A stretch of DNA of 64,000 nt, taken from contig NZ_CP018799.1 of the NCBI RefSeq assembly GCF_002795805.1, positions 62,001 through 126,000 of the forward strand, in the 5' to 3' direction. The notes beneath the pieces were generated by a model. The model worked only from the letters and a program-made list of their open reading frames with translations. It was not told the origin of the DNA and searched no databases. Positions 1 to 64,000 of the stretch are shown here, in pieces (within the stretch, counting starts at the first letter, position 1; every line of letters starts with the position of its first letter). The stretch is from Mariprofundus aestuarium (GTDB lineage: Bacteria > Pseudomonadota > Zetaproteobacteria > Mariprofundales > Mariprofundaceae). A program made the position numbers and the translations under genes.

Positions 1-391
1 GGGAGGAGCTTTTCGGTGGTCCGGTCGGCACCCGCGAAGTCAATCGCAGGGCGGGTTGAAAGACAGATATATCGTTCAGCGAATGCCCGATATAGGCAAT
101 GAACAGCATATCACCATGCACAGGTGATTGGACATTCTGTAGCAGCTCATCGGGTTGGTTACAATGCGAGCATGCCGATTGATTTGTACCTGCATCCAGC
201 GCATCAGCCACCGGAGGTGCACAGTGGTCAGCACTCATATCCATGCTGTGAGATGCAGTGTGAGAAGAGGTGGGCGGCATGGCATGCGTAGCGGGCACCA
301 TCATGCAGAGTCCTGCGGCAAAAAGCTGCACAGCAAAAAGCCCGGAGATTAGCCGGGAAACACCTCGAATATGCAGTTTGCGCATGAACAT
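1..391 (-). CDS. Secreted Cys/His/Met-rich small protein, C-terminus beyond the window edge
   Basis: A frame open from position 391 to the window edge on the minus strand, about 130 residues visible. It begins with a basic stretch (MRKLHIRGVSR) and a hydrophobic segment ending ATHA, a good signal peptide with cleavage near residue 37. The mature part has many His, Met and Cys residues, including SACSHCNQP and HSMDMSADHC. Such composition is typical of small periplasmic copper or metal-associated proteins (for example the DUF2946 type), but I do not recognise a specific family. The start may be 391 (MFMRKL) or 385 (MRKL); neither has a clear ribosome site. It lies 43 bases downstream of sppA on the same strand and may be cotranscribed. 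Confidence 0.6.
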   Translation of the reverse strand, partial: MFMRKLHIRGVSRLISGLFAVQLFAAGLCMMVPATHAMPPTSSHTASHSMDMSADHCAPPVADALDAGTNQSACSHCNQPDELLQNVQSPVHGDMLFIAYIGHSLNDISVFQPALRLTSRVPTGPPKSSS

Positions 392-434
392 AATTCGCAC
401 TGTACGTTTTAAATTATTAACAAACAATGAATGT

Positions 435-2270
435 TTAGGGCGAAACCTTCAGGTTACAGACAGTAAACAGCGCGGGCTGGTTGCTCGAAAAGGCAAGCAG
501 TTGCCCAAGCTGTCTGACCTCCTGCAGCCATGGTGCTGCCTTTGTCACAGCCGTCATCCCTGTAAATGGATCGCCGCCCAGCACCTGCGTAATCATAGCA
601 TCTGCGCTGCCAAGCAGTTTCATCATCAGCATCTCCCTGAAGCTTTGCGGCGGCGTGATCCACACCGCAGAGTAGGATTCGACACCCGCATGCCTTGCTG
701 CAGCTGCGACGGCATCGTCAAAGCCGCCGAGGCTATCGATTAGCCCCAGTCGCTTGGCATCCAAGCCTGTCCAGACCCTGCCCTCAGCAAGTTTCCCGAC
801 TTCAGCAGGTTCTATGCCGCGATCCGTTGATACCAGGCCCAGAAAACGGCTATAAACATACTGGACCGAGAGTTGAATGACCTTTTTTAGCTCATCAGGC
901 AGTGGCCTGTCGGCTCGCACACCACCTGCAACTGAGGTTGTTCCCAGCCCATCACTGTGGACACCGAGCTTTTCCAGCCCCTTGCCGACATTAGCCAGCA
1001 CCCCGAATGCGCCGATAGAGCCGGTAATCGTCGTAGGTGAGGCCCATATTTCGTCGGCAGGTGCTGCAATCATGTAGCCGCCAGAAGCCGCCATGCCACT
1101 CATGGATGCGATCACCGGCTTGCCCGCCGCCTTCAGTCGCAGAATTTCGCTGCGGATCATCTCTGAGGCCGGCGCACTGCCGCCGGGGCTGTCGATGCGC
1201 AACACCACCGCCTTGATGGCAGGATCGCGACGTGCCTCTGCCAACATCTCCAGCATCGAGGTGCTGCCAACACTGCCTGCCGGCTGTTTGCCATCCAGAA
1301 TCATGCCACTGGCGGAGATAATACCGATTCGGTTATCCTGCATCGTTTCAGGCTGGTCGCCGATCACAGCAAGGTACTCCTTGAAATCAACAGACGGGTA
1401 ATCGCCACTTTCAACACCCATGGCGCCTGCTATATAACTCTCAATACCGCCGGGGCTGGCCAGCTGATCGGCCAGTCCTTCTGCCTTGGCCAACTCGGCA
1501 AGGCTTCCGTTGTGCTGTGCCAGATAGAGGGAGGGGTGATCCAGCACCTGCTGTATCCGCTCCGGTTTGATATTGCGCAGAGCTGAGATGTCGTTTTTAT
1601 ACGCTGACCACAACTGGCCGAGAAGCACCTTATTGGCCTCACGGTCCTCTTTTGACATATCGTTGCGCACCAGTGGCTCAGCAGCTGCCTTATACTCTCC
1701 CGCCCTGAACAGCTGCACATCCACATCGAGCTTTTTCAGCGCATCCTTGAAATAGTTACGGTAGATGCTGAAACCCTCAATGGCCACAACCCCCAAAGGA
1801 TCGAGAAATACCCGGTCGGCCGTGGCTGCAAGGTAATACTGGGTCTGGCTATAGTTGGGACCTACAGCCACCACCATCTTGCCGGATGCCTTGAATGATT
1901 CGATAGCGCCCCGCAACTCCTGCAGCTTAGGCAGGGCCGCCCCTCCCATCTCATCCAGCTTGAGCACCATCATGCGAATTCGCTCATCATCTGCAGCATG
2001 GCGAACCACGCGAACCAGATCGTGCAGGCGGGTCTGCTCTGGAGCCCCGAAACTGGACTGTAGTGGCAACAGCGAAGGGGCAGAAAACTCCAACTCCTCG
2101 ACAATAGCCCCCTTGGGGTTAAGCACCAGCGCGCCACTCTCCGGCATCTGTGATTGCTCGGAAAATATAGCCACAATAAACAGCAGCACGAAGACTACGA
2201 AGAGGCCATTAACCAGAGTTCGACGCAATCGATCCAGCCAGGTCATTAATGTACTGAAGAATTTTCTCAT
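435..2270 (-). CDS. sppA: Signal peptide peptidase SppA, 67 kDa type
   Basis: Inner-membrane serine protease that degrades cleaved signal peptides. The 611-residue length and two tandem S49 domains match the long E. coli-type SppA. An N-terminal membrane anchor (residues about 15-35) is followed by the first domain, with the catalytic Lys in RAGEYKAAAEPLVRNDMS, and the second domain, with the nucleophile Ser in RIDSPGGSAPASE. Both catalytic residues of the Ser/Lys dyad are present. I chose the ATG at 2270 (MRKFFSTL) because AAGGG lies upstream at suitable spacing. The frame could extend to 2360, but that would run through the divergent promoter region. It is transcribed divergently from uppP. 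Confidence 0.93.
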   Translation of the reverse strand: MRKFFSTLMTWLDRLRRTLVNGLFVVFVLLFIVAIFSEQSQMPESGALVLNPKGAIVEELEFSAPSLLPLQSSFGAPEQTRLHDLVRVVRHAADDERIRMMVLKLDEMGGAALPKLQELRGAIESFKASGKMVVAVGPNYSQTQYYLAATADRVFLDPLGVVAIEGFSIYRNYFKDALKKLDVDVQLFRAGEYKAAAEPLVRNDMSKEDREANKVLLGQLWSAYKNDISALRNIKPERIQQVLDHPSLYLAQHNGSLAELAKAEGLADQLASPGGIESYIAGAMGVESGDYPSVDFKEYLAVIGDQPETMQDNRIGIISASGMILDGKQPAGSVGSTSMLEMLAEARRDPAIKAVVLRIDSPGGSAPASEMIRSEILRLKAAGKPVIASMSGMAASGGYMIAAPADEIWASPTTITGSIGAFGVLANVGKGLEKLGVHSDGLGTTSVAGGVRADRPLPDELKKVIQLSVQYVYSRFLGLVSTDRGIEPAEVGKLAEGRVWTGLDAKRLGLIDSLGGFDDAVAAAARHAGVESYSAVWITPPQSFREMLMMKLLGSADAMITQVLGGDPFTGMTAVTKAAPWLQEVRQLGQLLAFSSNQPALFTVCNLKVSP

Positions 2271-2378
2271 AGTCTTTATCCCTTTTTCGGACATGTAAAT
2301 GATATGGCTGAGCGTAGCAGTGTTGTTTCGAAAAAACATCACGTAGGGTAGCGCGACCAATACGTAAGGGTGGGATTA

Positions 2379-3146
2379 ATGGATATATTACAGGCGATAT
2401 GGTTGGGGCTGATTGAGGGTGCCACGGAGTTTCTTCCCATCTCATCGACCGGCCATTTGATTGTCGTCAGTCACTGGCTCGGCATTTCGCAAAACGAAGA
2501 GAACAAGGCATTTGAAGTCATTATCCAGCTGGCGGCCATCCTTGCCGTGGTTGCAAACTACCGCGAGAAATTCACATTCAAATACTTGGATCTGTGGAAA
2601 AAGGTGGTGCTGGCCTTTATTCCGATCGGTGTGGTCGGGTTTCTTTTTCACAAGCAGATCAAAGCGATGTTTACGGTTGAGACCGTTGCTACGATGTTCA
2701 TCGTCGGCGGCATCGTTTTCCTGATTGTAGAGTATCTGCACAGGGACCGGGAGTATCCGACAAAACGCGTCGAGGAGATGAGTTACAGGCAGGCTCTGTG
2801 GGTTGGTATTGCACAGGTTTTCGCTCTTATTCCCGGCACCAGCCGGGCCGGCGCATCAATCATCGGCGCCCTGCTCGTCGGCGTTGATCGCAAGGCAAGT
2901 GCAGAGTTTTCTTTCCTGCTGGCACTGCCTGTGATGATGGCCGCCAGCGGTTTCGACCTGCTCAAGCATTATCAGGATTTCACCGGCTCCAACCTCATCG
3001 TGCTGGCTGCCGGTTTCGTCGTTGCCTTTGTTTCGGCCTGGTTTGTTATGCGGCTGTTCATCCGGTTTCTTGAACACTTCACCTTTATTGCCTTCGGCAT
3101 CTACCGTATTCTCTTCGGTGCCCTGCTCTTCTGGGTGGTGCTCTGA
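2379..3146 (+). CDS. uppP: Undecaprenyl-diphosphatase UppP (BacA)
   Basis: Integral membrane phosphatase that recycles undecaprenyl diphosphate to the monophosphate carrier for peptidoglycan synthesis; high dosage gives bacitracin resistance. The two family motifs are present: [14 protein letters not shown] near the N-terminus and PGTSRAGAS in the middle, with about eight hydrophobic segments. The start is the ATG at 2379 ([10 protein letters not shown]), with AAGGG about eight bases upstream; a GTG at 2370 is in frame but too close to that site. The stop overlaps the lgt start (TGATG), so the two envelope genes are probably translationally coupled. Confidence 0.95.
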
Positions 3147-3937
3147 TGGTCTGGAGCGGCATCGATCCTGTTGCCCTGCAGTTGGGGCCACTGGCTATTC
3201 ACTGGTACGGGCTTATGTATATCGCAGGCTTCTTCGCCACCTGGTACCTAGTTCGCCTGCAACTGAAGCAGACTGGACTGTGGGAAACACGCATCAGTCA
3301 TGATGCTTACGAAGGTCTGTTTACCACACTGATTCTCGGCGTCATCCTAGGTGGCCGCATCGCCTATGTACTTTTTTACAATTTTGATTATTACATCGAT
3401 CATCCGATCGAAGCGTTCTATATCTGGCAGGGGGGCATGTCGTTCCATGGCGGCATGGTTGGCCCGCTGGTAGCAGGCTGGTTGTACTGTAAAAAACATG
3501 ACCTGCCATTCCTTGAGCTTTCCGACCGCTTCTTTACCGTGGCTCCGCTCGGGCTTATGTTCGGACGCATTGGTAACTTCATCAATGGCGAGCTGTGGGG
3601 TCGCACAACCGATGTCTCATGGGGTATGGTCTTTCCGCATGCCGGGCCCTTGCCGCGCCATCCCAGCCAGCTTTACGAAATGGCATTGGAAGGATTGCTG
3701 CTGTTTATCGTGTTATGGCTTCTGCGCAAGAAGGTGTGGCCTTCGGGCGCCCGTGTAGCGATCTTCCTGTGCGGCTATGCCGTAGCACGTATCTTCTGTG
3801 AGAATTTCAGGGAGCCGGATGAGCAGCTGGGGTTCCTGTTTGGCCCGGTCACTATGGGCATGCTGCTCTCATCAGCCATGCTGGTTGCGGGTTTGGCCTG
3901 GCTTGCTAAGCTGGATTGGAAAACTCCCAAAAATTAG
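3146..3937 (+). CDS. lgt: Phosphatidylglycerol-prolipoprotein diacylglyceryl transferase
   Basis: Inner-membrane enzyme that transfers diacylglyceryl from phosphatidylglycerol to the lipobox cysteine of prolipoproteins, the first step of lipoprotein maturation. The 263-residue length is normal. The family signature GRIGNFINGELWGR is intact, and the N-terminal HWYGLMYIAGF and GGMSFHGGM (carrying the conserved His) motifs are clear. Several hydrophobic segments run through the whole chain. It starts inside the stop codon of uppP. About 125 bases separate its end from the stressosome operon, which has its own promoter. Confidence 0.95.
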   Translation: MVWSGIDPVALQLGPLAIHWYGLMYIAGFFATWYLVRLQLKQTGLWETRISHDAYEGLFTTLILGVILGGRIAYVLFYNFDYYIDHPIEAFYIWQGGMSFHGGMVGPLVAGWLYCKKHDLPFLELSDRFFTVAPLGLMFGRIGNFINGELWGRTTDVSWGMVFPHAGPLPRHPSQLYEMALEGLLLFIVLWLLRKKVWPSGARVAIFLCGYAVARIFCENFREPDEQLGFLFGPVTMGMLLSSAMLVAGLAWLAKLDWKTPKN

Positions 3938-3974
3938 CTGCTATGAAGTGATGTCGATCCTATAATAGTCGCAG

Positions 3975-3990
3975 TGGCACCTTTGTTGCT
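3975..3990 (+). promoter_or_regulatory. Sigma-54 type promoter of the stressosome operon
   Basis: TGGCACCTTTGTTGCT matches the RpoN consensus TGGCACG-N4-TTGCW with one mismatch, and exactly 10 bases separate the GG of the -24 element from the GC of the -12 element. Transcription would begin near 4001, about 60 bases before the first stressosome gene. A TATAAT lies at 3961-3966 but has no good -35 partner. Promoter function is inferred from sequence only. Confidence 0.65.
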
Positions 3991-4063
3991 ATATGTTTTA
4001 TCCGGACTAGGGGTATCGAGAACTTAGTTCGGTCAACACCAGGCTTGTCGAGGGGAGAGGGGC

Positions 4064-4951
4064 ATGACTATATCAATTGAAGAGTGGGAGCAACGCAAGG
4101 CCTTCGTGGGCTTTGGTGAAACGGAGGCCCAGCTGCTAAGCGAGCTGAAGGAGCTTGTTGTTGACCACACAGACGAGATTATTGATAAGCTTTATGCCAA
4201 CTGGAGTGATTTCAAAGAGCTGCGAGAGTTGCTTAAAGGGCAAGACACCATTCAGCGGCTGAAAAGCACATAGAAGGATTATTTCAACCGCCTGTTATCT
4301 GGTGAGTATGGGCAATCCTACCTTGAGGATCGGATTCGTGTTGGTATTCGCCATCAGAGGATTGGCCTGGACGTCAGATGGTATATGGGAGCATTCTGTA
4401 ATTATATCGATGCAGTGACTCCGCACATCTTCAGGCTGCTGGCTTCTGATCCAGAGAAGGCCCAGAAAACGATTCTTGCCCTGTACAAGCTGATCAACCT
4501 CGATGAGGAAGTTGCCATTACCAGTTACATCGATGCTCGAGAGGATGTGATTGCCAAACAACATGAGGAAATCCTTGAACTATCCACGCCCGTCGTGCAG
4601 CTGTGGGAAGGCGTGGTTGCGGCTCCGATTATCGGAACCCTCGACTCTCACCGTACACAGCTTTTCATGGAGCGACTGCTGGAAAGTATCGTAGAAACAC
4701 GTTCACCCGTAGCGTTGGTCGATATCACAGGTGTTTCAGCCATTGATACGGCTACGGCCCAGCATCTTATCGATACCATTAATGCCGTGAAGCTGCTTGG
4801 AGCAGAGGTGATAATCACTGGTGTCAGCCCATCAATTGCCCAGACTCTGGTGCACTTGGGAATTGACCTTTCCGGCATCTATACACGTAGTTCTCTAGCC
4901 GACGGCCTGAAACAGGCGCTAGAGATGCTCAATAAAAGCGTTTCGCATTAA
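4064..4951 (+). pseudogene. rsbR: RsbR-type stressosome sensor, protoglobin plus STAS, interrupted by an in-frame TAG
   Basis: One reading frame of 295 codons, broken only by TAG at 4271-4273 (codon 70). Reading through gives a globin-coupled RsbR. Residues about 1-160 form a protoglobin-like sensor with VGIRHQRIGLDVRWYMGA, where His97 is the expected proximal haem ligand. Residues about 175-290 form a STAS domain with LVDITGVSAIDTATAQHL, whose Thr229 matches a phosphorylated Thr of Bacillus RsbR. In the family RsbR and RsbS build the stressosome and sequester RsbT. The ribosome site (GGGGAGAGG) before 4064 is good. No frameshift or drift is seen on either side of the stop, which suggests a recent CAG-to-TAG change, a sequencing error, or amber readthrough. 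Confidence 0.8.
4385..4951 (+). CDS. Open C-terminal part of the RsbR-like protein, with STAS domain
   Basis: If translation restarts after the TAG, the first in-frame ATG is at 4385, inside the globin domain just after the proximal-His helix. The product (188 residues) would lack the first half of the globin fold but keep the linker helix and the whole STAS domain, ending GLKQALEMLNKSVSH. No strong ribosome site precedes this ATG. A STAS-only product could still join a stressosome shell but could not bind haem. Treat it as the surviving open part of the gene above, not as a separate gene. Confidence 0.4.
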   Translation: MGAFCNYIDAVTPHIFRLLASDPEKAQKTILALYKLINLDEEVAITSYIDAREDVIAKQHEEILELSTPVVQLWEGVVAAPIIGTLDSHRTQLFMERLLESIVETRSPVALVDITGVSAIDTATAQHLIDTINAVKLLGAEVIITGVSPSIAQTLVHLGIDLSGIYTRSSLADGLKQALEMLNKSVSH

Positions 4952-4963
4952 CAGGAGCTACTT

Positions 4964-5311
4964 ATGAGTGCCATTGCCATTTTGAAGCTTCGCGATGTAC
5001 TGCTGGTCTCCATTCCGAGCGAACCTGATGATATGCTTATCAACGAGCTGCAGGAGGAGGTCCTCAACGCGCTACAGCGCAAAAAAGCAAAAGGTGTGAT
5101 TCTTGATCTCTCTACAGTTGATATTGTGGACTCATTTTTTGCCCGCACCATTATCGATACGATGCAGATGATCAATTTAATGGGAGGCAGGACCATTCTG
5201 GTTGGTATGCTGCCCAGTGTGGCTATCACCGCCACACAGCTTGGACTTACATTCGAAAATATCGAAACCTGCCTTGATGTTGACACTGCTTTTCTGAGAC
5301 TGGACCAATAA
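4964..5311 (+). CDS. rsbS: RsbS-type stressosome scaffold (STAS domain)
   Basis: A single-STAS protein of 115 residues, the normal size for RsbS, the scaffold that with RsbR forms the icosahedral stressosome core. The phosphorylation loop reads DLSTVDIVDSFFART; Ser57 corresponds to the RsbS serine phosphorylated by RsbT on stress. The start has a good AGGAG site. It sits 12 bases after rsbR and 10 bases before rsbT, the classical R-S-T order. The frame is intact, which argues that the module is or recently was functional despite the stop codon in rsbR. Confidence 0.9.
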   Translation: MSAIAILKLRDVLLVSIPSEPDDMLINELQEEVLNALQRKKAKGVILDLSTVDIVDSFFARTIIDTMQMINLMGGRTILVGMLPSVAITATQLGLTFENIETCLDVDTAFLRLDQ

Positions 5312-5321
5312 AAGAGCACTT

Positions 5322-5735
5322 ATGAGTGACTCTCATCTGCTACAAAGCATCAACATTAACAGCGAACGCGATATTTTGGTTGCCAGAAAGCAAATTCGAG
5401 ATATTTGCCAGCAGATGGGCTTTGGCTTGACCGACGTCACCCGAATCGTCACCTCTGTTTCTGAACTTGCTCGCAATATCCAACGCTATGCAGATCAGGG
5501 GACCGTTTCCTGGCGCAAACTAGCTGAAGGAAAACGCACTGGAATCGAACTTTTCTTTGAAGATAGCGGTCCAGGCATTGAAAATCTTGATGCTGCGATG
5601 CAGAACGGATTTTCTACTACAAACAAAAGCATGGGCATGGGGCTTCCGGGGGTCAAACGACTGATGGATGAGATGGAGGCGGTCAGCACCGTAGGCATAG
5701 GCACCAAAATCACCATTCGTAAATGGCGAAAGTAG
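5322..5735 (+). CDS. rsbT: RsbT-type serine/threonine kinase (GHKL switch protein)
   Basis: A 137-residue GHKL ATPase. The N box (SELARNIQRYA), the G1 box (DSGPGI) and the G2 box (MGMGLPGVKRLMDE) are all present in the order found in RsbT and SpoIIAB. In known stressosomes RsbT phosphorylates RsbR and RsbS, is then released, and activates a downstream output protein. No RsbU-like output gene is present here. The next gene has its own RsbT-like domain and a phosphatase, and the last gene of the operon is a c-di-GMP enzyme, so the output may differ from the sigma-B cascade. Confidence 0.92.
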   Translation: MSDSHLLQSININSERDILVARKQIRDICQQMGFGLTDVTRIVTSVSELARNIQRYADQGTVSWRKLAEGKRTGIELFFEDSGPGIENLDAAMQNGFSTTNKSMGMGLPGVKRLMDEMEAVSTVGIGTKITIRKWRK

Positions 5736-5738
5736 ATC

Positions 5739-6773
5739 ATGCCCCAGCCAGAGACTAGGTCTTTTTATATTTCCGGCCCTGCCGATGTAACTGCAGCCCG
5801 CCGTGTCAGTAAGTCATTTGCCTTAGCGCTTAGCTTTGATGAGGTGGCGAGTGAGCAGATGGCATTAGTTGCCTCCGAGCTTGGTAGCAACATCTACAAA
5901 CATGCGGGTCGGGGCACGCTAAGCTTGTCATCGATAACAGTTGAGGCGCAGCACGGCATGGTTATTGAGGCGCGCGACTGGGGTGGTGGCATTGCCAATC
6001 AGGAGGAAGCATTCGCCGATGGCTTCTCGACAGCAGGTACTCTTGGTGATGGGCTAGGAGCTGTGAACCGCCTGGTTGATAGCATGGAGATTACGTCGGA
6101 TGGTGAAAACGGCACTCATATTATCGGCATAAAGATGCTCCGAAAAAATAGTTTCCCCATGCCAGCACATGAAAACCCATTCGACATTGCTGCCGTTTCC
6201 AGAGCCATCCCTGGGCATCAGGTAAATGGTGATGCTTTTGTCATCAAGCACGCAAACCACCGTACATTGGTAGCTGTTATCGATGGCGTAGGTCATGGAA
6301 CATTTGCACATAAGGCATCAACGACTGCCAAAGCCTATATCGAAAGTCATTTCGAGCAGGATCTTGAGCATTTGCTTATGGGGTGCTCTAGAGCATGTCG
6401 TGCCACCAGAGGGGCAGTTATGACACTGGTTGCTCTCGAGTGGCAGGAAAGAAACATGCACTATGCAGGTATCGGTAATATCGAATCACGGATTTTCAAT
6501 GCCTTAACAGATAAGAAACTAATAGTTCGGCGTGGCATTGTTGGCAACAGAATGCCCCCGCCAAAATCTTCGCTGGAGAGTTGGAATAGCGGGGCGGTTA
6601 TGGTGCTGCACTCTGATGGCATTAGTACAAAATGGCAGTGGCATGAATTGACGCCAGTGATGCACCTAGGCGCCAGCGCCGTAGCCCAGCGAATTATGGA
6701 GAGGTATGGCAAAGGTAATGATGACGCAACTGTGCTGGTAATCATGGATAAAGCCGAGAAGCCTCATGACTGA
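5739..6773 (+). CDS. RsbT-like ATPase fused to an RsbX/SpoIIE-type PP2C phosphatase
   Basis: A two-domain protein of 344 residues. Residues about 1-135 are a second GHKL domain (ELGSNIYKHA, RDWGGGI, GDGLGAVNRLVDS). Residues about 150-340 are a small PP2C-type phosphatase with NGDAFVI and VIDGVGHG near its start and GNDDATVLVI near its end, the metal-binding acid motifs of the family. In stressosomes RsbX resets the system by dephosphorylating RsbR and RsbS, so this protein likely combines a decoy or second kinase with the reset phosphatase. It starts 4 bases after rsbT and overlaps the next gene by 8 bases. Confidence 0.85.
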   Translation: MPQPETRSFYISGPADVTAARRVSKSFALALSFDEVASEQMALVASELGSNIYKHAGRGTLSLSSITVEAQHGMVIEARDWGGGIANQEEAFADGFSTAGTLGDGLGAVNRLVDSMEITSDGENGTHIIGIKMLRKNSFPMPAHENPFDIAAVSRAIPGHQVNGDAFVIKHANHRTLVAVIDGVGHGTFAHKASTTAKAYIESHFEQDLEHLLMGCSRACRATRGAVMTLVALEWQERNMHYAGIGNIESRIFNALTDKKLIVRRGIVGNRMPPPKSSLESWNSGAVMVLHSDGISTKWQWHELTPVMHLGASAVAQRIMERYGKGNDDATVLVIMDKAEKPHD

Positions 6774-8925
6774 TCAGGTCCAGCAGTTGCAAGCTTATAT
6801 TGAAGAGTTGGAAAACGAACTGGCTGACTCCAGCCAAGGACTTATTGCCATCACCTTAGAGCTTGAAAACGCACAGGAGCAGTATAAAAATATTGTTGAG
6901 AGCAGCCTGCAGGGCATCTACCAGACTGATTTGGATGGGGCCTTCAATTACGTAAACCCCGCATATGCAACGATTTTGGGCTATGGCAACGCTTTGGAGA
7001 TGCGCGAGGAAGTGTCCGGAGTTGCTCAAGTTTATGTAGACCATGATCGACCAAAACAGATTAGTGCAATGCTTGCGGACAGGCAGCCGGTTAGGGGGCT
7101 TCTCTCCCCAGCTTATAAACGAGACGGCCAGGCAGTCATACTTTCCGAGAACATTCGCTTCATAACCAACGGAACCGGTGAGCTCACTGGTTACGAGGTC
7201 ATTGCTGAGGACTTCACGCGTCAGTTCCACAATGAGCAACGAATCATGCTTCTGGCTAAAGTGTTCGACTATAGCATTGAAGGCATCATGATTACCGATG
7301 CTCAAACAAATATTCTGGAAGTTAACCGCGCATTCTCTGAAATCACCCTCTATTCGGCAGAAGAAGTCATTGGTAAAACACCTCACATTCTATTTTCCGG
7401 GTGGCATAACGATCGTTTTTATAAACAGATGTGGGAGAGTCTCAACAACAAGGGTGTCTGGCAGGGGGAAATTACAGATCGACGTAAAAACGGGGAACTG
7501 TTTGTTCAGTGGGTGACCATATGCAGCGTAAAGGACAATAACGGCGAGGTCAGCAACTATATTAGCATTGTCAATGACATCACTTCAAAGAAAGAGTCCG
7601 AAAAGAAGATTCACCAGTTAGCCTACTACGATATATTAACACAGCTCCCCAACCGAACGTTGTTTTACGATCGGGTAGAGCAAGCCATTCGCAAAGGAGC
7701 GCGAGAAAGCCATAAGTTTGGCATTCTCTTCATAGACTTAGATAACTTCAAAAACATTAATGATACCTTAGGACACCTAGTCGGAGACAGGTTTCTGATC
7801 AAAGTCTCCTCCCTGCTACGTACCTGTGTCCGAGAAGAAGACACTGTCGCTCGGCTGGGCGGTGATGAGTTCATTATACTTCTTGAGGATCTGAAAGATG
7901 ATCAGGATGCGGCCATTGTGGCAAAAAACATTCTAAAGAATCTTGTCGGGACGGTGGCTGTCGATAAGCACTTGCTTTCCAGTGGCGCCAGCATCGGTAT
8001 CAGTGTTTTTCCCAGCGATGGAAATAAACTGGATGACCTGATCAAACGCGCTGATTCTGCTATGTACAATGCCAAGGAAGAGGGTAAAAACGATTACCGG
8101 TTCTTCACATCAGATATGAACGCGAGAGCCATGGAGCGCTTGCGGATTGAAACTGATCTCAGAAAAGCAATAGAAGAGGAGCAGTTCCAACTCTATTTCC
8201 AGCCAACGAAACACTTGGGCCAAGAGTTTATCTCAAGCGCGGAAGCCTTGCTCAGATGGCAGCACCCAACCTACGGCATGGTGTATCCTGATACATTCAT
8301 GTCAGTCGCTGAAGAATCTGGTCTAATCAATCAGATTGGCAAATGGGTTTTCAAATCAGGAATGGCTCAGGCTGCCAAATGGCATTCTCAGGGAAAGCGG
8401 GTGCAAATTTCAATCAATGTGTCTGGTAGACAGCTGCGACAACCACACCTTATTGATGAGATTATGACGCAACTGCTAGAGACCAACTGTGACCCCACTC
8501 TTATTGAGTTCGAACTGACAGAAAGCGCCATTCTAGAGTTCCCTGATAAAGCTATAGAAATCCTGCGAAAGCTCCGCGCTCAAGGCTTTAGTATCGCACT
8601 TGATGACTTCGGCACAGGATACTCATCCTTAAGCTACCTGAAGCAGCTGCCTGTTGATAAAGTGAAAATCGACCGTTCTTTTATCTCCGGGTTGCCTGAC
8701 GATAAAGACTCAAGAATCCTTGTTGAAGCCATCATTGCTCTATCCCATAAAATGGGGTTGTCTGTTATTGCCGAAGGGGTTGAAAACGAAGAGCAGCTAG
8801 ATTTCCTCGAGACGCAAAAGTGTGCGAAAATTCAAGGCTATTTCTATTCGAGGCCTCTTTCTGTGGATGCTTTTGAAGACTTTGTGCGCAGACATTCACA
8901 CCCTCTAAGCAGTAGTTCTAACTAG
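6766..8925 (+). CDS. PAS-PAS-GGDEF-EAL c-di-GMP enzyme, last gene of the stressosome operon
   Basis: A 719-residue cytoplasmic sensor-output protein. A short coiled coil (residues 1-40) is followed by two PAS domains (about 40-155 and 160-285), a GGDEF domain (about 290-455) and an EAL domain (about 465-710). The diguanylate cyclase signature GGDEF is intact at 365-369, and RxxD five residues before it (REED) is a product-inhibition site. The EAL domain keeps EAL at 493-495, DDFGTGYSS, KIDRSFI and EGVEN, so both activities look possible. The 8-base overlap with the phosphatase gene and the shared promoter suggest it is the output of the stressosome. Confidence 0.92.
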   Translation: MTDQVQQLQAYIEELENELADSSQGLIAITLELENAQEQYKNIVESSLQGIYQTDLDGAFNYVNPAYATILGYGNALEMREEVSGVAQVYVDHDRPKQISAMLADRQPVRGLLSPAYKRDGQAVILSENIRFITNGTGELTGYEVIAEDFTRQFHNEQRIMLLAKVFDYSIEGIMITDAQTNILEVNRAFSEITLYSAEEVIGKTPHILFSGWHNDRFYKQMWESLNNKGVWQGEITDRRKNGELFVQWVTICSVKDNNGEVSNYISIVNDITSKKESEKKIHQLAYYDILTQLPNRTLFYDRVEQAIRKGARESHKFGILFIDLDNFKNINDTLGHLVGDRFLIKVSSLLRTCVREEDTVARLGGDEFIILLEDLKDDQDAAIVAKNILKNLVGTVAVDKHLLSSGASIGISVFPSDGNKLDDLIKRADSAMYNAKEEGKNDYRFFTSDMNARAMERLRIETDLRKAIEEEQFQLYFQPTKHLGQEFISSAEALLRWQHPTYGMVYPDTFMSVAEESGLINQIGKWVFKSGMAQAAKWHSQGKRVQISINVSGRQLRQPHLIDEIMTQLLETNCDPTLIEFELTESAILEFPDKAIEILRKLRAQGFSIALDDFGTGYSSLSYLKQLPVDKVKIDRSFISGLPDDKDSRILVEAIIALSHKMGLSVIAEGVENEEQLDFLETQKCAKIQGYFYSRPLSVDAFEDFVRRHSHPLSSSSN

Positions 8926-8928
8926 CTA

Positions 8929-9144
8929 TCACACGGTCAACTTGGCCTCGATCTCTGCAACCTGCCCCTCTTCATGATTGGCATAGCCGAGCCTGAAGGC
9001 AAAAGACCAGAAGCAGGCCTCACGAACAAAGTAGGCATGATTGTCCAGGTAGTGAACACAGACCCCTTTGGCTCTGTTCTCAACTGCAAAGGAACTGATT
9101 CGGGAAAATGATTCGGCTATAGTTTTGGCTCGGCTGCTTTTCAT
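8929..9144 (-). CDS. Small protein of unknown function
   Basis: A 71-residue minus-strand frame with a perfect AAGGAG site before its ATG, which argues that it is real. The N-terminal part is basic and the C-terminal part acidic (NHEEGQVAEIEAKLTV). The middle contains VCVHYLDNHAYFVREACFWSFAFRLGYAN, rich in aromatic residues with two Cys. I recognise no family. It is convergent with the GGDEF-EAL gene, with three bases between the stops, and divergent from xthA. Confidence 0.65.
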   Translation of the reverse strand: MKSSRAKTIAESFSRISSFAVENRAKGVCVHYLDNHAYFVREACFWSFAFRLGYANHEEGQVAEIEAKLTV

Positions 9145-9274
9145 GGCTCTCTCCTTTATGTCGGTTTCTTATATACATCTATCGCACTACTGTTAATAGG
9201 CTTGAGCATAAATCATGCCGATAAGAACAGGATTACTTCTTGAGTGTCAGCACCGCGCCATACATCATCTGCCT

Positions 9275-10033
9275 ATGCGAATCACCACCTGGAATGTGAA
9301 CTCCCTCAACGTGCGTCTGCCACATCTGCTTGAATATCTGGCCGAATTTGAGCCGGATGTTGTGGCACTGCAGGAGACCAAGGTGCCCGACGAAAAATTC
9401 CCAGTTGCAGAGGTGGAAGCTGCCGGTTATCGGGTCATTTTTTCCGGCCAGAAAACCTATAATGGTGTCGCCACCATCAGCCGCGATGAGGCAACCGATA
9501 TGGTTACTGATATTCCCGAGCTTGATGACCCACAGCGCAGGCTGCTGGCTACAACCATCAACGGCGTACGAATTGTTAATGTCTATATTCCCAATGGTCA
9601 GGAGGTAGGCTCGGAGAAATACGCCTACAAATTCCACTGGTTGCATGCTTTTAAAGATTACCTGAAGGGTGAGCTGGAGAGGTACCCGCAGCTGGTGCTG
9701 CTGGGTGACTACAATATCGCCCCCACTGATCTGGATGTGCATGACCCCATGCGCTGGCAGGGTAAAATCACCTGCTCAGAGCAAGAGCGTGCAATGTTTA
9801 GGGAGCTGGTGAGTCTGGGGCTCACCGACACAGTAAGAAGCCTCCATCCCGATGAACCGATGTTCAGCTGGTGGGACTATCGCATGAATGCATTTCGCCG
9901 CCGCTGGGGTATCCGCATTGATCACCTGCTTGCTACCGAATCCATGCGGCCGTGTGCGGCTGGTGTAGCCACGGATTACCGGGCCAGAGAGCGCCCCAGC
10001 GACCATGCGCCGGTGTGGGTGAATTTCGCCTAG
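9275..10033 (+). CDS. xthA: Exodeoxyribonuclease III / AP endonuclease
   Basis: Metal-dependent repair nuclease that cuts DNA at abasic sites and removes blocked 3' ends. All motifs of the EEP family are present in order: WNVNSLNVR, LQETKVPD, NVYIPNG, LLGDYNIAPTDLDVHDP, RIDHLLA and SDHAPVWV. I place the start at the ATG at 9275 (MRITTWNVNS), where the family begins, giving 252 residues. An in-frame ATG at 9215 would add 20 residues with no family counterpart. Neither start has a strong ribosome site. The gene stands alone before the rod-shape cluster. Confidence 0.94.
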   Translation: MRITTWNVNSLNVRLPHLLEYLAEFEPDVVALQETKVPDEKFPVAEVEAAGYRVIFSGQKTYNGVATISRDEATDMVTDIPELDDPQRRLLATTINGVRIVNVYIPNGQEVGSEKYAYKFHWLHAFKDYLKGELERYPQLVLLGDYNIAPTDLDVHDPMRWQGKITCSEQERAMFRELVSLGLTDTVRSLHPDEPMFSWWDYRMNAFRRRWGIRIDHLLATESMRPCAAGVATDYRARERPSDHAPVWVNFA

Positions 10034-10280
10034 GAGCCGACCGATCAGAAAACGCAGCAGCCCCAAGTACGCAAAAACAGCCGTGATGGGGAACACAGCC
10101 TGAACAGTTCACCGGGTTACATTTCCGGCGATGGTTTTCCCACTATTGTCAGGTCAGGCGATGACCTCTGTCGCATCGGCCAGAACATCGTAGTGAATCA
10201 TATCATATGATGAAGTCCCGGGTTTTCAGCGTCCCATCGCTTTACCTGTTCGGTTTCACCAACTAGGCTAGCAGGCTTAG

Positions 10281-11339
<1,059 letters not shown>

Positions 11340-11342
11340 TTC

Positions 11343-12137
11343 GTGAAAACCGTCAAACGTCGCTACAAGCTGTGGCTGATAAGTGTGATGGTTTTTACCG
11401 GCCTTCTTATCATTGCCCGAACATCTGCAGGCTCCTGGCCGATGTTGGCCTCCTGGCCAGCGCTTGAAGCACTGCATGCCCCTGTGCAGTGGTGGCAGGA
11501 TTCCAGTCTCTGGTTCTCGGAACGGCAGAAACTTCAGGCCGATTACCAGGCATTTCGAAAAAAAGCACAGCAACAGGCATCGCTCATTCAGGAGGCTAAC
11601 TCGCTGCGCGAAGAGAACAGGCAGCTTCGCAAAATCCTCGATATTTCCGGTATCACAGGCTATCGCTGGCATGCCGCCAAGGTGCGCGGTCGAAGCCCTG
11701 AAGCGATGAGCCAGCGCATCCTGCTACAGGTGCATGGAGTATCGAAAGATGATGTCATCGTATCTAGCGAAGGGTTGGTTGGCGTTGTAGATAGCACTGC
11801 GGAAGGCCACGCCACAGTACGAACCATATTCGATGCCTCACTTGCTGTTCCGGTCACAATTCCCGGCTCATCACTGGCTGCGCTTGCCCGAGGGCAGGGA
11901 GAAAGCCTCTCCATCGACTTCGTGCCCGAAGAGTTTGCGCTCAAACCGGGACAGGTGCTCTATACCAGTGGCGCGGGTGGTCTTTTTCCACCTGGTATCT
12001 CTGTTGCCCGCATTATCGAGGTTAAAGCCGTTCCGGGAGAACTGTTTGTTAAGGCCTCAGCAGCCCCGACTGCCCACTGGCAACGCGATAACTGGTTAGC
12101 CGTAGCTTCACACCTTCATACTGACGCTTCGCAATGA
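11343..12137 (+). CDS. mreC: Rod-shape determining protein MreC
   Basis: Bitopic elongasome scaffold that links MreB to PBP2 and RodA in the periplasm. A transmembrane helix (residues about 10-30) is followed by a coiled coil (about 55-105, with SLREENRQLRKIL) and the beta-rich MreC core (ISVARIIEVK near the end). Translation begins with GTG at 11343, four bases after the mreB stop, with GAGGAG upstream. The stop overlaps the mreD start (ATGA). The 264-residue length is usual for the family. Confidence 0.94.
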   Translation: MKTVKRRYKLWLISVMVFTGLLIIARTSAGSWPMLASWPALEALHAPVQWWQDSSLWFSERQKLQADYQAFRKKAQQQASLIQEANSLREENRQLRKILDISGITGYRWHAAKVRGRSPEAMSQRILLQVHGVSKDDVIVSSEGLVGVVDSTAEGHATVRTIFDASLAVPVTIPGSSLAALARGQGESLSIDFVPEEFALKPGQVLYTSGAGGLFPPGISVARIIEVKAVPGELFVKASAAPTAHWQRDNWLAVASHLHTDASQ

Positions 12138-12541
12138 TTGCGACTTCCATTGCACTGTTAGCACTGCTGGGGCTGAGCCTCAATCTCGCATTCTCAGCAT
12201 CGCTCATCCAGCCAGACTGGGCCATGGCACTGCTATTAGCCGGTATTCTTGCGCGGCGACACAACTGGGTATGGGTGCTGCCGGGCATCTTCATTCACGA
12301 TATCGTACTGCACTGGTCGGTGGGGCTGAGTTTTGTTTTCGTAGCATTGATTCCGTTTGTGATGGTTTATTTCGATGAACATCTGGGGGTAGGGCTGCCG
12401 CAACGGATTATCATGATGTTCATCGCGACCTTAAGCCTGCTTCACTGGGGATGGGAATTTACCGCCATACTCCTGACCCTCTGTTTCTGCGTGCCAATCT
12501 GGTATCTGTTAACGAGTCTTTATGCGCAAAAACCAGCTTGA
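12134..12541 (+). CDS. mreD: Rod-shape determining membrane protein MreD
   Basis: A short (135 residues), very hydrophobic protein with about four or five membrane segments. MreD proteins are poorly conserved in sequence, so the call rests on hydrophobicity, length and position between mreC and mrdA. It starts within the mreC stop (ATGA) and its end overlaps the PBP2 gene by 20 bases, which implies translational coupling along the cluster. Confidence 0.85.
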   Translation: MIATSIALLALLGLSLNLAFSASLIQPDWAMALLLAGILARRHNWVWVLPGIFIHDIVLHWSVGLSFVFVALIPFVMVYFDEHLGVGLPQRIIMMFIATLSLLHWGWEFTAILLTLCFCVPIWYLLTSLYAQKPA

Positions 12542-14342
12542 AAGCCGCCAGCGTTTTGATCTGCGCATGCTCTTCTTTTTTGCAGTCACGCCGCTTCTGC
12601 TGGGCGGACTTATGTTGCATTTGTTGCAGCTGCAGTGGACTCAGCATGAGAAGCTGGCCCTGCAGGCAAATGAAAATCGCCTGAATATCGTGCCGGTTCT
12701 TCCTGTTCGGGGTGAAATTACTGATGCCAACGGCAAAGGGCTTGCTGTAAACAAAATAGCATACCGGGTTCTACTGATTCCGGAGCGGGTTAAAAAACTG
12801 GATGAAACACTGGCTACGCTTGCCGATGCACTGCAGTGGAGCGAGAGAAAGCAGTCACAAATCCTTAAGCGCATTAAATCGTCACGTCCGGATCGTCCTG
12901 TACTGCTGGATGATAAGTTGCAGTGGCTGCAGGTATCTCCCATTGCAGCCCGACTTCACCACCTCTCCGGTATCGATGTTGAAGCGGGCAGCTATCGCTA
13001 CTACCCCTATGCTGAGCTTACCTCGCACCTGATAGGATATCTCTCACTGGCCCGTAAGTCTGATCTTGATAATGGCTTTCTCTCCACCGAGTTTATCGGC
13101 CGCACAGGTGTCGAAAAGTCGTTTGAAACCTATCTGCACGGTACGCCTGGCTCCCAACAGGAGGAGGTCGATGCGCACGGACGCCGTATTGCAGTCATCA
13201 AGCGGACTCCATCTATTATGGGTCAGCAGGTGAAGCTGGCCCTCGACATTGATGTTCAGAAGGCAGCCTCAGAAGCACTGGGGGAGAGAACCGGGGCTGT
13301 GGTTGTGATGGATGTCGAAACAGGTCAGATCATCAGCATGCTGAGCCAACCGGGATATGACACCAACCGCTTCATCACAGGGCTTGAAACGGAGCAGTGG
13401 CAGGAGTGGCTCAACAACCCCGACAAACCGCTGCTTAACCGGGCAACTCAGGCAGCTTATCCTCCGGCATCTACATTTAAAATGCTCACAGGACTTGCAG
13501 GGTTGGGACAGCAGGCCACTCTGGCAACCGGCCATACGCAGTGCCCCGGTTACCTGGAACTGGCTGATCGCAACCTTCGCTGCTGGAAACGGACAGGACA
13601 CGGCGATGTGTCACTGCACTCTGCGCTGGTGCATTCATGCGATGTGTATTTCTACAAGCTGGGCGACCAGATTGGCATGGGTGCGATCAGTGACGAAGCC
13701 CAAAAATGGGGGCTGGGAGAAAAAACCGGTATCGACCTCTCCCCCGAATCGCGCGGCATTATTCCTGCTCTTCGCCCCAATATGATGGCTGCAATGAACA
13801 GCAGTTCATCCAGACGTAAGCACTGGTTCCGTGGTGAAACGATGATCACTGCTATAGGGCAGGGACAGCTCACCACCACCACGTTGCAGATTGCCCGTCT
13901 TGCTGCTGCCATTGCCAATGGTGGCAAAGTGCTGAAGCCCCAGCTGCTGGCCGATTCCGAAAGTGAGTTGATGCATCAGGTTGATGTTAAGCCAGCACAC
14001 CTGAATATGATTCATAATGCGATGCGGGATGTTGTTGCCACCCCGGGAGGCACAGCATTCTGGGCCCTCCGCTCCGCTCCCTGGAAAATGGCTGGTAAAA
14101 CAGGGACGGCTCAAGTGGTCAAAATGGCTCAGGATGATGATAAGAAAGGAAAATTAACCGCACAACAGGTACTCAAGCGGCATAAGGATCACGCATGGTT
14201 CATGGGGTATGCGCCGTATGATAACCCTAAGGTGGCGATAGCTGTTTTTGTTGAGCATGGTGGACACGGTGGTAGTGATGCCGCCCCTGTAGCTGCTGCC
14301 ATCATCAGAACCCTTGCCGCCAAAGAGGCACCTCAACCATGA
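12522..14342 (+). CDS. mrdA: Penicillin-binding protein 2 (elongasome transpeptidase)
   Basis: Monofunctional class B transpeptidase that cross-links peptidoglycan during elongation with RodA. The 606 residues begin with a membrane anchor (about 18-38), continue with the dimerisation or pedestal region (IGRTGVEKSFETYLHG), and end in the transpeptidase domain. The three active-site motifs are SxxK in YPPASTFKM, SxD in HSCDVYF and KTG in AGKTGTAQV. Start and stop both overlap neighbouring genes (mreD by 20 bases, rodA by ATGA). Confidence 0.96.
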   Translation: MRKNQLESRQRFDLRMLFFFAVTPLLLGGLMLHLLQLQWTQHEKLALQANENRLNIVPVLPVRGEITDANGKGLAVNKIAYRVLLIPERVKKLDETLATLADALQWSERKQSQILKRIKSSRPDRPVLLDDKLQWLQVSPIAARLHHLSGIDVEAGSYRYYPYAELTSHLIGYLSLARKSDLDNGFLSTEFIGRTGVEKSFETYLHGTPGSQQEEVDAHGRRIAVIKRTPSIMGQQVKLALDIDVQKAASEALGERTGAVVVMDVETGQIISMLSQPGYDTNRFITGLETEQWQEWLNNPDKPLLNRATQAAYPPASTFKMLTGLAGLGQQATLATGHTQCPGYLELADRNLRCWKRTGHGDVSLHSALVHSCDVYFYKLGDQIGMGAISDEAQKWGLGEKTGIDLSPESRGIIPALRPNMMAAMNSSSSRRKHWFRGETMITAIGQGQLTTTTLQIARLAAAIANGGKVLKPQLLADSESELMHQVDVKPAHLNMIHNAMRDVVATPGGTAFWALRSAPWKMAGKTGTAQVVKMAQDDDKKGKLTAQQVLKRHKDHAWFMGYAPYDNPKVAIAVFVEHGGHGGSDAAPVAAAIIRTLAAKEAPQP

Positions 14343-15445
14343 TTAGAGCTCTTCGTTCCTTAGACTGGCCGTTGCTGGCGACCATGGCCTGCCTGATCGC
14401 TCTGGGGCTGGTTACACTCTATGCCGCTATTCATCAGGGTGATGCAGCACTATGGAGAAGGCAGCTCATTTTCCTGAGTATCGGCTTTTCAGTTTTCCTG
14501 TTTCTCTGCTTTGTCCCGGTACGTGTTGTAGGGCTGGCCAGTTGGCCCTTCTACATTGTTGCCCTTCTTCTTCTGGCCATGGTTCCGCTGATCGGCGATG
14601 TCCAGATGGGTGCGCGACGCTGGCTGGATTTGGGGATAATGAACCTGCAGCCCTCAGAACTGATGAAGTGGGCATTGATGCTTGTACTGGCCAGCTGGTT
14701 TGCCAGTAGGGAGGCCGATTCGCTCAAGGATTTGGGGGTTGCTCTTGCTTTGGCGCTGGCCCCTGCCTCTCTGATTATCATTCAGCCGGACCTGGGGACA
14801 ACACTTGTATTGCTGTTTGCCGCCACTGCCCTGCTGATCGCTTCAGGCCTGCCCTGGCGCTGGTTCGGCATTGCCGTGACTCTTTCACTCGCCTCACTTC
14901 CAGTCTTGTGGCATTTCATGCACGCCTACCAGAAGCAACGGGTGCTGACTCTGCTTGATCCGCAGTCCGACCCGCTGGGAGCAGGTTACCACGTCATCCA
15001 GTCGACCATTGCGATCGGTTCGGGAGGCCTGTTTGGTAAAGGTTATATGCAGGGAACACAGGCCAGCCTTCACTTCCTGCCAGAGCAGCACACCGACTTT
15101 ATCTTCTCTGTGCTGGCTGAAGAGGGCGGTTTTGTCGCAGCTTTCATTCTACTGCTGCTCTATACCACTCTTATCACCCGTATTCTGATCATCAGCAGTC
15201 GCGCCCATTCACGCTTCGGATCACTGGTCTGCATCGGCATCGCTTCGGTGTTTCTGCTCTACATTGCCGTCAATATCGGAATGGTTTCTGGGCTGTTGCC
15301 TGTTGTAGGGTTGCCACTTCCCTTTATCAGCTACGGCGGATCTGCACTGGTGACCATGCTTGCCGCCCTGGGGCTTGTGATGCGGGTTGCCATCGAATCG
15401 AAAGACCATATCCCGTGGCAGCGCCCGGGAAGTCCACTGGTTTAA
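14339..15445 (+). CDS. rodA: SEDS peptidoglycan glycosyltransferase RodA
   Basis: Integral membrane polymerase that makes glycan strands in the elongasome. At 368 residues with about ten membrane segments it fits the SEDS family. Conserved stretches are visible: GARRWLDLGIMNLQPSELMKW, QPDLGTTLV, LPEQHTDFIFSVLAEEGGF and LPLPFISYGGSALV. It is the last gene of the mre/mrd cluster and is convergent with the TauE-type gene, with three bases between the stops. Confidence 0.96.
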   Translation: MIRALRSLDWPLLATMACLIALGLVTLYAAIHQGDAALWRRQLIFLSIGFSVFLFLCFVPVRVVGLASWPFYIVALLLLAMVPLIGDVQMGARRWLDLGIMNLQPSELMKWALMLVLASWFASREADSLKDLGVALALALAPASLIIIQPDLGTTLVLLFAATALLIASGLPWRWFGIAVTLSLASLPVLWHFMHAYQKQRVLTLLDPQSDPLGAGYHVIQSTIAIGSGGLFGKGYMQGTQASLHFLPEQHTDFIFSVLAEEGGFVAAFILLLLYTTLITRILIISSRAHSRFGSLVCIGIASVFLLYIAVNIGMVSGLLPVVGLPLPFISYGGSALVTMLAALGLVMRVAIESKDHIPWQRPGSPLV

Positions 15446-15448
15446 TAG

Positions 15449-16249
15449 TTAGACGCTCAAGAAGGCGGCAACGGACAGCGCTAATGCCAGTGATATAAAC
15501 ACTGTCTTGAGCACAAATCGAAGCGTTGCCTCCTCTGCCGAGTCATGCAGGCGTGCCGACCAGCCTGAGGCAAAGGGCAGAATCGCTATGATGCCTGCCC
15601 ATGCTCCAAGCAAGAACGACCAGTGCTGGCCAAGCAGCCCGTTCCAGTCAGATTCCAACGATAGATTGAGCAGGATAGCACCAGCCGCCATGACCAGGCC
15701 GCACATCGCCGATGTGCCGACGGCCTGTCTGAGATGAACAAAACGCCTGAGCAACGGCACCAGCATGGTCCCTCCTCCAATACCAAACAGGCCGGAGATG
15801 TAGCCAATAGGGCCGGATAGAAGCTGCATGGCATAGGCCTGCTTGGCGTGCGGACGGTGTGTGCGCCCATAATCGAATGCTACCCAGGCGTTGAGGGCGG
15901 CGATCCCCACCAGTATCCAGAATTGCGGCAGTAGCAGGGTGCTCCACAAGCCCAGTGCAGCCCCAATCACCAATCCCGGAAGCAGGGCAAACATGCTGCT
16001 GATATCGACATGGCCAAGACGAAGATGGGCACGGGCTGAGAAAAAGGCGGTAGCCACCACGGCAACCATGCTGGCAAAGATATGTATTGCCATGCCTTCG
16101 GAGTCGGAAGGCATAAAGGCGTAAAAGAGAGGGACGTAGATCAGCCCCCCGCCTACGCCTGCGAGTCCGGCCAGCGTACCGCCGATAAGTCCCGCGCCCA
16201 GACCAACTATCAGCCCGTAAACAATCAGGCCCAGTTCAATCTCAGCCAC
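15449..16249 (-). CDS. TauE/SafE family membrane permease
   Basis: A 266-residue membrane protein with about eight hydrophobic segments and the internal duplication of the TauE/SafE family. GLAGVGGGLIYVPLF in the first half is repeated as GLFGIGGGTMLVPLL in the second. Members export sulfite, sulfoacetate or other small anions, but the substrate cannot be inferred here. The likely start is GTG at 16249, seven bases after the stop of the small gene upstream. CAGAGG just before it may act as a weak ribosome site. No sulfur-oxidation genes are next to it. Confidence 0.88.
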   Translation of the reverse strand: MAEIELGLIVYGLIVGLGAGLIGGTLAGLAGVGGGLIYVPLFYAFMPSDSEGMAIHIFASMVAVVATAFFSARAHLRLGHVDISSMFALLPGLVIGAALGLWSTLLLPQFWILVGIAALNAWVAFDYGRTHRPHAKQAYAMQLLSGPIGYISGLFGIGGGTMLVPLLRRFVHLRQAVGTSAMCGLVMAAGAILLNLSLESDWNGLLGQHWSFLLGAWAGIIAILPFASGWSARLHDSAEEATLRFVLKTVFISLALALSVAAFLSV

Positions 16250-16256
16250 CTCTGTA

Positions 16257-16499
16257 TTAGCCCGACTTGCTGTGTTTAAAGAGGAGATAGGATTGATATT
16301 CCTCCATGTCCATCTTACCGAGGATATAGAGCTGCTGATCGATCAGGACATCGGGGCTACTGATGGAATGCAGTTTGTTGTGTGCATCAGCCTGTGCGCG
16401 GCGTTTCTCCGATTCCGCATAGTCAACACCGTCCGGCCGCCGCATCGCTTCCTCACGCCATTGCTCAGCAGTGTCAAAAATCAGTTTGTGCTCACCCAT
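16257..16499 (-). CDS. Small hydrophilic protein of unknown function
   Basis: An 80-residue, charged, probably cytoplasmic protein. The first part (EQWREEAMRRPDGVDYAESEKRRAQADAH) looks helical. The second ends LYILGKMDMEEYQSYLLFKHSKSG, resembling the short helical tails of some antitoxin-like or DUF proteins. I recognise no family. It lies 7 bases upstream of the TauE-type gene on the same strand, so the two are probably cotranscribed. Confidence 0.6.
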   Translation of the reverse strand: MGEHKLIFDTAEQWREEAMRRPDGVDYAESEKRRAQADAHNKLHSISSPDVLIDQQLYILGKMDMEEYQSYLLFKHSKSG

Positions 16500-16980
16500 C
16501 CATCAAAAGATACAGCTCAGCAGCTATCAGTCGAGCCTAAAGTCTGTATGATGATAAGGCTCAATTCGATTTCAGCATGGTTGGCCAATCCCGCCTTGCC
16601 CTGTTTGAGGAGGAGGTCTGCCTGATGCTCCCTCCTAGGGCTAGAGCTGCTGATTGAAGCACGTTTCTGATGTGGACAATGTGGCACTGGCAAGATTTGC
16701 CGGAAGTCTTGGCCAATTTTTCCGGGCTGTATGATATCTGATACTGGCGGCTACTGGCTCATCACTTCACTTCATCACAATATATTCTTACCCGTCAAAA
16801 TTCCAACCGCCTTCATTTTCTTGCCGGAAAAGAGGCTTTATGAACCATAAATCTACCCTAAACCAGCCTAAAATCAGGTGAATTTACGTCGATTTATTGA
16901 CGAGGTGCTAAAACAGGGTGCATTCTGACGTATTCGGGGGTGTAGTCCTTCGCGATATTTGTGATAAGGAGATTACAATA
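16500..16980 (+). other. Intergenic region upstream of rpfF
   Basis: About 480 bases between the divergent small gene and rpfF. I find no convincing gene: the short frames here lack ribosome sites and family resemblance. The last 60 bases are AT-rich and belong to the sequence duplicated inside the rpfF 5' end (see the repeat entry at 16928). TGGCAC occurs near 16681, but the following TTGC is 14 bases away instead of 10, so it is not a sigma-54 promoter. Confidence 0.5.
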
Positions 16981-17310
16981 ATGGGGCAAAACAAGTATAA
17001 AACGAACAGCTTATTCACTAATAATTTTAGAGGTTCAGATGCATCCATGGGAGTAGATGAAGACGACCATGGCTTGGCATTAAAGGTGCGTTCAGAGGAA
17101 TGCGAGGGAGGGATTCTTCGCAATACCAGCAATGAGGGGATTCAAAAGATGGAACAGCACCGCTTTAAAGCCAGTACAATACACACAAGCGAATATAGGG
17201 ATGCTTACAAATACGTTGAACAGTATAAGCTCAAAAACAACACATTACGTAAAAGCGAGTGTAGGCATTCATACACTTCCATGGGTGTTTTCTATGAGGA
17301 TAACCTTGAT
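16928..17310 (+). repeat. Diverged tandem duplication of the rpfF start region
   Basis: Three related segments precede the catalytic part of rpfF. In protein terms they start at Gln3, Gln59 and Gln81: QNKYKTNSLFTNNFRG, QHRFKASTIHTSEYRD and QYKLKNNTLRKSECRH. The first and third continue into SMGV followed by an acidic stretch and LAL or LAW. The DNA matches too: CTTCGCGATAT...AAGGAGATT upstream of the ATG at 16981 corresponds to CTTCGCAATAC...GAGGGGATT upstream of an in-frame ATG at 17149. The duplicated unit therefore included a ribosome site and start codon. Confidence 0.7.
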
Positions 17311-18075
17311 TTGGCGTGGTACTGTATGAAGGGACTTCCAAGGCCTTGCTTTACTCCAAAGTTATTGGATGAGACGTTAAGCTGGCTAAGAGATTTAAGA
17401 AACAACTCTGACCTGAACCACATTAAATATCTGGTCGTCACATCCGACACTCCCGAAGTATTTAACCTTGGAGGAGACCTCGATCTCTTTTGCAAACTAA
17501 TTCGAACTCGAAACCGGACAGGTTTATTGGAGTACGCAACAGCTTGCATCAAAGCCGTCTATCAGTTTCATACTGGGCTTGATAAAGACATTACGACCAT
17601 TTCGTTGGTGCAGGGAGATGCTCTGGGAGGTGGTTTTGAAACGGCAATTGCCGGCGAGGTGTTGATCGCAGAGAAGGGCTCCAAAATGGGAATGCCCGAG
17701 ATTCTCTTTAACCTGTTTCCTGGCATGGGAGCATTAAGCCTTCTTTCTAGAAAGGTCGGCCTCGCCCAAGCGGAAAAAATGATATTGAGCGGAAAGGTGT
17801 ACTCTGCCCAAGAGATGTTTGAATTGGGAATTGTCGACGTGCTGGTTGAAAAAGGAGAAGGTAAACAAGCAGTTTATGATTATCTCAAGAGAGAAAGCAG
17901 GGCAAGAAACGGCTTCCGTGCACTTCGTCGGGCAAAACGTTTTTGTAACCCGGTCAGCTATGAGGAACTGGAATCGATTACATCTGTATGGGTTGATGCG
18001 GCTCTTGAATTGACCGCGAAAGACCTGCGCATGATGGAACGGCTAATAAACAAACAGACTCAAAAGGCGGGATAA
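16981..18075 (+). CDS. rpfF: DSF synthase RpfF homologue (crotonase fold), with extended N-terminus
   Basis: Crotonase-superfamily enzyme. In Xanthomonas and Burkholderia RpfF makes cis-2-unsaturated fatty acids of the diffusible signal factor family by dehydrating 3-hydroxyacyl-ACP and releasing the product. Family hallmarks are present: RPCFTPKLLDE, FNLGGDLDLFCKLIR, SLVQGDALGGGFETA, GMPEILFNLFPGMGA and ITSVWVDAALEL. Glu220 and Glu240, 20 residues apart, correspond to catalytic Glu141 and Glu161 of Xanthomonas RpfF. From ATG 16981 (AAGGAG nine bases upstream) the protein has 364 residues, about 75 more than usual. The extra part is made of duplicated copies of its own start region. An internal ATG at 17149 would give a near-normal 308 residues. 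It converges on rpfC. Confidence 0.92.
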   Translation: MGQNKYKTNSLFTNNFRGSDASMGVDEDDHGLALKVRSEECEGGILRNTSNEGIQKMEQHRFKASTIHTSEYRDAYKYVEQYKLKNNTLRKSECRHSYTSMGVFYEDNLDLAWYCMKGLPRPCFTPKLLDETLSWLRDLRNNSDLNHIKYLVVTSDTPEVFNLGGDLDLFCKLIRTRNRTGLLEYATACIKAVYQFHTGLDKDITTISLVQGDALGGGFETAIAGEVLIAEKGSKMGMPEILFNLFPGMGALSLLSRKVGLAQAEKMILSGKVYSAQEMFELGIVDVLVEKGEGKQAVYDYLKRESRARNGFRALRRAKRFCNPVSYEELESITSVWVDAALELTAKDLRMMERLINKQTQKAG

Positions 18076-18132
18076 ATGGAGCGTAGCATGGCTCCTTGGA
18101 GTGTTATTGCCCCTGAATTTGGATGAAACAGG

Positions 18133-20595
18133 TCAGACTTGCCCTAGGTAATTGCGTAGGGACTCACATCCCTGCCTGAGGGCACTATCCAGCTGTTTGC
18201 AATAATTGACCATTTTAGAATGGTCGATGGTGCTGCCTATTTCTTCTATTTCATTGCATAGCATAACAACATCTTTCACACCGAGCGTGGCTGCAGAGCC
18301 TTTTAATCCATGAATCCTTAATAGATACTCTTGGCCATTATTCTGTTCTGCCGACAAGCTAAGCTGCACAAGATGTTCAAAGCCTGAGCTTTCGAGTGAA
18401 CAAATCAGGTGCTCCCGTTTCTCATCTGAGCGGATAAGGCCGAACAGTTCACTAATGACCGCCTCATCCAGGCATCCAGCATTGCCGGATCGTGAAGCCC
18501 CATCGCTGCTCTGCTTCTCCTGCTCTTCTTCACGATGACCTGAGTGCTCAGAGATCTTTTCCAGCAGGTCAGAGGCCCTGACTGGCTTCGTCAGGTAATC
18601 ATTGGCTCCAGCCTCCATGCACTCGCGCACCGTATTCGGCAGAGCATCGGCACTAAGCATCAGTACCGGCGTGGATGCACTGGTGTCCATAAATCGAAAC
18701 TGTTTAAGGACATCGAGGCCGCATACCTTCGGCATGTTCATATCAAGAATAACGAGATCGTACTCCTTCTCTTCGGCCAGGGCATCGAGCGCAGCTTCAC
18801 CATCATCGACGAGCTCAGTGTGGTGTCCAGCACGATTAAGGATTTCATAAATCACCTCCTGATTTACCGGATTGTCTTCGGCCACAAGAATATTGAGCGG
18901 CCGCTGTTTCATCTTCCGCTTCATTACATCATTGATGGAGATAACATCGGCGGAGTGGTGAACGACACTGGATGCATGCAAGGCATTAAACAGCAGCGAC
19001 TCCTGTATAGGCAGGTGAAGTACAGAAGAGAAGCCCGCCTCTACCATGACCGGATCTGCTGACTGCTCTTTGTCCGATTCAATCAGAATCAAGTCAAGGT
19101 TTGACAGGTCACTTTTGTCCCGGAGGGCATGGGCAATCAGTTCAGGTTTACATTGCAATGCGTCGCGACTAACCATGACCACATCGTATGGCTGACCTGT
19201 CGACCAGGCATCCACGATATTGGATAAAAGAAATTTTTCGTCCTCAATAAAAGCGTAATTCGTACCCCAGCGACTGAGCATCTTCTCCAGGGGGTTGCCC
19301 GGATACCTTTCCCCCAGCACCAGAATATTGACCTTGGTCAAGTCTTGCGAGGCGACGGTTTCTGTCTGTTGTTCAAGTGGAATCTCAATGGTGAAGGTGC
19401 TGCCTACACCCTCAGCGCTGAACAAACTAATGGAGCCCCCCATCATCTCCGTCAAGTTTTTTGCGATAGTGGTGCCAAGGCCCGTGCCGCCAAAACGCCT
19501 GGTGATGGTGGTATCAGCCTGAGAGAAGCGTTCGAATATCTTTTTCTGCGCCTCTTCGGACATGCCGATTCCTGTATCAATCACCTTGAAAGTCAGTCGT
19601 GTCTCCTCACTGTTTTCGGTCAGACTGAGGCGTACATTGACACTTCCATGTTCGGTGAATTTTACCGCATTTCCAATAATATTGAGCAGGATCTGCTTCA
19701 GGTGTTTGGGGTCGCCAACCAGCGCGAACGGCACTTGCGGATCAATATGCAGGCTAACCGTGATGCCCTTTGCTCCAGCTTGGCCTTCAAACATAGCTAC
19801 AACACCATGCATAAGCTGATGCATATCAAACGGCGATTTTTCCAGCTCAAGCTTTCCAGCTTCGATTTTAGCTATATCGAGAATGCGCTCGATCAATCCG
19901 AGCAGGTGATAGGCCGACTCCTTAATGACAAACGCAAAGCGTTTCTGTTCCGCATTCAGCTTGGTACTCAGAGAGAGGTCATTCATTCCGATGATGCCAT
20001 TCAGCGGCGTTCGCAGTTCATGGCTCATATTGGCTATAAACTGAGATTTGGCCTGATTGGCTGCCTCTGCATCGCTAATTGCCCGATGCAGTTTTGTGAT
20101 TAGGCTGGCCATGTATAAAGGAACAATAATAATCGCTATTAATATAGTTCCACTAAACCAGATGTGTTGTATCCAGAATGGATTTACTATGCATGCAGTT
20201 ATGAATCCTGCTAAAGCCAGGAGCATGGAGATATACAGGTATTTAATGCCATAGCGGAACCCATTGCCTGTAATTACCCATAAATAGACAGCCAGTAATG
20301 GTGCTGCCGTTTCGCCTGCAAGAAAAAGACCTGTCGAAATAGCAGACATGTCTCCAATAGCCCCGATGACTCTTCGAGGATGACTTGAGTCTGGCGCAGC
20401 AACGATCCAAACAAAGAGAAACAGTGATAGAAGAAGATATGCAGCGCTTACCTTATATGCGGTCGAAAAATCAAAATAGAAAAACCATGTAAATACAATC
20501 GCCACAAGAATGGAGCGGACAATGGCTTGCTCATGCTCTGAGTCCGAGCGACTGCGAAGGCGCCTCTTCACGAATGTAAGCCATTTGATCCCCAT
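18133..20595 (-). CDS. rpfC: RpfC-type hybrid sensor histidine kinase for DSF
   Basis: An 820-residue hybrid kinase. The N-terminus ([19 protein letters not shown]) and about five membrane segments with [14 protein letters not shown] and VPLYMASLI resemble the DSF-sensing input domain of Xanthomonas RpfC. HisKA follows with [12 protein letters not shown] (His192), then the ATPase domain ([16 protein letters not shown]). A receiver-like domain at about 420-545 lacks the phospho-acceptor Asp. A true receiver follows with Asp618 in VILDMNMPK, and finally an HPt domain with His762 in [12 protein letters not shown]. In RpfC the receiver also binds RpfF and limits DSF output. The gene is convergent with rpfF; no rpfG is adjacent. 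Confidence 0.9.
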
Positions 20596-20627
20596 ATGGC
20601 TACGCTAACAGCTTTAACTGTGCCATT

Positions 20628-20822
20628 TCACTTCTTTTCTGGCCTGGGCTCGAATTTCAGGCAGTTGATATTGGAGGCCACCTGCACTTCAAAACAGGGA
20701 AGCATTCCCGATTTGAATTTGAATGCACGGCAGCCGTGCGGTCTGTTCTGATCCCAAGTGATATAATAGTGCCTGCAGCCTCGGCACTGCGGTTTTTTCG
20801 TAGTGTCGGACGGGCTAGCCAT
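20628..20822 (-). CDS. Small conserved Cys-rich protein, possible zinc ribbon
   Basis: A 64-residue protein with PQCRGCRHYYITWDQNRPHGCRAF and a last Cys pair spaced along PCFEVQ and NCLKFEP. CxxC followed by HGC suggests a small zinc-binding fold. I recall similar short uncharacterised proteins in beta- and gammaproteobacteria, but the function is unknown. Its ATG overlaps the stop of the Rieske ferredoxin gene (TGATG), so the two are translationally coupled. Confidence 0.75.
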   Translation of the reverse strand: MASPSDTTKKPQCRGCRHYYITWDQNRPHGCRAFKFKSGMLPCFEVQVASNINCLKFEPRPEKK

Positions 20823-21136
20823 CAGTCGTCCAGATCAACCTGCACCATGCCGTTCTCCACACGGACTGGAAAGGTATCGATATTTTCATATGCAGGCGGG
20901 GTCAGCGACCGGCCATCGCGGATACAGAAGCGAGCCCCATGGCGAGGGCAGATAATCTGGTCGCCTTCGCAGGCACCGCTGGCCAGCTCGCCACCATCAT
21001 GGGTGCAAACATCCTCGATCGCGAAAAACTCACCATCGAGATTGAACACCGCGATCTCAGCATAAGGCGTCACCACCACCTTGCGACTTCCCGCCGGTAA
21101 TGCGCTCTCCGCTACTACATCGATCCATTCAGACAT
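20822..21136 (-). CDS. Rieske-type [2Fe-2S] ferredoxin
   Basis: A 104-residue soluble Rieske protein of the kind that serves non-haem iron oxygenases. The two cluster-binding motifs are CTHDGG and CPRHGARF, giving the 2-Cys 2-His ligand set. No oxygenase gene is adjacent, so its electron acceptor is unknown. An AAGGAG site precedes the start, and the gene lies 10 bases after nnrS. The neighbourhood (NnrS, SUF operon) suggests a redox or Fe-S role. Confidence 0.9.
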   Translation of the reverse strand: MSEWIDVVAESALPAGSRKVVVTPYAEIAVFNLDGEFFAIEDVCTHDGGELASGACEGDQIICPRHGARFCIRDGRSLTPPAYENIDTFPVRVENGMVQVDLDD

Positions 21137-21146
21137 CTCTTTCTCC

Positions 21147-22331
21147 TTAACCCGGTTTCCCGTCCAGTCGCGGTCGCAACAGAAGCATCGAATAGCGGAT
21201 GGTAAATATCAGGAATGCGATGATCCAGCACGTTGCGCTGATCTCCACCGCACGCTCAAGCCAGTCAGGGTACATCAGTGGTGCAATAACCCGTACACAG
21301 GCAGCTACAACCATCAATCCGAATGCAGCCGGCATCCACGGAAGCGCCCGCACGGGCCGTCCAGTGTGGCCGAGTGATACCCGCGCCATCATGCCGAGTG
21401 TAAACATGCTGACTGCCCCGATCGTCCATGCATGCACGGCATGCACAACGCCAAGATCCAATAGCAAGGCGCCCGCATAAAAGAGAAAACCGGCAATGAT
21501 CCAGCCATAACCGATATACAGCACCCATAACATTGGCTCCTTCCAGATTGCAGCCGTATACCAGTGCTGCATGCGTAGCGCGTGCAGGAGGGCAACCGTA
21601 ATCGCAGCGATTGCAATGATGGCAGGCAGAGGCAACAACAGGTTGAGTGCAGTAAACGCCAAAATTGAAGGCAGTGCCAGCTTTTCGATACTCTTGCTTG
21701 AGCCTGTCTGAGCGCCGGTTGTCTTGCCGATAAAAAAGGGCAATACCCGCCCGGCCATCAGCACGATGATAGCAACCAGCGTTAGCACGCCCAGGTGCAG
21801 CATAGGTGCCGTGCTCTCTTCAAGCTGGCCGAGAAGATCAAGGTGAATGCCCAGATTGCTGGCCGCCAGCAGCAGGAGCAGTGCCGGCACGCTGTAGTTG
21901 TGCGGCTGCTTTGCCTTTTGCAGGTTGCGAAAAAGAACGATTGCCAGCGTGGGAAGAAAAAGCATATCAAACAGGGCAAACAGCAGCGGCGGCATCGGAA
22001 CGGCTGAGACCAGGCGGGGGATTAACCAGAGCAGGACCAGCAGCGCCAGCGGCCAGCCGGTCGGTGTTGGCAGGCCCGTCCAGTTGCGCACCGCTGTGAG
22101 CAGGAATCCTGCAACCACGGCCACGGCGAATCCGAAGAGCATTTCATGCGCGTGCCAGAGCGAGAGATCAAAATAGTTGTAGTGCCAGATGCCGGTTACA
22201 AAACCACCAAGCGAGGTGGCCATAAACAGCATGGCGAACCATGCCGCAAGCAGGAAGAAGGGGCGGAATCCCAATGCCAGTGGCGCCCAGCCTGCAGGTT
22301 TTTCAGGAGCTGCATGGATATCAATTTTCAT
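21147..22331 (-). CDS. nnrS: NnrS family haem/copper membrane protein
   Basis: A 394-residue membrane protein with about twelve hydrophobic segments. LALGFRPFFLLAAWFA at the N-terminus and LWHAHEMLFGFAVAVVAGFLLTAV are hallmark NnrS stretches, with further His residues in HAWTIGAVSMFTLGMMARVSLGHTGR. NnrS proteins protect cells against nitrosative stress and are often regulated by NO-responsive factors. It sits 57 bases after sufT and ahead of the Rieske gene on the same strand. Linking NO tolerance with Fe-S assembly makes sense, because NO damages clusters. Confidence 0.93.
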   Translation of the reverse strand: MKIDIHAAPEKPAGWAPLALGFRPFFLLAAWFAMLFMATSLGGFVTGIWHYNYFDLSLWHAHEMLFGFAVAVVAGFLLTAVRNWTGLPTPTGWPLALLVLLWLIPRLVSAVPMPPLLFALFDMLFLPTLAIVLFRNLQKAKQPHNYSVPALLLLLAASNLGIHLDLLGQLEESTAPMLHLGVLTLVAIIVLMAGRVLPFFIGKTTGAQTGSSKSIEKLALPSILAFTALNLLLPLPAIIAIAAITVALLHALRMQHWYTAAIWKEPMLWVLYIGYGWIIAGFLFYAGALLLDLGVVHAVHAWTIGAVSMFTLGMMARVSLGHTGRPVRALPWMPAAFGLMVVAACVRVIAPLMYPDWLERAVEISATCWIIAFLIFTIRYSMLLLRPRLDGKPG

Positions 22332-22388
22332 GTTTTTCTATCCTGTTGAACTTCGCCATCAGGGAGTAAAAGACAGCGCGTTGATGCC

Positions 22389-22961
22389 TTAAAACATGCC
22401 AAGCTGGAGGCGTGCCTCATCGGACATCATGGAGCGATCCCAGGCCGGGTCGAACACCAGTTCCACCTCAACACCGCTGACATTGTCGACCGAAAGTGTT
22501 TTGAGGCGCACATCATCAACAATGAATGGCCCCATACCGCAACCGGGCGCGGTCAGCGTCATGACGATATCGACATGGTTGCCGCCCTCGTCATCTTCTA
22601 CAACATGCACGTCGTACACCAGCCCCAGATCGACGATATTCACCGGAATTTCGGGGTCGTAGCAGGTTCTCAGGGCATTCCAAACATCCTGTTCATCCAC
22701 CGGCCCATCCACCGGTTTCTTCTCTTCCTCGCTTGCTTTGGAAGCCGCGACTTGTTCGTCGCTTTCACCCAGGCCAAGTGCATCGGCATCCTTGCCTTCA
22801 ATACGGGCCAGGTTGCCTCCCACACTGACGGTGTAGGTGCCACCAAGCTCCTGAGTAATCAGCACCATCGCACCTGCAGGAATGGTGACCGGTGTGCCGA
22901 GCGGAATCAGAATCGCATCGACATCGCGGGTTGTAGTAAGTGTATCGCCAGCGCTATTCAT
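22389..22961 (-). CDS. sufT: Fe-S assembly protein SufT
   Basis: A 190-residue long-form SufT. The N-terminal part (ILIPLGTPVTIPAGAMVLITQELGGTYTV) is the SufT-specific extension. The C-terminal part is a MIP18/DUF59 domain with DPEIPVNIVDLGLVYDV and the Cys-containing LTAPGCGMGPFI. DUF59 proteins help cluster maturation and transfer. I chose ATG 22961 because it overlaps the sufU stop as ATGA. The longer frame to 23030 runs inside sufU. It ends the SUF operon proper. Confidence 0.9.
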   Translation of the reverse strand: MNSAGDTLTTTRDVDAILIPLGTPVTIPAGAMVLITQELGGTYTVSVGGNLARIEGKDADALGLGESDEQVAASKASEEEKKPVDGPVDEQDVWNALRTCYDPEIPVNIVDLGLVYDVHVVEDDEGGNHVDIVMTLTAPGCGMGPFIVDDVRLKTLSVDNVSGVEVELVFDPAWDRSMMSDEARLQLGMF

Positions 22962-23413
22962 TCTGTCTTTGCCACCTCGTCGGAATCTGTAACGGCCGAC
23001 TTCAGAGTATGCCAGCAGAGTACGGCGCATTTAATGCGACTGGGAAACTCGCGCACACCGGAGAGTACAGCCAGCTTGCCCAGCACCTCTTCGTCGGGAA
23101 CCTCACTTAGATCGGCTGTAACCATATGCTGGAACATATCGAACTTCGCACTGAATTCGGAGAGCGGCGTACCTTTCACCGCTTCAGTCATCAATGATGC
23201 TGAGGCAACAGAAATGGCGCACCCTTCACCTTCAAAGGAGACTTCCTCGATCAAGCCTGCATCGTTTACATTCAGGTAAACGTGGAGCCGGTCTCCACAT
23301 AGCGGGTTATAACCGTCCGCTTCATGGTTGAATTTCTCCAGCTTGCCGAAGTTGCGTGGACTCTTGTTGTGATCAACGATCACCTGCTGGTATAGATCTC
23401 TTAAATCGAACAT
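22958..23413 (-). CDS. sufU: SUF system scaffold or sulfur-transfer protein SufU
   Basis: An IscU-like protein of 151 residues. The three conserved cysteines are Cys39 (NPLCGD), the one in EGEGCAISVAS and the one in RIKCAVLCW. The insert before the last Cys is typical of SufU. In Gram-positive bacteria SufU is a zinc-bound sulfurtransferase partner of SufS; here it replaces SufE, which is not in the operon. It follows sufS with a one-base overlap. Confidence 0.92.
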   Translation of the reverse strand: MFDLRDLYQQVIVDHNKSPRNFGKLEKFNHEADGYNPLCGDRLHVYLNVNDAGLIEEVSFEGEGCAISVASASLMTEAVKGTPLSEFSAKFDMFQHMVTADLSEVPDEEVLGKLAVLSGVREFPSRIKCAVLCWHTLKSAVTDSDEVAKTE

Positions 23414-24633
23414 CAGCCGAAAATCTCCTGTGCTTTTTTCAACGCGGCGAAGAGCGCATCGACTTCGGCCTCTGTGTTATAGATCGAGAACGAAGCGCGT
23501 GCGGTAGCCGGCACCTTGAAGAAGTCCATCACCGGCATCGCGCAGTGGTGGCCAGCACGGATCGCCACGCCTTCACGATCAAGGATAGTGCCAAGGTCAT
23601 GCGGATGCACCCCGTTGAGCACAAATGAGAGTACACAGGCCTTCTCTTTCGCTGTACCAATCTGGCGTAAGCCCTCAAAGGCCTCCGCCTTTGCCGTGGA
23701 GTAGGCAAGCAGCTCCTTTTCACGCTTCTGAATGGCATCAAAGCCAATTTCCTGAATGTATTCGATCGCCCTGCCGAAACCGATGGCGCCGGAGATGTTC
23801 GGAGTTCCCGCTTCGAACTTGTAGGGCAGGTCGTTATATTCGGTCTTCTCGAATGTCACCATGCGGATCATGTCACCACCGCTCTGATAAGGGGGCATGG
23901 CCTGCAGCAATGACTCTTTGGCAACCAGCACACCGATACCGGTCGGGCCGTACATCTTATGCGCACTGGTGACGTAGAAATCTGCATCAAGCGCCTGAAC
24001 ATCAACCGGCAGATGTGCAGCCGCCTGTGCGCCATCCACCAGAACTTTCGCACCCACGGCATGGGCTCGCTCAATGATTTCGGCAACCGGGTTAATGGTG
24101 CCCAGTGCATTGGACATATGAACCACGCCAACCAGCTTGGTGCGCTCACTCAAAAGCTCGTCGAGCGATTCCATAATCAGCTCGCCCTTCTCGTTGATCG
24201 GAATGACCTTGAGTGTTGCGCCAACATGCTCGCAGAGCATCTGCCACGGCACGATGTTGGAGTGATGCTCCATATGCGTGATCAGTACCTCATCACCAGC
24301 GCGTACGTTGTAACCGCCCCAGCTGTGGGCCACCAGATTGATCGCTTCGGTAGTGCCTCGGGTGAAGATCACTTCGCGTACGGAGCGGGTATTAAAGAAC
24401 TCGGCAATAGTCTTGCGTGCACCTTCATAGGCTGCTGTGGCGCGCTCAGAGAGTGCATGTACACCACGATGAACATTGGCGTTGTCGCGTTCGTAGTAAT
24501 GGGTGATCGCATCAATAACAGACTGAGGTTTCTGTGTGGTTGCCGCATTATCGAGATAAACCAGCGGTTTACCGTAAACCTGCTGGCTTAATATCGGAAA
24601 ATCGGCGCGCACAGCGTTCAGGTCCATACTCAT
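23413..24633 (-). CDS. sufS: Cysteine desulfurase SufS
   Basis: PLP enzyme that mobilises sulfur from L-cysteine for Fe-S assembly. The 406 residues show the PLP lysine in TSAHKMYGPTG, the His in HMEHHSNIVPW and the catalytic Cys in RAGHHCAMPVM, in the short-loop arrangement of group II enzymes. It overlaps sufD by four bases (ATGA) and sufU by one. The enzyme would deliver persulfide to SufU and the SufBCD complex. Confidence 0.96.
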   Translation of the reverse strand: MSMDLNAVRADFPILSQQVYGKPLVYLDNAATTQKPQSVIDAITHYYERDNANVHRGVHALSERATAAYEGARKTIAEFFNTRSVREVIFTRGTTEAINLVAHSWGGYNVRAGDEVLITHMEHHSNIVPWQMLCEHVGATLKVIPINEKGELIMESLDELLSERTKLVGVVHMSNALGTINPVAEIIERAHAVGAKVLVDGAQAAAHLPVDVQALDADFYVTSAHKMYGPTGIGVLVAKESLLQAMPPYQSGGDMIRMVTFEKTEYNDLPYKFEAGTPNISGAIGFGRAIEYIQEIGFDAIQKREKELLAYSTAKAEAFEGLRQIGTAKEKACVLSFVLNGVHPHDLGTILDREGVAIRAGHHCAMPVMDFFKVPATARASFSIYNTEAEVDALFAALKKAQEIFG

Positions 24634-25880
24634 GTCAGCATATCCTCAAGGCCGGAGAGGTTGGGCAGCTTGGCAAAGGCGGCGCGCTCAATATAACGGC
24701 GTATCGGCTTGATCTTCATTTTGGCCAGCAGCTCATCGGCAAAGGCGAAGGTAAGCAGCTGTTTCGCTTCCTCTTCGGAAAGCCCGCGCGACTTAAGGTA
24801 GAACAGCTGGTTTTTATCCAGCTGACCCACGGTTGCGCCGTGCGCACACTTCACATCATCGTTATAGATCTCAAGCTCGGGTTTGGTATCAATCTCGGCG
24901 CGGTCAGAGAGCAGAAGATTGGCATTGGACTGCGCCGAATCAGTTTTGACCGCACCCTTGGCCACAACCACTTTACCGTTGAAAACAGCATGTGAACGAC
25001 CATCGAGTACAGTGCGGTAGCTTTCACGGCTTCTGCAATGCGGAGCCTCGTGGGCTACGCGGGTATGATGATCAACATGCTGGCGGCCTGAGAGAACAAA
25101 AAGTCCATTAAGCTCGGATTCAGCGCCGCATTCATTCAGGTCATCCACCACATCAACGCGTGAGAGCGCAGAACCCAGCTCCACCGCATGCATGGTATAG
25201 GAGGAGTCCGCCTTCTGGTTCACCTCAACACGACCAAGGTGCCACTGCTTTCCACTCTCCAGCTGCAGGCGGTAATGCTCACAGCGACCGCCGGCCTCTA
25301 AACGAATAGCAGTCAGGCTGTTGGTGACTCCTGCCACGTCTGCATTACCTGCAAAGTGTTCGATAACTTCGAGCTCTGCGTGCTCACCGATTGTAATGCC
25401 GGTACGCAGATGCACAGCACCACCACTGTTGATATGCAAAATATGCAGAGGCCGATCCAGTTTCAGATTTGCAGGCACACAGATGCAGCAGCCATCTACT
25501 GCCTTCGCCGCATTCACAGCCGTCATACCACTGGCAAACGGCGCATCGGCCTTATATTCCATTAACTCAATCATCTTCTCAGGCTCATCCTGAATCAGGG
25601 ACGCCAGTGAAGTTACGTTGACAGTTTTCGGCAGCTCTGAAGCCTCAGCGTCAAAACGACCATTCACGAATAAAACCGTATAGGCATCGAGACCGGCAAT
25701 GGCAAAAGTATCACGATCGACCTCGCCTTTAGCCACAACATCCCACCACTGCTCACCGAGCAGAGCGGTAATGCGGGTCAGGTCACTGTATTTCCAGTCT
25801 TCATCACGCGCACTTGGCAGTCCGGCCGCCTCGAAGGCCTGCCATGCCGTTTCGCGAGCGGCTTGCAGTGTGGTACTCAT
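24630..25880 (-). CDS. sufD: Fe-S assembly protein SufD
   Basis: A 416-residue beta-helix subunit of the SufBC2D scaffold complex. Clear SufD features include WKYSDLTRI near the N-terminus, the central [20 protein letters not shown] and the C-terminal [33 protein letters not shown]. The His in KCAHGA corresponds to the cluster-site His of E. coli SufD. It overlaps both sufC and sufS by ATGA junctions. Confidence 0.95.
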
Positions 25881-26635
25881 GCAGCGGCCTCTTCTCTGAC
25901 CCAGTCATAACCACGCTCTTCGAGCTCGAGGGCAAGGGATGCATCGCCAGTTTTCAGGATCTGTCCGTTGACCAGCACATGCACCACATCGGGTTTAATA
26001 TAATCAAGCAGGCGCTGGTAGTGGGTTACCATGACCACCGAACGGTCAGGCGCTCGCAGGGTATTCACACCTTTGGCGACAATGCGCAGGGCATCGATAT
26101 CCAAGCCTGAATCGGTCTCATCAAGCAGTGCCAGTGACGGCTCAAGTACTGCCATCTGAAAAATCTCGTTACGCTTTTTCTCACCACCGGAGAAGCCTTC
26201 ATTCACACCGCGTGACAGAAAGGACTGATCAAGTTCCACCAGTTTTGCCTTCTCTTTCACCAGCTGCATGAACTCCATTGCATCAAGCTCCTGCTCGCCC
26301 TGATGTTTACGACGGGCATTCACACCCGCTTTAAGCAGGTAGGTGTTATTTACACCAGGAATCTCAACCGGATACTGGAATGCGAGAAATACACCTTCCC
26401 AGGCGCGCTCTTCCGGGCGCATCTCCAGCAGATCCTTACCCTTATAGATAATCGTTCCCTTGGTGACTTCATAGCCGTCGCGGCCGGCAATCACATTGGA
26501 GAGTGTAGACTTGCCGGAACCATTCGGCCCCATGATGGCGTGCACTTCACCAGCACCAATCTCCAGATTGATCCCCTTCAGGATCTCTTTGCCGCCTACT
26601 GAGACGTGTAAGTTCTCTATCTTAATCATTGTCAT
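25877..26635 (-). CDS. sufC: Fe-S assembly ATPase SufC
   Basis: ABC-type cytoplasmic ATPase of the SufBC2D complex, 252 residues. Walker A is GPNGSGKST, the signature motif is [11 protein letters not shown], and Walker B is [12 protein letters not shown] with the switch His in MVTHYQRLL. The [15 protein letters not shown] segment is a SufC hallmark. AAGG lies before the start. The sufB stop is only six bases upstream. Confidence 0.96.
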
Positions 26636-26641
26636 TCCTTA

Positions 26642-28108
26642 TTATCCCACTGCGCCTTCAAGGCTAACTTCCATCAATCGGTTCGCTTCAACTGCAAATT
26701 CCATCGGCAGTTCGTTAAATACATCTTTGCAGAAGCCGTTAACGATCATATTCACTGCATCCTCTTCCGAGATGCCACGGCTCTGACAGTAGAAGAGCTG
26801 GTCTTCTCCAATCTTCGAGGTGGTTGCCTCGTGCTCCATTGTTGCCGTCGCATTCTTCACCTCCACATAAGGGAAGGTGTGTGCACCGGACTTATCACCG
26901 ATCAGCAATGAATCACACTGGGTGTAGTTGCGCGCGTTCTCGGCATCCTTTCCGATACGTACCAGCCCACGATAGGACTGGTTGCCGCGCCCTGCAGAGA
27001 TGCCCTTGGAGACAATCGTACTGCGCGTGTTCTTGCCAATATGAATCATCTTGGTGCCGGTATCAGCCTGCTGACACATCTTGGTCAGTGCCACCGAGTA
27101 GAACTCGCCCACTGAATGGTCGCCACGCAGTACGCAGCTCGGATACTTCCATGTAATCGCACTGCCTGTTTCTACCTGAGTCCAGGAGACCTTGGCACGA
27201 TGACCACGGCACTCAGCGCGCTTGGTTACGAAGTTATAGATGCCACCAAGCCCGTTCTCATCACCCGGGTACCAGTTCTGAACGGTTGAATACTTAATCT
27301 GCGCATCATCCATCGCCACCAGCTCAACGACAGCTGCATGCAGCTGGTTCTCATCGCGCTGCGGGGCCGTGCACCCCTCGAGGTAAGAGACGTAGGCCCT
27401 CTCCTCGGCAATGATCAGTGTGCGTTCGAACTGACCTGTATTCATCGCATTGATGCGGAAATAGGTGGATAGCTCCATCGGGCAGCGCACGCCCTTGGGG
27501 ATGTAAACAAAGGAGCCATCAGTAAAGACCGCTGAATTAAGCGCCGCATAGAAGTTGTCGCCAGCAGGCACGACGGTGCCGAGATATTTCTGCACAAGCT
27601 CAGGATAATCGCGCACAGCCTCCGAGATCGGGCAGAAGATCACACCTGCATCCTTCAGCTTGCCTTTAAATGTGGTGGCCACGGAGACCGAATCAAACAC
27701 CGCATCTACGGCAACACCGGCCAGAAACTCCTGCTCACGCAGTGGAATGCCCAGTTTTGCATAGGTTTCCAGCAGCTTCGGATCAACCTCATCAAGGCTT
27801 TTAGGCCCGTCTTTCATCGATTTCGGTGCGGAGTAGTAGGAGACCGCCTGATAATCAATCGGCGGATAACTTACATGCGCCCAATGCGGTTCGGTCATTG
27901 TCTGCCAGTGGCGGAATGCCTCCAGCCTCCAGTTCAGCAGCCACTCAGGCTCCTGCTTCATCGCTGAAATATGGCGAACCACATCCTCGTTCAGCCCCGG
28001 TGGCAGGGTGTCTGCTTCGATATCAGAAACAAAACCCGCCTCGTATTCGCGGGATGCCATCTCTTCCGGCGTGGATTCGGATTTAGATTGTTTTTTTATG
28101 TCACTCAT
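26642..28108 (-). CDS. sufB: Fe-S assembly protein SufB
   Basis: Main scaffold subunit of the SUF system, 488 residues. The conserved core reads [36 protein letters not shown] and, near the end, [23 protein letters not shown] followed by [31 protein letters not shown]. The Cys in NYTQCDS is the expected cluster-assembly cysteine. The start overlaps the regulator stop (TAATG), so the operon is translated as a coupled unit from the regulator onward. Confidence 0.97.
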
Positions 28109-28563
28109 TAGTGCACCTTCGAGATAGCGATGCCGCGCTGCAGGCGGAAGATCGGTACAAAGTTCTGTTCGGTCATGTCGGCCAGCGAGATATCCTGCAG
28201 TGCCTGACGCACAGCATCATTGATCCGCTTCCAGTTGTTGCTGGTGGAGCAGACATCGTGCTGGTCACAGGAGCTGTCATCGAGATTGCACTCGGTCAGG
28301 GCAATGGAACCCTCGAATACATTGATGATATCACGCACATTGATTTCGGTAGATGGGCGTGTCAGGCGATAACCGCCTTTGGCGCCACGGGTAGAGTCCA
28401 GCAGTCCTTCATGGAGCAACATCTGCAGAATCTTACTGACGGTTGGTGACGGAATGCGGGTAATCTCCGCAAGTTCGGCAGCGGTAAACCGCTCCTGCTC
28501 AGACGACACCATGCGCGTCATCAGCAGGATGCCGTAGTCCGTCAATTTGGTCAGTCTGAGCAT
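28108..28563 (-). CDS. Rrf2 family SUF operon regulator
   Basis: A 151-residue Rrf2 regulator. The N-terminal winged helix contains [31 protein letters not shown] and [11 protein letters not shown] three-Cys cluster-binding motif follows in [16 protein letters not shown], like the [2Fe-2S] site of IscR. Regulators of this type at the head of suf operons sense Fe-S status and repress their own operon when clusters are plentiful. I chose the ATG at 28563 with AGAGG five bases upstream; a GTG at 28569 is also in frame. Its probable operators are the two palindromes upstream. Confidence 0.92.
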
Positions 28564-28580
28564 GGCCACCTCTGAGGGGG

Positions 28581-28594
28581 ACCTGTAAACAGGT
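28581..28594. promoter_or_regulatory. Palindrome in the leader of the SUF operon
   Basis: ACCTGTAAACAGGT has 6-bp arms (ACCTGT/ACAGGT) around AA. It lies between the predicted transcription start near 28609 and the ribosome site of the regulator gene. It could be a second operator or a small RNA hairpin near the ribosome site. Function is inferred from position. Confidence 0.5.
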
Positions 28595-28615
28595 CACTCC
28601 AATTTAAAGGCGACC

Positions 28616-28644
28616 ATTCTAGTCCGGTTTATAAACCGGATCAA
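28616..28644 (-). promoter_or_regulatory. SUF operon promoter with an operator inside the spacer
   Basis: On the minus strand, TTGATC (28639-28644) and TAGAAT (28616-28621) are separated by exactly 17 bases and form a good housekeeping promoter. The spacer is almost filled by the perfect 18-bp palindrome TCCGGTTTATAAACCGGA (28623-28640), which also reaches into the -35 box. A repressor bound there would block RNA polymerase. The adjacent Rrf2 regulator is the natural candidate. Confidence 0.75.
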
Positions 28645-28794
28645 TATGGTACAAATTAGGGTTATTCAGTCGCAGGTGGTGAAGCAGGGCTGCTTCAGAC
28701 TCCGTCACGTCATGGATACTGCCAGTGAGACACTGAGCTTGAACAAGGCACCAGTGGAGAGATCCAAGGGGGATTAACAGCATCTTATCTAGGG

Positions 28795-28821
28795 TTAATT
28801 ATAGAGGGCCCTTGCCGATAG
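28795..28821 (+). promoter_or_regulatory. Degenerate sigma-28 promoter upstream of the receptor remnant
   Basis: TTAA, 15 bases, then GCCGATAG. The -10 part matches the flagellar FliA consensus GCCGATAA closely, while the -35 part (TAAA) is weak. It precedes the 30-codon receptor-like remnant at 28857. Confidence 0.45.
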
Positions 28822-28856
28822 AAGGTGGTTCGAACCAATTATAGGAGAATGCTTCT

Positions 28857-28949
28857 ATGCCCAATATAGATATTCAGTTCAAAAACATTATAACAAAACA
28901 AATGTTTTCATTGCTTGCTTTGGGCCTGATGTCCATTGCAATCGTATAA
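28857..28949 (+). pseudogene. 30-codon remnant resembling a chemoreceptor N-terminus
   Basis: A short frame with an AGGAGA site upstream, encoding a hydrophilic start and one hydrophobic segment ending FSLLALGLMSIAIV before TAA. This looks like the first membrane helix of a methyl-accepting chemotaxis protein such as those downstream, cut off before the sensor domain. A decayed sigma-28 promoter in front fits a deleted receptor gene. A genuine small membrane protein is the alternative. Confidence 0.4.
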
Positions 28950-28979
28950 CAAGCCTGCACTCCATGTCGTATTCCGCAT

Positions 28980-29006
28980 TAAAGTATTAAAACATTGCGC
29001 CGATAT
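28980..29006 (+). promoter_or_regulatory. Sigma-28 promoter of the chemotaxis operon
   Basis: TAAA (28980-28983), 15 bases, then GCCGATAT (28999-29006), which matches the FliA consensus TAAA-N15-GCCGATAA with one mismatch. It lies about 200 bases before cheA and places the whole che operon under late flagellar control. Confidence 0.8.
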
Positions 29007-29209
29007 AGGTTTAAATGTGTTTAGCAGCCTGCGGGGGGAGATGCATCAAAATATTGGCTGTGTCGCCATAATATTGTCGCCAAAGAAGTGACGGTTTTTC
29101 GGAAGGTGGGTGCCCTGCCCTTTTCAAGATTGGAATGAAAATTGCTCTACTCAGTGCTGTTGAGGCAGCTGAAGCCAGGTAAGCCAATGATCAGAGAGGT
29201 AGCTTGATT

Positions 29210-31648
29210 GTGAATGAAATGGACGAAATGGACGAAATGGATGAAGTAATCCAGGAATTTATCGTTGAGAGCAATGAGAACCTGGATAACTTGGATAATG
29301 ATCTTCTGGCGCTCGAAGAGGACCCATCAAATGCGGAAATCATGGGTAGTATCTTCCGCACCATTCATACAATCAAAGGAACTTGCGGTTTCCTGGGTTT
29401 CGGAAAGCTGGAGAAGGTTTCGCATGTTGGGGAAAACCTGCTGAGCAAGTTGCGCGAGGGCGAGCTTCAACTGACCAAGAAACGGACGACTGCACTGCTA
29501 CAAATGGTTGATGCAATTCGCCAGATGCTTGTCTGCGTTGAGGAGACCAAAAGCGACGGCGAGAAAGAGTACTTGGAGTTGATAGAAATTCTGGCGGCAC
29601 TGCAGATCGATGATGCAGAAGCAGAGCAGGGCGATACTCCCCCTGACGCAGCCCCGAGCGTAGAAGCCGAGTTTCCTGAAGAGGAAGTTAAGGTCAAACC
29701 AATTGGGGAGATGCTTGTTAGCTCAGGCGTTGCGACCTCCGCTCAAGTGGCAGATGCCATTAAGCAGCAGCTGGATGGAAATAAGGCCCCTGTGGGTGAA
29801 ATTCTTGTTAATCAGGGTGTGGTTGATAAAGGCTCAGTCGCCAAAGCGGTAGATAAACAGAGCGAGGCTAAGTCTCGGGCGCCTGCTGCCTCCGCTGGTT
29901 CCATTCGGGTTGATGTCAACCTGCTGGATCAGTTAATGAATCTGGTCGGCGAACTGGTGTTGATACGCAATCAGGTGCTGCAGTTTGGCGAAACATTCGA
30001 CAGTCCGGTATTTTCCACAACATCTCAGCACTTGAGCCAGGTGACCTCGGAGCTGCAGGAGCAGGTGATGCAGACCCGGATGCAGCCTATTGGTGGCGTC
30101 TGGAGCAAATTCCCGCGCGTGGTCCGGGATCTGTCGCAGGGATGTGGAAAACAGGTTCGCCTTGAAATGGAAGGTAAGGAGACCGATCTCGATAAGTCAT
30201 TGATTGAAGCGATCAAGGATCCGCTAACGCATCTTGTGCGCAACTCTGTGGATCATGGCATTGAAATGCCGGAGGTCCGCAGTGCCAACGGTAAACCGGC
30301 TGAAGGTGTGATAACACTGCGTGCATATCACGAAGGTGGACAGGTCAATATTGAAATTTGTGACGATGGTGCCGGTATAGATCCTGAGAAACTGAAAAAC
30401 AAAGCACTGGAGAAGGGTCTGATCAGCGAGGATCAGGCTGAGAGAATGGGTGAAAAAGAGGCGCTGAATCTGATTTTCAAGGCCGGTTTTTCAACGGCAG
30501 CCGCAGTCACCAACATCTCTGGTCGCGGGGTCGGCATGGATGTGGTCAAAACCAACATCGAAAACCTCGGTGGTGTTGTTGATATCTCCAGCCGGTTGGG
30601 CGAAGGCACCACCATGCGGATTAAGATTCCTCTGACGCTGGCGATTATTCCGGCGCTTACTATCTCCTGTGCCGGTGATCGTTATGCCATCCCCCAGATC
30701 AATCTGATGGAGCTGTTGCTGCTTGAAGGTGAAGACGCCAAATCCGGCATCGAGAATCTTCATGGCGTACCTGTCTACAGACTGCGCGGCAAACTCCTGC
30801 CGCTGCTCTATCTAAACAAGGAATTGTGGAATGAAGAGCCTGCAGAGGATGAGGAGGCTAACAACAATATCAATATTGTTGTTTTGAAAGCAGGAGAGCT
30901 GCAGTTCGGACTGGTTGTGGATGAGGTCAATGACACGCAGGAGGTTGTTGTTAAGCCGCTTGGCAAGCAGCTGAAGGGAATCAGCAGTCTGGCAGGTGCA
31001 ACTATTATGGGTGATGGCCACGTGGCCATCATTTTGGATGTGTTCGGGCTGGCTGATAATGCCAAGCTGCTTTCTGAGGCTACTCATCAGGGTGAGGGTG
31101 TTCATGGTGAACAAGAAGTCGCGGAAGAGTCAGAGAAGGTCTCTCTGGTTCTGCTGCGCAACCCTGATGGTGGTCGCATGACAGTGCCTCTTTCAGAAGT
31201 GACGCGCCTTGAGGAGATCCAGAGAACATCTATTGAACGTGTCGGTAACGAGCAGGTTGTTCGTTACCGAGGGCAGATTATGACCCTTATAGATGTCTTT
31301 TCCCTGTTGCCTGAGCGGCGCAGCCCGGAGCGCATCACAGCTGATGCACAAAAAGACGCGGAAAGTGTAGTTGCATACCAGCCCGCTGAAAGCAGCAGCG
31401 TAGTTCAGGTTGTTGTATGTACAAAAGATGGTAAAGCCATTGGTCTTGTAGTGGATCAGGTGCTTGATGTTGCAGAGGAGGCTGTTGAGATCTCGGGAGA
31501 GTCCAGCCGCAAAGGGGTTTCCGCCACAGCCGTGATTCAGGATCGAGTGACCGAGTTCCTGGACGTTGATGAGGTGATTGCCATGAGCAAGGTAAAACCA
31601 GACGGTCAGGCTCGGAGGGGTGATAACAATGCAACTATGTACATTTAA
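29210..31648 (+). CDS. cheA: Chemotaxis histidine kinase CheA with two CheW-like domains
   Basis: Cytoplasmic kinase that phosphorylates CheY and CheB in response to receptors. An HPt domain carries His53 in RTIHTIKGTCGF. A middle region (about 165-225) holds two GEMLV/GEILV repeats reminiscent of the MshEN fold. Then come dimerisation (LLDQLMNLVGELVLIRNQV), the ATPase domain (HLVRNSVDHGIE, DDGAGID, GRGVGMDVV) and two consecutive CheW-like domains (about 490-625 and 640-800). The extra CheW domain is unusual. I chose GTG 29210 as the start (AGAGG upstream); TTG 29204 and ATG 29219 are also in frame. The first codons form a 9-bp tandem repeat. Confidence 0.95.
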   Translation: MNEMDEMDEMDEVIQEFIVESNENLDNLDNDLLALEEDPSNAEIMGSIFRTIHTIKGTCGFLGFGKLEKVSHVGENLLSKLREGELQLTKKRTTALLQMVDAIRQMLVCVEETKSDGEKEYLELIEILAALQIDDAEAEQGDTPPDAAPSVEAEFPEEEVKVKPIGEMLVSSGVATSAQVADAIKQQLDGNKAPVGEILVNQGVVDKGSVAKAVDKQSEAKSRAPAASAGSIRVDVNLLDQLMNLVGELVLIRNQVLQFGETFDSPVFSTTSQHLSQVTSELQEQVMQTRMQPIGGVWSKFPRVVRDLSQGCGKQVRLEMEGKETDLDKSLIEAIKDPLTHLVRNSVDHGIEMPEVRSANGKPAEGVITLRAYHEGGQVNIEICDDGAGIDPEKLKNKALEKGLISEDQAERMGEKEALNLIFKAGFSTAAAVTNISGRGVGMDVVKTNIENLGGVVDISSRLGEGTTMRIKIPLTLAIIPALTISCAGDRYAIPQINLMELLLLEGEDAKSGIENLHGVPVYRLRGKLLPLLYLNKELWNEEPAEDEEANNNINIVVLKAGELQFGLVVDEVNDTQEVVVKPLGKQLKGISSLAGATIMGDGHVAIILDVFGLADNAKLLSEATHQGEGVHGEQEVAEESEKVSLVLLRNPDGGRMTVPLSEVTRLEEIQRTSIERVGNEQVVRYRGQIMTLIDVFSLLPERRSPERITADAQKDAESVVAYQPAESSSVVQVVVCTKDGKAIGLVVDQVLDVAEEAVEISGESSRKGVSATAVIQDRVTEFLDVDEVIAMSKVKPDGQARRGDNNATMYI
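29216..29242 (+). repeat. Three 9-bp tandem repeats at the cheA 5' end
   Basis: GAAATGGAC, GAAATGGAC, GAAATGGAT in direct succession encode EMD EMD EMD at residues 3-11 of CheA. Slippage would add or remove three residues without a frameshift, and it would also change the number of candidate ATG codons next to the ribosome site. Confidence 0.8.
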
Positions 31649-32048
31649 GCTCGGGGATTACTTCTTTGGTGTGAATGTGGAAAAGGTTCAGGAGGTCATC
31701 CGCCATCAGGAGATGACCAGAATCCCTCTGGCCAATAAGGAAGTTCGTGGCCTTATCAATCTGCGCGGCCAAATAGTGACGGCAGTAGACCTGCGCCTGT
31801 TACTTGGGTTGACCGGATTCTCATCTTCAGATGAGCCGATGAATATCATCATCCAGGATGAAGATGGCGCGGTCAGCTTTCAGGTGGATGAGATCGGAGA
31901 TGTTCTTGAGGTGGAGGAGTCCAGCTTTGAGTACCCCCCGGAAACACTCAAGGGTATAGCCCGGGAGTTGATTCAGGGAGCCTACAAGCTCACAGACCGA
32001 CTTTTACTTGTTTTAGATGCCGAGAAGGCCGTGGCGATGACCGCCTGA
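31629..32048 (+). CDS. cheW: Chemotaxis coupling protein CheW
   Basis: Adaptor of 139 residues linking receptors to CheA. The family core reads GVNVEKVQEVIRHQEMTRIPLANKEVRGLINLRGQIVTAVDLR and ends LLLVLDAEKAVA. The start at ATG 31629 has GGAGG ten bases upstream and lies inside the cheA 3' end, giving a 20-base overlap. An in-frame GTG at 31620 is too close to the ribosome site. Confidence 0.94.
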   Translation: MQLCTFKLGDYFFGVNVEKVQEVIRHQEMTRIPLANKEVRGLINLRGQIVTAVDLRLLLGLTGFSSSDEPMNIIIQDEDGAVSFQVDEIGDVLEVEESSFEYPPETLKGIARELIQGAYKLTDRLLLVLDAEKAVAMTA

Positions 32049-32116
32049 TGTCAGGTGTTCATGCCGCTGTTTTAGGTTAACAACTGGGGAGCTTGATTAA
32101 CAATGGGGAGAGTGAA

Positions 32117-33712
32117 ATGAAAGAAAAATTACTTATGGGAAGCGAAAACCTTTCCTTGAAGATCAAGCTCAATGTGGCGGTTTCCGTTATCTTTATGGTG
32201 GTTATGGGGGTGGATAGAACCTATTCGCTTATAGAGGAAGATCAGCGCGTCATTGCCATGACTGAAGAAGGCGTTGTGAGCACATCCAATAACTATTTTG
32301 ACAGCCTTAACATGTTGATGCTGGCCGGGGATATGGAAGAGCGTGAAGTGTTGCGCAAAAAGGTGCTTGATAGCAGTGAAAGCATTATTGAAGCGCGGGT
32401 ATTGCGAGGCGAGCCGGTGAAGCAGCAATATGGGCAGGGAGGTGCTGACGAGCAGGCACACGATGATCTGGACCGTGACGCCCTGCAGGGTGAAAAAATC
32501 TCGGTCATTGAGGAGGGTAAGGATGGGCGTGTCCTGACGGTCATCACCCCGTTTGCGGCTAGCGAAAATACGCGGGGCGTGGATTGCCTGAGCTGCCATA
32601 ACGTACCTTCCGGCAGTATTAACGGCGCAGTTCGCATCTCCTATTCACTGAAGGAGATAGACAGTGAATTGAACCAGGCAATGTGGACGGGTATTGCCAT
32701 CAGTCTTGGGCTTCTGCTGCTGGGGCTTACCGGCTTAAACGTGATATTGAACTATATCGTGGTCAAACCAGTCGTTAATCTTAGCAACCGCCTGAAGGAC
32801 ATCTCTGAAGGCGAGGGGGATCTGACACAGCGTGTCGAGGTCACAGGCCGCGACGAGATCGGCCAGCTTGCTATATCATTCAACACATTCACTGCAAAGA
32901 TTCAGGAGACCATTAAGGCCATATCTGCCAATTCACAGACATTAAGTGGTGCAGCTGAAGAGCTGACATCGGTGAGCCAGCAGATGGGAGCCAATGCAGA
33001 GGAGACATCCGCTCAGGCGGGCGTGGTTGCCGGAGCTTCTGAGACCATCAGCAGCAATGTTCAGACTGTGGCCAGTGGCATTGAGGAGTTGAGTGCGACA
33101 ACGCGAGAGATTGCCGGTAATGCTGCAGAAGCAGCCAAGATTGCACTCTCTGCTGTGGAGACAGCCGATTCAGCCAATGCGACCGTGAGCAAACTCAATG
33201 TAAGCAGCAGTGAAATTGGTGAAATCATCAATGCAATCAACTCTATTGCACAACAGACGAAGCTGCTGGCACTCAATGCCACCATTGAGGCAGCGCGCGC
33301 CGGAGAGGCAGGCAAAGGCTTCGCCGTGGTAGCCAACGAGGTGAAGGACTTAGCCATGGAGACAGGCAAGGCCTCCGATGACATCGCCAAGAAGATCGAG
33401 GTGATCCAGTCTGATACCACAGAGGCTGTGGCGGCAATCAGCAAGATCAATGAGGTCATTGCACAGATCAACGAATTCCAGAGCACCATTGCCAGCGCAG
33501 TGGAAGAGCAGAGTGCGACAGCCGGGGAGATTTCCAGGAATGTGGCCGATGTGGCTCAAGGAAGTGGCGAGATTACCCAGAATATCGCCGGCGTGGCAGA
33601 GGCCGCACAGAGTACATCTACAGGTGCCAATGACACATTGCAGGCCTCAGCGGAACTCTCCCGCATGGCCGCGGAACTGCAGCAGCATGTGGCCAAGTTC
33701 AAGTTTGAGTAA
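32117..33712 (+). CDS. Methyl-accepting chemotaxis protein with periplasmic c-type haem motif
   Basis: A 531-residue receptor. TM1 (about 18-36) and TM2 (about 190-212) flank a periplasmic domain that contains CLSCH at residues 157-161, the CxxCH signature for covalent haem c, followed by [14 protein letters not shown] domain and a long cytoplasmic signalling domain with [19 protein letters not shown] at the tip come next. Haem-c sensory domains of this kind report redox potential, oxygen or NO in bacteria such as Geobacter. I chose ATG 32117 with GGGAGAG upstream. The signalling domain is nearly identical to those at 33852 and 56260. Confidence 0.92.
32930..33712 (+). repeat. Receptor signalling module, copy 1 (direct)
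   Basis: About 780 bases covering the cytoplasmic signalling domain, from AATTCACAGACATTAAGTGG to the stop codon. They are nearly identical in DNA to 35060-35840 (same strand) and 56260-57042 (opposite strand), with long runs free of mismatch around the hairpin tip, including the segment coding for [15 protein letters not shown]. Such identity at silent sites suggests recent duplication or gene conversion. Confidence 0.85.
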
Positions 33713-33723
33713 GTGAGTGATTC

Positions 33724-33749
33724 AGAAGCCGGGATTTATTCCGGCTTCT
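33724..33749 (+). terminator. Hairpin after the first receptor gene
   Basis: AGAAGCCGG and CCGGCTTCT form a perfect 9-bp stem around an 8-base loop 12 bases after the stop. No T tract follows, so it may be a weak terminator or an RNA-stability element that sets receptor levels within the operon. Confidence 0.5.
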
Positions 33750-33851
33750 TGATTGGATGCGGATGGCATTGGCGTACTCCATATGCCTTCTGGGGAAATG
33801 AACAAGAAAACATTAAATTGAAATCAAGTCTTAGCAGGAGAAAAGAGGCAA

Positions 33852-35840
33852 ATGAAATTCATCACAACTTTTATCGGCAACCTGGGTATTAATACGAAGC
33901 TTAGCATGCTTCTGGGGCTACCGATGCTAGGCATACTGATACTGGCAATCATGATGGCCAGTTCGAAATGGGATGAGGTAGATCGCCTGCACCTTCTCGA
34001 AGCTTCGTCTGTTCTGAATGTGAAAGTTGGCAACCTGATGCACGAGATGCAGAAAGAACGCAGTGCCAGCGCAGGCTTCCTCGCTTCCAAAGGTGCTAAG
34101 TTCAGTAGCATTTTACGCAGTCAGCGTACAGAGACCGATCGAGCCCTTGAGGAGCTCAATGAGTATGCAGACAACCTTGATTATGCTGCCCTGACTGATG
34201 AGGGGGTTGCAGCACTCAAGGCCTATAAGAGTAATCTAGGCAACCTGAGCAGCAAACGTTCTCAGGTGGATGCTTTAAATGTTACTGCAGAGGAGCAGAG
34301 AGCGTGGTATAAAAAGATCAACGGCGATGGGCTACATGTCGTTGCCATGGGCGTACAGTCCGCTTATGACCCGGAACTGACGGTCAGCGCCGACCTCTCC
34401 TTGATGAGTGCAGGCTACCTCACCTTCCTGTCAATGAAAGAGCTCGCGGCAACCGAGAGGGATACCTTAACCTCAGTTTTTTCTGCCGATGTGATAGAGC
34501 AGAAAGAGCATGACGAACTGGTGACCTTAATCGGTGAACAGCATGTTTATGAGAGGTTATTTACGGAGATTGGCGAAGATGCATTCGCTGAGGTTTTCCA
34601 CAACAGCATGAGGGAGCCAGCGGTCACTTCTGCGCTCGCTGAGGTGGAGAGGCTGCAGGAGTTGGCGCGCAGAAAGCACGGTGACTTTGGCGTGGACCCG
34701 GAACAGTGGTTCAAGGTTATGACCCAAAAGATTGCCGGCCTGCATAAGACTGAGTCCTATATTGGTGATGACCTTGTAGAAGAAGCCGAGGCAATGGCGT
34801 CAGAATCTTTAAACCAGTTATGGAAAATTGTTTTCATCGTTGCCCTCCTGATGGTGTTCAACCTTCTGCAGGGAGTGACCACCGCCCGAGGCATTATCCA
34901 CTCGCTCAGAGAGACAATGAATGTGCTGCAGGCCATGGCCGAGGGTGATTTGACGCAGCGTGTCAAAGAGCAGTCAAAAGATGAAGTAGGCCAGATGAAC
35001 GGATACCTCTCCAATGCACTTGACGGCTTGCAGGCAACCATCGCTGCGATATCCGCTAACTCCCAGACCTTGAGTGGTGCAGCTGAAGAGCTGACATCGG
35101 TGAGCCAGCAGATGGGAGCCAATGCAGAGGAGACATCGGCTCAGGCCGGTGTGGTTGCCGGGGCTTCCGAGACCATCAGCAGCAATGTTCAGACTGTGGC
35201 CAGCGGAATCGAGGAGTTAAGTGCGACAACCCGTGAAATTGCCGGCAATGCAGCAGAGGCGGCCAAGGTTGCGCTCTCTGCCGTAGAGACAGCTGATTCA
35301 GCCAATGCAACCGTGAGCAAACTCAATGTGAGCAGCACCGAGATTGGTGAAATCATCAATGCAATCAACTCTATTGCGCAGCAGACGAAACTGCTGGCAC
35401 TCAATGCTACCATTGAGGCAGCGCGCGCCGGAGAGGCAGGCAAAGGCTTCGCCGTGGTGGCCAACGAGGTGAAGGATCTGGCGATGGAGACGGGTAAAGC
35501 CTCTGATGATATCGCCAAGAAGATCGAGGTGATCCAGTCTGATACCACAGAGGCTGTGGAGGCGATCAACAAGATCAATGAGGTAATTGCGCAGGTCAAT
35601 GAGTACCAGAGTACTATTGCCAGTGCGGTGGAAGAGCAGAGTGCGACAGCTGGGGAGATCTCCAGAAATGTGGCCGATGTGGCCCAGGGAAGTGGCGAGA
35701 TCACCCATAATATTGCCGGTGTGGCAGAGGCTGCGCAGAGCACCTCAACAGGTGCCAATGACACCCTGCAGGCATCTGCCGAGCTCTCCCGCATGGCAGC
35801 TGAGCTGCAACAGCATGTGGCCAAGTTCAGGTTGGCATGA
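33852..35840 (+). CDS. Methyl-accepting chemotaxis protein with NIT sensor domain
   Basis: A 662-residue receptor. TM1 (about 15-36) is followed by a large periplasmic all-helical domain with [24 protein letters not shown], the signature start of the NIT domain found in nitrate- or nitrite-sensing receptors. TM2 lies near 325-347, then HAMP ([26 protein letters not shown]) and the signalling domain shared with the other two receptors. The ligand is inferred only from the family. The gene lies between the haem receptor and cheY, with AGGAG and GAGG sites before the ATG. Confidence 0.93.
35060..35840 (+). repeat. Receptor signalling module, copy 2 (direct)
   Basis: Second copy of the near-identical signalling-domain segment, directly repeated about 2.1 kb after copy 1. 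Unequal exchange between the two could delete or swap the intervening sensor domain. Confidence 0.85.
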
Positions 35841-35961
35841 GTGATGCTTTAAGCCGGAGTGAATTCCCGCTTACAGCAAAAGTGTGGATGGTATTGGGAA
35901 AGTTAATGCCTTCTGTGGAAAACGAACAAGAATATATGACGCGACGTCACGTGAGGGAATT

Positions 35962-36327
35962 ATGCGAGCTCTGGTAGTTGATGACTCAAAAGCGATGAGA
36001 ATGATTATCGGGCGAACGGTGAAAGGCCTGGGCTATGAGGTGGCTGAGGGCTGCAATGGCCTTGAAGCCCTTGAACGCCTGAAAGACAGTGGCCCGTTTG
36101 ATGTTGCACTGGTTGACTGGAATATGCCTGAAATGAATGGTTATGAATTTATTTGTGCTGTTCGAGCCGATGCTGTCTATAGCGACATGAAGATTGTGAT
36201 GGTGACAACTGAAGCTGAAATGTCTCAGGTGATCAAGGCGCTGGAGGCGGGGGCGAATGAGTATATTATGAAACCATTCACCAAAGAGATGATCCAAGAG
36301 AAGCTGCAGATGTTAGGTCTGGACTGA
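35962..36327 (+). CDS. cheY: Chemotaxis response regulator CheY
   Basis: A stand-alone receiver of 121 residues. It begins MRALVVDDSKAMRMII (acidic pocket DD), carries the phospho-acceptor Asp in ALVDWNMPEMNGYEF, the switch Thr in MVTTEAEM and the Lys in YIMKPFTKEM. I chose ATG 35962 with GAGGG upstream; the longer frame to 35884 adds 26 residues with no family counterpart. CheA phosphorylates CheY, which then binds FliM at the motor. A second receiver of this type lies at 38765. Confidence 0.93.
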   Translation: MRALVVDDSKAMRMIIGRTVKGLGYEVAEGCNGLEALERLKDSGPFDVALVDWNMPEMNGYEFICAVRADAVYSDMKIVMVTTEAEMSQVIKALEAGANEYIMKPFTKEMIQEKLQMLGLD

Positions 36328-36329
36328 AG

Positions 36330-37424
36330 ATGACCGATAAGATCAGAGTCCTTGTTGTCGATGACTCGGTAGTCATCCGGAGGATGGTGAGTGACGTGCT
36401 GGCCAGTGATCCGGCCATTGAGGTTATCGGTGTTGCAGCCAATGGCAGCATTGCCCTTGATAAAATTGCTCAGCTCAAGCCTGATTTGATTACCCTGGAT
36501 ATTGAAATGCCGGTGATGGATGGGCTGCAGACCCTGAAGGAACTCAGGAAGCTCTATCCTCGCCTGAAAGTCATTATGTTCAGCACGCTGACCGAGCGAG
36601 GAGCCAGGGCAAGCCTTGATGCACTTTCGCTTGGGGCCAATGATTATGTTACCAAACCGGCCAACGTCGGCAGTGTGGCCGCAGCGCAGCAGTGCCTTCG
36701 TGATGAACTTGTACCCAAAATCAAATGTTTCTTCCATCGTGCTCCAGTGCAGCTTCCCAAGGCTCCTGTGGTATCTCCGGCAAAGCCGGTGGTTGCATCT
36801 CCAGCGCCCAGACCTGTTACTACTGCCCGCCAGCGCATAGATGTTGTGGCTATTGGTATTTCAACGGGTGGCCCCAATGCACTCATTGAGATGATACCGA
36901 CGCTGCCAAAGGACTTTCCGGTGCCGATTGTGATTGTGCAGCATATGCCTGAGATGTTTACCAAGCTGTTGGCTGACCGGCTCGATCAGAAATCTGCCAT
37001 ACAGGTAAGGGAAGCGGCAGCCGGGGATAAATTGCAGCCTGGTCTTGCGTTGGTTGCTCCGGGTGGTTTTCACATGGCCCTGGTGCGTAAAGGCGCGTCT
37101 GTGGAAGTAGCGCTGAACAAGGACGCGCCTGAAAATTCATGTCGTCCTGCGGTGGATGTTCTGTTCCGTTCAGTTGTTGATATTTATGGCGCCAATACAT
37201 TGGCGGTTATCATGACTGGAATGGGCCAGGATGGGATGCTTGGGTGTCATAAGGTCAAGGAGGCCGCTGGCCAGATCATTGCGCAGGATAAAGAGAGCAG
37301 CGTGGTCTGGGGCATGCCGGGTGCTGTTGCTCAGGCGGGATTGGCTGAAGAGTTGATACCGCTGAATCGTATCGGTGCTGAAATCGTACGCAGGGTTCAA
37401 ACCGCGCGTATAGGGAGAGTGTAA
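36330..37424 (+). CDS. cheB: Protein-glutamate methylesterase CheB
   Basis: A receiver plus methylesterase of 364 residues that demethylates receptors and drives adaptation. The receiver has Asp in ITLDIEMPVMDGL and the Lys in YVTKPAN. After a Pro/Ala-rich linker (about 135-175) the esterase triad appears as Ser in GISTGGPNAL, His in VQHMPEMFT and Asp in MTGMGQDGMLG. It lies two bases after cheY and is followed by cheR, so both adaptation enzymes are made together. Confidence 0.96.
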   Translation: MTDKIRVLVVDDSVVIRRMVSDVLASDPAIEVIGVAANGSIALDKIAQLKPDLITLDIEMPVMDGLQTLKELRKLYPRLKVIMFSTLTERGARASLDALSLGANDYVTKPANVGSVAAAQQCLRDELVPKIKCFFHRAPVQLPKAPVVSPAKPVVASPAPRPVTTARQRIDVVAIGISTGGPNALIEMIPTLPKDFPVPIVIVQHMPEMFTKLLADRLDQKSAIQVREAAAGDKLQPGLALVAPGGFHMALVRKGASVEVALNKDAPENSCRPAVDVLFRSVVDIYGANTLAVIMTGMGQDGMLGCHKVKEAAGQIIAQDKESSVVWGMPGAVAQAGLAEELIPLNRIGAEIVRRVQTARIGRV

Positions 37425-37430
37425 AAGGTT

Positions 37431-38249
37431 ATGGTCAACGAACACGATTTTTCCTATATCCGCAAACTTGTGTATGATAACTCTGCAATTGTGCTGGAAA
37501 CTGGTAAGGAGTACCTAGTGGATTCCCGAATTAATCCGCTAGCCAAGGCCAAGGGGTTCTCCTCCCTTTCCGAGCTTGTCAAAAAGCTTCAGCAGACCCC
37601 GTATGGTCCTCTTCATTATGATGTGATCGAAGCGATGACCACCAATGAAACAAGCTTCTTTCGTGATGCCCATCCGTTTGAAGCCATGAAGGCACACGTT
37701 CTGCCTGAAATGACAGAAAAACTGGCCCTCAGAAAGCGTCTGAATATCTGGTCTGCAGCCTGCTCAAGCGGGCAGGAGCCCTACTCCCTGGCCATGCTGA
37801 TTAATGATCATTTTGCCGCGCAACCGGGCTGGAATGTGAATATTACAGCCACTGACATCTCAGAAGAGATGTTGAGTTACACAAAAAAAGGGCACTACAC
37901 ACAGCTTGAAATCAACCGCGGGCTTCCGGTGACAATGATGGTCAAGTATTTTGAAAACCATGGCTCGGTATGGAAGGCCAAAGACAATATCAGGAACATG
38001 CTTGATTTTCGTAAGCTGAACCTGTCAGGTCCATGGCCGATGATGCCAAAGATGGATGTAATATTTCTGCGCAATGTGCTGATATATTTTGATCAGGAAA
38101 CGAAAAGAGGCATTCTGAACAAGGTGCGCAATCAACTGAACCCGGAAGGTTATCTGTTCCTTGGTTCTGCAGAGACTACTTTTAACCTGGATGATTCATT
38201 TGAGAGGAAATTAATTGGCCGCGCAGTGTGCTATCAGTTGCGTGCATAA
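37431..38249 (+). CDS. cheR: Chemotaxis protein methyltransferase CheR
   Basis: SAM-dependent enzyme that methylates receptor glutamates, 272 residues. The N-terminal helical domain (TGKEYLVDSRINPLAKAKG) and TTNETSFFRDAHPFE lead into the SAM site WSAACSSGQEPYSLAM, followed by TATDISEEML and FLRNVLIYFDQ. The receptors here end without an NWETF-type tail, so CheR probably acts without a tether. It starts six bases after cheB. Confidence 0.96.
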   Translation: MVNEHDFSYIRKLVYDNSAIVLETGKEYLVDSRINPLAKAKGFSSLSELVKKLQQTPYGPLHYDVIEAMTTNETSFFRDAHPFEAMKAHVLPEMTEKLALRKRLNIWSAACSSGQEPYSLAMLINDHFAAQPGWNVNITATDISEEMLSYTKKGHYTQLEINRGLPVTMMVKYFENHGSVWKAKDNIRNMLDFRKLNLSGPWPMMPKMDVIFLRNVLIYFDQETKRGILNKVRNQLNPEGYLFLGSAETTFNLDDSFERKLIGRAVCYQLRA

Positions 38250-38260
38250 AGGAGAGGGTA

Positions 38261-38710
38261 ATGCATTTTAATGAAGAAGATATAAACCGAATTATCACCG
38301 ATATCTGGACGACCATATTGGACCTGGAAATTGAATATGTTCATGATGGCGTTACCCTTCCGAAGGGGGAGCGGTCAATGGTCGGCTGCATTCAGATTGC
38401 AGGCGAATGGCAGGGAGCGGTTACCCTGTTCTGCCCTGATTCGCTGGTACGCAAGGCTACAGCCTCAATGTTTGGCATGACCGAGGATGAAGTGTCGGAA
38501 GATGAAATGCAGGATGCACTGGGCGAACTCACCAATATGACAGCAGGCAACATCAATACCCTGTTGCCGCAGGGGTGCTGTATCTCCTTGCCCTCTGTCG
38601 CCGAAGGAATTGATTACAAGATCACGATTCCAGGTGGAAAAGTTACCTGCGAACTCGGCTTTTTATGTGAGGGCGAGCCGATGATAGCGGCAGTTGTGGC
38701 ACGAGGTTAA
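38261..38710 (+). CDS. cheX: CheX-like CheY-P phosphatase
   Basis: A 149-residue protein of the CheC/CheX class. The phosphatase motif E-x-x-N is present in LGELTNMTAGNINTLL, and the C-terminal half (IPGGKVTCELGFLCEGEPMIAAVVA) matches the alpha/beta core. No cheZ is visible in the window, so this is the likely sink for phosphorylated CheY. I chose ATG 38261 with GGAGAGG upstream. The frame to 38228 would overlap cheR and has no better site. Confidence 0.82.
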   Translation: MHFNEEDINRIITDIWTTILDLEIEYVHDGVTLPKGERSMVGCIQIAGEWQGAVTLFCPDSLVRKATASMFGMTEDEVSEDEMQDALGELTNMTAGNINTLLPQGCCISLPSVAEGIDYKITIPGGKVTCELGFLCEGEPMIAAVVARG

Positions 38711-38764
38711 GTAGTCCGGGAAGAGGATTACATCAATAAATAAAAGAGACAGATGGAGAGTGAT

Positions 38765-39130
38765 ATGAAAATTCTGGTAGTAGATGACAGTAAAGCTATG
38801 CGCATGATTGTGTTGCGCACCCTGCGTCAGGCCGGGTATGGGGATCATGAGACCAAAGAGGCGGCCGATGGCCAGCTGGGCCTGGATGTTGTCCATGAAT
38901 GGGCACCGGACGTAATTATTTCAGACTGGAACATGCCGAATATGAACGGATTGGAATTTTTGCAGGCGCTGAAGGCAGAAGGCTTTTCCGGCCTGTTTGG
39001 CTTTGTGACTACGGAAGGTTCTCCAAAAATGAAAGAGACCGCCATGGAGGAAGGAGCTAACTTCCTGATTACCAAGCCGTTTACTGCCCAGTCATTCCAG
39101 ACAGAATTAGGCCCGACCCTGAATGGCTGA
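38765..39130 (+). CDS. cheY: Second CheY-type response regulator
   Basis: A 121-residue receiver beginning MKILVVDDSKAMRMIVLRTLRQAGYG, with Asp in IISDWNMPNMNGLEF, Thr in GFVTTEGSPKM and Lys in LITKPFTAQSF. It is clearly a paralogue of the receiver at 35962, with a distinctive E-S-P stretch after the switch Thr. GGAG lies seven bases before ATG 38765. Two CheY proteins beside one CheX are common where one acts on the motor and the other as a phosphate sink or output to other systems. Confidence 0.9.
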   Translation: MKILVVDDSKAMRMIVLRTLRQAGYGDHETKEAADGQLGLDVVHEWAPDVIISDWNMPNMNGLEFLQALKAEGFSGLFGFVTTEGSPKMKETAMEEGANFLITKPFTAQSFQTELGPTLNG

Positions 39131-39512
39131 TCCTGATAACAAGCGCGACTTTTCTCGTGTGGAGACCCATATCGATGCTGAGGTTGATTGTGGGGATAAG
39201 ATTGTTTGCGGTCGGCTTGCAGATGTAAGCATGCGTGGTGTGCGGCTATTCTGTAATGAAATGCTGCCGCTACAGGCTGAATGCACGGTGAAATGTTTTC
39301 TTGGCGAAACCAGGGAGAGTCCGGCATGCATCAAGGCCAAAGGGAAGATTGTACGCTCGACTGAGGAGGGCATCAGTGTCGAGATTTCGGAGATTGATCT
39401 GGAAAGCTTTGAGCATCTGCGCAATCTGGTGCTCTTGAATGCCAGCAATGAATCTCAGGTCGAGGGTGAGCTAAAATCTCATTTGGGCCTGAAAAAACCT
39501 TCGGCGATATAA
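39123..39512 (+). CDS. PilZ domain c-di-GMP receptor
   Basis: A 129-residue single PilZ domain. The c-di-GMP-binding motifs are RxxxR in KRDFSRVE and D-x-S-x-x-G in ADVSMRGVRLFC. It overlaps the preceding cheY by eight bases, so it is made with the chemotaxis proteins and may couple c-di-GMP to motor or chemotaxis output. The likely c-di-GMP enzymes in this window are at 6766 and 53744. Confidence 0.9.
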   Translation: MADPDNKRDFSRVETHIDAEVDCGDKIVCGRLADVSMRGVRLFCNEMLPLQAECTVKCFLGETRESPACIKAKGKIVRSTEEGISVEISEIDLESFEHLRNLVLLNASNESQVEGELKSHLGLKKPSAI

Positions 39513-39537
39513 CTCCACTTAGCTCAGGCTATGAATG

Positions 39538-39587
39538 ACCGCATGCAGGCTCGGAAGAGTAGAGTACTCTTTCAGTCTGCATGCGGT
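39538..39587 (+). terminator. Nested hairpin at the end of the chemotaxis operon
   Basis: ACCGCATGCAG (39538-39548) pairs perfectly with CTGCATGCGGT (39577-39587). Inside, AAGAGTA pairs with TACTCTT around GAG. There is no T tract after it. It may be a strong stability or Rho-associated element at the 3' end of the che transcript, so terminator is a provisional label. Confidence 0.5.
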
Positions 39588-39762
39588 AGCCATGCAAAGT
39601 TAACGCTCTTCAGGCGTGGTGATGAGGCCGGCCTTCATAGAGAGCCTTTATGCTCATGGCCACCAGTGCCCCCCCCTTTTGCATTATTCTAATAGAGGCG
39701 ATACCTCTATCGGTCCAACCCCCTTCTCGCTGACCCTCTCTTATGCAGAACCGATGAAACAA

Positions 39763-39778
39763 TGGCATTATATTTGCT
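39763..39778 (+). promoter_or_regulatory. Sigma-54 type promoter for the pentapeptide-repeat gene
   Basis: TGGCATTATATTTGCT has the GG and GC dinucleotides 10 bases apart and matches TGGCACG-N4-TTGCW at all but two fixed positions. The start of transcription would be near 39790, about 30 bases before the ATG. The rest of the 39513-39819 gap holds the nested hairpin, an 8-C run near 39670 and a small inverted repeat (ATAGAGG/CCTCTAT near 39692). Confidence 0.6.
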
Positions 39779-39819
39779 CAACCTTATTCACTATACTCAG
39801 AATGAAATAAGGTTGGATC

Positions 39820-40164
39820 ATGGAAGAAAACACTCATAACCCATTAAAAAAGAAAATATGCGGGCTGTTGCAGGATGACAGGGTCGAAGAGGTCAACGCC
39901 ATTCTGGCAGGTATAGATGGTTTTTCTCTGGCGGCTGCAAACCTGCGTTCTGCCAATTTGCAGGGGATGCACGTGGGTGGGATAGATTTTTCAAATGCAT
40001 ACCTTCGCTCTGCCAACCTGAAAGGACTGGATATGCGCTCCTGCAGGCTCGAAGGCGCCAGCCTGCATGGGGCGAAGATAGCAGGCACATACTTTCCAGA
40101 TGAGTTGATGCCGGAAGAGATTCTTCTTTCGGTAACGCGCGGCACACGCTTGCGCTACAGATGA
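39820..40164 (+). CDS. Pentapeptide-repeat protein
   Basis: A 114-residue protein whose middle is built of A(N/D)L(R/Q)x repeats: AAANLRSANLQG, IDFSNAYLRSANLKGLDMRS and CRLEGASLHGAKIAG, giving about two turns of a right-handed beta helix. The N-terminus is charged and lacks a signal peptide. Such proteins act as structural spacers or protein-binding modules. A sigma-54-like promoter and position beside flagellar genes suggest a motility role, but I cannot name it. Confidence 0.8.
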   Translation: MEENTHNPLKKKICGLLQDDRVEEVNAILAGIDGFSLAAANLRSANLQGMHVGGIDFSNAYLRSANLKGLDMRSCRLEGASLHGAKIAGTYFPDELMPEEILLSVTRGTRLRYR

Positions 40165-40194
40165 TATAAACCCACACAAAATAACCGCATGCTA

Positions 40195-40212
40195 CCCCCC
40201 CCCCCCCCCCCC
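40195..40212 (+). repeat. Run of 18 C residues
   Basis: An uninterrupted 18-base poly-C tract between the pentapeptide-repeat gene and the SPOR gene, 86 bases upstream of the latter's ATG. Such tracts change length readily. Here it lies outside any recognised gene and could alter promoter spacing, or be mis-sized in the assembly. Confidence 0.9.
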
Positions 40213-40298
40213 TTTCTCTGTAAAAGTCGAGAGATGCCAGACAGGGCTGTGAGATCATTGGATTGCTGTAGTGAAGGAATAAAAAGCTTGGAGGATTT

Positions 40299-41324
40299 AT
40301 GTCAGACAGTGGAAAAGAGAATCACACCTTTGATGAGGATGCGCTGAAACAGGCTCTGAGTGAACAGCTCTATGATGAGAGCGAAGCCGCAACTGACCCC
40401 CTGAAGTCGATGGAAGAAAATGATGATTTTATCGATCAGGATTCAGAACATATGGAGCAAACAGAGTGGGTCGATGAAGCTTCCACAGAAGATGTTCGTG
40501 CCAAAGAGACAAGAATTATTCCAAAAAAAGAGGACGATTTGAATTTCGCAACAAAACCCCTTCCAGATTCTTCTAGCAATAGTAATAAAACAGGCAGTAA
40601 GGGGATTTCCCGGATTGTCATGGCTGTAATAGCCCTTGCTGCAGCGGGTTTCAGTGTATCAAGCTGGATGGCAAACCAGAAAATAGCCGCCTTGCAGCTG
40701 CAGGTCGAAAGTATTGAAGCGAGAATGAACAGTGGTCTGGGTGTAGATGCAGGTCAGGGGGATCAAGCGCAGTATACTGCGGATTCAGGGCCGGACAATG
40801 GAGCCATCCTCATGCAGTTGGCGACGCAGATCATGGAAAACAGAGAGGCGATTAAAGCGCTAGAACCGCCTGTTAAGAACAGCGCTGTTCAAAGCACTAC
40901 AGATGCGCCAATGGGTGCAAGCAGCTCTGAAGGTTCGACTGCCAGTTTGCCAGCACCTGAAGAAGAGAAAGCCAGAACAGCGGATAAAGAGGTGAAGAAG
41001 GTCGCTGAACCACTGAAGAAGGCAGCTGCTGTAAAGTCGGCAAAGCCTATACCTGAAGCTGCCAAATCGGCCGCGCGTGAAAAGGGAGAAGGATGGAGTG
41101 TTGTCTTAATGTCATTGAAGAGTGAAGAGATGGCTGATCGAGAGTTGGCAGCCTTACTTAAAAGCGGGCATAAGGCTGAAAAGCATATGGTGAAGGTGCG
41201 TGGCGAAACCTACTATCAACTGCGGATGGGCTGGTTTGCGCAGAAAGATGATGCTCATGCGTATATTAAAAATGTCATCACTGGTATGGGGTACAAGGAT
41301 GTCTGGATCAGTCACACGCAGTGA
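40299..41324 (+). CDS. Bitopic membrane protein with C-terminal SPOR domain
   Basis: A 341-residue protein. It has an acidic cytoplasmic N-terminus (about 1-100), one membrane helix (about 105-125, ISRIVMAVIALAAAGFSVS), a short coiled coil (IAALQLQVESIEARM), an Ala/Lys/Glu-rich linker and a SPOR domain (about 262-340, GWSVVLMSLKSEEMADRELAALLKSG). SPOR domains bind denuded glycan at division sites. The layout resembles FtsN- or DamX-like proteins, but it lies among flagellar genes and may serve motor placement. GGAGG precedes the start. Confidence 0.85.
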   Translation: MSDSGKENHTFDEDALKQALSEQLYDESEAATDPLKSMEENDDFIDQDSEHMEQTEWVDEASTEDVRAKETRIIPKKEDDLNFATKPLPDSSSNSNKTGSKGISRIVMAVIALAAAGFSVSSWMANQKIAALQLQVESIEARMNSGLGVDAGQGDQAQYTADSGPDNGAILMQLATQIMENREAIKALEPPVKNSAVQSTTDAPMGASSSEGSTASLPAPEEEKARTADKEVKKVAEPLKKAAAVKSAKPIPEAAKSAAREKGEGWSVVLMSLKSEEMADRELAALLKSGHKAEKHMVKVRGETYYQLRMGWFAQKDDAHAYIKNVITGMGYKDVWISHTQ

Positions 41325-41383
41325 CCTCAGGTTGCCGTTAAATCAGACCAGTCAAAGCAACAGGGAAAGTTGCCATGTTGCTT

Positions 41384-41399
41384 TGGCCTGATAATTGCG
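41384..41399 (+). promoter_or_regulatory. Possible sigma-54 promoter before the small flagellar-cluster gene
   Basis: TGGCCTGATAATTGCG has the GG and GC dinucleotides 10 bases apart, with TGGC and TTGC intact and mismatches elsewhere. It lies about 100 bases before the ATG at 41498. Confidence 0.45.
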
Positions 41400-41497
41400 T
41401 GCAGTGAATCTTATGTATGTACCAAAACAGTGGTTGCCTGAAGTCGCACTGCTACATTTTCCGAGAAAAGGAACTCAGGATTCCAGAAGGAGTTGTC

Positions 41498-41872
41498 ATG
41501 AAAATTCACAGCACTAACCCGACCAGGGTCAATGCCACTAAGGTGAAAAAGTCAGAGGTGAAAGGCGGCAGCTTCCAGGAGCTATTGCATACCAGGCTTG
41601 ATGGAATCCAGCCCAAGCAAGAGAACCATCATCCTGGCGAAGGGTCTAAAAATAGCAGTAGCACACTGGATATCATTGAAGATGCAACCCTTATGCTTGA
41701 CCAGGCCCTGGAGCAGATTGAGAAGAATGGAGAGCCGTCTGAGGAAGTTACGCATTCGCTAAGTCTTCTTCGCGATCGCTTGAAGCATGGCGCTCCCGAC
41801 TCTGAAAGCTTGAGGGCTGCTGATGCCATTATCGCCGTTGAAACCAGCCGACTGCAATCCTGGAAGCTCTAA
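41498..41872 (+). CDS. Small helical protein next to fliK, function unknown
   Basis: A 124-residue basic protein starting MKIHSTNPTRVNATKVKKSE with AAGGAG before the ATG. A disordered, charged N-terminal third is followed by helices: LDIIEDATLMLDQALEQIEKNG and HSLSLLRDRLKHGAPDSESLRAADAIIAVETSRLQS. The architecture is like YaaR/DUF327 or the flagellar assembly factor FliX, but I cannot claim homology. Position before fliK-flgD-flgE and a possible sigma-54 promoter suggest a role in flagellar assembly. The longer frame starting at 41417 lacks a ribosome site. Confidence 0.65.
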   Translation: MKIHSTNPTRVNATKVKKSEVKGGSFQELLHTRLDGIQPKQENHHPGEGSKNSSSTLDIIEDATLMLDQALEQIEKNGEPSEEVTHSLSLLRDRLKHGAPDSESLRAADAIIAVETSRLQSWKL

Positions 41873-42122
41873 CCAGAACGCCCCTCTCTTCTAACAGTTA
41901 TAAAGTCTGAAAAAAGCTCTTCCCAGTAGGCAGCTGTATGCAGCCAGAAGAGCCCCCAGTACACCTTCCATACATCGTTAACCAATAATCAAGAAGCAGG
42001 ACTATGCAAGCAAAAGCGTGCACGAGAGCTGCGGCTTATGCTTATTGTTTGATGTCAGTCATACCAACGGCAGAAAGTGTACAGATACGCCAAGAGAAGG
42101 AAAAAGTTGCCGTATAGAGGCA

Positions 42123-42149
42123 TATATTGCCTGCAAGAATTGCCGATAG
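42123..42149 (+). promoter_or_regulatory. Possible sigma-28 promoter before fliK
   Basis: TATA, 15 bases, then GCCGATAG. The -10 part is good and the -35 part differs from TAAA at one base. It would give a leader of about 55 bases for fliK. Confidence 0.45.
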
Positions 42150-42185
42150 TTTTCATAAGTGCTTGTTTTATAATGATAAACCAAA

Positions 42186-42201
42186 TGGCACAGCGCATGC
42201 T
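42186..42201 (+). promoter_or_regulatory. Sigma-54 type promoter at the fliK start
   Basis: TGGCACAGCGCATGCT matches the RpoN consensus at all but two fixed positions, with 10 bases between GG and GC. The predicted start of transcription (about 42212) is next to the fliK ATG at 42213, so the message would have almost no leader. Confidence 0.55.
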
Positions 42202-42212
42202 CATAAGTTGGC

Positions 42213-44426
42213 ATGGATCAGAAAATCACTTCGAGCGCCTCGTCGCAAACAGCTTCAGCAGCACTTCAGGTTGCCAATAGTCATGGCAAGTCTTCCGAGA
42301 AGGGTTTCTTTGCCAAGCTGGTTGCCATCATTGAAGGCAAAGTAAATGCGGACAGCGCAGCTGGTTCCGAGAAGCTCTCCAAGCAGGCAGCTAAAACCTC
42401 GTCAACCAGCCCTGAGGCGTCTGCAGAGAAACCGGTAGCTGAGAAGCTTAAACCGGGCCATAAAGAGTCCTCAGACATTGTAATAAAAGAAGCCGATATT
42501 GATCTTCAAAGCAGCAGCCAGCCTAAAGCTGCGACCACAGAAAAAGCAGACGTGAATCAGCAGGCAAAGAGCAGCATCACTGCTAAGCCGACAGCAATTT
42601 CAACAGCGCCGGCTGCAGATGTGGCAAAAGCTGCGACCACAGAAAAAGCAGATGTGAATCAGCAGGCAAAGAGCAACATCACTGCTAAAGCGGCAGCAAC
42701 TTCAGCAGCACTGGCTGCAGATGTGGCAAAAGCTGCGACCACAGAAAAAGCAGACGTGAATCAGCAGGCAAAGAGCAGCATCACTGCTAAGCCGACAGCA
42801 ATTTCAACAGCGCCGGCTGCAGATGTGGCAAAAGCTGCGACCACAGAAAAAGCAGATGTGAATCAGCAGGCAAAGAGCAACATCACTGCTAAAGCGGCAG
42901 CAACTTCAGCAGCACTGGCTGCAGATGTGGCAAAAGCTGCGACCACAGAAAAAGCAGATGTGAATCAGCAGGCAAAGAGCAACATCACTGCTAAAGCGGC
43001 AGCAACTTCAGCAGCACCGGCTGCAGATGTGGCAAAAGCTGCGACCACAGAAAAAGCAGATGTGAATCAGCAGGCAAAGAGCAACACCACTGCTAAAGCG
43101 GCAGCAACTTCAGCAGCACTGGCTGCAGATGTGGCAAAAGCTGCGACCACAGAAAAAGCAGATGTGAATCAGCAGGCAAAGAGCAACATCACTGCTAAAG
43201 CGGCAGCAACTTCAGCAGCACCGGCTGCAGATGTGGCAAAAGCTGCGACCACAGAAAAAGCAGATGTGAATCAGCAGGCAAAGAGCAACACCACTGCTAA
43301 AGCGGCAGCAACTTCAGCAGCACCGGCTGCAGATGTGGCAAAAGAGGCCACTACAGCCAAAGTGGAAGTGAACCCGCCTGCAAGGCTTGCTGTTAATAGC
43401 GAGGCTGCAGTTGCTTCTTCAACACATATCGAAGAAAAAGAAGCCGTTGCCTCCAGCATCAAGGTGGAAACCAGTCGGCCTGCCAAGAGCAGGAGTGAGG
43501 CAGCACATGTCGCAGCAGTGCCTGATGCAGACAAGCAGGAAAGCTCAGTAAAAATTGTAAATCCCGGCGCTGCAACAAAAATCGAGCAGCATGCCAATGA
43601 GCAACGGGTTGCGAACAACAAAGTGGCAACGCAACAGGCTACAGCGAACAGCATTCAGCCGGAAAAATCTGTGTCCGCTCAAGCAGAAGCAGTAGCTCTA
43701 GCAAGCCTGCCTGAGCAACAACGCATCTCTACAAATAACTTTGTGAAGAGTCGCAAAGTCAACCTGGAGCATGCCTCCAGAGCAAAAGGATCACCTGTGC
43801 AGGCTAATGCCGGCCAAAACAGACAGCCTTCCATGCCCCCATCCGCATCCTTCACCAACAGCGTGAAAGATATGATGGGTCAGACTGACTCCTTTTCTAG
43901 GCCTGCCCAGCACTCATTTGACCCTGCAAGCGGGCAGATGCTCCAGATTGGCGGTCAGGATGCCACATCCACACTCATGCGATCTGTTTATCAGCCAAGT
44001 CAATCGATGTTGAGTTCCGGGCCATGGTCAGTTGCAGCAGCGATGCAGCAGGTTGGTCAAGCGGCAGGTCAGGGGAAATTCCAGATGGAACTCACATTAA
44101 CCCCCAAGCACCTCGGAAAGGTTCAGGTCTTTCTGGAGAGTGACGTGAACAAGCAGATTCAGGTCCACTTCGTTATTGATCAGTCCACATCCAGACAGTC
44201 CATAGAACAGCATCTGCCTACGTTGCGTCAGGCATTGGCAGACCAGGGACTGAATATGGACAGCTTCTCGATGGAATCTTCCGAGCAGCATAAAGATAAC
44301 CAGCAGAGTGAACAAAACCGGGGGCCATCAGTTCCGGGAACCCTTTCAACAGGTCAGTCCGGCAGCAGTGATAACCGGCCCGAATCACCGGCAAGCGCAA
44401 GCAGTCGGCTGAGCATTCGGATTTAG
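42213..44426 (+). CDS. fliK: Flagellar hook-length control protein FliK with long internal repeats
   Basis: A 737-residue secreted ruler that sets hook length and switches the export gate. The C-terminal domain (about 610-690) is diagnostic: QMELTLTPKHLGKVQVFLESD and IEQHLPTLRQALADQGLNMDSF. The central part (residues 105-376) consists of eight 34-residue repeats rich in Ala, Lys and Thr, an expected disordered ruler region but unusually regular. ATG 42213 has no ribosome site. No other in-frame ATG or GTG lies nearby, so the start is uncertain or leaderless. FlgD and FlgE, its functional partners, follow directly. Confidence 0.9.
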   Translation: MDQKITSSASSQTASAALQVANSHGKSSEKGFFAKLVAIIEGKVNADSAAGSEKLSKQAAKTSSTSPEASAEKPVAEKLKPGHKESSDIVIKEADIDLQSSSQPKAATTEKADVNQQAKSSITAKPTAISTAPAADVAKAATTEKADVNQQAKSNITAKAAATSAALAADVAKAATTEKADVNQQAKSSITAKPTAISTAPAADVAKAATTEKADVNQQAKSNITAKAAATSAALAADVAKAATTEKADVNQQAKSNITAKAAATSAAPAADVAKAATTEKADVNQQAKSNTTAKAAATSAALAADVAKAATTEKADVNQQAKSNITAKAAATSAAPAADVAKAATTEKADVNQQAKSNTTAKAAATSAAPAADVAKEATTAKVEVNPPARLAVNSEAAVASSTHIEEKEAVASSIKVETSRPAKSRSEAAHVAAVPDADKQESSVKIVNPGAATKIEQHANEQRVANNKVATQQATANSIQPEKSVSAQAEAVALASLPEQQRISTNNFVKSRKVNLEHASRAKGSPVQANAGQNRQPSMPPSASFTNSVKDMMGQTDSFSRPAQHSFDPASGQMLQIGGQDATSTLMRSVYQPSQSMLSSGPWSVAAAMQQVGQAAGQGKFQMELTLTPKHLGKVQVFLESDVNKQIQVHFVIDQSTSRQSIEQHLPTLRQALADQGLNMDSFSMESSEQHKDNQQSEQNRGPSVPGTLSTGQSGSSDNRPESPASASSRLSIRI
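42525..43340 (+). repeat. Eight tandem 102-bp repeats inside fliK
   Basis: Eight in-frame units of 34 codons, each starting KAATTEKADVNQQAKS and ending ADVA, plus a degenerate ninth start (KEATTAKVEVN). Units come in alternating pairs. Units 1 and 3 share ITAKPTAIST, units 2 and 4 are alike, and units 5-8 alternate SNITAK and SNTTAK. That implies later duplication of a 204-bp double unit. The units are nearly identical in DNA, so copy number is probably variable. Confidence 0.95.
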
Positions 44427-44444
44427 GATAGTAAGGAGAGTATG

Positions 44445-45101
44445 ATGCAGGTAGGCGCAGTACAAAGCAGTCAGGCAGCACCAGAAAAATCGTCAAGGAA
44501 TGATTTGGGGCAAAAAGATATATTCCTAAAAATCCTTGTCGCCCAGATGCAGAATCAAGATCCGTTGAAGCCACAGGATGCGGCGCAGCAGTCTACTCAG
44601 TTGGCGCAGTTCAACATGGTTGAGCAGCAGATTAGTACCAACGAGCTGCTAACATCCATGCTCGCCAATTCACAGTCAGGCAACTCGGAGATGGCAACCG
44701 CCTCTTCCTATCTGGGGCATCAGGTCTTAGCTGACTCGAGCTCATTTACATTTGATGGTGCCACACCAGTTCAGTTCACTGCTGATCTGCAAGGCGCCGC
44801 ATCCGCAGCTGACGTACAGATTGTCGACAGCTTCGGCAAAACAGTGCGTACCATAAACAGCGGTTCATTGCCGACTGGAATCAATAACCTGAGCTGGGAT
44901 GGCAAGACAGATGCCGGCACCGTCGCCAGAGCAGATAATTACATCATCAAAATCGCAGCGACGGACAATACAGGTCAGCCCGTTTCTGCACCCACCAGCA
45001 TTAACGGACTCGTTACAGCAGTTCGTCTTACACAAGAGGGTGTGAATGTCATGATCGGCAACACCCCTGTCAGCATGGCCAGTATCAAAGAAATTAAATA
45101 A
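44445..45101 (+). CDS. flgD: Flagellar hook assembly protein FlgD
   Basis: Hook-cap or scaffolding protein required to assemble FlgE, 218 residues. The conserved N-terminal motif FLKILVAQMQNQDPLKPQD is clear, followed by QLAQFNMVEQQ and the C-terminal Ig/tudor-like region (NNLSWDGKTDAGTVARADNY). I prefer ATG 44445, six bases after AAGGAG; ATG 44442 is three bases too close. It follows fliK by 18 bases and precedes flgE. Confidence 0.95.
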   Translation: MQVGAVQSSQAAPEKSSRNDLGQKDIFLKILVAQMQNQDPLKPQDAAQQSTQLAQFNMVEQQISTNELLTSMLANSQSGNSEMATASSYLGHQVLADSSSFTFDGATPVQFTADLQGAASAADVQIVDSFGKTVRTINSGSLPTGINNLSWDGKTDAGTVARADNYIIKIAATDNTGQPVSAPTSINGLVTAVRLTQEGVNVMIGNTPVSMASIKEIK

Positions 45102-45136
45102 ATAAACTTAAAAATAAATAATACAGGAGAAATAAC

Positions 45137-46525
45137 ATGGGTATTTATAATGCACTTTTCACAGGAGCAAGCGGACTTACAGCATTTGGCGAAGGCGTCC
45201 GTGTTATCGGCGATAATATTGCTAATGTGAACACACTCGGCTTTAAGTCACAGAACGTAAACTTTGCCGATGTACTTGGACAAACAGTAAACGTATCGCG
45301 CTCCAACATCGCTAACCAGGTTGGTAACGGTGTGCGCATCGGCGCCATTACTCGGGACCAGGCACAGGGCAGCGTGCAGAGCACGACCAATGCAACGGAC
45401 ATGGCCATCAATGGCTCAGGCATGTTTGTGCTCAAGGATCCGGCTAGTGGTCAGACACAGTATACCCGTGCCGGTGCATTCCTGATCGACTCCTCCATGA
45501 ACCTCATTAACGGTCAGGGTTTTCAGGTGCAAGGTTGGGCACTGGACTCTGCAGGTAACCCTCAGGGTAGCGTTCAAGGCATTACCGCTGCAAATGTCTC
45601 CGCGAATGCAAGCCCAACAACAAAAGTCGATGTGGGTGTCAATCTGAATGCCACGGCTCCTGTCATCACCCCTGGGGCATTTGACCCTACCATCCCATCA
45701 ACATATACATCCAAGGCCGATGTGGCCGTATATGATTCACTCGGCAGCCTTCACAATGTCAGCCTCTTTTTTGTGAAAACTGGTACCGAAGCTGTTACCG
45801 GTAATGCTGTCTGGGATTGGCATGCGACTGTCGATGGCGGTGATGTCACCGGAGGTACTGCGGGAGTTCCGTTTGAACTTGGCGGCGGAGCCGGTGCAAT
45901 TTCTACTATTACTGCCGGACCACCAGCTACCGCAGCTGCTGGTACCCAAGGGCTGGTATTTGATCCCGCGAATGGTGCGTTGGTCAATGAGTTCGCTCCC
46001 GCACTTACTGCTAACTGGAAATCGGCTTCAGCAGGTGCACTTGCCTTCAACTTCGGTAGTGCTGTAGGTACAGATGCCTCGGGCATTACCGGAACGGGTC
46101 TGGATGGTGCAATTCAACTGGCAGGTTCCGGAGCTACCCGCTTCATGAATGCCGACGGTTATGGCGCAGGCTTCCTTGACCACATGGAAACAGACAGTAC
46201 CGGCCGCATCAACGGTATCTTCACCAACGGACAGCGCCGCCCTCTCTTTCAGGTGGCTCTGGCAAAATTCCCCAACGAGGCTGTATTGAGCAAGCTGGGT
46301 AGCAATATGATGGGAGCAACCATCGCTTCGGGAACGCCTGTGCTGGAGAGGCCCGGCAATGGCGGCATGGGTAGTATTTCACCCTTCGCACTTGAGCAGT
46401 CTAATGTGGATCTGGGTAACGAGTTTGTGAAGCTCATCGTTATCCAGCGTGGCTATGAGGCAAACTCAAAAACCATCCTTACCACAGACCAGATGCTTAG
46501 CTCATTGATGACGCTGAAACGTTAA
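45137..46525 (+). CDS. flgE: Flagellar hook protein FlgE
   Basis: Major hook subunit, 462 residues. The N-terminal rod-type segment (GASGLTAFGEGVRVIGDNIANVNTLGFKSQ) and the matching C-terminal helix (VDLGNEFVKLIVIQRGYEANSKTILTTDQML) form the D0 coiled coil. The variable middle is Gly/Ala/Thr-rich. CAGGAG lies before the start. An intrinsic terminator follows the gene, so the fliK-flgD-flgE unit probably ends here. Confidence 0.96.
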   Translation: MGIYNALFTGASGLTAFGEGVRVIGDNIANVNTLGFKSQNVNFADVLGQTVNVSRSNIANQVGNGVRIGAITRDQAQGSVQSTTNATDMAINGSGMFVLKDPASGQTQYTRAGAFLIDSSMNLINGQGFQVQGWALDSAGNPQGSVQGITAANVSANASPTTKVDVGVNLNATAPVITPGAFDPTIPSTYTSKADVAVYDSLGSLHNVSLFFVKTGTEAVTGNAVWDWHATVDGGDVTGGTAGVPFELGGGAGAISTITAGPPATAAAGTQGLVFDPANGALVNEFAPALTANWKSASAGALAFNFGSAVGTDASGITGTGLDGAIQLAGSGATRFMNADGYGAGFLDHMETDSTGRINGIFTNGQRRPLFQVALAKFPNEAVLSKLGSNMMGATIASGTPVLERPGNGGMGSISPFALEQSNVDLGNEFVKLIVIQRGYEANSKTILTTDQMLSSLMTLKR

Positions 46526-46547
46526 CTGACGGCTAGCTGAATCATTG

Positions 46548-46579
46548 GCGGAGTGAGGCACAGGCCTCACTCCGCTTTT
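46548..46579 (+). terminator. Rho-independent terminator after flgE
   Basis: GCGGAGTGAGGC and GCCTCACTCCGC form a perfect 12-bp stem around the loop ACAG, followed by TTTT and then a further T-rich stretch. It separates the hook operon from the motor operon. Confidence 0.88.
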
Positions 46580-46591
46580 GCTATTTTAAGT

Positions 46592-46607
46592 GTGCACGCT
46601 TCTTGCT
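46592..46607 (+). promoter_or_regulatory. Weak sigma-54-like element before motA
   Basis: GTGCACGCTTCTTGCT keeps GCACG, TTGCT and the 10-base spacing, but the GG of the -24 element reads TG. It lies between the flgE terminator and motA, where a promoter is expected. Confidence 0.35.
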
Positions 46608-46660
46608 AGGGATGTAACATGCGTATGAATCGGACAATCTCTTCCCTGTAAGGAGCGGAA

Positions 46661-47425
46661 ATGGATATCGCAACTATTATTGGCCTGGTTACAGCTATTG
46701 GCCTGGTTATTACAGCCATCCAGATGGGTGGTTCTCTGGAATCGTTTATCGATGTGGTTTCAATGTTGATCGTTGTGGGTGGCACCATAGGAGCCACGCT
46801 GATCAACTACCCATTAAAAGAGGTGATTGGAACCATAGCCATCGGTCTAAAGACATTCATATCAAAAGTACATGATCCCAAGGCCACCATTAATGAGCTA
46901 ATCGAGCTTTCCCAGATTGTACGTAAGGACGGACTGCTCGGCATGGAAGCGCAAGTTGATAGCATGGACAACGAATTCTTGAAAAAGGCCGTGCAGATGA
47001 CTCTGGATGGCCAGGAACCAAGTGTGGTTGATGACATCCTGTATGGTGAGACGGAAAAAATATCTGATCGCCACGCTCTGGGCGCGGAAATATTCATGGC
47101 TCTGGCCGGCTTTGCCCCTGCGTTCGGTATGATAGGAACACTGGTCGGTCTGGTACTCATGCTTCAGAATATGGAAGATCCCGCCACCATCGGCCCATCC
47201 ATGTCCGTGGCGCTATTGACGACATTTTATGGCGCTTTGATGGCCAATATTTTCTTCCTGCCTATGGCTGGAAAGCTGAAAACCCTGAGTAAGAAGGAAG
47301 TGCTGGTAAACGAGATCATCATGGCAGGTATCCAGTCTCTGGCGGCAGGAGAGAATCCGCGCATCATGGAACGCAGACTGATGGGTTATTTGTCACCCAA
47401 AGATCGCACAACCAGCTTCGATTAG
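46661..47425 (+). CDS. motA: Flagellar stator protein MotA (PomA type)
   Basis: Four-helix ion-channel subunit of the stator, 254 residues. TM1 and TM2 lie near 1-50 and TM3 and TM4 near 145-205 (APAFGMIGTLVGLVLMLQNM and GPSMSVALLTTFYGALMANIFFLP). The Pro-Ala-x-Gly-x-x-G motif and the cytoplasmic loop with ELSQIVRKDGLLGME fit the MotA/PomA family. Two MotB-like genes follow. The coupling ion (H+ or Na+) cannot be told from sequence with confidence. Confidence 0.95.
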   Translation: MDIATIIGLVTAIGLVITAIQMGGSLESFIDVVSMLIVVGGTIGATLINYPLKEVIGTIAIGLKTFISKVHDPKATINELIELSQIVRKDGLLGMEAQVDSMDNEFLKKAVQMTLDGQEPSVVDDILYGETEKISDRHALGAEIFMALAGFAPAFGMIGTLVGLVLMLQNMEDPATIGPSMSVALLTTFYGALMANIFFLPMAGKLKTLSKKEVLVNEIIMAGIQSLAAGENPRIMERRLMGYLSPKDRTTSFD

Positions 47426-47431
47426 AAAGCT

Positions 47432-48211
47432 ATGGCAGCGCGCAAAAGCAAAAAAGTAAACGAGGATCCGAAGTCGAACTTCGATATGCTTTTCCTGCAA
47501 CTCATGATGATCATGATGGCTTTCTTCATCCTGCTCTCCGCACTGTCAGTTATTGTTGATGAAAAAAGGCTGAAAGCACTGAACTCTATCGCAGGAGCCT
47601 TTAACCTGCTGCCGGCAGGTGCAAACCTCAGTCAGAGTCACGATGCATCCATGCCCAGCAAGGAGCTTGGCGCCGCCAATACGGCCACAAAAAGAACCGC
47701 CAAAAAACTGACGAATGTTGCCAAACTATTGGGGGTAGGCAGCGCTGTTCACGTGCTTCCTCTCGATAAAAGTACCGTGCGGGTCCGCATGCAGGAGCAG
47801 ATCCTGTTCAAGCCGGGGCAAGTTGCACTGAACGCCAGTATCCGCACTTTTATCGCTTCGATAGCGGAAATCCTGATACAGCCTGAAATTCAGGATATTA
47901 CCATTGAAGGACACACTGATAGAACGCCTATGCGAGGCAAAGGCGCTATGGGTAACTGGGAGCTTTCTGCAGCCAGGGGCATGCAGGTCTTTCATGAGCT
48001 GGCAAAATATAACCTCTCCAAAAGTAAGATGTTTGTCGCCGGTATGGGAGACACCCAGCCGCTGAGTGCATCAGAAACAGGCGGTAACGAAGCGCTGAAC
48101 AGGCGTGTGGAATTGATTATTCGCTTCCGTCCTACAACCACTCAGGAATCTCAATTAACGACTATAGATAGCAACACGCCAGCTGTAGCTGCTCCGGCCA
48201 GGGGAGATTGA
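47432..48211 (+). CDS. MotB-like stator subunit lacking the ion-binding Asp
   Basis: A 259-residue protein with one N-terminal membrane helix and a C-terminal OmpA/MotB peptidoglycan-binding domain (ITIEGHTDRTPMRG, NWELSAARGMQVFHEL, EALNRRVELIIRF). In the membrane helix, the position eight residues before the conserved FF pair is Gln23 (MLFLQLMMIMMAFFILL), whereas MotB proteins have the proton- or sodium-carrying Asp there. The next gene keeps that Asp. It lies between motA and a normal motB. It may form mixed stators, replace one MotB in the dimer, or have a structural role. Confidence 0.88.
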   Translation: MAARKSKKVNEDPKSNFDMLFLQLMMIMMAFFILLSALSVIVDEKRLKALNSIAGAFNLLPAGANLSQSHDASMPSKELGAANTATKRTAKKLTNVAKLLGVGSAVHVLPLDKSTVRVRMQEQILFKPGQVALNASIRTFIASIAEILIQPEIQDITIEGHTDRTPMRGKGAMGNWELSAARGMQVFHELAKYNLSKSKMFVAGMGDTQPLSASETGGNEALNRRVELIIRFRPTTTQESQLTTIDSNTPAVAAPARGD

Positions 48212-48215
48212 GAAG

Positions 48216-48953
48216 ATGGCGCGCAAAAGGGAAAAGAAAACGCCAGAAAAGGTTGATACTGAAGGCTGGGTGATGACCTTTGGAGACCTGATAAGCTTAA
48301 TGCTTACTTTCTTCGTTCTGATCGTCTCCATGTCTACAATGGATAATTTGACACTCAAGGAGATCAGCGACCAGGCGGCGGTCGGCATATCAGTGTTTGA
48401 CCGGGGAAGTAGTACCGATCTGGATATAACACCGATCGTGGATAACAACCAAGAAATAAGCATGCAGGAGATGCTGTTGGCAGCACGCCAAAAGGCCAAT
48501 CGGATGCTCTCCAATAGTGAATGGAAAAGCAAAGTGAATGCGCGCGTGGTCAAGGATAAGTTTATGTTCAGCCTGCCCAGTTCAGTGTTGTTCAGTGAAG
48601 GTGGAGCTAACCTGAAAGAACAGGACATTGTTATTCTGAGGCGACTGGCACGACTGCTTGCCTCCACCCCGGGTCACATACGCGTTGAGGGACACACCAG
48701 CTCTGATGCACTCCCTTCAGGTAGCACTTATCCGGATGCATGGAGCCTCTCCCTGGCACGGGCGGCATCAGTCTTGCATGTGCTGGAAGCAGAAGGTGTT
48801 AGCCACGCCAGACTGTCACTTGTTGGATATGGCCCGTCAAAGCCGGTTTCCGCGTTAAACAGTGTGTTCAGTCGCGCCAAGAACCGGCGTGTCGATATTG
48901 TGCTTTACGAACCGCAGGCAAAGAAACGTGCAAAGAAACAACCACGGCTATAA
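48216..48953 (+). CDS. motB: Flagellar motor protein MotB
   Basis: A 245-residue stator subunit. The membrane helix reads MTFGDLISLMLTFFVLIVSMS, with Asp24 at the ion-binding position. The C-terminal OmpA-like domain (IRVEGHTSSDALPSG, WSLSLARAASVLHVLE, KNRRVDIVLYEP) anchors it to peptidoglycan. It starts four bases after the Asp-less paralogue. With MotA it should form the 5:2 stator complex. Confidence 0.93.
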   Translation: MARKREKKTPEKVDTEGWVMTFGDLISLMLTFFVLIVSMSTMDNLTLKEISDQAAVGISVFDRGSSTDLDITPIVDNNQEISMQEMLLAARQKANRMLSNSEWKSKVNARVVKDKFMFSLPSSVLFSEGGANLKEQDIVILRRLARLLASTPGHIRVEGHTSSDALPSGSTYPDAWSLSLARAASVLHVLEAEGVSHARLSLVGYGPSKPVSALNSVFSRAKNRRVDIVLYEPQAKKRAKKQPRL

Positions 48954-48999
48954 CAGTGATTGGTGATGATACGATTAGCAGCTGAGAAGGAGACTCTAC

Positions 49000-49512
49000 A
49001 TGGCGGATAAAGAAATTGAGAATGATGATGGACAACAGCAGGAAGAGAAAAAGAAATCTTCCATAACGCTCGTCCAAATTATCATTATCGTACTTTTGGT
49101 GGCAGTCCTGGGGGTGGGCGGTTTTATTTCCTGGAAGCTGATGAACCTGGAAATCCCTGTGGCTCAGAATGAACAGCAACTGGCAGAGGAAGAGCTGCCG
49201 GAAGCCGGGCCGGCTATTCTAATCGATCTGGAAAATATCACAGTCAATCTCTCTGACGAAGATGAGAGCCGCTTTCTACGCGCAAAAATAAAACTGGAAG
49301 TAAAAGATGAAGAGTCCAAGTTAAAGATCGACACCTACAACGCACAGATAAAAGACCTCATTATCACGATTCTTTCCAGTAAAAGATTTGACGATATTCG
49401 TTCTCCGCAAGGGAAGTATGACCTCAAGCTTGAGCTGGTATATCGCATTAACGCGCTTGTCGGTGGGGAATCTGTGAAAAATATGTTTTTCTCTGACTTT
49501 GTGGCCCAATAA
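49000..49512 (+). CDS. fliL: Flagellar basal body-associated protein FliL
   Basis: A single-pass membrane protein of 170 residues that surrounds and stabilises stator units. A charged cytoplasmic N-terminus (Glu/Gln/Lys-rich) leads to a membrane helix (about 22-46) and a periplasmic stomatin-like domain with ITVNLSDEDESRFLRAKIKLEV and the C-terminal VKNMFFSDFVAQ. AAGGAG precedes the start and the stop overlaps fliM (TAATG). Confidence 0.93.
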   Translation: MADKEIENDDGQQQEEKKKSSITLVQIIIIVLLVAVLGVGGFISWKLMNLEIPVAQNEQQLAEEELPEAGPAILIDLENITVNLSDEDESRFLRAKIKLEVKDEESKLKIDTYNAQIKDLIITILSSKRFDDIRSPQGKYDLKLELVYRINALVGGESVKNMFFSDFVAQ

Positions 49513-50516
49513 TGAGTGAGCCAGTACTGAATAAAGGCGAGATCGAGGCGCTGCTGGGCGCGATTGCGCCAGAGGAGGAAGCCGATGCGCTTATAGCGAG
49601 CTTCCCCATGATGCCTCAGCCTGAGAGTGTCGACAGCTTTGAATTCCGTGAGGAAGAGAAGAGCGGCCTCAATGATTATCCCCGATTTTCCCAGATGCAT
49701 GACAGATTTACCGAAGCTCTGCTGGCAAACTGGAGAATGAATTTCACTAATACGATTTCTGTGTTCTTCAAGGAAACGGTTGAAAGTAGTTATTTCGAAG
49801 CGCTGGATAGTGATGAGCCCCGCGTCTATTTTACTTTGGAGTCCCCAGGTTCAGGCCACATTCTTGTGGTGCTTGATAAGGCACTGGTTGTTTCCTATAT
49901 AGATGCCCTGCTCTCTGGCAGTGGTGAAGTGATTCCTGATGAAGATACAGGATTGACGCCACTGGAGCTTAAGCTGGCGGCAAGAATCGCCAGCTCAACT
50001 GGGTCCATGTTGGCTGATTTATGGAGCCCCATCATCAAGCTGGATTTCGAATTGAAACAAATCGACCTGGATCCCATGAGCCTGTTGATGACAGCCGAGG
50101 ATGAGTTGTGTTTTTCGGTTACCAATGTGATCGTGCTTGGGGAAGAGGTGCGCGGAGAGATAACCATCTGCTACCCATTCTCCTTTCTCGAACCGATGCT
50201 GATTACCATGCGCTCTCAGGCACGCGAACAGACGGAAAGCATTGATGAAGAGTGGAACAGCCAGTTGAAAAGCAGCATCCTGCACTCTCCGATTGAATTA
50301 AGGCTTGAACTTGGCCGCTGTAATATCCGAATCCAGGATTTCCTTAATTACAAAACCGGTGATTTTCTACCCTTAACAATTCTGGAACGTGACCCTGCCA
50401 AGCTGTGGATCGATAAATATCAATCTTACCTCGCCATCCCGGGACAGCAGGATGGGATGCTAGCAGCTGAAATAATAGAAATTTTAAAACTTGAACCGGA
50501 GAACAATTATGACTGA
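49512..50516 (+). CDS. fliM: Flagellar switch protein FliM
   Basis: C-ring protein of 334 residues that receives phosphorylated CheY. The N-terminal LNKGEIEALLGAI is the CheY-binding peptide. The middle domain contains YIDALLSGSGEV and TPLELKLAARI, and the C-terminal SpoA domain ends LWIDKYQSYLAIPGQQ. It overlaps fliL by one base, and fliN begins inside its 3' end. Confidence 0.96.
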   Translation: MSEPVLNKGEIEALLGAIAPEEEADALIASFPMMPQPESVDSFEFREEEKSGLNDYPRFSQMHDRFTEALLANWRMNFTNTISVFFKETVESSYFEALDSDEPRVYFTLESPGSGHILVVLDKALVVSYIDALLSGSGEVIPDEDTGLTPLELKLAARIASSTGSMLADLWSPIIKLDFELKQIDLDPMSLLMTAEDELCFSVTNVIVLGEEVRGEITICYPFSFLEPMLITMRSQAREQTESIDEEWNSQLKSSILHSPIELRLELGRCNIRIQDFLNYKTGDFLPLTILERDPAKLWIDKYQSYLAIPGQQDGMLAAEIIEILKLEPENNYD

Positions 50517-50838
50517 GCAAACTCAAGAGGTTGAACAGCAGGCCATAGAGCAGGAGATCAGCACCAAGGAACATAGTCCATCAAACCTGGAATCCCTGAT
50601 GCACATTCCGTTGGAGGTAAGCGTAGAGCTGGCGCGTGTGAAGTTGCCTCTGCACTCGGTCGTTCGCATAGGCCGGGGAACAGTACTCCAGATGGGGAAG
50701 GAGGCAGATTCACAGGTGGATATTATGGCCAATGGAAGCATTTTTGCGCGCGGTGAAGTGGTCAAGGCAAACGGGAAACTTGGCGTACGGATTACTAATA
50801 TCGTAACACCTGAAGAGCGCATACGCGCCCTCTCATGA
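50509..50838 (+). CDS. fliN: Flagellar switch protein FliN
   Basis: C-ring SpoA-domain protein of 109 residues. An acidic N-terminal tail is followed by LMHIPLEVSVELARVKLPLHSVVRIGRGTVLQM and IFARGEVVKANGKLGVRITNIV, the FliN core. I chose ATG 50509 with GGAG eight bases upstream; TTG 50491 is in frame but lies before that site. The gene overlaps the fliM end by eight bases. Confidence 0.94.
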   Translation: MTEQTQEVEQQAIEQEISTKEHSPSNLESLMHIPLEVSVELARVKLPLHSVVRIGRGTVLQMGKEADSQVDIMANGSIFARGEVVKANGKLGVRITNIVTPEERIRALS

Positions 50839-50882
50839 TTTCCATGCAGCCAATGAACCATTTTCCGGCACTGATGAGATGA
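50835..50882 (+). CDS. Fifteen-codon minigene bridging fliN and fliO
   Basis: MISMQPMNHFPALMR. Its ATG overlaps the fliN stop (ATGA) and its TGA overlaps the fliO ATG (ATGA). It exactly fills the 40-base gap and could carry ribosomes from fliN to fliO, which has no ribosome site of its own. The peptide itself need not have a function. Confidence 0.4.
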   Translation: MISMQPMNHFPALMR

Positions 50883-51175
50883 GTGAGCCCTTTCTAATGG
50901 CGATTGTGCAGTCTGTGGCTGCGCTGGCCGTTGTGCTTGCAGTCTTTGCGGGTGTGGTATGGCTGTTGCGCCGCCTTCAGACATCCACGCAAAGCCGACA
51001 CGGGGAGCATATGAAGGTGGTCAGGCGTTTGCCTTTGGATACTAAACACAGCCTTGTGGAAGTCGCCTATGACGGCAGACATTACTTGATCGGCCTGTCG
51101 CCGGCCGGGATGACATCAATCTCTCAACATATTAAGGAAGCAGGGATCGACTCAGGCGAACCCGAGGATAAATGA
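50879..51175 (+). CDS. fliO: Flagellar export component FliO
   Basis: A short (98 residues) membrane protein assisting FliP assembly into the export gate. One membrane helix (about 8-30) is followed by LRRLQTSTQSRHGEHMKVVRRLPLDTKHSLVEVAYDGRHYLIGLSPAG, typical of FliO. No ribosome site precedes the ATG. Expression probably depends on translational coupling (see the minigene). The stop overlaps the fliP start. Confidence 0.88.
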   Translation: MSEPFLMAIVQSVAALAVVLAVFAGVVWLLRRLQTSTQSRHGEHMKVVRRLPLDTKHSLVEVAYDGRHYLIGLSPAGMTSISQHIKEAGIDSGEPEDK

Positions 51176-51927
51176 TGCCATCACGTCTGACATATTTCCT
51201 TCTCATGGGAGTGGTGCTGTTCCCTTCTCTCTCCGAAGCTGCAGATATTCCTACCCTATCAATGAGCCTGGGAAACTCCGGTGAGCCGGACGACTGGTTT
51301 ACCGGCCTAAAGATCATTGCGGGGTTAACGGTTCTTGCCCTTGCCCCTTCAATACTGGTGATGATGACATCATTTACCCGAATTCTTATCGTGTTCGGCT
51401 TTCTGCGGCAGGCTATGGGTACACAGCAAGCACCGCCAAATCAAATCCTGATCGGTTTGGCTTTGTTTATGACCGTTTTTATCATGATGCCCGTCTGGCA
51501 GAAAATTGACACTCAGGCTCTGACTCCCTATCTGAATGAGGAGCTTTCCCAAGCCGACGCATTTGAAAAAGCCAAAGCTCCTCTTCGCAGTTTTATGCTG
51601 GCGCAAACCCGTGAAGAGGATCTGATCCTTTTTCTGGAGGCAGCCAAGGTGGAGAGTCCGGACTCTCCTGAAGCCACACCGATGCATGCACTGATTCCAG
51701 CCTTTGTTATCAGCGAGTTGCGAACTGCTTTCCAGATCGGATTTTTGATCTATATCCCCTTCGTTGTCCTTGATCTGGTCGTGGCCTCTGTGTTGATGAG
51801 TATGGGTATGATGATGCTGCCTCCGGTGATGATCTCACTGCCCCTTAAAATCATCCTCTTTGTGCTTGTAGATGGCTGGCACCTGATCACAGCCTCACTA
51901 CTGCAAAGCTTCAAGCTTTCCGGTTAA
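51172..51927 (+). CDS. fliP: Flagellar export gate protein FliP
   Basis: Core subunit of the export gate, 251 residues. A signal sequence (about 1-23) is followed by FliP signatures: LAPSILVMMTSFTRILIVFGFLRQAMGTQQAPPNQILIGLALFMT and FVISELRTAFQIGFLIYIPFVVLDLVVASVLMSMGMMMLPPVMISLPLKI. In most genomes fliQ, fliR and flhB follow directly, but here they do not. The next genes are unrelated, so the export-gate operon is split. Confidence 0.96.
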   Translation: MMPSRLTYFLLMGVVLFPSLSEAADIPTLSMSLGNSGEPDDWFTGLKIIAGLTVLALAPSILVMMTSFTRILIVFGFLRQAMGTQQAPPNQILIGLALFMTVFIMMPVWQKIDTQALTPYLNEELSQADAFEKAKAPLRSFMLAQTREEDLILFLEAAKVESPDSPEATPMHALIPAFVISELRTAFQIGFLIYIPFVVLDLVVASVLMSMGMMMLPPVMISLPLKIILFVLVDGWHLITASLLQSFKLSG

Positions 51928-52029
51928 GTGCCTCCAGCCCTTAATCAATTGTTCCTGCACAGGCCAGACGCTTCAGGTTGATTTATTGGCAGCTGTTCAC
52001 CGGATAGCCCAACGATTTGCACCAGGCGG

Positions 52030-52045
52030 TGGCTTGTTTCTTGCT
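52030..52045 (+). promoter_or_regulatory. Sigma-54 type promoter for the CpoB-like lipoprotein
   Basis: TGGCTTGTTTCTTGCT matches the RpoN consensus at all but two fixed positions, with GG and GC 10 bases apart and a perfect -12 element. It lies 62 bases before the ATG at 52108. Confidence 0.6.
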
Positions 52046-52107
52046 GCCTATAACCTGGATGTACATGACATGATTATTGAAGAACCCGCTTACTTTCAGG
52101 AGATATT

Positions 52108-52917
52108 ATGGATAGCAGAATAAGACTATTACTCTTATGCAGCCTGCCTTTGTTGCTGAACGCATGCGCCAGCTTGCAGGCATCACAGGATAGTGCAAAT
52201 GAAGAACTTCTCTGGAAAGAGCAGGTAGAACAACGACTGGACTCAGTGGCAGATAAAAATGAAGAACTGGCCAAACTTCGAGCAAGGGTATCCCTCCTTG
52301 AAGCGGAAAATAAGAGGGAGTTTACGCATGCGCAAAATGAACTTGCTGCCATGAACAGCCAGCTGGAGACCCTCAAGCAGGAGCTGGAAAGCCTGAAGTC
52401 AAGACGTTCAAAGCCGAAAGGCAAAGCAGTCAAGAAAGCGAAGAATAAAGCTGTAGAGAAAGCAGCCGATGCCGCAAGCATCGAGAACAGCGCGCCAAAG
52501 CCCATTGCAAAGCAGGATAACCAAGGGCAAAGCGAAAGAGCCAAAAGGGCATATTATGATGCCTACTTCGCACTAAAGAATGGGGATTATTTTGAGTCCA
52601 GCCTCGCCTTTAGAAATTTCCTTCGAGACTTTCCCGGGGATAAACTGGCTGGTGAGGCAAAATATTGGTATGGAGAATCACTGCTGGCACAAGGTGAAGC
52701 CGGCAAGGCATTGCTGGTGTTCCAGGATATCATAAATGGGAAGTCATTCACGCCAAGGCATGCGGCAGCCATGCTGAAAGCCGGGTTTATACATGAAAAG
52801 CAGCAGCAGCAAGATGCAGCAATATCCCTCTACAGTCAGTTAATCAGGCAGCATCCTGCCAGTTCAGAAGCTGAAACTGCCCGCAGCAGGCTTAAGCAGC
52901 AAAACGGACAAGGCTAA
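52108..52917 (+). CDS. Lipoprotein with coiled coil and TPR repeats, CpoB/YbgF-like
   Basis: A 269-residue protein with a lipoprotein signal (LLLNAC, Cys at residue 19). A coiled coil (about 30-105), a Lys/Ala-rich linker and a TPR domain follow (about 148-265, with AYYDAYFALKNGDYFESSLAFRNFLRDFPGDKLAGEAKYWYGE). This is the layout of CpoB/YbgF, which links the Tol-Pal system with peptidoglycan synthesis. No tol or pal genes are adjacent. Its sigma-54-like promoter and flagellar surroundings suggest a motility variant. An AGGAG site precedes the ATG. Confidence 0.82.
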   Translation: MDSRIRLLLLCSLPLLLNACASLQASQDSANEELLWKEQVEQRLDSVADKNEELAKLRARVSLLEAENKREFTHAQNELAAMNSQLETLKQELESLKSRRSKPKGKAVKKAKNKAVEKAADAASIENSAPKPIAKQDNQGQSERAKRAYYDAYFALKNGDYFESSLAFRNFLRDFPGDKLAGEAKYWYGESLLAQGEAGKALLVFQDIINGKSFTPRHAAAMLKAGFIHEKQQQQDAAISLYSQLIRQHPASSEAETARSRLKQQNGQG

Positions 52918-53089
52918 GTAGAGGATTAAACAGATGCCATAGGTTGGCATGAAGAAAACTCCGCTAACCCCCTCGTAGCTCACAGAAAGAGGTTGGGGGG
53001 CTGACCGGTGGCTGTCCCTGAATTTATTCTCAGACTTAGACTTTCTGGGTGGTTAAACGGGAAGGAAGAGACCTATCCCCTGTTCGACC

Positions 53090-53695
53090 CTAAATTCCGG
53101 ATCCCATCTCTTGTTTGCTATTATTCCCGGATAGCGCTTTGCGCGCGTCTTTGGCACGAAGCTTTTCCCGCTGCCGTTTGAAAAGGTACTTCACAATGAT
53201 TTCCTCGTCCTCTTTACAGCGGTGCAGGAATGAAACGCCGATCCAGGTTTCGCTTCTACTTTTCCCTCTGGATGAAATGGCAACGACCTCGCCAATCAAC
53301 TCCAGCTTGACCGGTGGAAACATGGGTAGGTTCATCTTGATCTTCAGATGATCCCCTTTTTTGAAGCGTTCCTGTGTCGAAAAGCCAATGCCGGTTGAGC
53401 TCAAGCTAACGAGTCGCTGGTCGTGCTCGGCATCATCACTCTTCTCCATTTGCAGGCTGATGAGGAAGTTTAACTTCAGGTCCAGAGCCTCCAGTGCTCC
53501 AGCCACTTCAGGGGAAAGATTCTCCTGACTATCGTGGTTTAAAAGCTCTTGTGCCAACCTGCTATTTTGCGAAACAGTTCCGACTTTGTTCATTTCCAGG
53601 CTGAACTGCTCAGGGGTTAGAAGCTCCTCCTTAATGGCGAGCACTTCATCCTGACGGAATGTCTCTCGGTGGTTACGCCTCCCATTTTTGGACAT
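53090..53695 (-). CDS. PilZ-like domain protein, last gene of the sigma-28 operon
   Basis: A 201-residue protein. The N-terminal half is helical and charged. The C-terminal half (about 95-185) looks like a PilZ barrel with QRLVSLSSTGIGFSTQERFKKGDHLKIKMNLP and ETWIGVSFLHR. The S-x-x-G motif is present, but the upstream basic motif is weak, so c-di-GMP binding is uncertain. I chose the ATG at 53695, which has AAAGGAG upstream. It follows the HD-GYP gene by 48 bases. Confidence 0.75.
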   Translation of the reverse strand: MSKNGRRNHRETFRQDEVLAIKEELLTPEQFSLEMNKVGTVSQNSRLAQELLNHDSQENLSPEVAGALEALDLKLNFLISLQMEKSDDAEHDQRLVSLSSTGIGFSTQERFKKGDHLKIKMNLPMFPPVKLELIGEVVAISSRGKSRSETWIGVSFLHRCKEDEEIIVKYLFKRQREKLRAKDARKALSGNNSKQEMGSGI

Positions 53696-53743
53696 GCGAT
53701 TCTCCTTTGCAACAGGCATTAATGGGGTGGCGGAAAAGCTGGT

Positions 53744-55315
53744 TTATTTGCTAATCTGTTCCATCTGAGATGTGGCCTGAGTTTCAATCAGGCCCTCTTC
53801 AATGGCTTCAATCGCGACCTCTACTACTGCACTATCAAATTGTGTGCCAGAGTTGAGGCGAAGTTGTTCAATACAGAATGAAAGAGGCTGTGCTGTTCGG
53901 TATACCCGATGCGATGTCATAGCATCAATAGCGTCTGCTACGCAGACTATTCTTGCGGCAAGTGGAATCTCTTCGCCCTTGAGCTTGTCCGGATACCCGG
54001 AGCCATCCATGCGTTCATGGTGATGGCGGACCATTTGACGCTCCCGTCCCAGGCCATCCAGGTTTTTCAAAATCGTATCACCAATCGCCGGATGCGCTTT
54101 CATGCGGGCAAATTCCTGATCGGTAAACCTACCTTCTTTCAGCAGGATGCTATCGGGAATCCCTACCTTTCCAAGGTCGTGCAGCAAGCCGCCTGTCTGG
54201 ATGAGGTCAATAGCCTCCTGGTCCAGCCCCAGTTTCGCGGCAAATATGACACTCATTTTACTCACTCTGGATGAGTGGTCTTTGGTGTAGCGATCCCGGG
54301 CTTCCAGCAGGCTAGCCAACGTGATCAGGGTCTCCTTCATGCTGTCTTGCAGGGCGGCATGTACTGCCCGGTTATCCAGCAGTGTGTCCAGGTGAGCCAC
54401 AAGTAGCCCCAGCGTATTTTTATGCTGTTCACTTAATGAGGCTTCACGATAATCCATCAGGCAAATAACGCCCATTGCCCTTTGCTCAAGTCGAATCGGA
54501 ATGGCGATGTAACTATGAGCATCTACGCCCGGCCAGCAGCTGTAAGAAAGCCCTGAGTCCACAACCGACTGGATGTAGTCTTCACGCCCCTCCAGCAGTG
54601 GTTCAAATGGAGTACTGTCCAGCTTGCAGTTCACAGCGATGTTCCACGGCATGCCCGCTTCTTCCAGTCCGTTGTGTGTGGCCAGAACAAGTTTTTTCGC
54701 GTCCCGCTGATATAACGCCAGGAAGCCGCTATGTGCACGCACTATATCCATAGCCAGAGTCAGCGAACTACTGCAAATCTTGGCTACCTCTTTATGCTTG
54801 GGGATATCATTTAACAAGCGGAACAGCAGTCCCAGGTGCCTGTCCATCGCAAACAGCTCAGGTAGCAGGTGGCCATGCATAGGATGCGGCGCTTCTACTG
54901 TTTCTTCTTGAGTTGGCGATTTAGGCTGGGGCACATGTGGAACAGCACCCGAACTTAGAAAGGCCTTTTCAACACAATCCAGCAGTGCAGCCGGATGGAA
55001 GGGTTTGTGCAATATGTGCCCAATCCCAAGTTTTTCTGCCTCCTGCAGTTTCTCAGGCGAGAGAAAGCCGCTGGCCAGGATGATTGGAATGTCGATGTTT
55101 CGTTCCCGCAGTTCTGAGATCAGCTCCAGAGACTCTCCATCACCAAGCGTAAGGTCTGCAATCATTCCATCCCAGGGTTGGCTCTCAAAAAGCTCGCGAC
55201 CAGCCTTGACGCTGTCAGCACATGTAATGTGGATCCGGTCCGAGAAATCATCGATGGTTTCAACTATTACGTTGCGAACCATGGCCTGGTCTTCAAGTAA
55301 GATAATATTCTGCAT
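53744..55315 (-). CDS. Receiver-GAF-HD-GYP response regulator, likely c-di-GMP phosphodiesterase
   Basis: A 523-residue regulator. The receiver (about 1-120) carries Asp in GMIADLTLGDG and Lys in ILHKPFHP. A GAF domain spans about 170-320. The HD-GYP domain follows with GLLHDLGKVGIPD, HPAIGD and HHHERMDGSGYPDKLKG, so the metal-binding HD and the GYP motifs are intact. In DSF systems RpfG, a receiver-HD-GYP protein, is phosphorylated by RpfC. This protein is a candidate partner, but its added GAF domain and flagellar operon make that only a guess. Confidence 0.9.
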   Translation of the reverse strand: MQNIILLEDQAMVRNVIVETIDDFSDRIHITCADSVKAGRELFESQPWDGMIADLTLGDGESLELISELRERNIDIPIILASGFLSPEKLQEAEKLGIGHILHKPFHPAALLDCVEKAFLSSGAVPHVPQPKSPTQEETVEAPHPMHGHLLPELFAMDRHLGLLFRLLNDIPKHKEVAKICSSSLTLAMDIVRAHSGFLALYQRDAKKLVLATHNGLEEAGMPWNIAVNCKLDSTPFEPLLEGREDYIQSVVDSGLSYSCWPGVDAHSYIAIPIRLEQRAMGVICLMDYREASLSEQHKNTLGLLVAHLDTLLDNRAVHAALQDSMKETLITLASLLEARDRYTKDHSSRVSKMSVIFAAKLGLDQEAIDLIQTGGLLHDLGKVGIPDSILLKEGRFTDQEFARMKAHPAIGDTILKNLDGLGRERQMVRHHHERMDGSGYPDKLKGEEIPLAARIVCVADAIDAMTSHRVYRTAQPLSFCIEQLRLNSGTQFDSAVVEVAIEAIEEGLIETQATSQMEQISK

Positions 55316-55323
55316 CTCGCCCC

Positions 55324-55836
55324 CTACCGGCCACTGGCCTGCAGTGAACTGTATATCTTCACTGCTTTGGCTTGTTCAGCTTTATTGTCGGGGTGATCGG
55401 ATCGATCAGAAGGGCTTGTTCCCTGCGTTTGTCGCAGCAGCCTCTGGTACGCGGCTGCGTTATCCAGCCGAACCCTCATTTCAGGCAACTGGAAAGGCTT
55501 GCTAACAAAATCATATGCGCCCTGTTTGACGGCTGACAAGGCATCTTCAATGCCTGAATAGCCAGTCATCAAAACAACAATAATGCGGGCAAAGTCGCCT
55601 CCCGCTTTCTTCAAAACCTCAATCCCGCTAGCTCCGGGCAGCATGATGTCGCTTAACACCACGTCAAAGTGTTGACGATCCAGGAGCTCGATGGCTGAAC
55701 TCCCGTCATTGACTACCTGTATGTCGTAATTGGATGCGCTTAAGTACTCTTCGAGCAAGGCAGCCAAGGCTGTATCATCTTCAACGATCAACAGCCGACA
55801 TTTATTTTGGCTGCTGTTAGCCACCACGAGGACCAT
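55324..55836 (-). CDS. Stand-alone receiver with C-terminal tail
   Basis: A 170-residue protein with a receiver domain (about 12-130): LLIVEDDTALAALL, Asp in VVLSDIMLPGASG, Thr in VLMTGYSG and Lys in FVSKPFQLPE. A charged tail of about 35 residues follows with no recognised domain. The N-terminal receiver resembles those of NtrC-type regulators, but there is no output domain. It overlaps the preceding small gene by 20 bases and lies eight bases before the HD-GYP gene. Confidence 0.88.
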   Translation of the reverse strand: MVLVVANSSQNKCRLLIVEDDTALAALLEEYLSASNYDIQVVNDGSSAIELLDRQHFDVVLSDIMLPGASGIEVLKKAGGDFARIIVVLMTGYSGIEDALSAVKQGAYDFVSKPFQLPEMRVRLDNAAAYQRLLRQTQGTSPSDRSDHPDNKAEQAKAVKIYSSLQASGR

Positions 55837-56047
55837 ATAATTTAATCAGATCTGGTTCATGTTTGGATGAGGATTCGCCGGCTGCTTCACCGGCAGCTGC
55901 GTTTCTGGCCTGCTCAGATATAGAAACTTTTTCCGATGGGCCGGAACCCTCTCTCTGTTGCGGGCTAGCTTTTTGGCTTAAGGAGCTTCCCTGCTGCTGT
56001 AACAACCGATGAATCAGCGCGTCTGCTGGGTGAAAGTTGATAGCCAT
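55817..56047 (-). CDS. Small disordered protein, first gene of a sigma-28 operon
   Basis: A 76-residue hydrophilic protein with a perfect AAGGAGG site. The first 20 residues (MAINFHPADALIHRLLQQQ) could form a helix. The rest is rich in Ser, Gln, Glu and Ala and contains EKVSISEQARNAA, a motif seen at the ends of several small flagellar proteins. It has the size of FlgM but I do not see its sigma-28-binding region. A sigma-28 promoter lies just upstream. Confidence 0.7.
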   Translation of the reverse strand: MAINFHPADALIHRLLQQQGSSLSQKASPQQREGSGPSEKVSISEQARNAAAGEAAGESSSKHEPDLIKLYGPRGG

Positions 56048-56086
56048 TTTTAACCTCCTTAAACAAAAAACCTCTTGGAATATAAA

Positions 56087-56113
56087 CTATCGGCAGCAGA
56101 TCAATATACTTTA
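56087..56113 (-). promoter_or_regulatory. Sigma-28 promoter of the receiver/HD-GYP operon
   Basis: On the minus strand: TAAA (56110-56113), 15 bases, then GCCGATAG (56087-56094), one mismatch from the FliA consensus. It lies 40 bases before the small gene at 56047 and drives four genes that include an HD-GYP protein. Confidence 0.8.
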
Positions 56114-56259
56114 GGGTCAATATCATAAAACTCTAAAGTGTGACTTCTGATAAGCAGATTTTTGCACAAAGGGCACAATAGAAGGTGCACCTTGTATCAG
56201 GGTGATCCTGACCTCTACAAGGAAAAGCCAGGAAGCCTGTCACTCCTTATCAACACAAC

Positions 56260-57042
56260 TTATTCAAACTTAAACTTGGCCACATGCATCTGTAGCTCAG
56301 CAGCCATGCGGGAGAGCTCAGCGGACGCCTGCAAAGTATCATTGGCACCTGTTGAAGTGCTCTGTGCGGCCTCTGCCACGCCGGCGATGTTCTGGGTGAT
56401 CTGGCCGCTTCCCTGAGCTACATCGGCCACGTTTCTGGAGATCTCCCCGGCTGTCGCACTCTGCTCTTCCACTGCGCTGGCAATGGTGCTCTGGAATTCG
56501 TTGATCTGTGCAATGACCTCATTGATCTTGCTGATCGCCTCCACAGCCTCTGTGGTATCAGACTGGATCACCTCGATCTTCTTGGCGATGTCATCGGAGG
56601 CCTTGCCTGTCTCCATGGCTAAGTCCTTCACCTCGTTGGCTACCACGGCGAAGCCCTTGCCTGCCTCTCCGGCGCGCGCTGCCTCAATGGTAGCATTGAG
56701 TGCCAGCAGCTTCGTCTGTTGTGCAATAGAGTTGATTGCATTGATGATTTCACCAATTTCACTGCTGCTTACATTGAGTTTGCTCACGGTCGCATTGGCT
56801 GAATCTGCTGTCTCCACAGCAGAGAGTGCAATCTGTGCAGCCTCTGAGGCATTGCTGGCAATCTCTCGCGTTGTCGCACTCAACTCCTCAATGCCACTGG
56901 CCACGGTCTGAACATTGCTGCTGATGGTCTCAGAAGCTCCGGCAACCACGCCCGCCTGAGCGGATGTCTCCTCTGCATTGGCTCCCATCTGCTGGCTCAC
57001 CGATGTCAGCTCTTCAGCTGCGCCACTCAAGGTCTGGGAGTT
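56260..57042 (-). repeat. Receptor signalling module, copy 3 (inverted)
   Basis: Inverted, near-identical copy of the segments at 32930 and 35060. The opposed orientation makes it a possible partner for inversion of the roughly 23 kb between them. Confidence 0.85.
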
Positions 57043-57852
57043 GCCGGATATAGTTCTGATGGAGTCATTAATTCCTTCTGCGAAGGCATTGAGTGAAAGT
57101 CCAAGCTGGCCGATTTCATCTTGACTGGTCACCTCCACGCGCTGAGTCAGATCGCCTTCGGCAATACAACTCAAACTGTCCTTAAACCTTTTGATAGGAG
57201 CAATTATGATACGATTCAATATCAGGTTAATAAGGATCAGGCCTATGACCAATAGACTTAGGCTAGTGCCAAGCGCTTTCCACATGCTGTTCTCTATGTG
57301 GCTGTCGGTTTCTGCCAGAGAGTAGGAGATTCGAACAGCGCCGATCGTAGTGCCGGAAGGTACCTCATGGCAGCTCAGGCAATTCACCCCCCGTGTATTG
57401 TCGGTGGCGATAAAAGGTGAGATGACCGTTATAACGCGACCCTCATCTCCCTCCTCTATCTGTGAGACAGTATCTCCCTTTAGGGCCTGGCGATCCAGAT
57501 CATCATGAGCCTTCTCAGCATCCAGACCATCCCCGTATTGTTTATTGATTGCCTCTCCACGAATCACCTGGGCATCCAGCACATGGGGCATGTTGCGCAC
57601 TTTTTCTTGCAGAGTTCCACGTTCATCCATGCCGCCGGTCAACATCAACATATTAATACTGTCAAAATAAGAGGCAGCCATGTTTGTGACATTTTCCTCA
57701 ACCTGGGCAATGGCCTGCTCTTTCTCACCCGAAATGGTGAGGCTGATCTCCACGCTAATATTTATAAGAATAATAATGGCAATAGTCGCGTTGATCTTCG
57801 TTCTGATGGAAAGGTTGTTGCCACCTTTCAATAGGTTATCAAAAAAAGCCAT
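56260..57852 (-). CDS. Methyl-accepting chemotaxis protein with c-type haem motif, second copy
   Basis: A 530-residue receptor closely related to the one at 32117. TM1 (about 22-42) and TM2 (about 193-215) enclose a periplasmic domain with CLSCH at 158-162 followed by [17 protein letters not shown]. The sensor domains of the two differ clearly while the signalling domains are nearly identical. It therefore probably senses a related redox or gas signal with different tuning. It is monocistronic, with its own sigma-28 promoter. Confidence 0.92.
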
Positions 57853-57985
57853 ACAAATTCCTCTCTCTCAGTCTGAAGCAATCCATGAGCGGGTGCCAGT
57901 TCATCACCGTTATTTTTCTTGCGGCCACCTTGAACCAACGGGCCTATCTAATATTCCCTGCTATTTTTGGACGTTAATAGATAGT

Positions 57986-58012
57986 GTATCGGCAGTACCT
58001 ATTAAAACTTTA
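57986..58012 (-). promoter_or_regulatory. Sigma-28 promoter of the haem-c receptor gene
   Basis: On the minus strand: TAAA (58009-58012), 15 bases, then GCCGATAC (57986-57993), one mismatch from the consensus. It lies about 135 bases before the receptor ATG at 57852. Confidence 0.8.
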
Positions 58013-58048
58013 GGGGCATAGAGCCGCGTTTTTCACTAATCCTGGTTT

Positions 58049-58717
58049 TTAGAGATCATTTGACTGCCGAGTCAAAGCCTGGGTGATGCCAACTGCTTTT
58101 TCCGGCGATAAATAGGAGAGGATTTTACCTACCTTCTTATCATCCATGCGGGCAAACATCTTAACGACAGTCTCAAGTTCCATTCTGGTGACGACCAGTG
58201 CTGCTTTTTCCGGTTTCATGCTTGAGTAAACTGCAGCAAGTTTTTTTATTTTCTTGCTCTTGAAGTTCTGTTCCTGCTGTAACTGATCCTGCATCTTGGC
58301 TACCAGGCTCTCCAGCTCCTTAATCCGGGCTGCCATCCCCTCCTCTGCTTTCTCAATCGAACTCTGACGTTCATCCAGTGCTTTGGAACGCAAGTCCAGA
58401 TTCTCCTTGGTGGTGCGCAGATTAAGCAGTACTTCTGCCTCTTCCTGGCTGACATTGCCGGCCATTGAGCCGGAAAATACAGACGCCTCAGCAGCAGGGA
58501 TGATGACAGAGGCATCGCGCTCGGCTTCAGCCATTTCACCCGGGCTGGCCTGAGACCGGGTTTTAGCGATCTCTCCCGCCTGTGCCACGGGTGTCGATGA
58601 GATCTCGCTGATAGCAGTCGAATAATCCTCACTATCCGGCCACCATGTCATACCGATATTAAACAGTGAAAAAGCACTCAAGATCACGAGAAAACTTATT
58701 ATATTGTAGCGTTTCAT
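58049..58717 (-). CDS. motE: MotE-like flagellar protein with MgtE-N type C-terminus
   Basis: A 222-residue protein with an N-terminal membrane helix (about 5-26), a periplasmic linker, a coiled coil (about 95-160) and a C-terminal helical domain (MKPEKAALVVTRMELETVVKMFARMDDKKVGKILSYLSPEKAVGI) like MgtE-N or FliG repeats. MotE is a periplasmic chaperone for MotC in alphaproteobacteria, and related proteins follow fliJ in many flagellar operons. It is the last gene of the fliF-fliJ operon, two bases after fliJ. Confidence 0.78.
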   Translation of the reverse strand: MKRYNIISFLVILSAFSLFNIGMTWWPDSEDYSTAISEISSTPVAQAGEIAKTRSQASPGEMAEAERDASVIIPAAEASVFSGSMAGNVSQEEAEVLLNLRTTKENLDLRSKALDERQSSIEKAEEGMAARIKELESLVAKMQDQLQQEQNFKSKKIKKLAAVYSSMKPEKAALVVTRMELETVVKMFARMDDKKVGKILSYLSPEKAVGITQALTRQSNDL

Positions 58718-58718
58718 T

Positions 58719-59162
58719 TTATTCCCCCCGTGTGCGGCGGTGCGCCATCAGGTCATCAATAGATTGCTGCTCAACACGCGAAGCATGTTTCTGCTGTAGC
58801 TTTTCTTCATTTTCCATCAGTTTTGTATAGGCCTTTGACTTGTTCATGGAGGTAAAGATATCCACCCTTATCGCTTTTTCCTCAGCAGAGAGGGACTCCA
58901 GTTCCGCCATTAACCTGTTTTTTCGACCCAGTTCCTCCTGGCGTACGGCCTCTAGCATGGAGAGCTGCAGTGCTGTTGTCATATTCAGACTTGAAGTTTC
59001 GCGCTGTTTTCCGATGTCGGCCAACTGTAAATCCACCGCCTCAATCTCCCGGTTAAGCATATCGCGCCTGCTGTGCAGGGCTGCCAGCTTGAGCGTTAAC
59101 TCATTGCACTTGTGATCCTCAAGCTGTGATAAAACCTTTTGAGGCTGCAGCGCATTGCTCAT
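58719..59162 (-). CDS. fliJ: Flagellar export protein FliJ
   Basis: A 147-residue, almost wholly helical coiled-coil protein, the stalk of the export ATPase analogous to the gamma subunit of F1. Sequence conservation in FliJ is low. The call rests on the coiled coil (LNREIEAVDLQLADIGKQRE; EELGRKNRLMAELESLSAEEKAIR), size and position right after fliI, which it overlaps by ATGA. Confidence 0.85.
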   Translation of the reverse strand: MSNALQPQKVLSQLEDHKCNELTLKLAALHSRRDMLNREIEAVDLQLADIGKQRETSSLNMTTALQLSMLEAVRQEELGRKNRLMAELESLSAEEKAIRVDIFTSMNKSKAYTKLMENEEKLQQKHASRVEQQSIDDLMAHRRTRGE

Positions 59163-60496
59163 GAGTTCACCAGCTCCATCAGGGCATCCTGTGATTCTTG
59201 CAGCGAGTCTGAGATATCCACATGCTGCCGGCGGAACCTTTCGATCTCTGGCATGCGCTTGATGACCCTGTCGAGGTTCGGGTTGCTGCCCTTTTCATAT
59301 GCACCCATATTCACCATGTCCTCCATACGTTCGAACAATGCAAGATCTTCACGCAAGGAACGTGCCGCATTCTGTACGGAGGGGGTAGTCAATTTATTGG
59401 CAAGGCGACTGACGCTGCCCAGAATGTTGATGGCAGGAAAGAGCCCTTTCTCGGCAAGTTTCCTGTCCAGCAGAATGTGACCATCGAGCATGGATATGGC
59501 TGCATCAGCAACTGGATCGGATAGGTCGTCTCCTTCGACCAGTACGGTATACAGAGCACTGATGCTTCCCTGACCACTGGTGCCAGGGCCGGCTCTTTCA
59601 AGCAGTTCGGCGAGCATGGAGAAGCAGGAGGGTGTGTAGCCTTTGCTGGTTGGCGGCTCTCCCAGCATTAAGCCGATTTCCCTCTGTGCCTGTAGAAAGC
59701 GGGTCAGGCTGTCCGCAAGCAATAAAACTCGCTTGCCCTGATCCCTGAATACCTCGGCAATTGTTGTGGCTGTCAGGGCTGCACGTACCCGTAGAAGGGG
59801 AGGAGCATCCGATGTTTCAACCACAACAACACACTTCGACAGTGCCTCCGGGCCCAGTGCATCATCGAGGAACTCTCGCAGTTCCCTGCCACGCTCTCCA
59901 ACCAGAGCGATTACAATAACATCCGCATCTGAATCTTTGGCCAGCATGCCAAGCAAGGTGCTTTTGCCGACACCCGCTCCGGCGAATAGCCCCATACGTT
60001 GTCCCCACCCCATGGTCGTACAGGCATCAATAACACGCACGCCGAGTTGCATCGGAGTGTCAATAACATGACGGAGCATGGGGTTTGGCGGCCTGCGATG
60101 GATGGGGAAGACGGTCTTGATTTCCGCCAGCGGCTGACCGTCCAGCGGCTGGGCTCGTGAATCCAGAACGCGCCCAAGCAGAGCCTCAGAAACAGGGATG
60201 GTAGGAGGTGTGGACAAAGGCTGCACTACACTGCCAGGGGCAATGCCCCGCGTGGAGCCAACGGGCATGATCAGGCTGCGACCGTTGCGAAAGCCGACGA
60301 TTTCAGCCTCCAGGCGCACGTTTGCGGCAGTATGCAGATAACATGCCCGGCCAACCTCCGCCTTAATGCCGCTGGCTTCCAGCATCGGCCCCACGACTTT
60401 TTGTACCAATCCCCTGGGCGGAAATGCGACCTCTCTTACAACCTTTGAGAGGACCTGCTGCCTGGATTTTTTATGACATAATTTAGGAGATGGCAA
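59159..60496 (-). CDS. fliI: Flagellar export ATPase FliI
   Basis: Hexameric ATPase of the flagellar type III export apparatus, 445 residues. Walker A is GAGVGKST, Walker B is VLLLADSLTRF, and GRVLDSRAQPLDG and EPPTSKGYTPSCFSMLAELLERAG are family signatures. The likely start is TTG at 60496 with GGAGAG just upstream. No ATG or GTG in frame lies near enough. It overlaps fliH by 14 bases. Confidence 0.95.
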   Translation of the reverse strand: MPSPKLCHKKSRQQVLSKVVREVAFPPRGLVQKVVGPMLEASGIKAEVGRACYLHTAANVRLEAEIVGFRNGRSLIMPVGSTRGIAPGSVVQPLSTPPTIPVSEALLGRVLDSRAQPLDGQPLAEIKTVFPIHRRPPNPMLRHVIDTPMQLGVRVIDACTTMGWGQRMGLFAGAGVGKSTLLGMLAKDSDADVIVIALVGERGRELREFLDDALGPEALSKCVVVVETSDAPPLLRVRAALTATTIAEVFRDQGKRVLLLADSLTRFLQAQREIGLMLGEPPTSKGYTPSCFSMLAELLERAGPGTSGQGSISALYTVLVEGDDLSDPVADAAISMLDGHILLDRKLAEKGLFPAINILGSVSRLANKLTTPSVQNAARSLREDLALFERMEDMVNMGAYEKGSNPNLDRVIKRMPEIERFRRQHVDISDSLQESQDALMELVNS

Positions 60497-61181
60497 CGCT
60501 CTCTCCAGAGAGGAGCTCTTGCTTCAGTTGTGCCACGGCCTCCGCAATGGGAGCGCGGGGGTCAATTAAAATATCCTGTGCTTCGCTGGCAACACGCATG
60601 CAGCCCGGCTTGACTGAATTGTCAGTCAATAAATGGATCTTGAAATCGGAGTCGGTGAGTAGCCTTTCAAACTGGGAAAAGTCATCCTGATGTACAACCA
60701 GAACCATTCTGTCTGTTTCAGGGAAACTCCGCGCAGCCTTTTTCGCTATGGTCAGCAAGCGTGCCCGGTCATCGGCAGTAATCTCTCCAACCAGCCATTC
60801 AGCAAGCATGCCACCGATGTCGATAACCGCCTCACTCATGGTGTTTCTTATCTCATCAAGCTGCTGCTGCGTTTGCTCCTGGAGCTGCTGCATCTTTTCC
60901 AGGATCTGCTCAGCACGCTTTTGTCCCAGAGCCAGCCCCGCCTTCTCTCCCGAGAGGTAGGCTTTGTCGTAGGATTCACGCTCCAGATTTGCATCAAAGG
61001 AGTGCTTTTCCGTCAGCATGGCTTCAAGCTGCTTAATCCTACTCTCAGCGGAGATTTCAGGCGCTCTTTCGATGATCTCTTGCGGCTTGGAGGGGGAGAA
61101 GTCCTTGTAAGGAAAAGGTGATTTCTCCTCTTTTCTGGAAACCTGTTTTAACGCCAGGGGGTCAAGTGAGTTATTAAACAC
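60483..61181 (-). CDS. fliH: Flagellar export ATPase regulator FliH
   Basis: A 232-residue protein that binds FliI and anchors it at the C-ring. The long helical middle (AYLSGEKAGLALGQKRAEQILEKMQQLQEQTQQQLDEIR) and the C-terminal domain (DFKIHLLTDNSVKPGCMRVASEAQDILIDPRAPIAEAVAQLKQEL) fit FliH. It probably begins at GTG 61181, two bases after the fliG stop. The AGAGG there is very close, so the exact start is uncertain. Confidence 0.9.
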   Translation of the reverse strand: MFNNSLDPLALKQVSRKEEKSPFPYKDFSPSKPQEIIERAPEISAESRIKQLEAMLTEKHSFDANLERESYDKAYLSGEKAGLALGQKRAEQILEKMQQLQEQTQQQLDEIRNTMSEAVIDIGGMLAEWLVGEITADDRARLLTIAKKAARSFPETDRMVLVVHQDDFSQFERLLTDSDFKIHLLTDNSVKPGCMRVASEAQDILIDPRAPIAEAVAQLKQELLSGESVAIS

Positions 61182-61183
61182 CT

Positions 61184-62206
61184 CTAATAAACCATATCTT
61201 CCTGAGTCCCGAGGCTGATTACACCCTCGCTATCAAGCGTTCTGGCCACTTCCAGTATGGCACGCTGTGACTTCTCTACATCCGAAAGCTTCAGCCCGCC
61301 CATCGCATCAATATCCTCTCGCATAATATCAGCAGCACGCTTGGACATATTGTCGAAGAAATGCTCGCGAAGCTCATCAGACGAGCCCTTAAGTGCACGC
61401 ATCAAGTCCTCAGTCTGAACGTTCTTTAATACCGCCTGAATATCGCGACCGCTAAGTTCGGTAAAGTCTTCAAATACAAGCAGCTGGCTGTCCACCTGTT
61501 CATACAGGCCTTGGTCATGCTCTTTAAGGTAATCGAGGATGTTTTTGGAACTTTTGCTGTCTAGGGTTTTCAGGATTTCCACGACGTGATCCATGCCGTT
61601 CATGGCGAGTCCGGACCCGCCGCCTTGAAGGCGGTTGACCTGCTGCTCCAGCGCCTCTTCGATATCCTTGGTTACATCACTCTTGATGCTTTCAATTCTG
61701 GCCATGCGCACGACCACGGCCATCTGCTTCTCTTTCGGAAATAGCGCAATCACTGTGCTGGCCAGTTCAGGCTCAAGGCGACCGAGAATCACCGCCGTAG
61801 TTTGGGCGTTTTCGTCCTTGATCAGGTTGAAAATCGACGTTGGCCCCATGCGCGCGAGCTTATCCCAAACCGGCATACGGATGGGGCCACCATCCTCAAG
61901 GCTCTCCAAAATCCTCTGCAGCCTATCTGGCTCTACTACATCCCTTAGCAACTCATGGATCTCGATTGCAGAGGATGGAACAAATGCATCCCCTGAGCGG
62001 TGCATTTGAATAAATTCCGTATAGATCCCCTCTATGTCTTTTGGACTAACTTCCTTTATTTGCGGCATGCGCTTGGCAAGATTTACCAATCCCTGATCGT
62101 CCAGAAGCCCCAATACTTGTGAAGCGACCTCAGGGCCTACTGAAAGTAAAAAAATGGCGGCCCTGTCGAGCCCTGTTAGAGTTTTGTTCGCGTTACCTTT
62201 ATTCAT
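61184..62206 (-). CDS. fliG: Flagellar motor switch protein FliG
   Basis: Rotor protein that transmits torque from the stator, 340 residues. The N-terminal domain (LTGLDRAAIFLLSVGPEVASQVLGLL) binds FliF. The middle carries EEALEQQVNRLQGGG and GGMDHVVEILK-like sequences. The C-terminal domain holds the charged torque helix around MRALKGSSDELREHFFDNMSKRAADIMREDID. I chose ATG 62206, which overlaps the fliF stop as ATGA. ATG 62221 would add five residues. Confidence 0.95.
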   Translation of the reverse strand: MNKGNANKTLTGLDRAAIFLLSVGPEVASQVLGLLDDQGLVNLAKRMPQIKEVSPKDIEGIYTEFIQMHRSGDAFVPSSAIEIHELLRDVVEPDRLQRILESLEDGGPIRMPVWDKLARMGPTSIFNLIKDENAQTTAVILGRLEPELASTVIALFPKEKQMAVVVRMARIESIKSDVTKDIEEALEQQVNRLQGGGSGLAMNGMDHVVEILKTLDSKSSKNILDYLKEHDQGLYEQVDSQLLVFEDFTELSGRDIQAVLKNVQTEDLMRALKGSSDELREHFFDNMSKRAADIMREDIDAMGGLKLSDVEKSQRAILEVARTLDSEGVISLGTQEDMVY

Positions 62207-63903
62207 GACTGTTGTGTCCATTGCTGAATGATGCGGGCCGCCATCTTGGCGTCCTTGCTGATCATATCTTTTGCAGCACCTTGCAGGGCCTGCTGTTCCA
62301 AATTATCTGCGCCAATGGACTGTAAATTCATGGATTCCAGGGCTGCCTCAACGGCACCTGTTGCCGACGAGTCCTGGATGGCCAGATCTTTTTTTCCGGC
62401 ACTCTCTTTTCCAGTCGCCTCTGATTCCTGAGAAACAAAGCGCTTACCCAGTGGACGCAGGACAAACCAGGCGAGCAGTATCAGAGCGAGTCCGGCAACG
62501 CCGTAACGGGCCAACTCCAAGTAGTAGGCCTTTGCTTCTACCTCTTGCATTGCTGCAGCATCTTCGGTGCTGGAAATATCCAAAAGCGGCATGCTCTGCA
62601 CTTCCAGAGAGTCGCCACGGTCTTCATTAAAACCCATGGCTCGCTCAACCAGCCCGCGTATTGATTTCAGCTCCTCCGCTGTTCTGGGAACAAAGGTGGA
62701 GATGTCGTTTTCTTTACTGACGCTGCCTCCAATCAGAACTGCGACGGAGAGTTTCTCCAGCTCACCGAAGGGGATAATACGTTTTTCATTCGTGGAGCTT
62801 ATTTCAAAGCTGCTGATATGCTCCTTGCGCCCTGCCTCTTCCCTTGGCTGTGCTGAGCCTGCCTGCATATTGCCGCTCTTGTCAGGGCTGTTGGAGGAAA
62901 CGCCAGGCACACCCATAGCCCTGCTGTCCGATGCCTTTCTATTCTCCTCGATGACACGCTCACTGCGCAGCACTGCTTCATCAGGGTTGAATCTCTGGTT
63001 GTTCTGCTCCACGTGTTCGCGGTTGATCTGCGCCGTAACCCTGACGACAGCCTGTCCGGCGCCAACAATTTGCTCCAGCATCATCGTCAGGCGCTCTTCC
63101 AGCCTTCTTTCAAAATTCACCTGATATTCCTGATGTGTCTGCACGGCACTTGTCGTCGAGCTGGATTCACCTTTTGAAGTTAGCAGGTTGCCTGCTGAAT
63201 CAACCACTGTGACATCTTCCCGATCCAGTTCTGGTACGCCGGCAGCAATCAGGTTTTGAATTGCCAGTATGGACTGCTTGGAGAGCCGGCTTGAGCCGGC
63301 CAGCTGCAGCATGACTGATGCGGATGCATCTCGCTTGCGATTAATAAAGGCGGACTCTTTCGGTAGAACAAGATGAACTCTGGCAGAAGATACCTGAGGC
63401 AGAATCTCAATCGTCCGGGCCAGCTCGCCCTGCAGAGCCCGCTGAAGATTAATATTCTGGACAAAATCGCTGATGCCGAGCTGGTTTTCGCTATCAAATA
63501 ACTCATAGCCTGTTTTGTTCCCCGGCAGCATATCCTGCCCTGCAAGCTTCAGTCTCAATGCATAAACCTGATCCGATGGGACCATTACAGTGCCTCTTCC
63601 CTCAAGGCGGTAAGGCACCTTCTCTTTCTGAAGCAATTCAATAATTGAAGCTGCTTCTTTTTCATCGATGTTCGCAAACAGAGGCCTGTATGGCGCATCT
63701 GCTGACCAGAAAAGAAGACTGATAAAGCCAGCCAGCATCAGCACGCTGGCAATGACCAGCAGCAGGCGACGGTTCTTTAACAGCAAGCCCTGAATATTGG
63801 AGACGCCAGCCTGCAGTGACTGTTCATTTTGCGAAAAAGAACCAGTCGCTGATGAATTGGCGGCAACGGCTTGCGTCTGTGAAGGTGCGATTTCATTGGC
63901 CAT
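62203..63903 (-). CDS. fliF: Flagellar MS-ring protein FliF
   Basis: Membrane ring protein of 566 residues. TM1 (about 48-68) is followed by ring-building motifs (APYRPLFANIDEKEAASIIELLQKEKVPY, LARTIEILPQVSSARVHLVLPKES), a variable periplasmic region, TM2 (about 455-475) and a C-terminal FliG-binding tail (MISKDAKMAARIIQQWTQQS). AAGGA precedes ATG 63903. It heads the operon visible here, so any fliE would lie beyond the window. Confidence 0.96.
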   Translation of the reverse strand: MANEIAPSQTQAVAANSSATGSFSQNEQSLQAGVSNIQGLLLKNRRLLLVIASVLMLAGFISLLFWSADAPYRPLFANIDEKEAASIIELLQKEKVPYRLEGRGTVMVPSDQVYALRLKLAGQDMLPGNKTGYELFDSENQLGISDFVQNINLQRALQGELARTIEILPQVSSARVHLVLPKESAFINRKRDASASVMLQLAGSSRLSKQSILAIQNLIAAGVPELDREDVTVVDSAGNLLTSKGESSSTTSAVQTHQEYQVNFERRLEERLTMMLEQIVGAGQAVVRVTAQINREHVEQNNQRFNPDEAVLRSERVIEENRKASDSRAMGVPGVSSNSPDKSGNMQAGSAQPREEAGRKEHISSFEISSTNEKRIIPFGELEKLSVAVLIGGSVSKENDISTFVPRTAEELKSIRGLVERAMGFNEDRGDSLEVQSMPLLDISSTEDAAAMQEVEAKAYYLELARYGVAGLALILLAWFVLRPLGKRFVSQESEATGKESAGKKDLAIQDSSATGAVEAALESMNLQSIGADNLEQQALQGAAKDMISKDAKMAARIIQQWTQQS

Positions 63904-64000
63904 GGTTCAATTCCTTAGCGGGAGCTTTTTATTATTGTAAATCGTTGTTGCAAAAACATTCGGGTCTCCATTGATGCTGTTCCGGCCCTGACGAGCGATA
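63904..64000 (-). other. Sequence upstream of fliF up to the window edge
   Basis: 97 bases carrying the fliF ribosome site. Two minus-strand frames remain open for about 28-30 codons to the edge, one ending in TGA at 63907, but neither resembles the FliE C-terminus expected here. I see no clear sigma-54 or sigma-28 element. Confidence 0.4.

Follow-up and report, generated by a model that had tools for sequence, protein, structure and literature searches.

An RpfF/RpfC-type gene pair in Mariprofundus aestuarium

Does a two-gene locus of Mariprofundus aestuarium belong to the DSF signalling family, and, if so, how would its synthase and sensor operate with no rpfG beside them? The locus lies in a 64,000-nucleotide stretch of contig NZ_CP018799.1 (positions 62,001 to 126,000; hereafter the window, to which all coordinates refer unless a contig is named), and the host genome consists of one contig of 2,537,610 bases. 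The initial annotation had read here a complete pair of RpfF synthase and RpfC sensor and had raised the possibility of a zetaproteobacterial host; the host is indeed a Mariprofundus (Zetaproteobacteria). Both open reading frames are present where they had been placed, on the same strands: rpfF, encoding a 364-aa DSF-type synthase of the crotonase fold (16981..18075, +), with a likely ribosome-binding site, AAGGAG, at 16966..16971 (+), and rpfC, encoding an 820-aa hybrid sensor kinase (18133..20595, −). The two genes stand tail to tail across a 57-bp gap, in agreement with the convergent order that had been claimed. This arrangement recurs in 88 of the 101 loci examined, zetaproteobacterial and other, which are not all separate genomes and of which several of the non-convergent remainder are interrupted by contig ends.

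The assignment of RpfF was supported by several lines of evidence. The generic NCBIfam model PRK08788 matched the protein with 367 bits (cut-off 177), while the RpfF equivalog model NF053515 scored 252 bits, below its cut-off of 550, which appears to be tuned to close xanthomonad relatives. The closest PDB structures were 7zq7 (titled RpF-1), Xanthomonas RpfF (3m6m), B. cenocepacia DfsA and Cronobacter RpfF. When the AF2 model (pLDDT 87) was searched with Foldseek, the top 12 matches were all RpfF or DfsA (E about 1e-22) and ordinary hydratases followed at 1e-13, so that the DSF synthases led the next matches by about eight orders of magnitude. In a quick family tree with long outgroup branches, the window protein fell within a zetaproteobacterial clade of 31 rows (support 99). 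This clade is nested among RpfC-linked RpfFs of sulfur oxidisers, Methylophaga, Acidithiobacillus and Leptospirillum, and is separate from the hydratases and from the Burkholderia-type clade; the grouping with ordinary enoyl-CoA hydratases against which the initial annotation had cautioned did not occur.

The motifs quoted at the outset are present, as are the two glutamates 20 residues apart: E220 of GGGFE and E240 of MPE (364-aa numbering) align with Xcc E141 and E161 within a catalytic segment at 17626..17700 (+) that also includes the oxyanion glycine G138. Residues reported as essential for RpfF, in Xcc numbering, are G86, G138, E141 and E161 (PMC9040811), and equivalents of all four are found in the window protein. 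An ordinary enoyl-CoA hydratase or housekeeping thioesterase, next to an RpfC that senses something else, would be compatible with a score that clears only the generic model and falls short of the equivalog one. Against it stand the clustering with RpfC-linked RpfFs, the wide lead of RpfF/DfsA structures over hydratases, the conserved catalytic positions and the linkage between RpfF evolution and the RpfC sensor domain described below, and we consider it highly improbable.

RpfC likewise has the make-up of its family, with about five hydrophobic N-terminal helices followed by HisKA, HATPase, REC and Hpt domains in this order and no HAMP domain. The input domain, with about five membrane helices (20056..20595, −), is of the type that we call I from sensor distances and the sensor tree, and that also occurs in the genus-mate G065 and in G055. 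It contains the stretch R16-S-D18-S19-E20-H-E-Q23 (20527..20550, −), in which R16, D18, S19, E20 and Q23 occupy, with identical spacing, all five positions through which Xcc RpfC has been shown to bind DSF (R15, D17, S18, E19 and Q22). The kinase core, HisKA plus HATPase_c, lies at 19372..20052 (−), the receiver domain at 18553..18891 (−) and the Hpt domain at 18154..18390 (−); the expected phosphorylation sites are H192, D618 and H762. The receiver domain of Xcc RpfC binds RpfF (PDB 3m6m). A search of the input-domain fold against the PDB gave no match under E 0.5. The domain order and the DSF-binding residues uphold the RpfC assignment, and on sequence grounds the pair is confirmed as a genuine RpfF-family DSF synthase with an RpfC-type kinase.

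Further kinases with RpfC-like input domains were observed. In one genome a second such kinase is encoded near the rpf pair (G022, C15:16937-17461). Others, as at C1:1028415-1028879 of the window genome, belong to a group of about 700–760 aa and 21–32% identity that is present in many Zetaproteobacteria.

The linked rpfG gene is missing

The word complete in the original description does not hold for the system as a whole: RpfF and RpfC are there, and RpfG is absent at the locus and has no clear ortholog in the genome. Among loci long enough to be counted, 64 of 68 outside the Zetaproteobacteria have rpfG immediately upstream of rpfC, vs 1 of 25 within them (Fisher p about 4e-17, relatedness ignored). 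With RpfG absent, the canonical arm is missing from the biofilm or motility output that had been inferred.

A scan of the window genome for RpfG returned a best match of only 32–36% identity among about 14 HD-GYP proteins. Output could still pass through an unlinked RpfG-like protein, for which there are two candidates: this best full-length match, a REC-HD-GYP protein (C1:998694-999824), and a REC-GAF-HD-GYP protein encoded in the window 33 kb from rpfC (53747-55375, −), by its layout a possible c-di-GMP phosphodiesterase. The former has the same REC-HD-GYP layout as RpfG; yet its identity is well below the about 50% of linked RpfGs, and its gene adjoins that of a 1151-aa protein, possibly its own partner, for which an N-terminal membrane segment is predicted. 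We therefore regard this route as rather unlikely, and the regulator that receives the phosphate from RpfC is probably another, unlinked response regulator. RpfG-like proteins of 45–49% identity occur in other Zetaproteobacteria, mostly ones that have no rpfF.

The place where other classes have rpfG is occupied by a conserved block upstream of rpfC (20822..28563, −) with genes for a Rieske ferredoxin, NnrS, SufT, SufU, SufS, SufD, SufC, SufB and an Rrf2-type regulator; the suf names are based on sequence inspection and synteny, and Rieske and NnrS on Pfam. In most zetaproteobacterial genera the rpf pair neighbours the suf operon; rpfC is downstream of, and co-directional with, suf, and the Rieske and NnrS genes often intervene. 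Because this suf-adjacent site is common to most genera examined, we rejected the recent foreign island that the GC dip (0.42–0.47) alone might suggest; a search for a viral home for the locus gave no match.

RpfF was found in 33 of 78 zetaproteobacterial genomes. The rpf locus is old in this class and has been lost repeatedly, being lost or decaying in several Mariprofundus. Relatives in this genus that lack rpfF form a decay series at the same genomic site: one retains rpfC, whose REC region has a 75-residue gap, together with an rpfF remnant of 28 residues (G057), one only a 255-residue REC-Hpt piece (G054), one only a 108-residue Hpt piece (G053), and in one the site is reduced to a 230-bp spacer (G056). 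Such RpfC leftovers could persist as free Hpt proteins. The decay stages (L268, L269, L270 and L272) are situated between orf80/TauE and the Rieske gene.

Three further observations concern the distribution. In one genome that also has a full RpfC, a gene divergent from rpfF (L079:5653-6435, −) encodes a free REC-Hpt protein, which is 261 aa long and shares 29% identity with the tail of RpfC. An RpfF-like crotonase of 32–34% identity occurs on an E. coli plasmid (NZ_CP060058, IncK2/Z), lined up with genes for an FtsX-like permease and for lipoprotein sorting, a context that is not that of a DSF locus. A link of rpfF to stalk or dread genes was considered and rejected, since BcsB-like (sfz1-like) genes occur both with and without rpfF.

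The window rpfF is a mosaic

RpfF starts with an N-terminal extension of about 90 residues (16981..17250, +) within which the start region recurs in three imperfect repeats; it is missing in most relatives and partly shared with M. ferrinatatus CP-8 (G047, name inferred). As these first ~90 residues are absent in most relatives, the true start may lie further 3' than 16981, and an alternative ATG is found at 17149 (+). The DNA 5' of rpfF and the extension are CP-8-like, not G065-like; the catalytic body (17260..18072, +) is 75% identical to G065 at the amino acid level and 57% to CP-8.

The junction falls near 17236-17280. Up to about 17235, DNA identity to CP-8 is 73–84% in most stretches near the rpfF start and G065 is unlike; from about 17260 onwards, identity within rpfF is 55–87% with G065 vs 46–73% with CP-8 (permutation p 5e-5 for the mosaic). 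Sites in the flanking PBP2 and RodA genes favour CP-8 (292:160 and 210:76), whereas RpfF and RpfC sites favour G065.

RpfF and the RpfC sensor domain switch together

The window sensor domain is 66% identical to that of G065 and 39% to that of CP-8, and the kinase core is 79–83% identical to G065, CP-8 and G050 alike. A within-gene mosaic test of the window RpfC alone against CP-8 and G065 was not significant (p=0.29). Across the class, the sensor types I, II and III, named by sensor distances, each form one group in the sensor-domain tree and extend over genus borders; the type III clade comprises four genus codes with support 100/99. The core tree shows genus groupings, and monophyly of types II and III is rejected on the core (AU 2e-9 and 5e-8). 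Since the types were defined on sensor distances, this core test is the informative one. Grouping of the window with CP-8 is rejected by the RpfF data (AU 4e-32) and by the sensor-domain data (4e-5), while the core supports it at 94/85, which is not decisive.

Distance correlations point in the same direction. A partial Mantel test of RpfF against the input domain, given the core, gave r=0.56 (p=0.0002, n=30); within Mariprofundus the value is 0.84, and that of RpfF against the core, given the input domain, is −0.04 (not significant). Outside the Zetaproteobacteria RpfF correlates with the core as well as with the input domain. Seven pairs with close cores (75–89%) have switched sensors (32–47%), and the six of them with data have RpfFs of 57–75% identity vs 79–94% in five same-type pairs; G035 and G036 are one example (core 0.89, REC 0.92, input 0.32, RpfF 0.59). 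Many of the compared relatives are MAGs, and mis-binning hardly explains a switch because sensor and core share one reading frame. The synthase-sensor match is not one-to-one, as type III RpfFs fall into two clades (AU 0.037). In statistical terms, the comparisons demonstrate that RpfF and the RpfC sensor domain have been exchanged between lineages as matched types, with the core staying resident.

Could whole rpfFC cassettes have moved instead, the core looking species-like through conservation or later homogenisation? The core evolves more slowly, and a correlation between RpfF and the core does exist, although weaker; yet shared ancestry of this kind sits poorly with core trees that reject types II and III and show genus groupings. 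In pairs like G035/G036, moreover, a core that was either not co-transferred or later replaced is modular exchange itself, and we judge the cassette account improbable. The core, REC and Hpt regions do separate rpfF from the end of rpfC that codes for the sensor, so one exchange of neighbouring DNA would be insufficient unless the core was later replaced. Fast divergence of sensors in place, under diversifying selection without recombination and with RpfF coevolving, would account for a rapidly evolving input domain and for the Mantel signal outside the Zetaproteobacteria. It does not predict supported type clades that cross genera, such as type III, or a DNA-level mosaic junction in the window rpfF, and appears quite improbable. 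Matched exchange thus remains our favoured reading: the window pair is likely a DSF-type signalling module without linked RpfG whose synthase and sensor are exchanged as matched types.

An aspartate active-site class of RpfF

Fourteen of the compared RpfFs, all zetaproteobacterial, carry Asp in place of E161 (L064, L065, L066, L070, L071, L077, L078, L079, L082, L083, L025, L093, L122 and L139), vs Glu in the 84 others. The Asp-type proteins always have FPGAGA or FPGIGA where the 84 Glu-type ones have FPGMGA. The E161D change has three origins and marks types II and III, and the window RpfF belongs to the Glu class. The substitution may alter the chemistry or the product. A repeated independent association of Asp-type RpfF with a Pro-type RpfC sensor was rejected, as only 2–3 independent pairs are available, which is too few.

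A tentative extension of matched exchange is that several DSF "dialects", each excluding the others, exist in the Zetaproteobacteria: every sensor type would recognise its own cis-2-fatty acid, made by a matched RpfF (the Asp class of RpfF included), and a lineage would switch by replacing rpfF and the sensor while keeping its own kinase and non-RpfG output. We regard this as a possibility somewhat short of an even chance.

Proposed mechanism

By family and active site, RpfF would release a cis-2-unsaturated fatty acid from 3-hydroxyacyl-ACP. The short N-terminal segment of RpfC and its membrane helices would bind this signal and switch on autophosphorylation, and phosphate would then pass from H192 to D618 to H762, residues that are present in the protein, and on to an unlinked response regulator, probably not RpfG. 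As in Xanthomonas, the receiver domain probably also restrains RpfF. The simplest cause of matched exchange would be selection that pairs a synthase with a sensor of its product.

Comparison with known DSF systems

With the Xanthomonas campestris rpfF/rpfC/rpfG system the window shares the convergent gene order, a crotonase-fold synthase with both glutamates, and a 5-TM hybrid kinase with REC, Hpt and the DSF-binding residues. It differs in lacking rpfG (at the locus or as a clear ortholog) and a link to rpfH or rpfB, in the genes that precede rpfC (suf operon, Rieske and NnrS), and in the N-terminal extension of RpfF; identity is about 39%.

The nearest precedent for matched exchange is S. 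maltophilia rpf-1/rpf-2, where RpfF and RpfC variants are fully associated, the N-terminal sensor region differs and recombination breakpoints are found (PMC4517397). There too an RpfF variant is tied to a sensor variant, with recombination, but the two variants occur in one species and have 10 vs 5 TM segments. In the Zetaproteobacteria, by contrast, at least three sensor types of equal layout extend across genera with several switches, the core follows species, active sites differ by E161D and rpfG is missing.

DSF clusters beyond xanthomonads have been described in Methylophaga, Leptospirillum, Thiobacillus and Methylobacillus (PMC4504480), and the Leptospirillum cluster has a one-directional gene order (PMC8357829). 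The rpf clusters of Leptospirillum, Thiobacillus, Methylophaga and Acidithiobacillus, mostly chemolithotrophs, hold the nearest RpfF relatives outside the class and have an RpfC partner, but retain rpfG. The RpfF-RpfR systems of Burkholderia and Cronobacter share the synthase family and fold and differ in their PAS-GGDEF-EAL receptor RpfR and in the separate clade of their RpfF. In agr, ComQXPA and similar pherotype systems, a peptide signal maker and the receptor input are exchanged as matched specificity groups; the likeness lies in this matched exchange, the difference in a predicted fatty-acid signal of putative specificity in place of peptides.

Our literature search found no DSF study of Zetaproteobacteria. 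Pairs of this kind are known, though seemingly undescribed so far in this class, and modular exchange without RpfG seems to be new. Cell-cell signalling is little known in marine iron-oxidisers, which build iron mats and stalks, and with the rpf locus a defined system is available in two complete genomes. That a linked RpfG is lacking in nearly the whole class raises the question of how RpfC signals without this c-di-GMP phosphodiesterase, and the matched exchanges amount to chimeras made by nature, from which the parts of RpfF and RpfC that set fatty-acid signal specificity can be learned.
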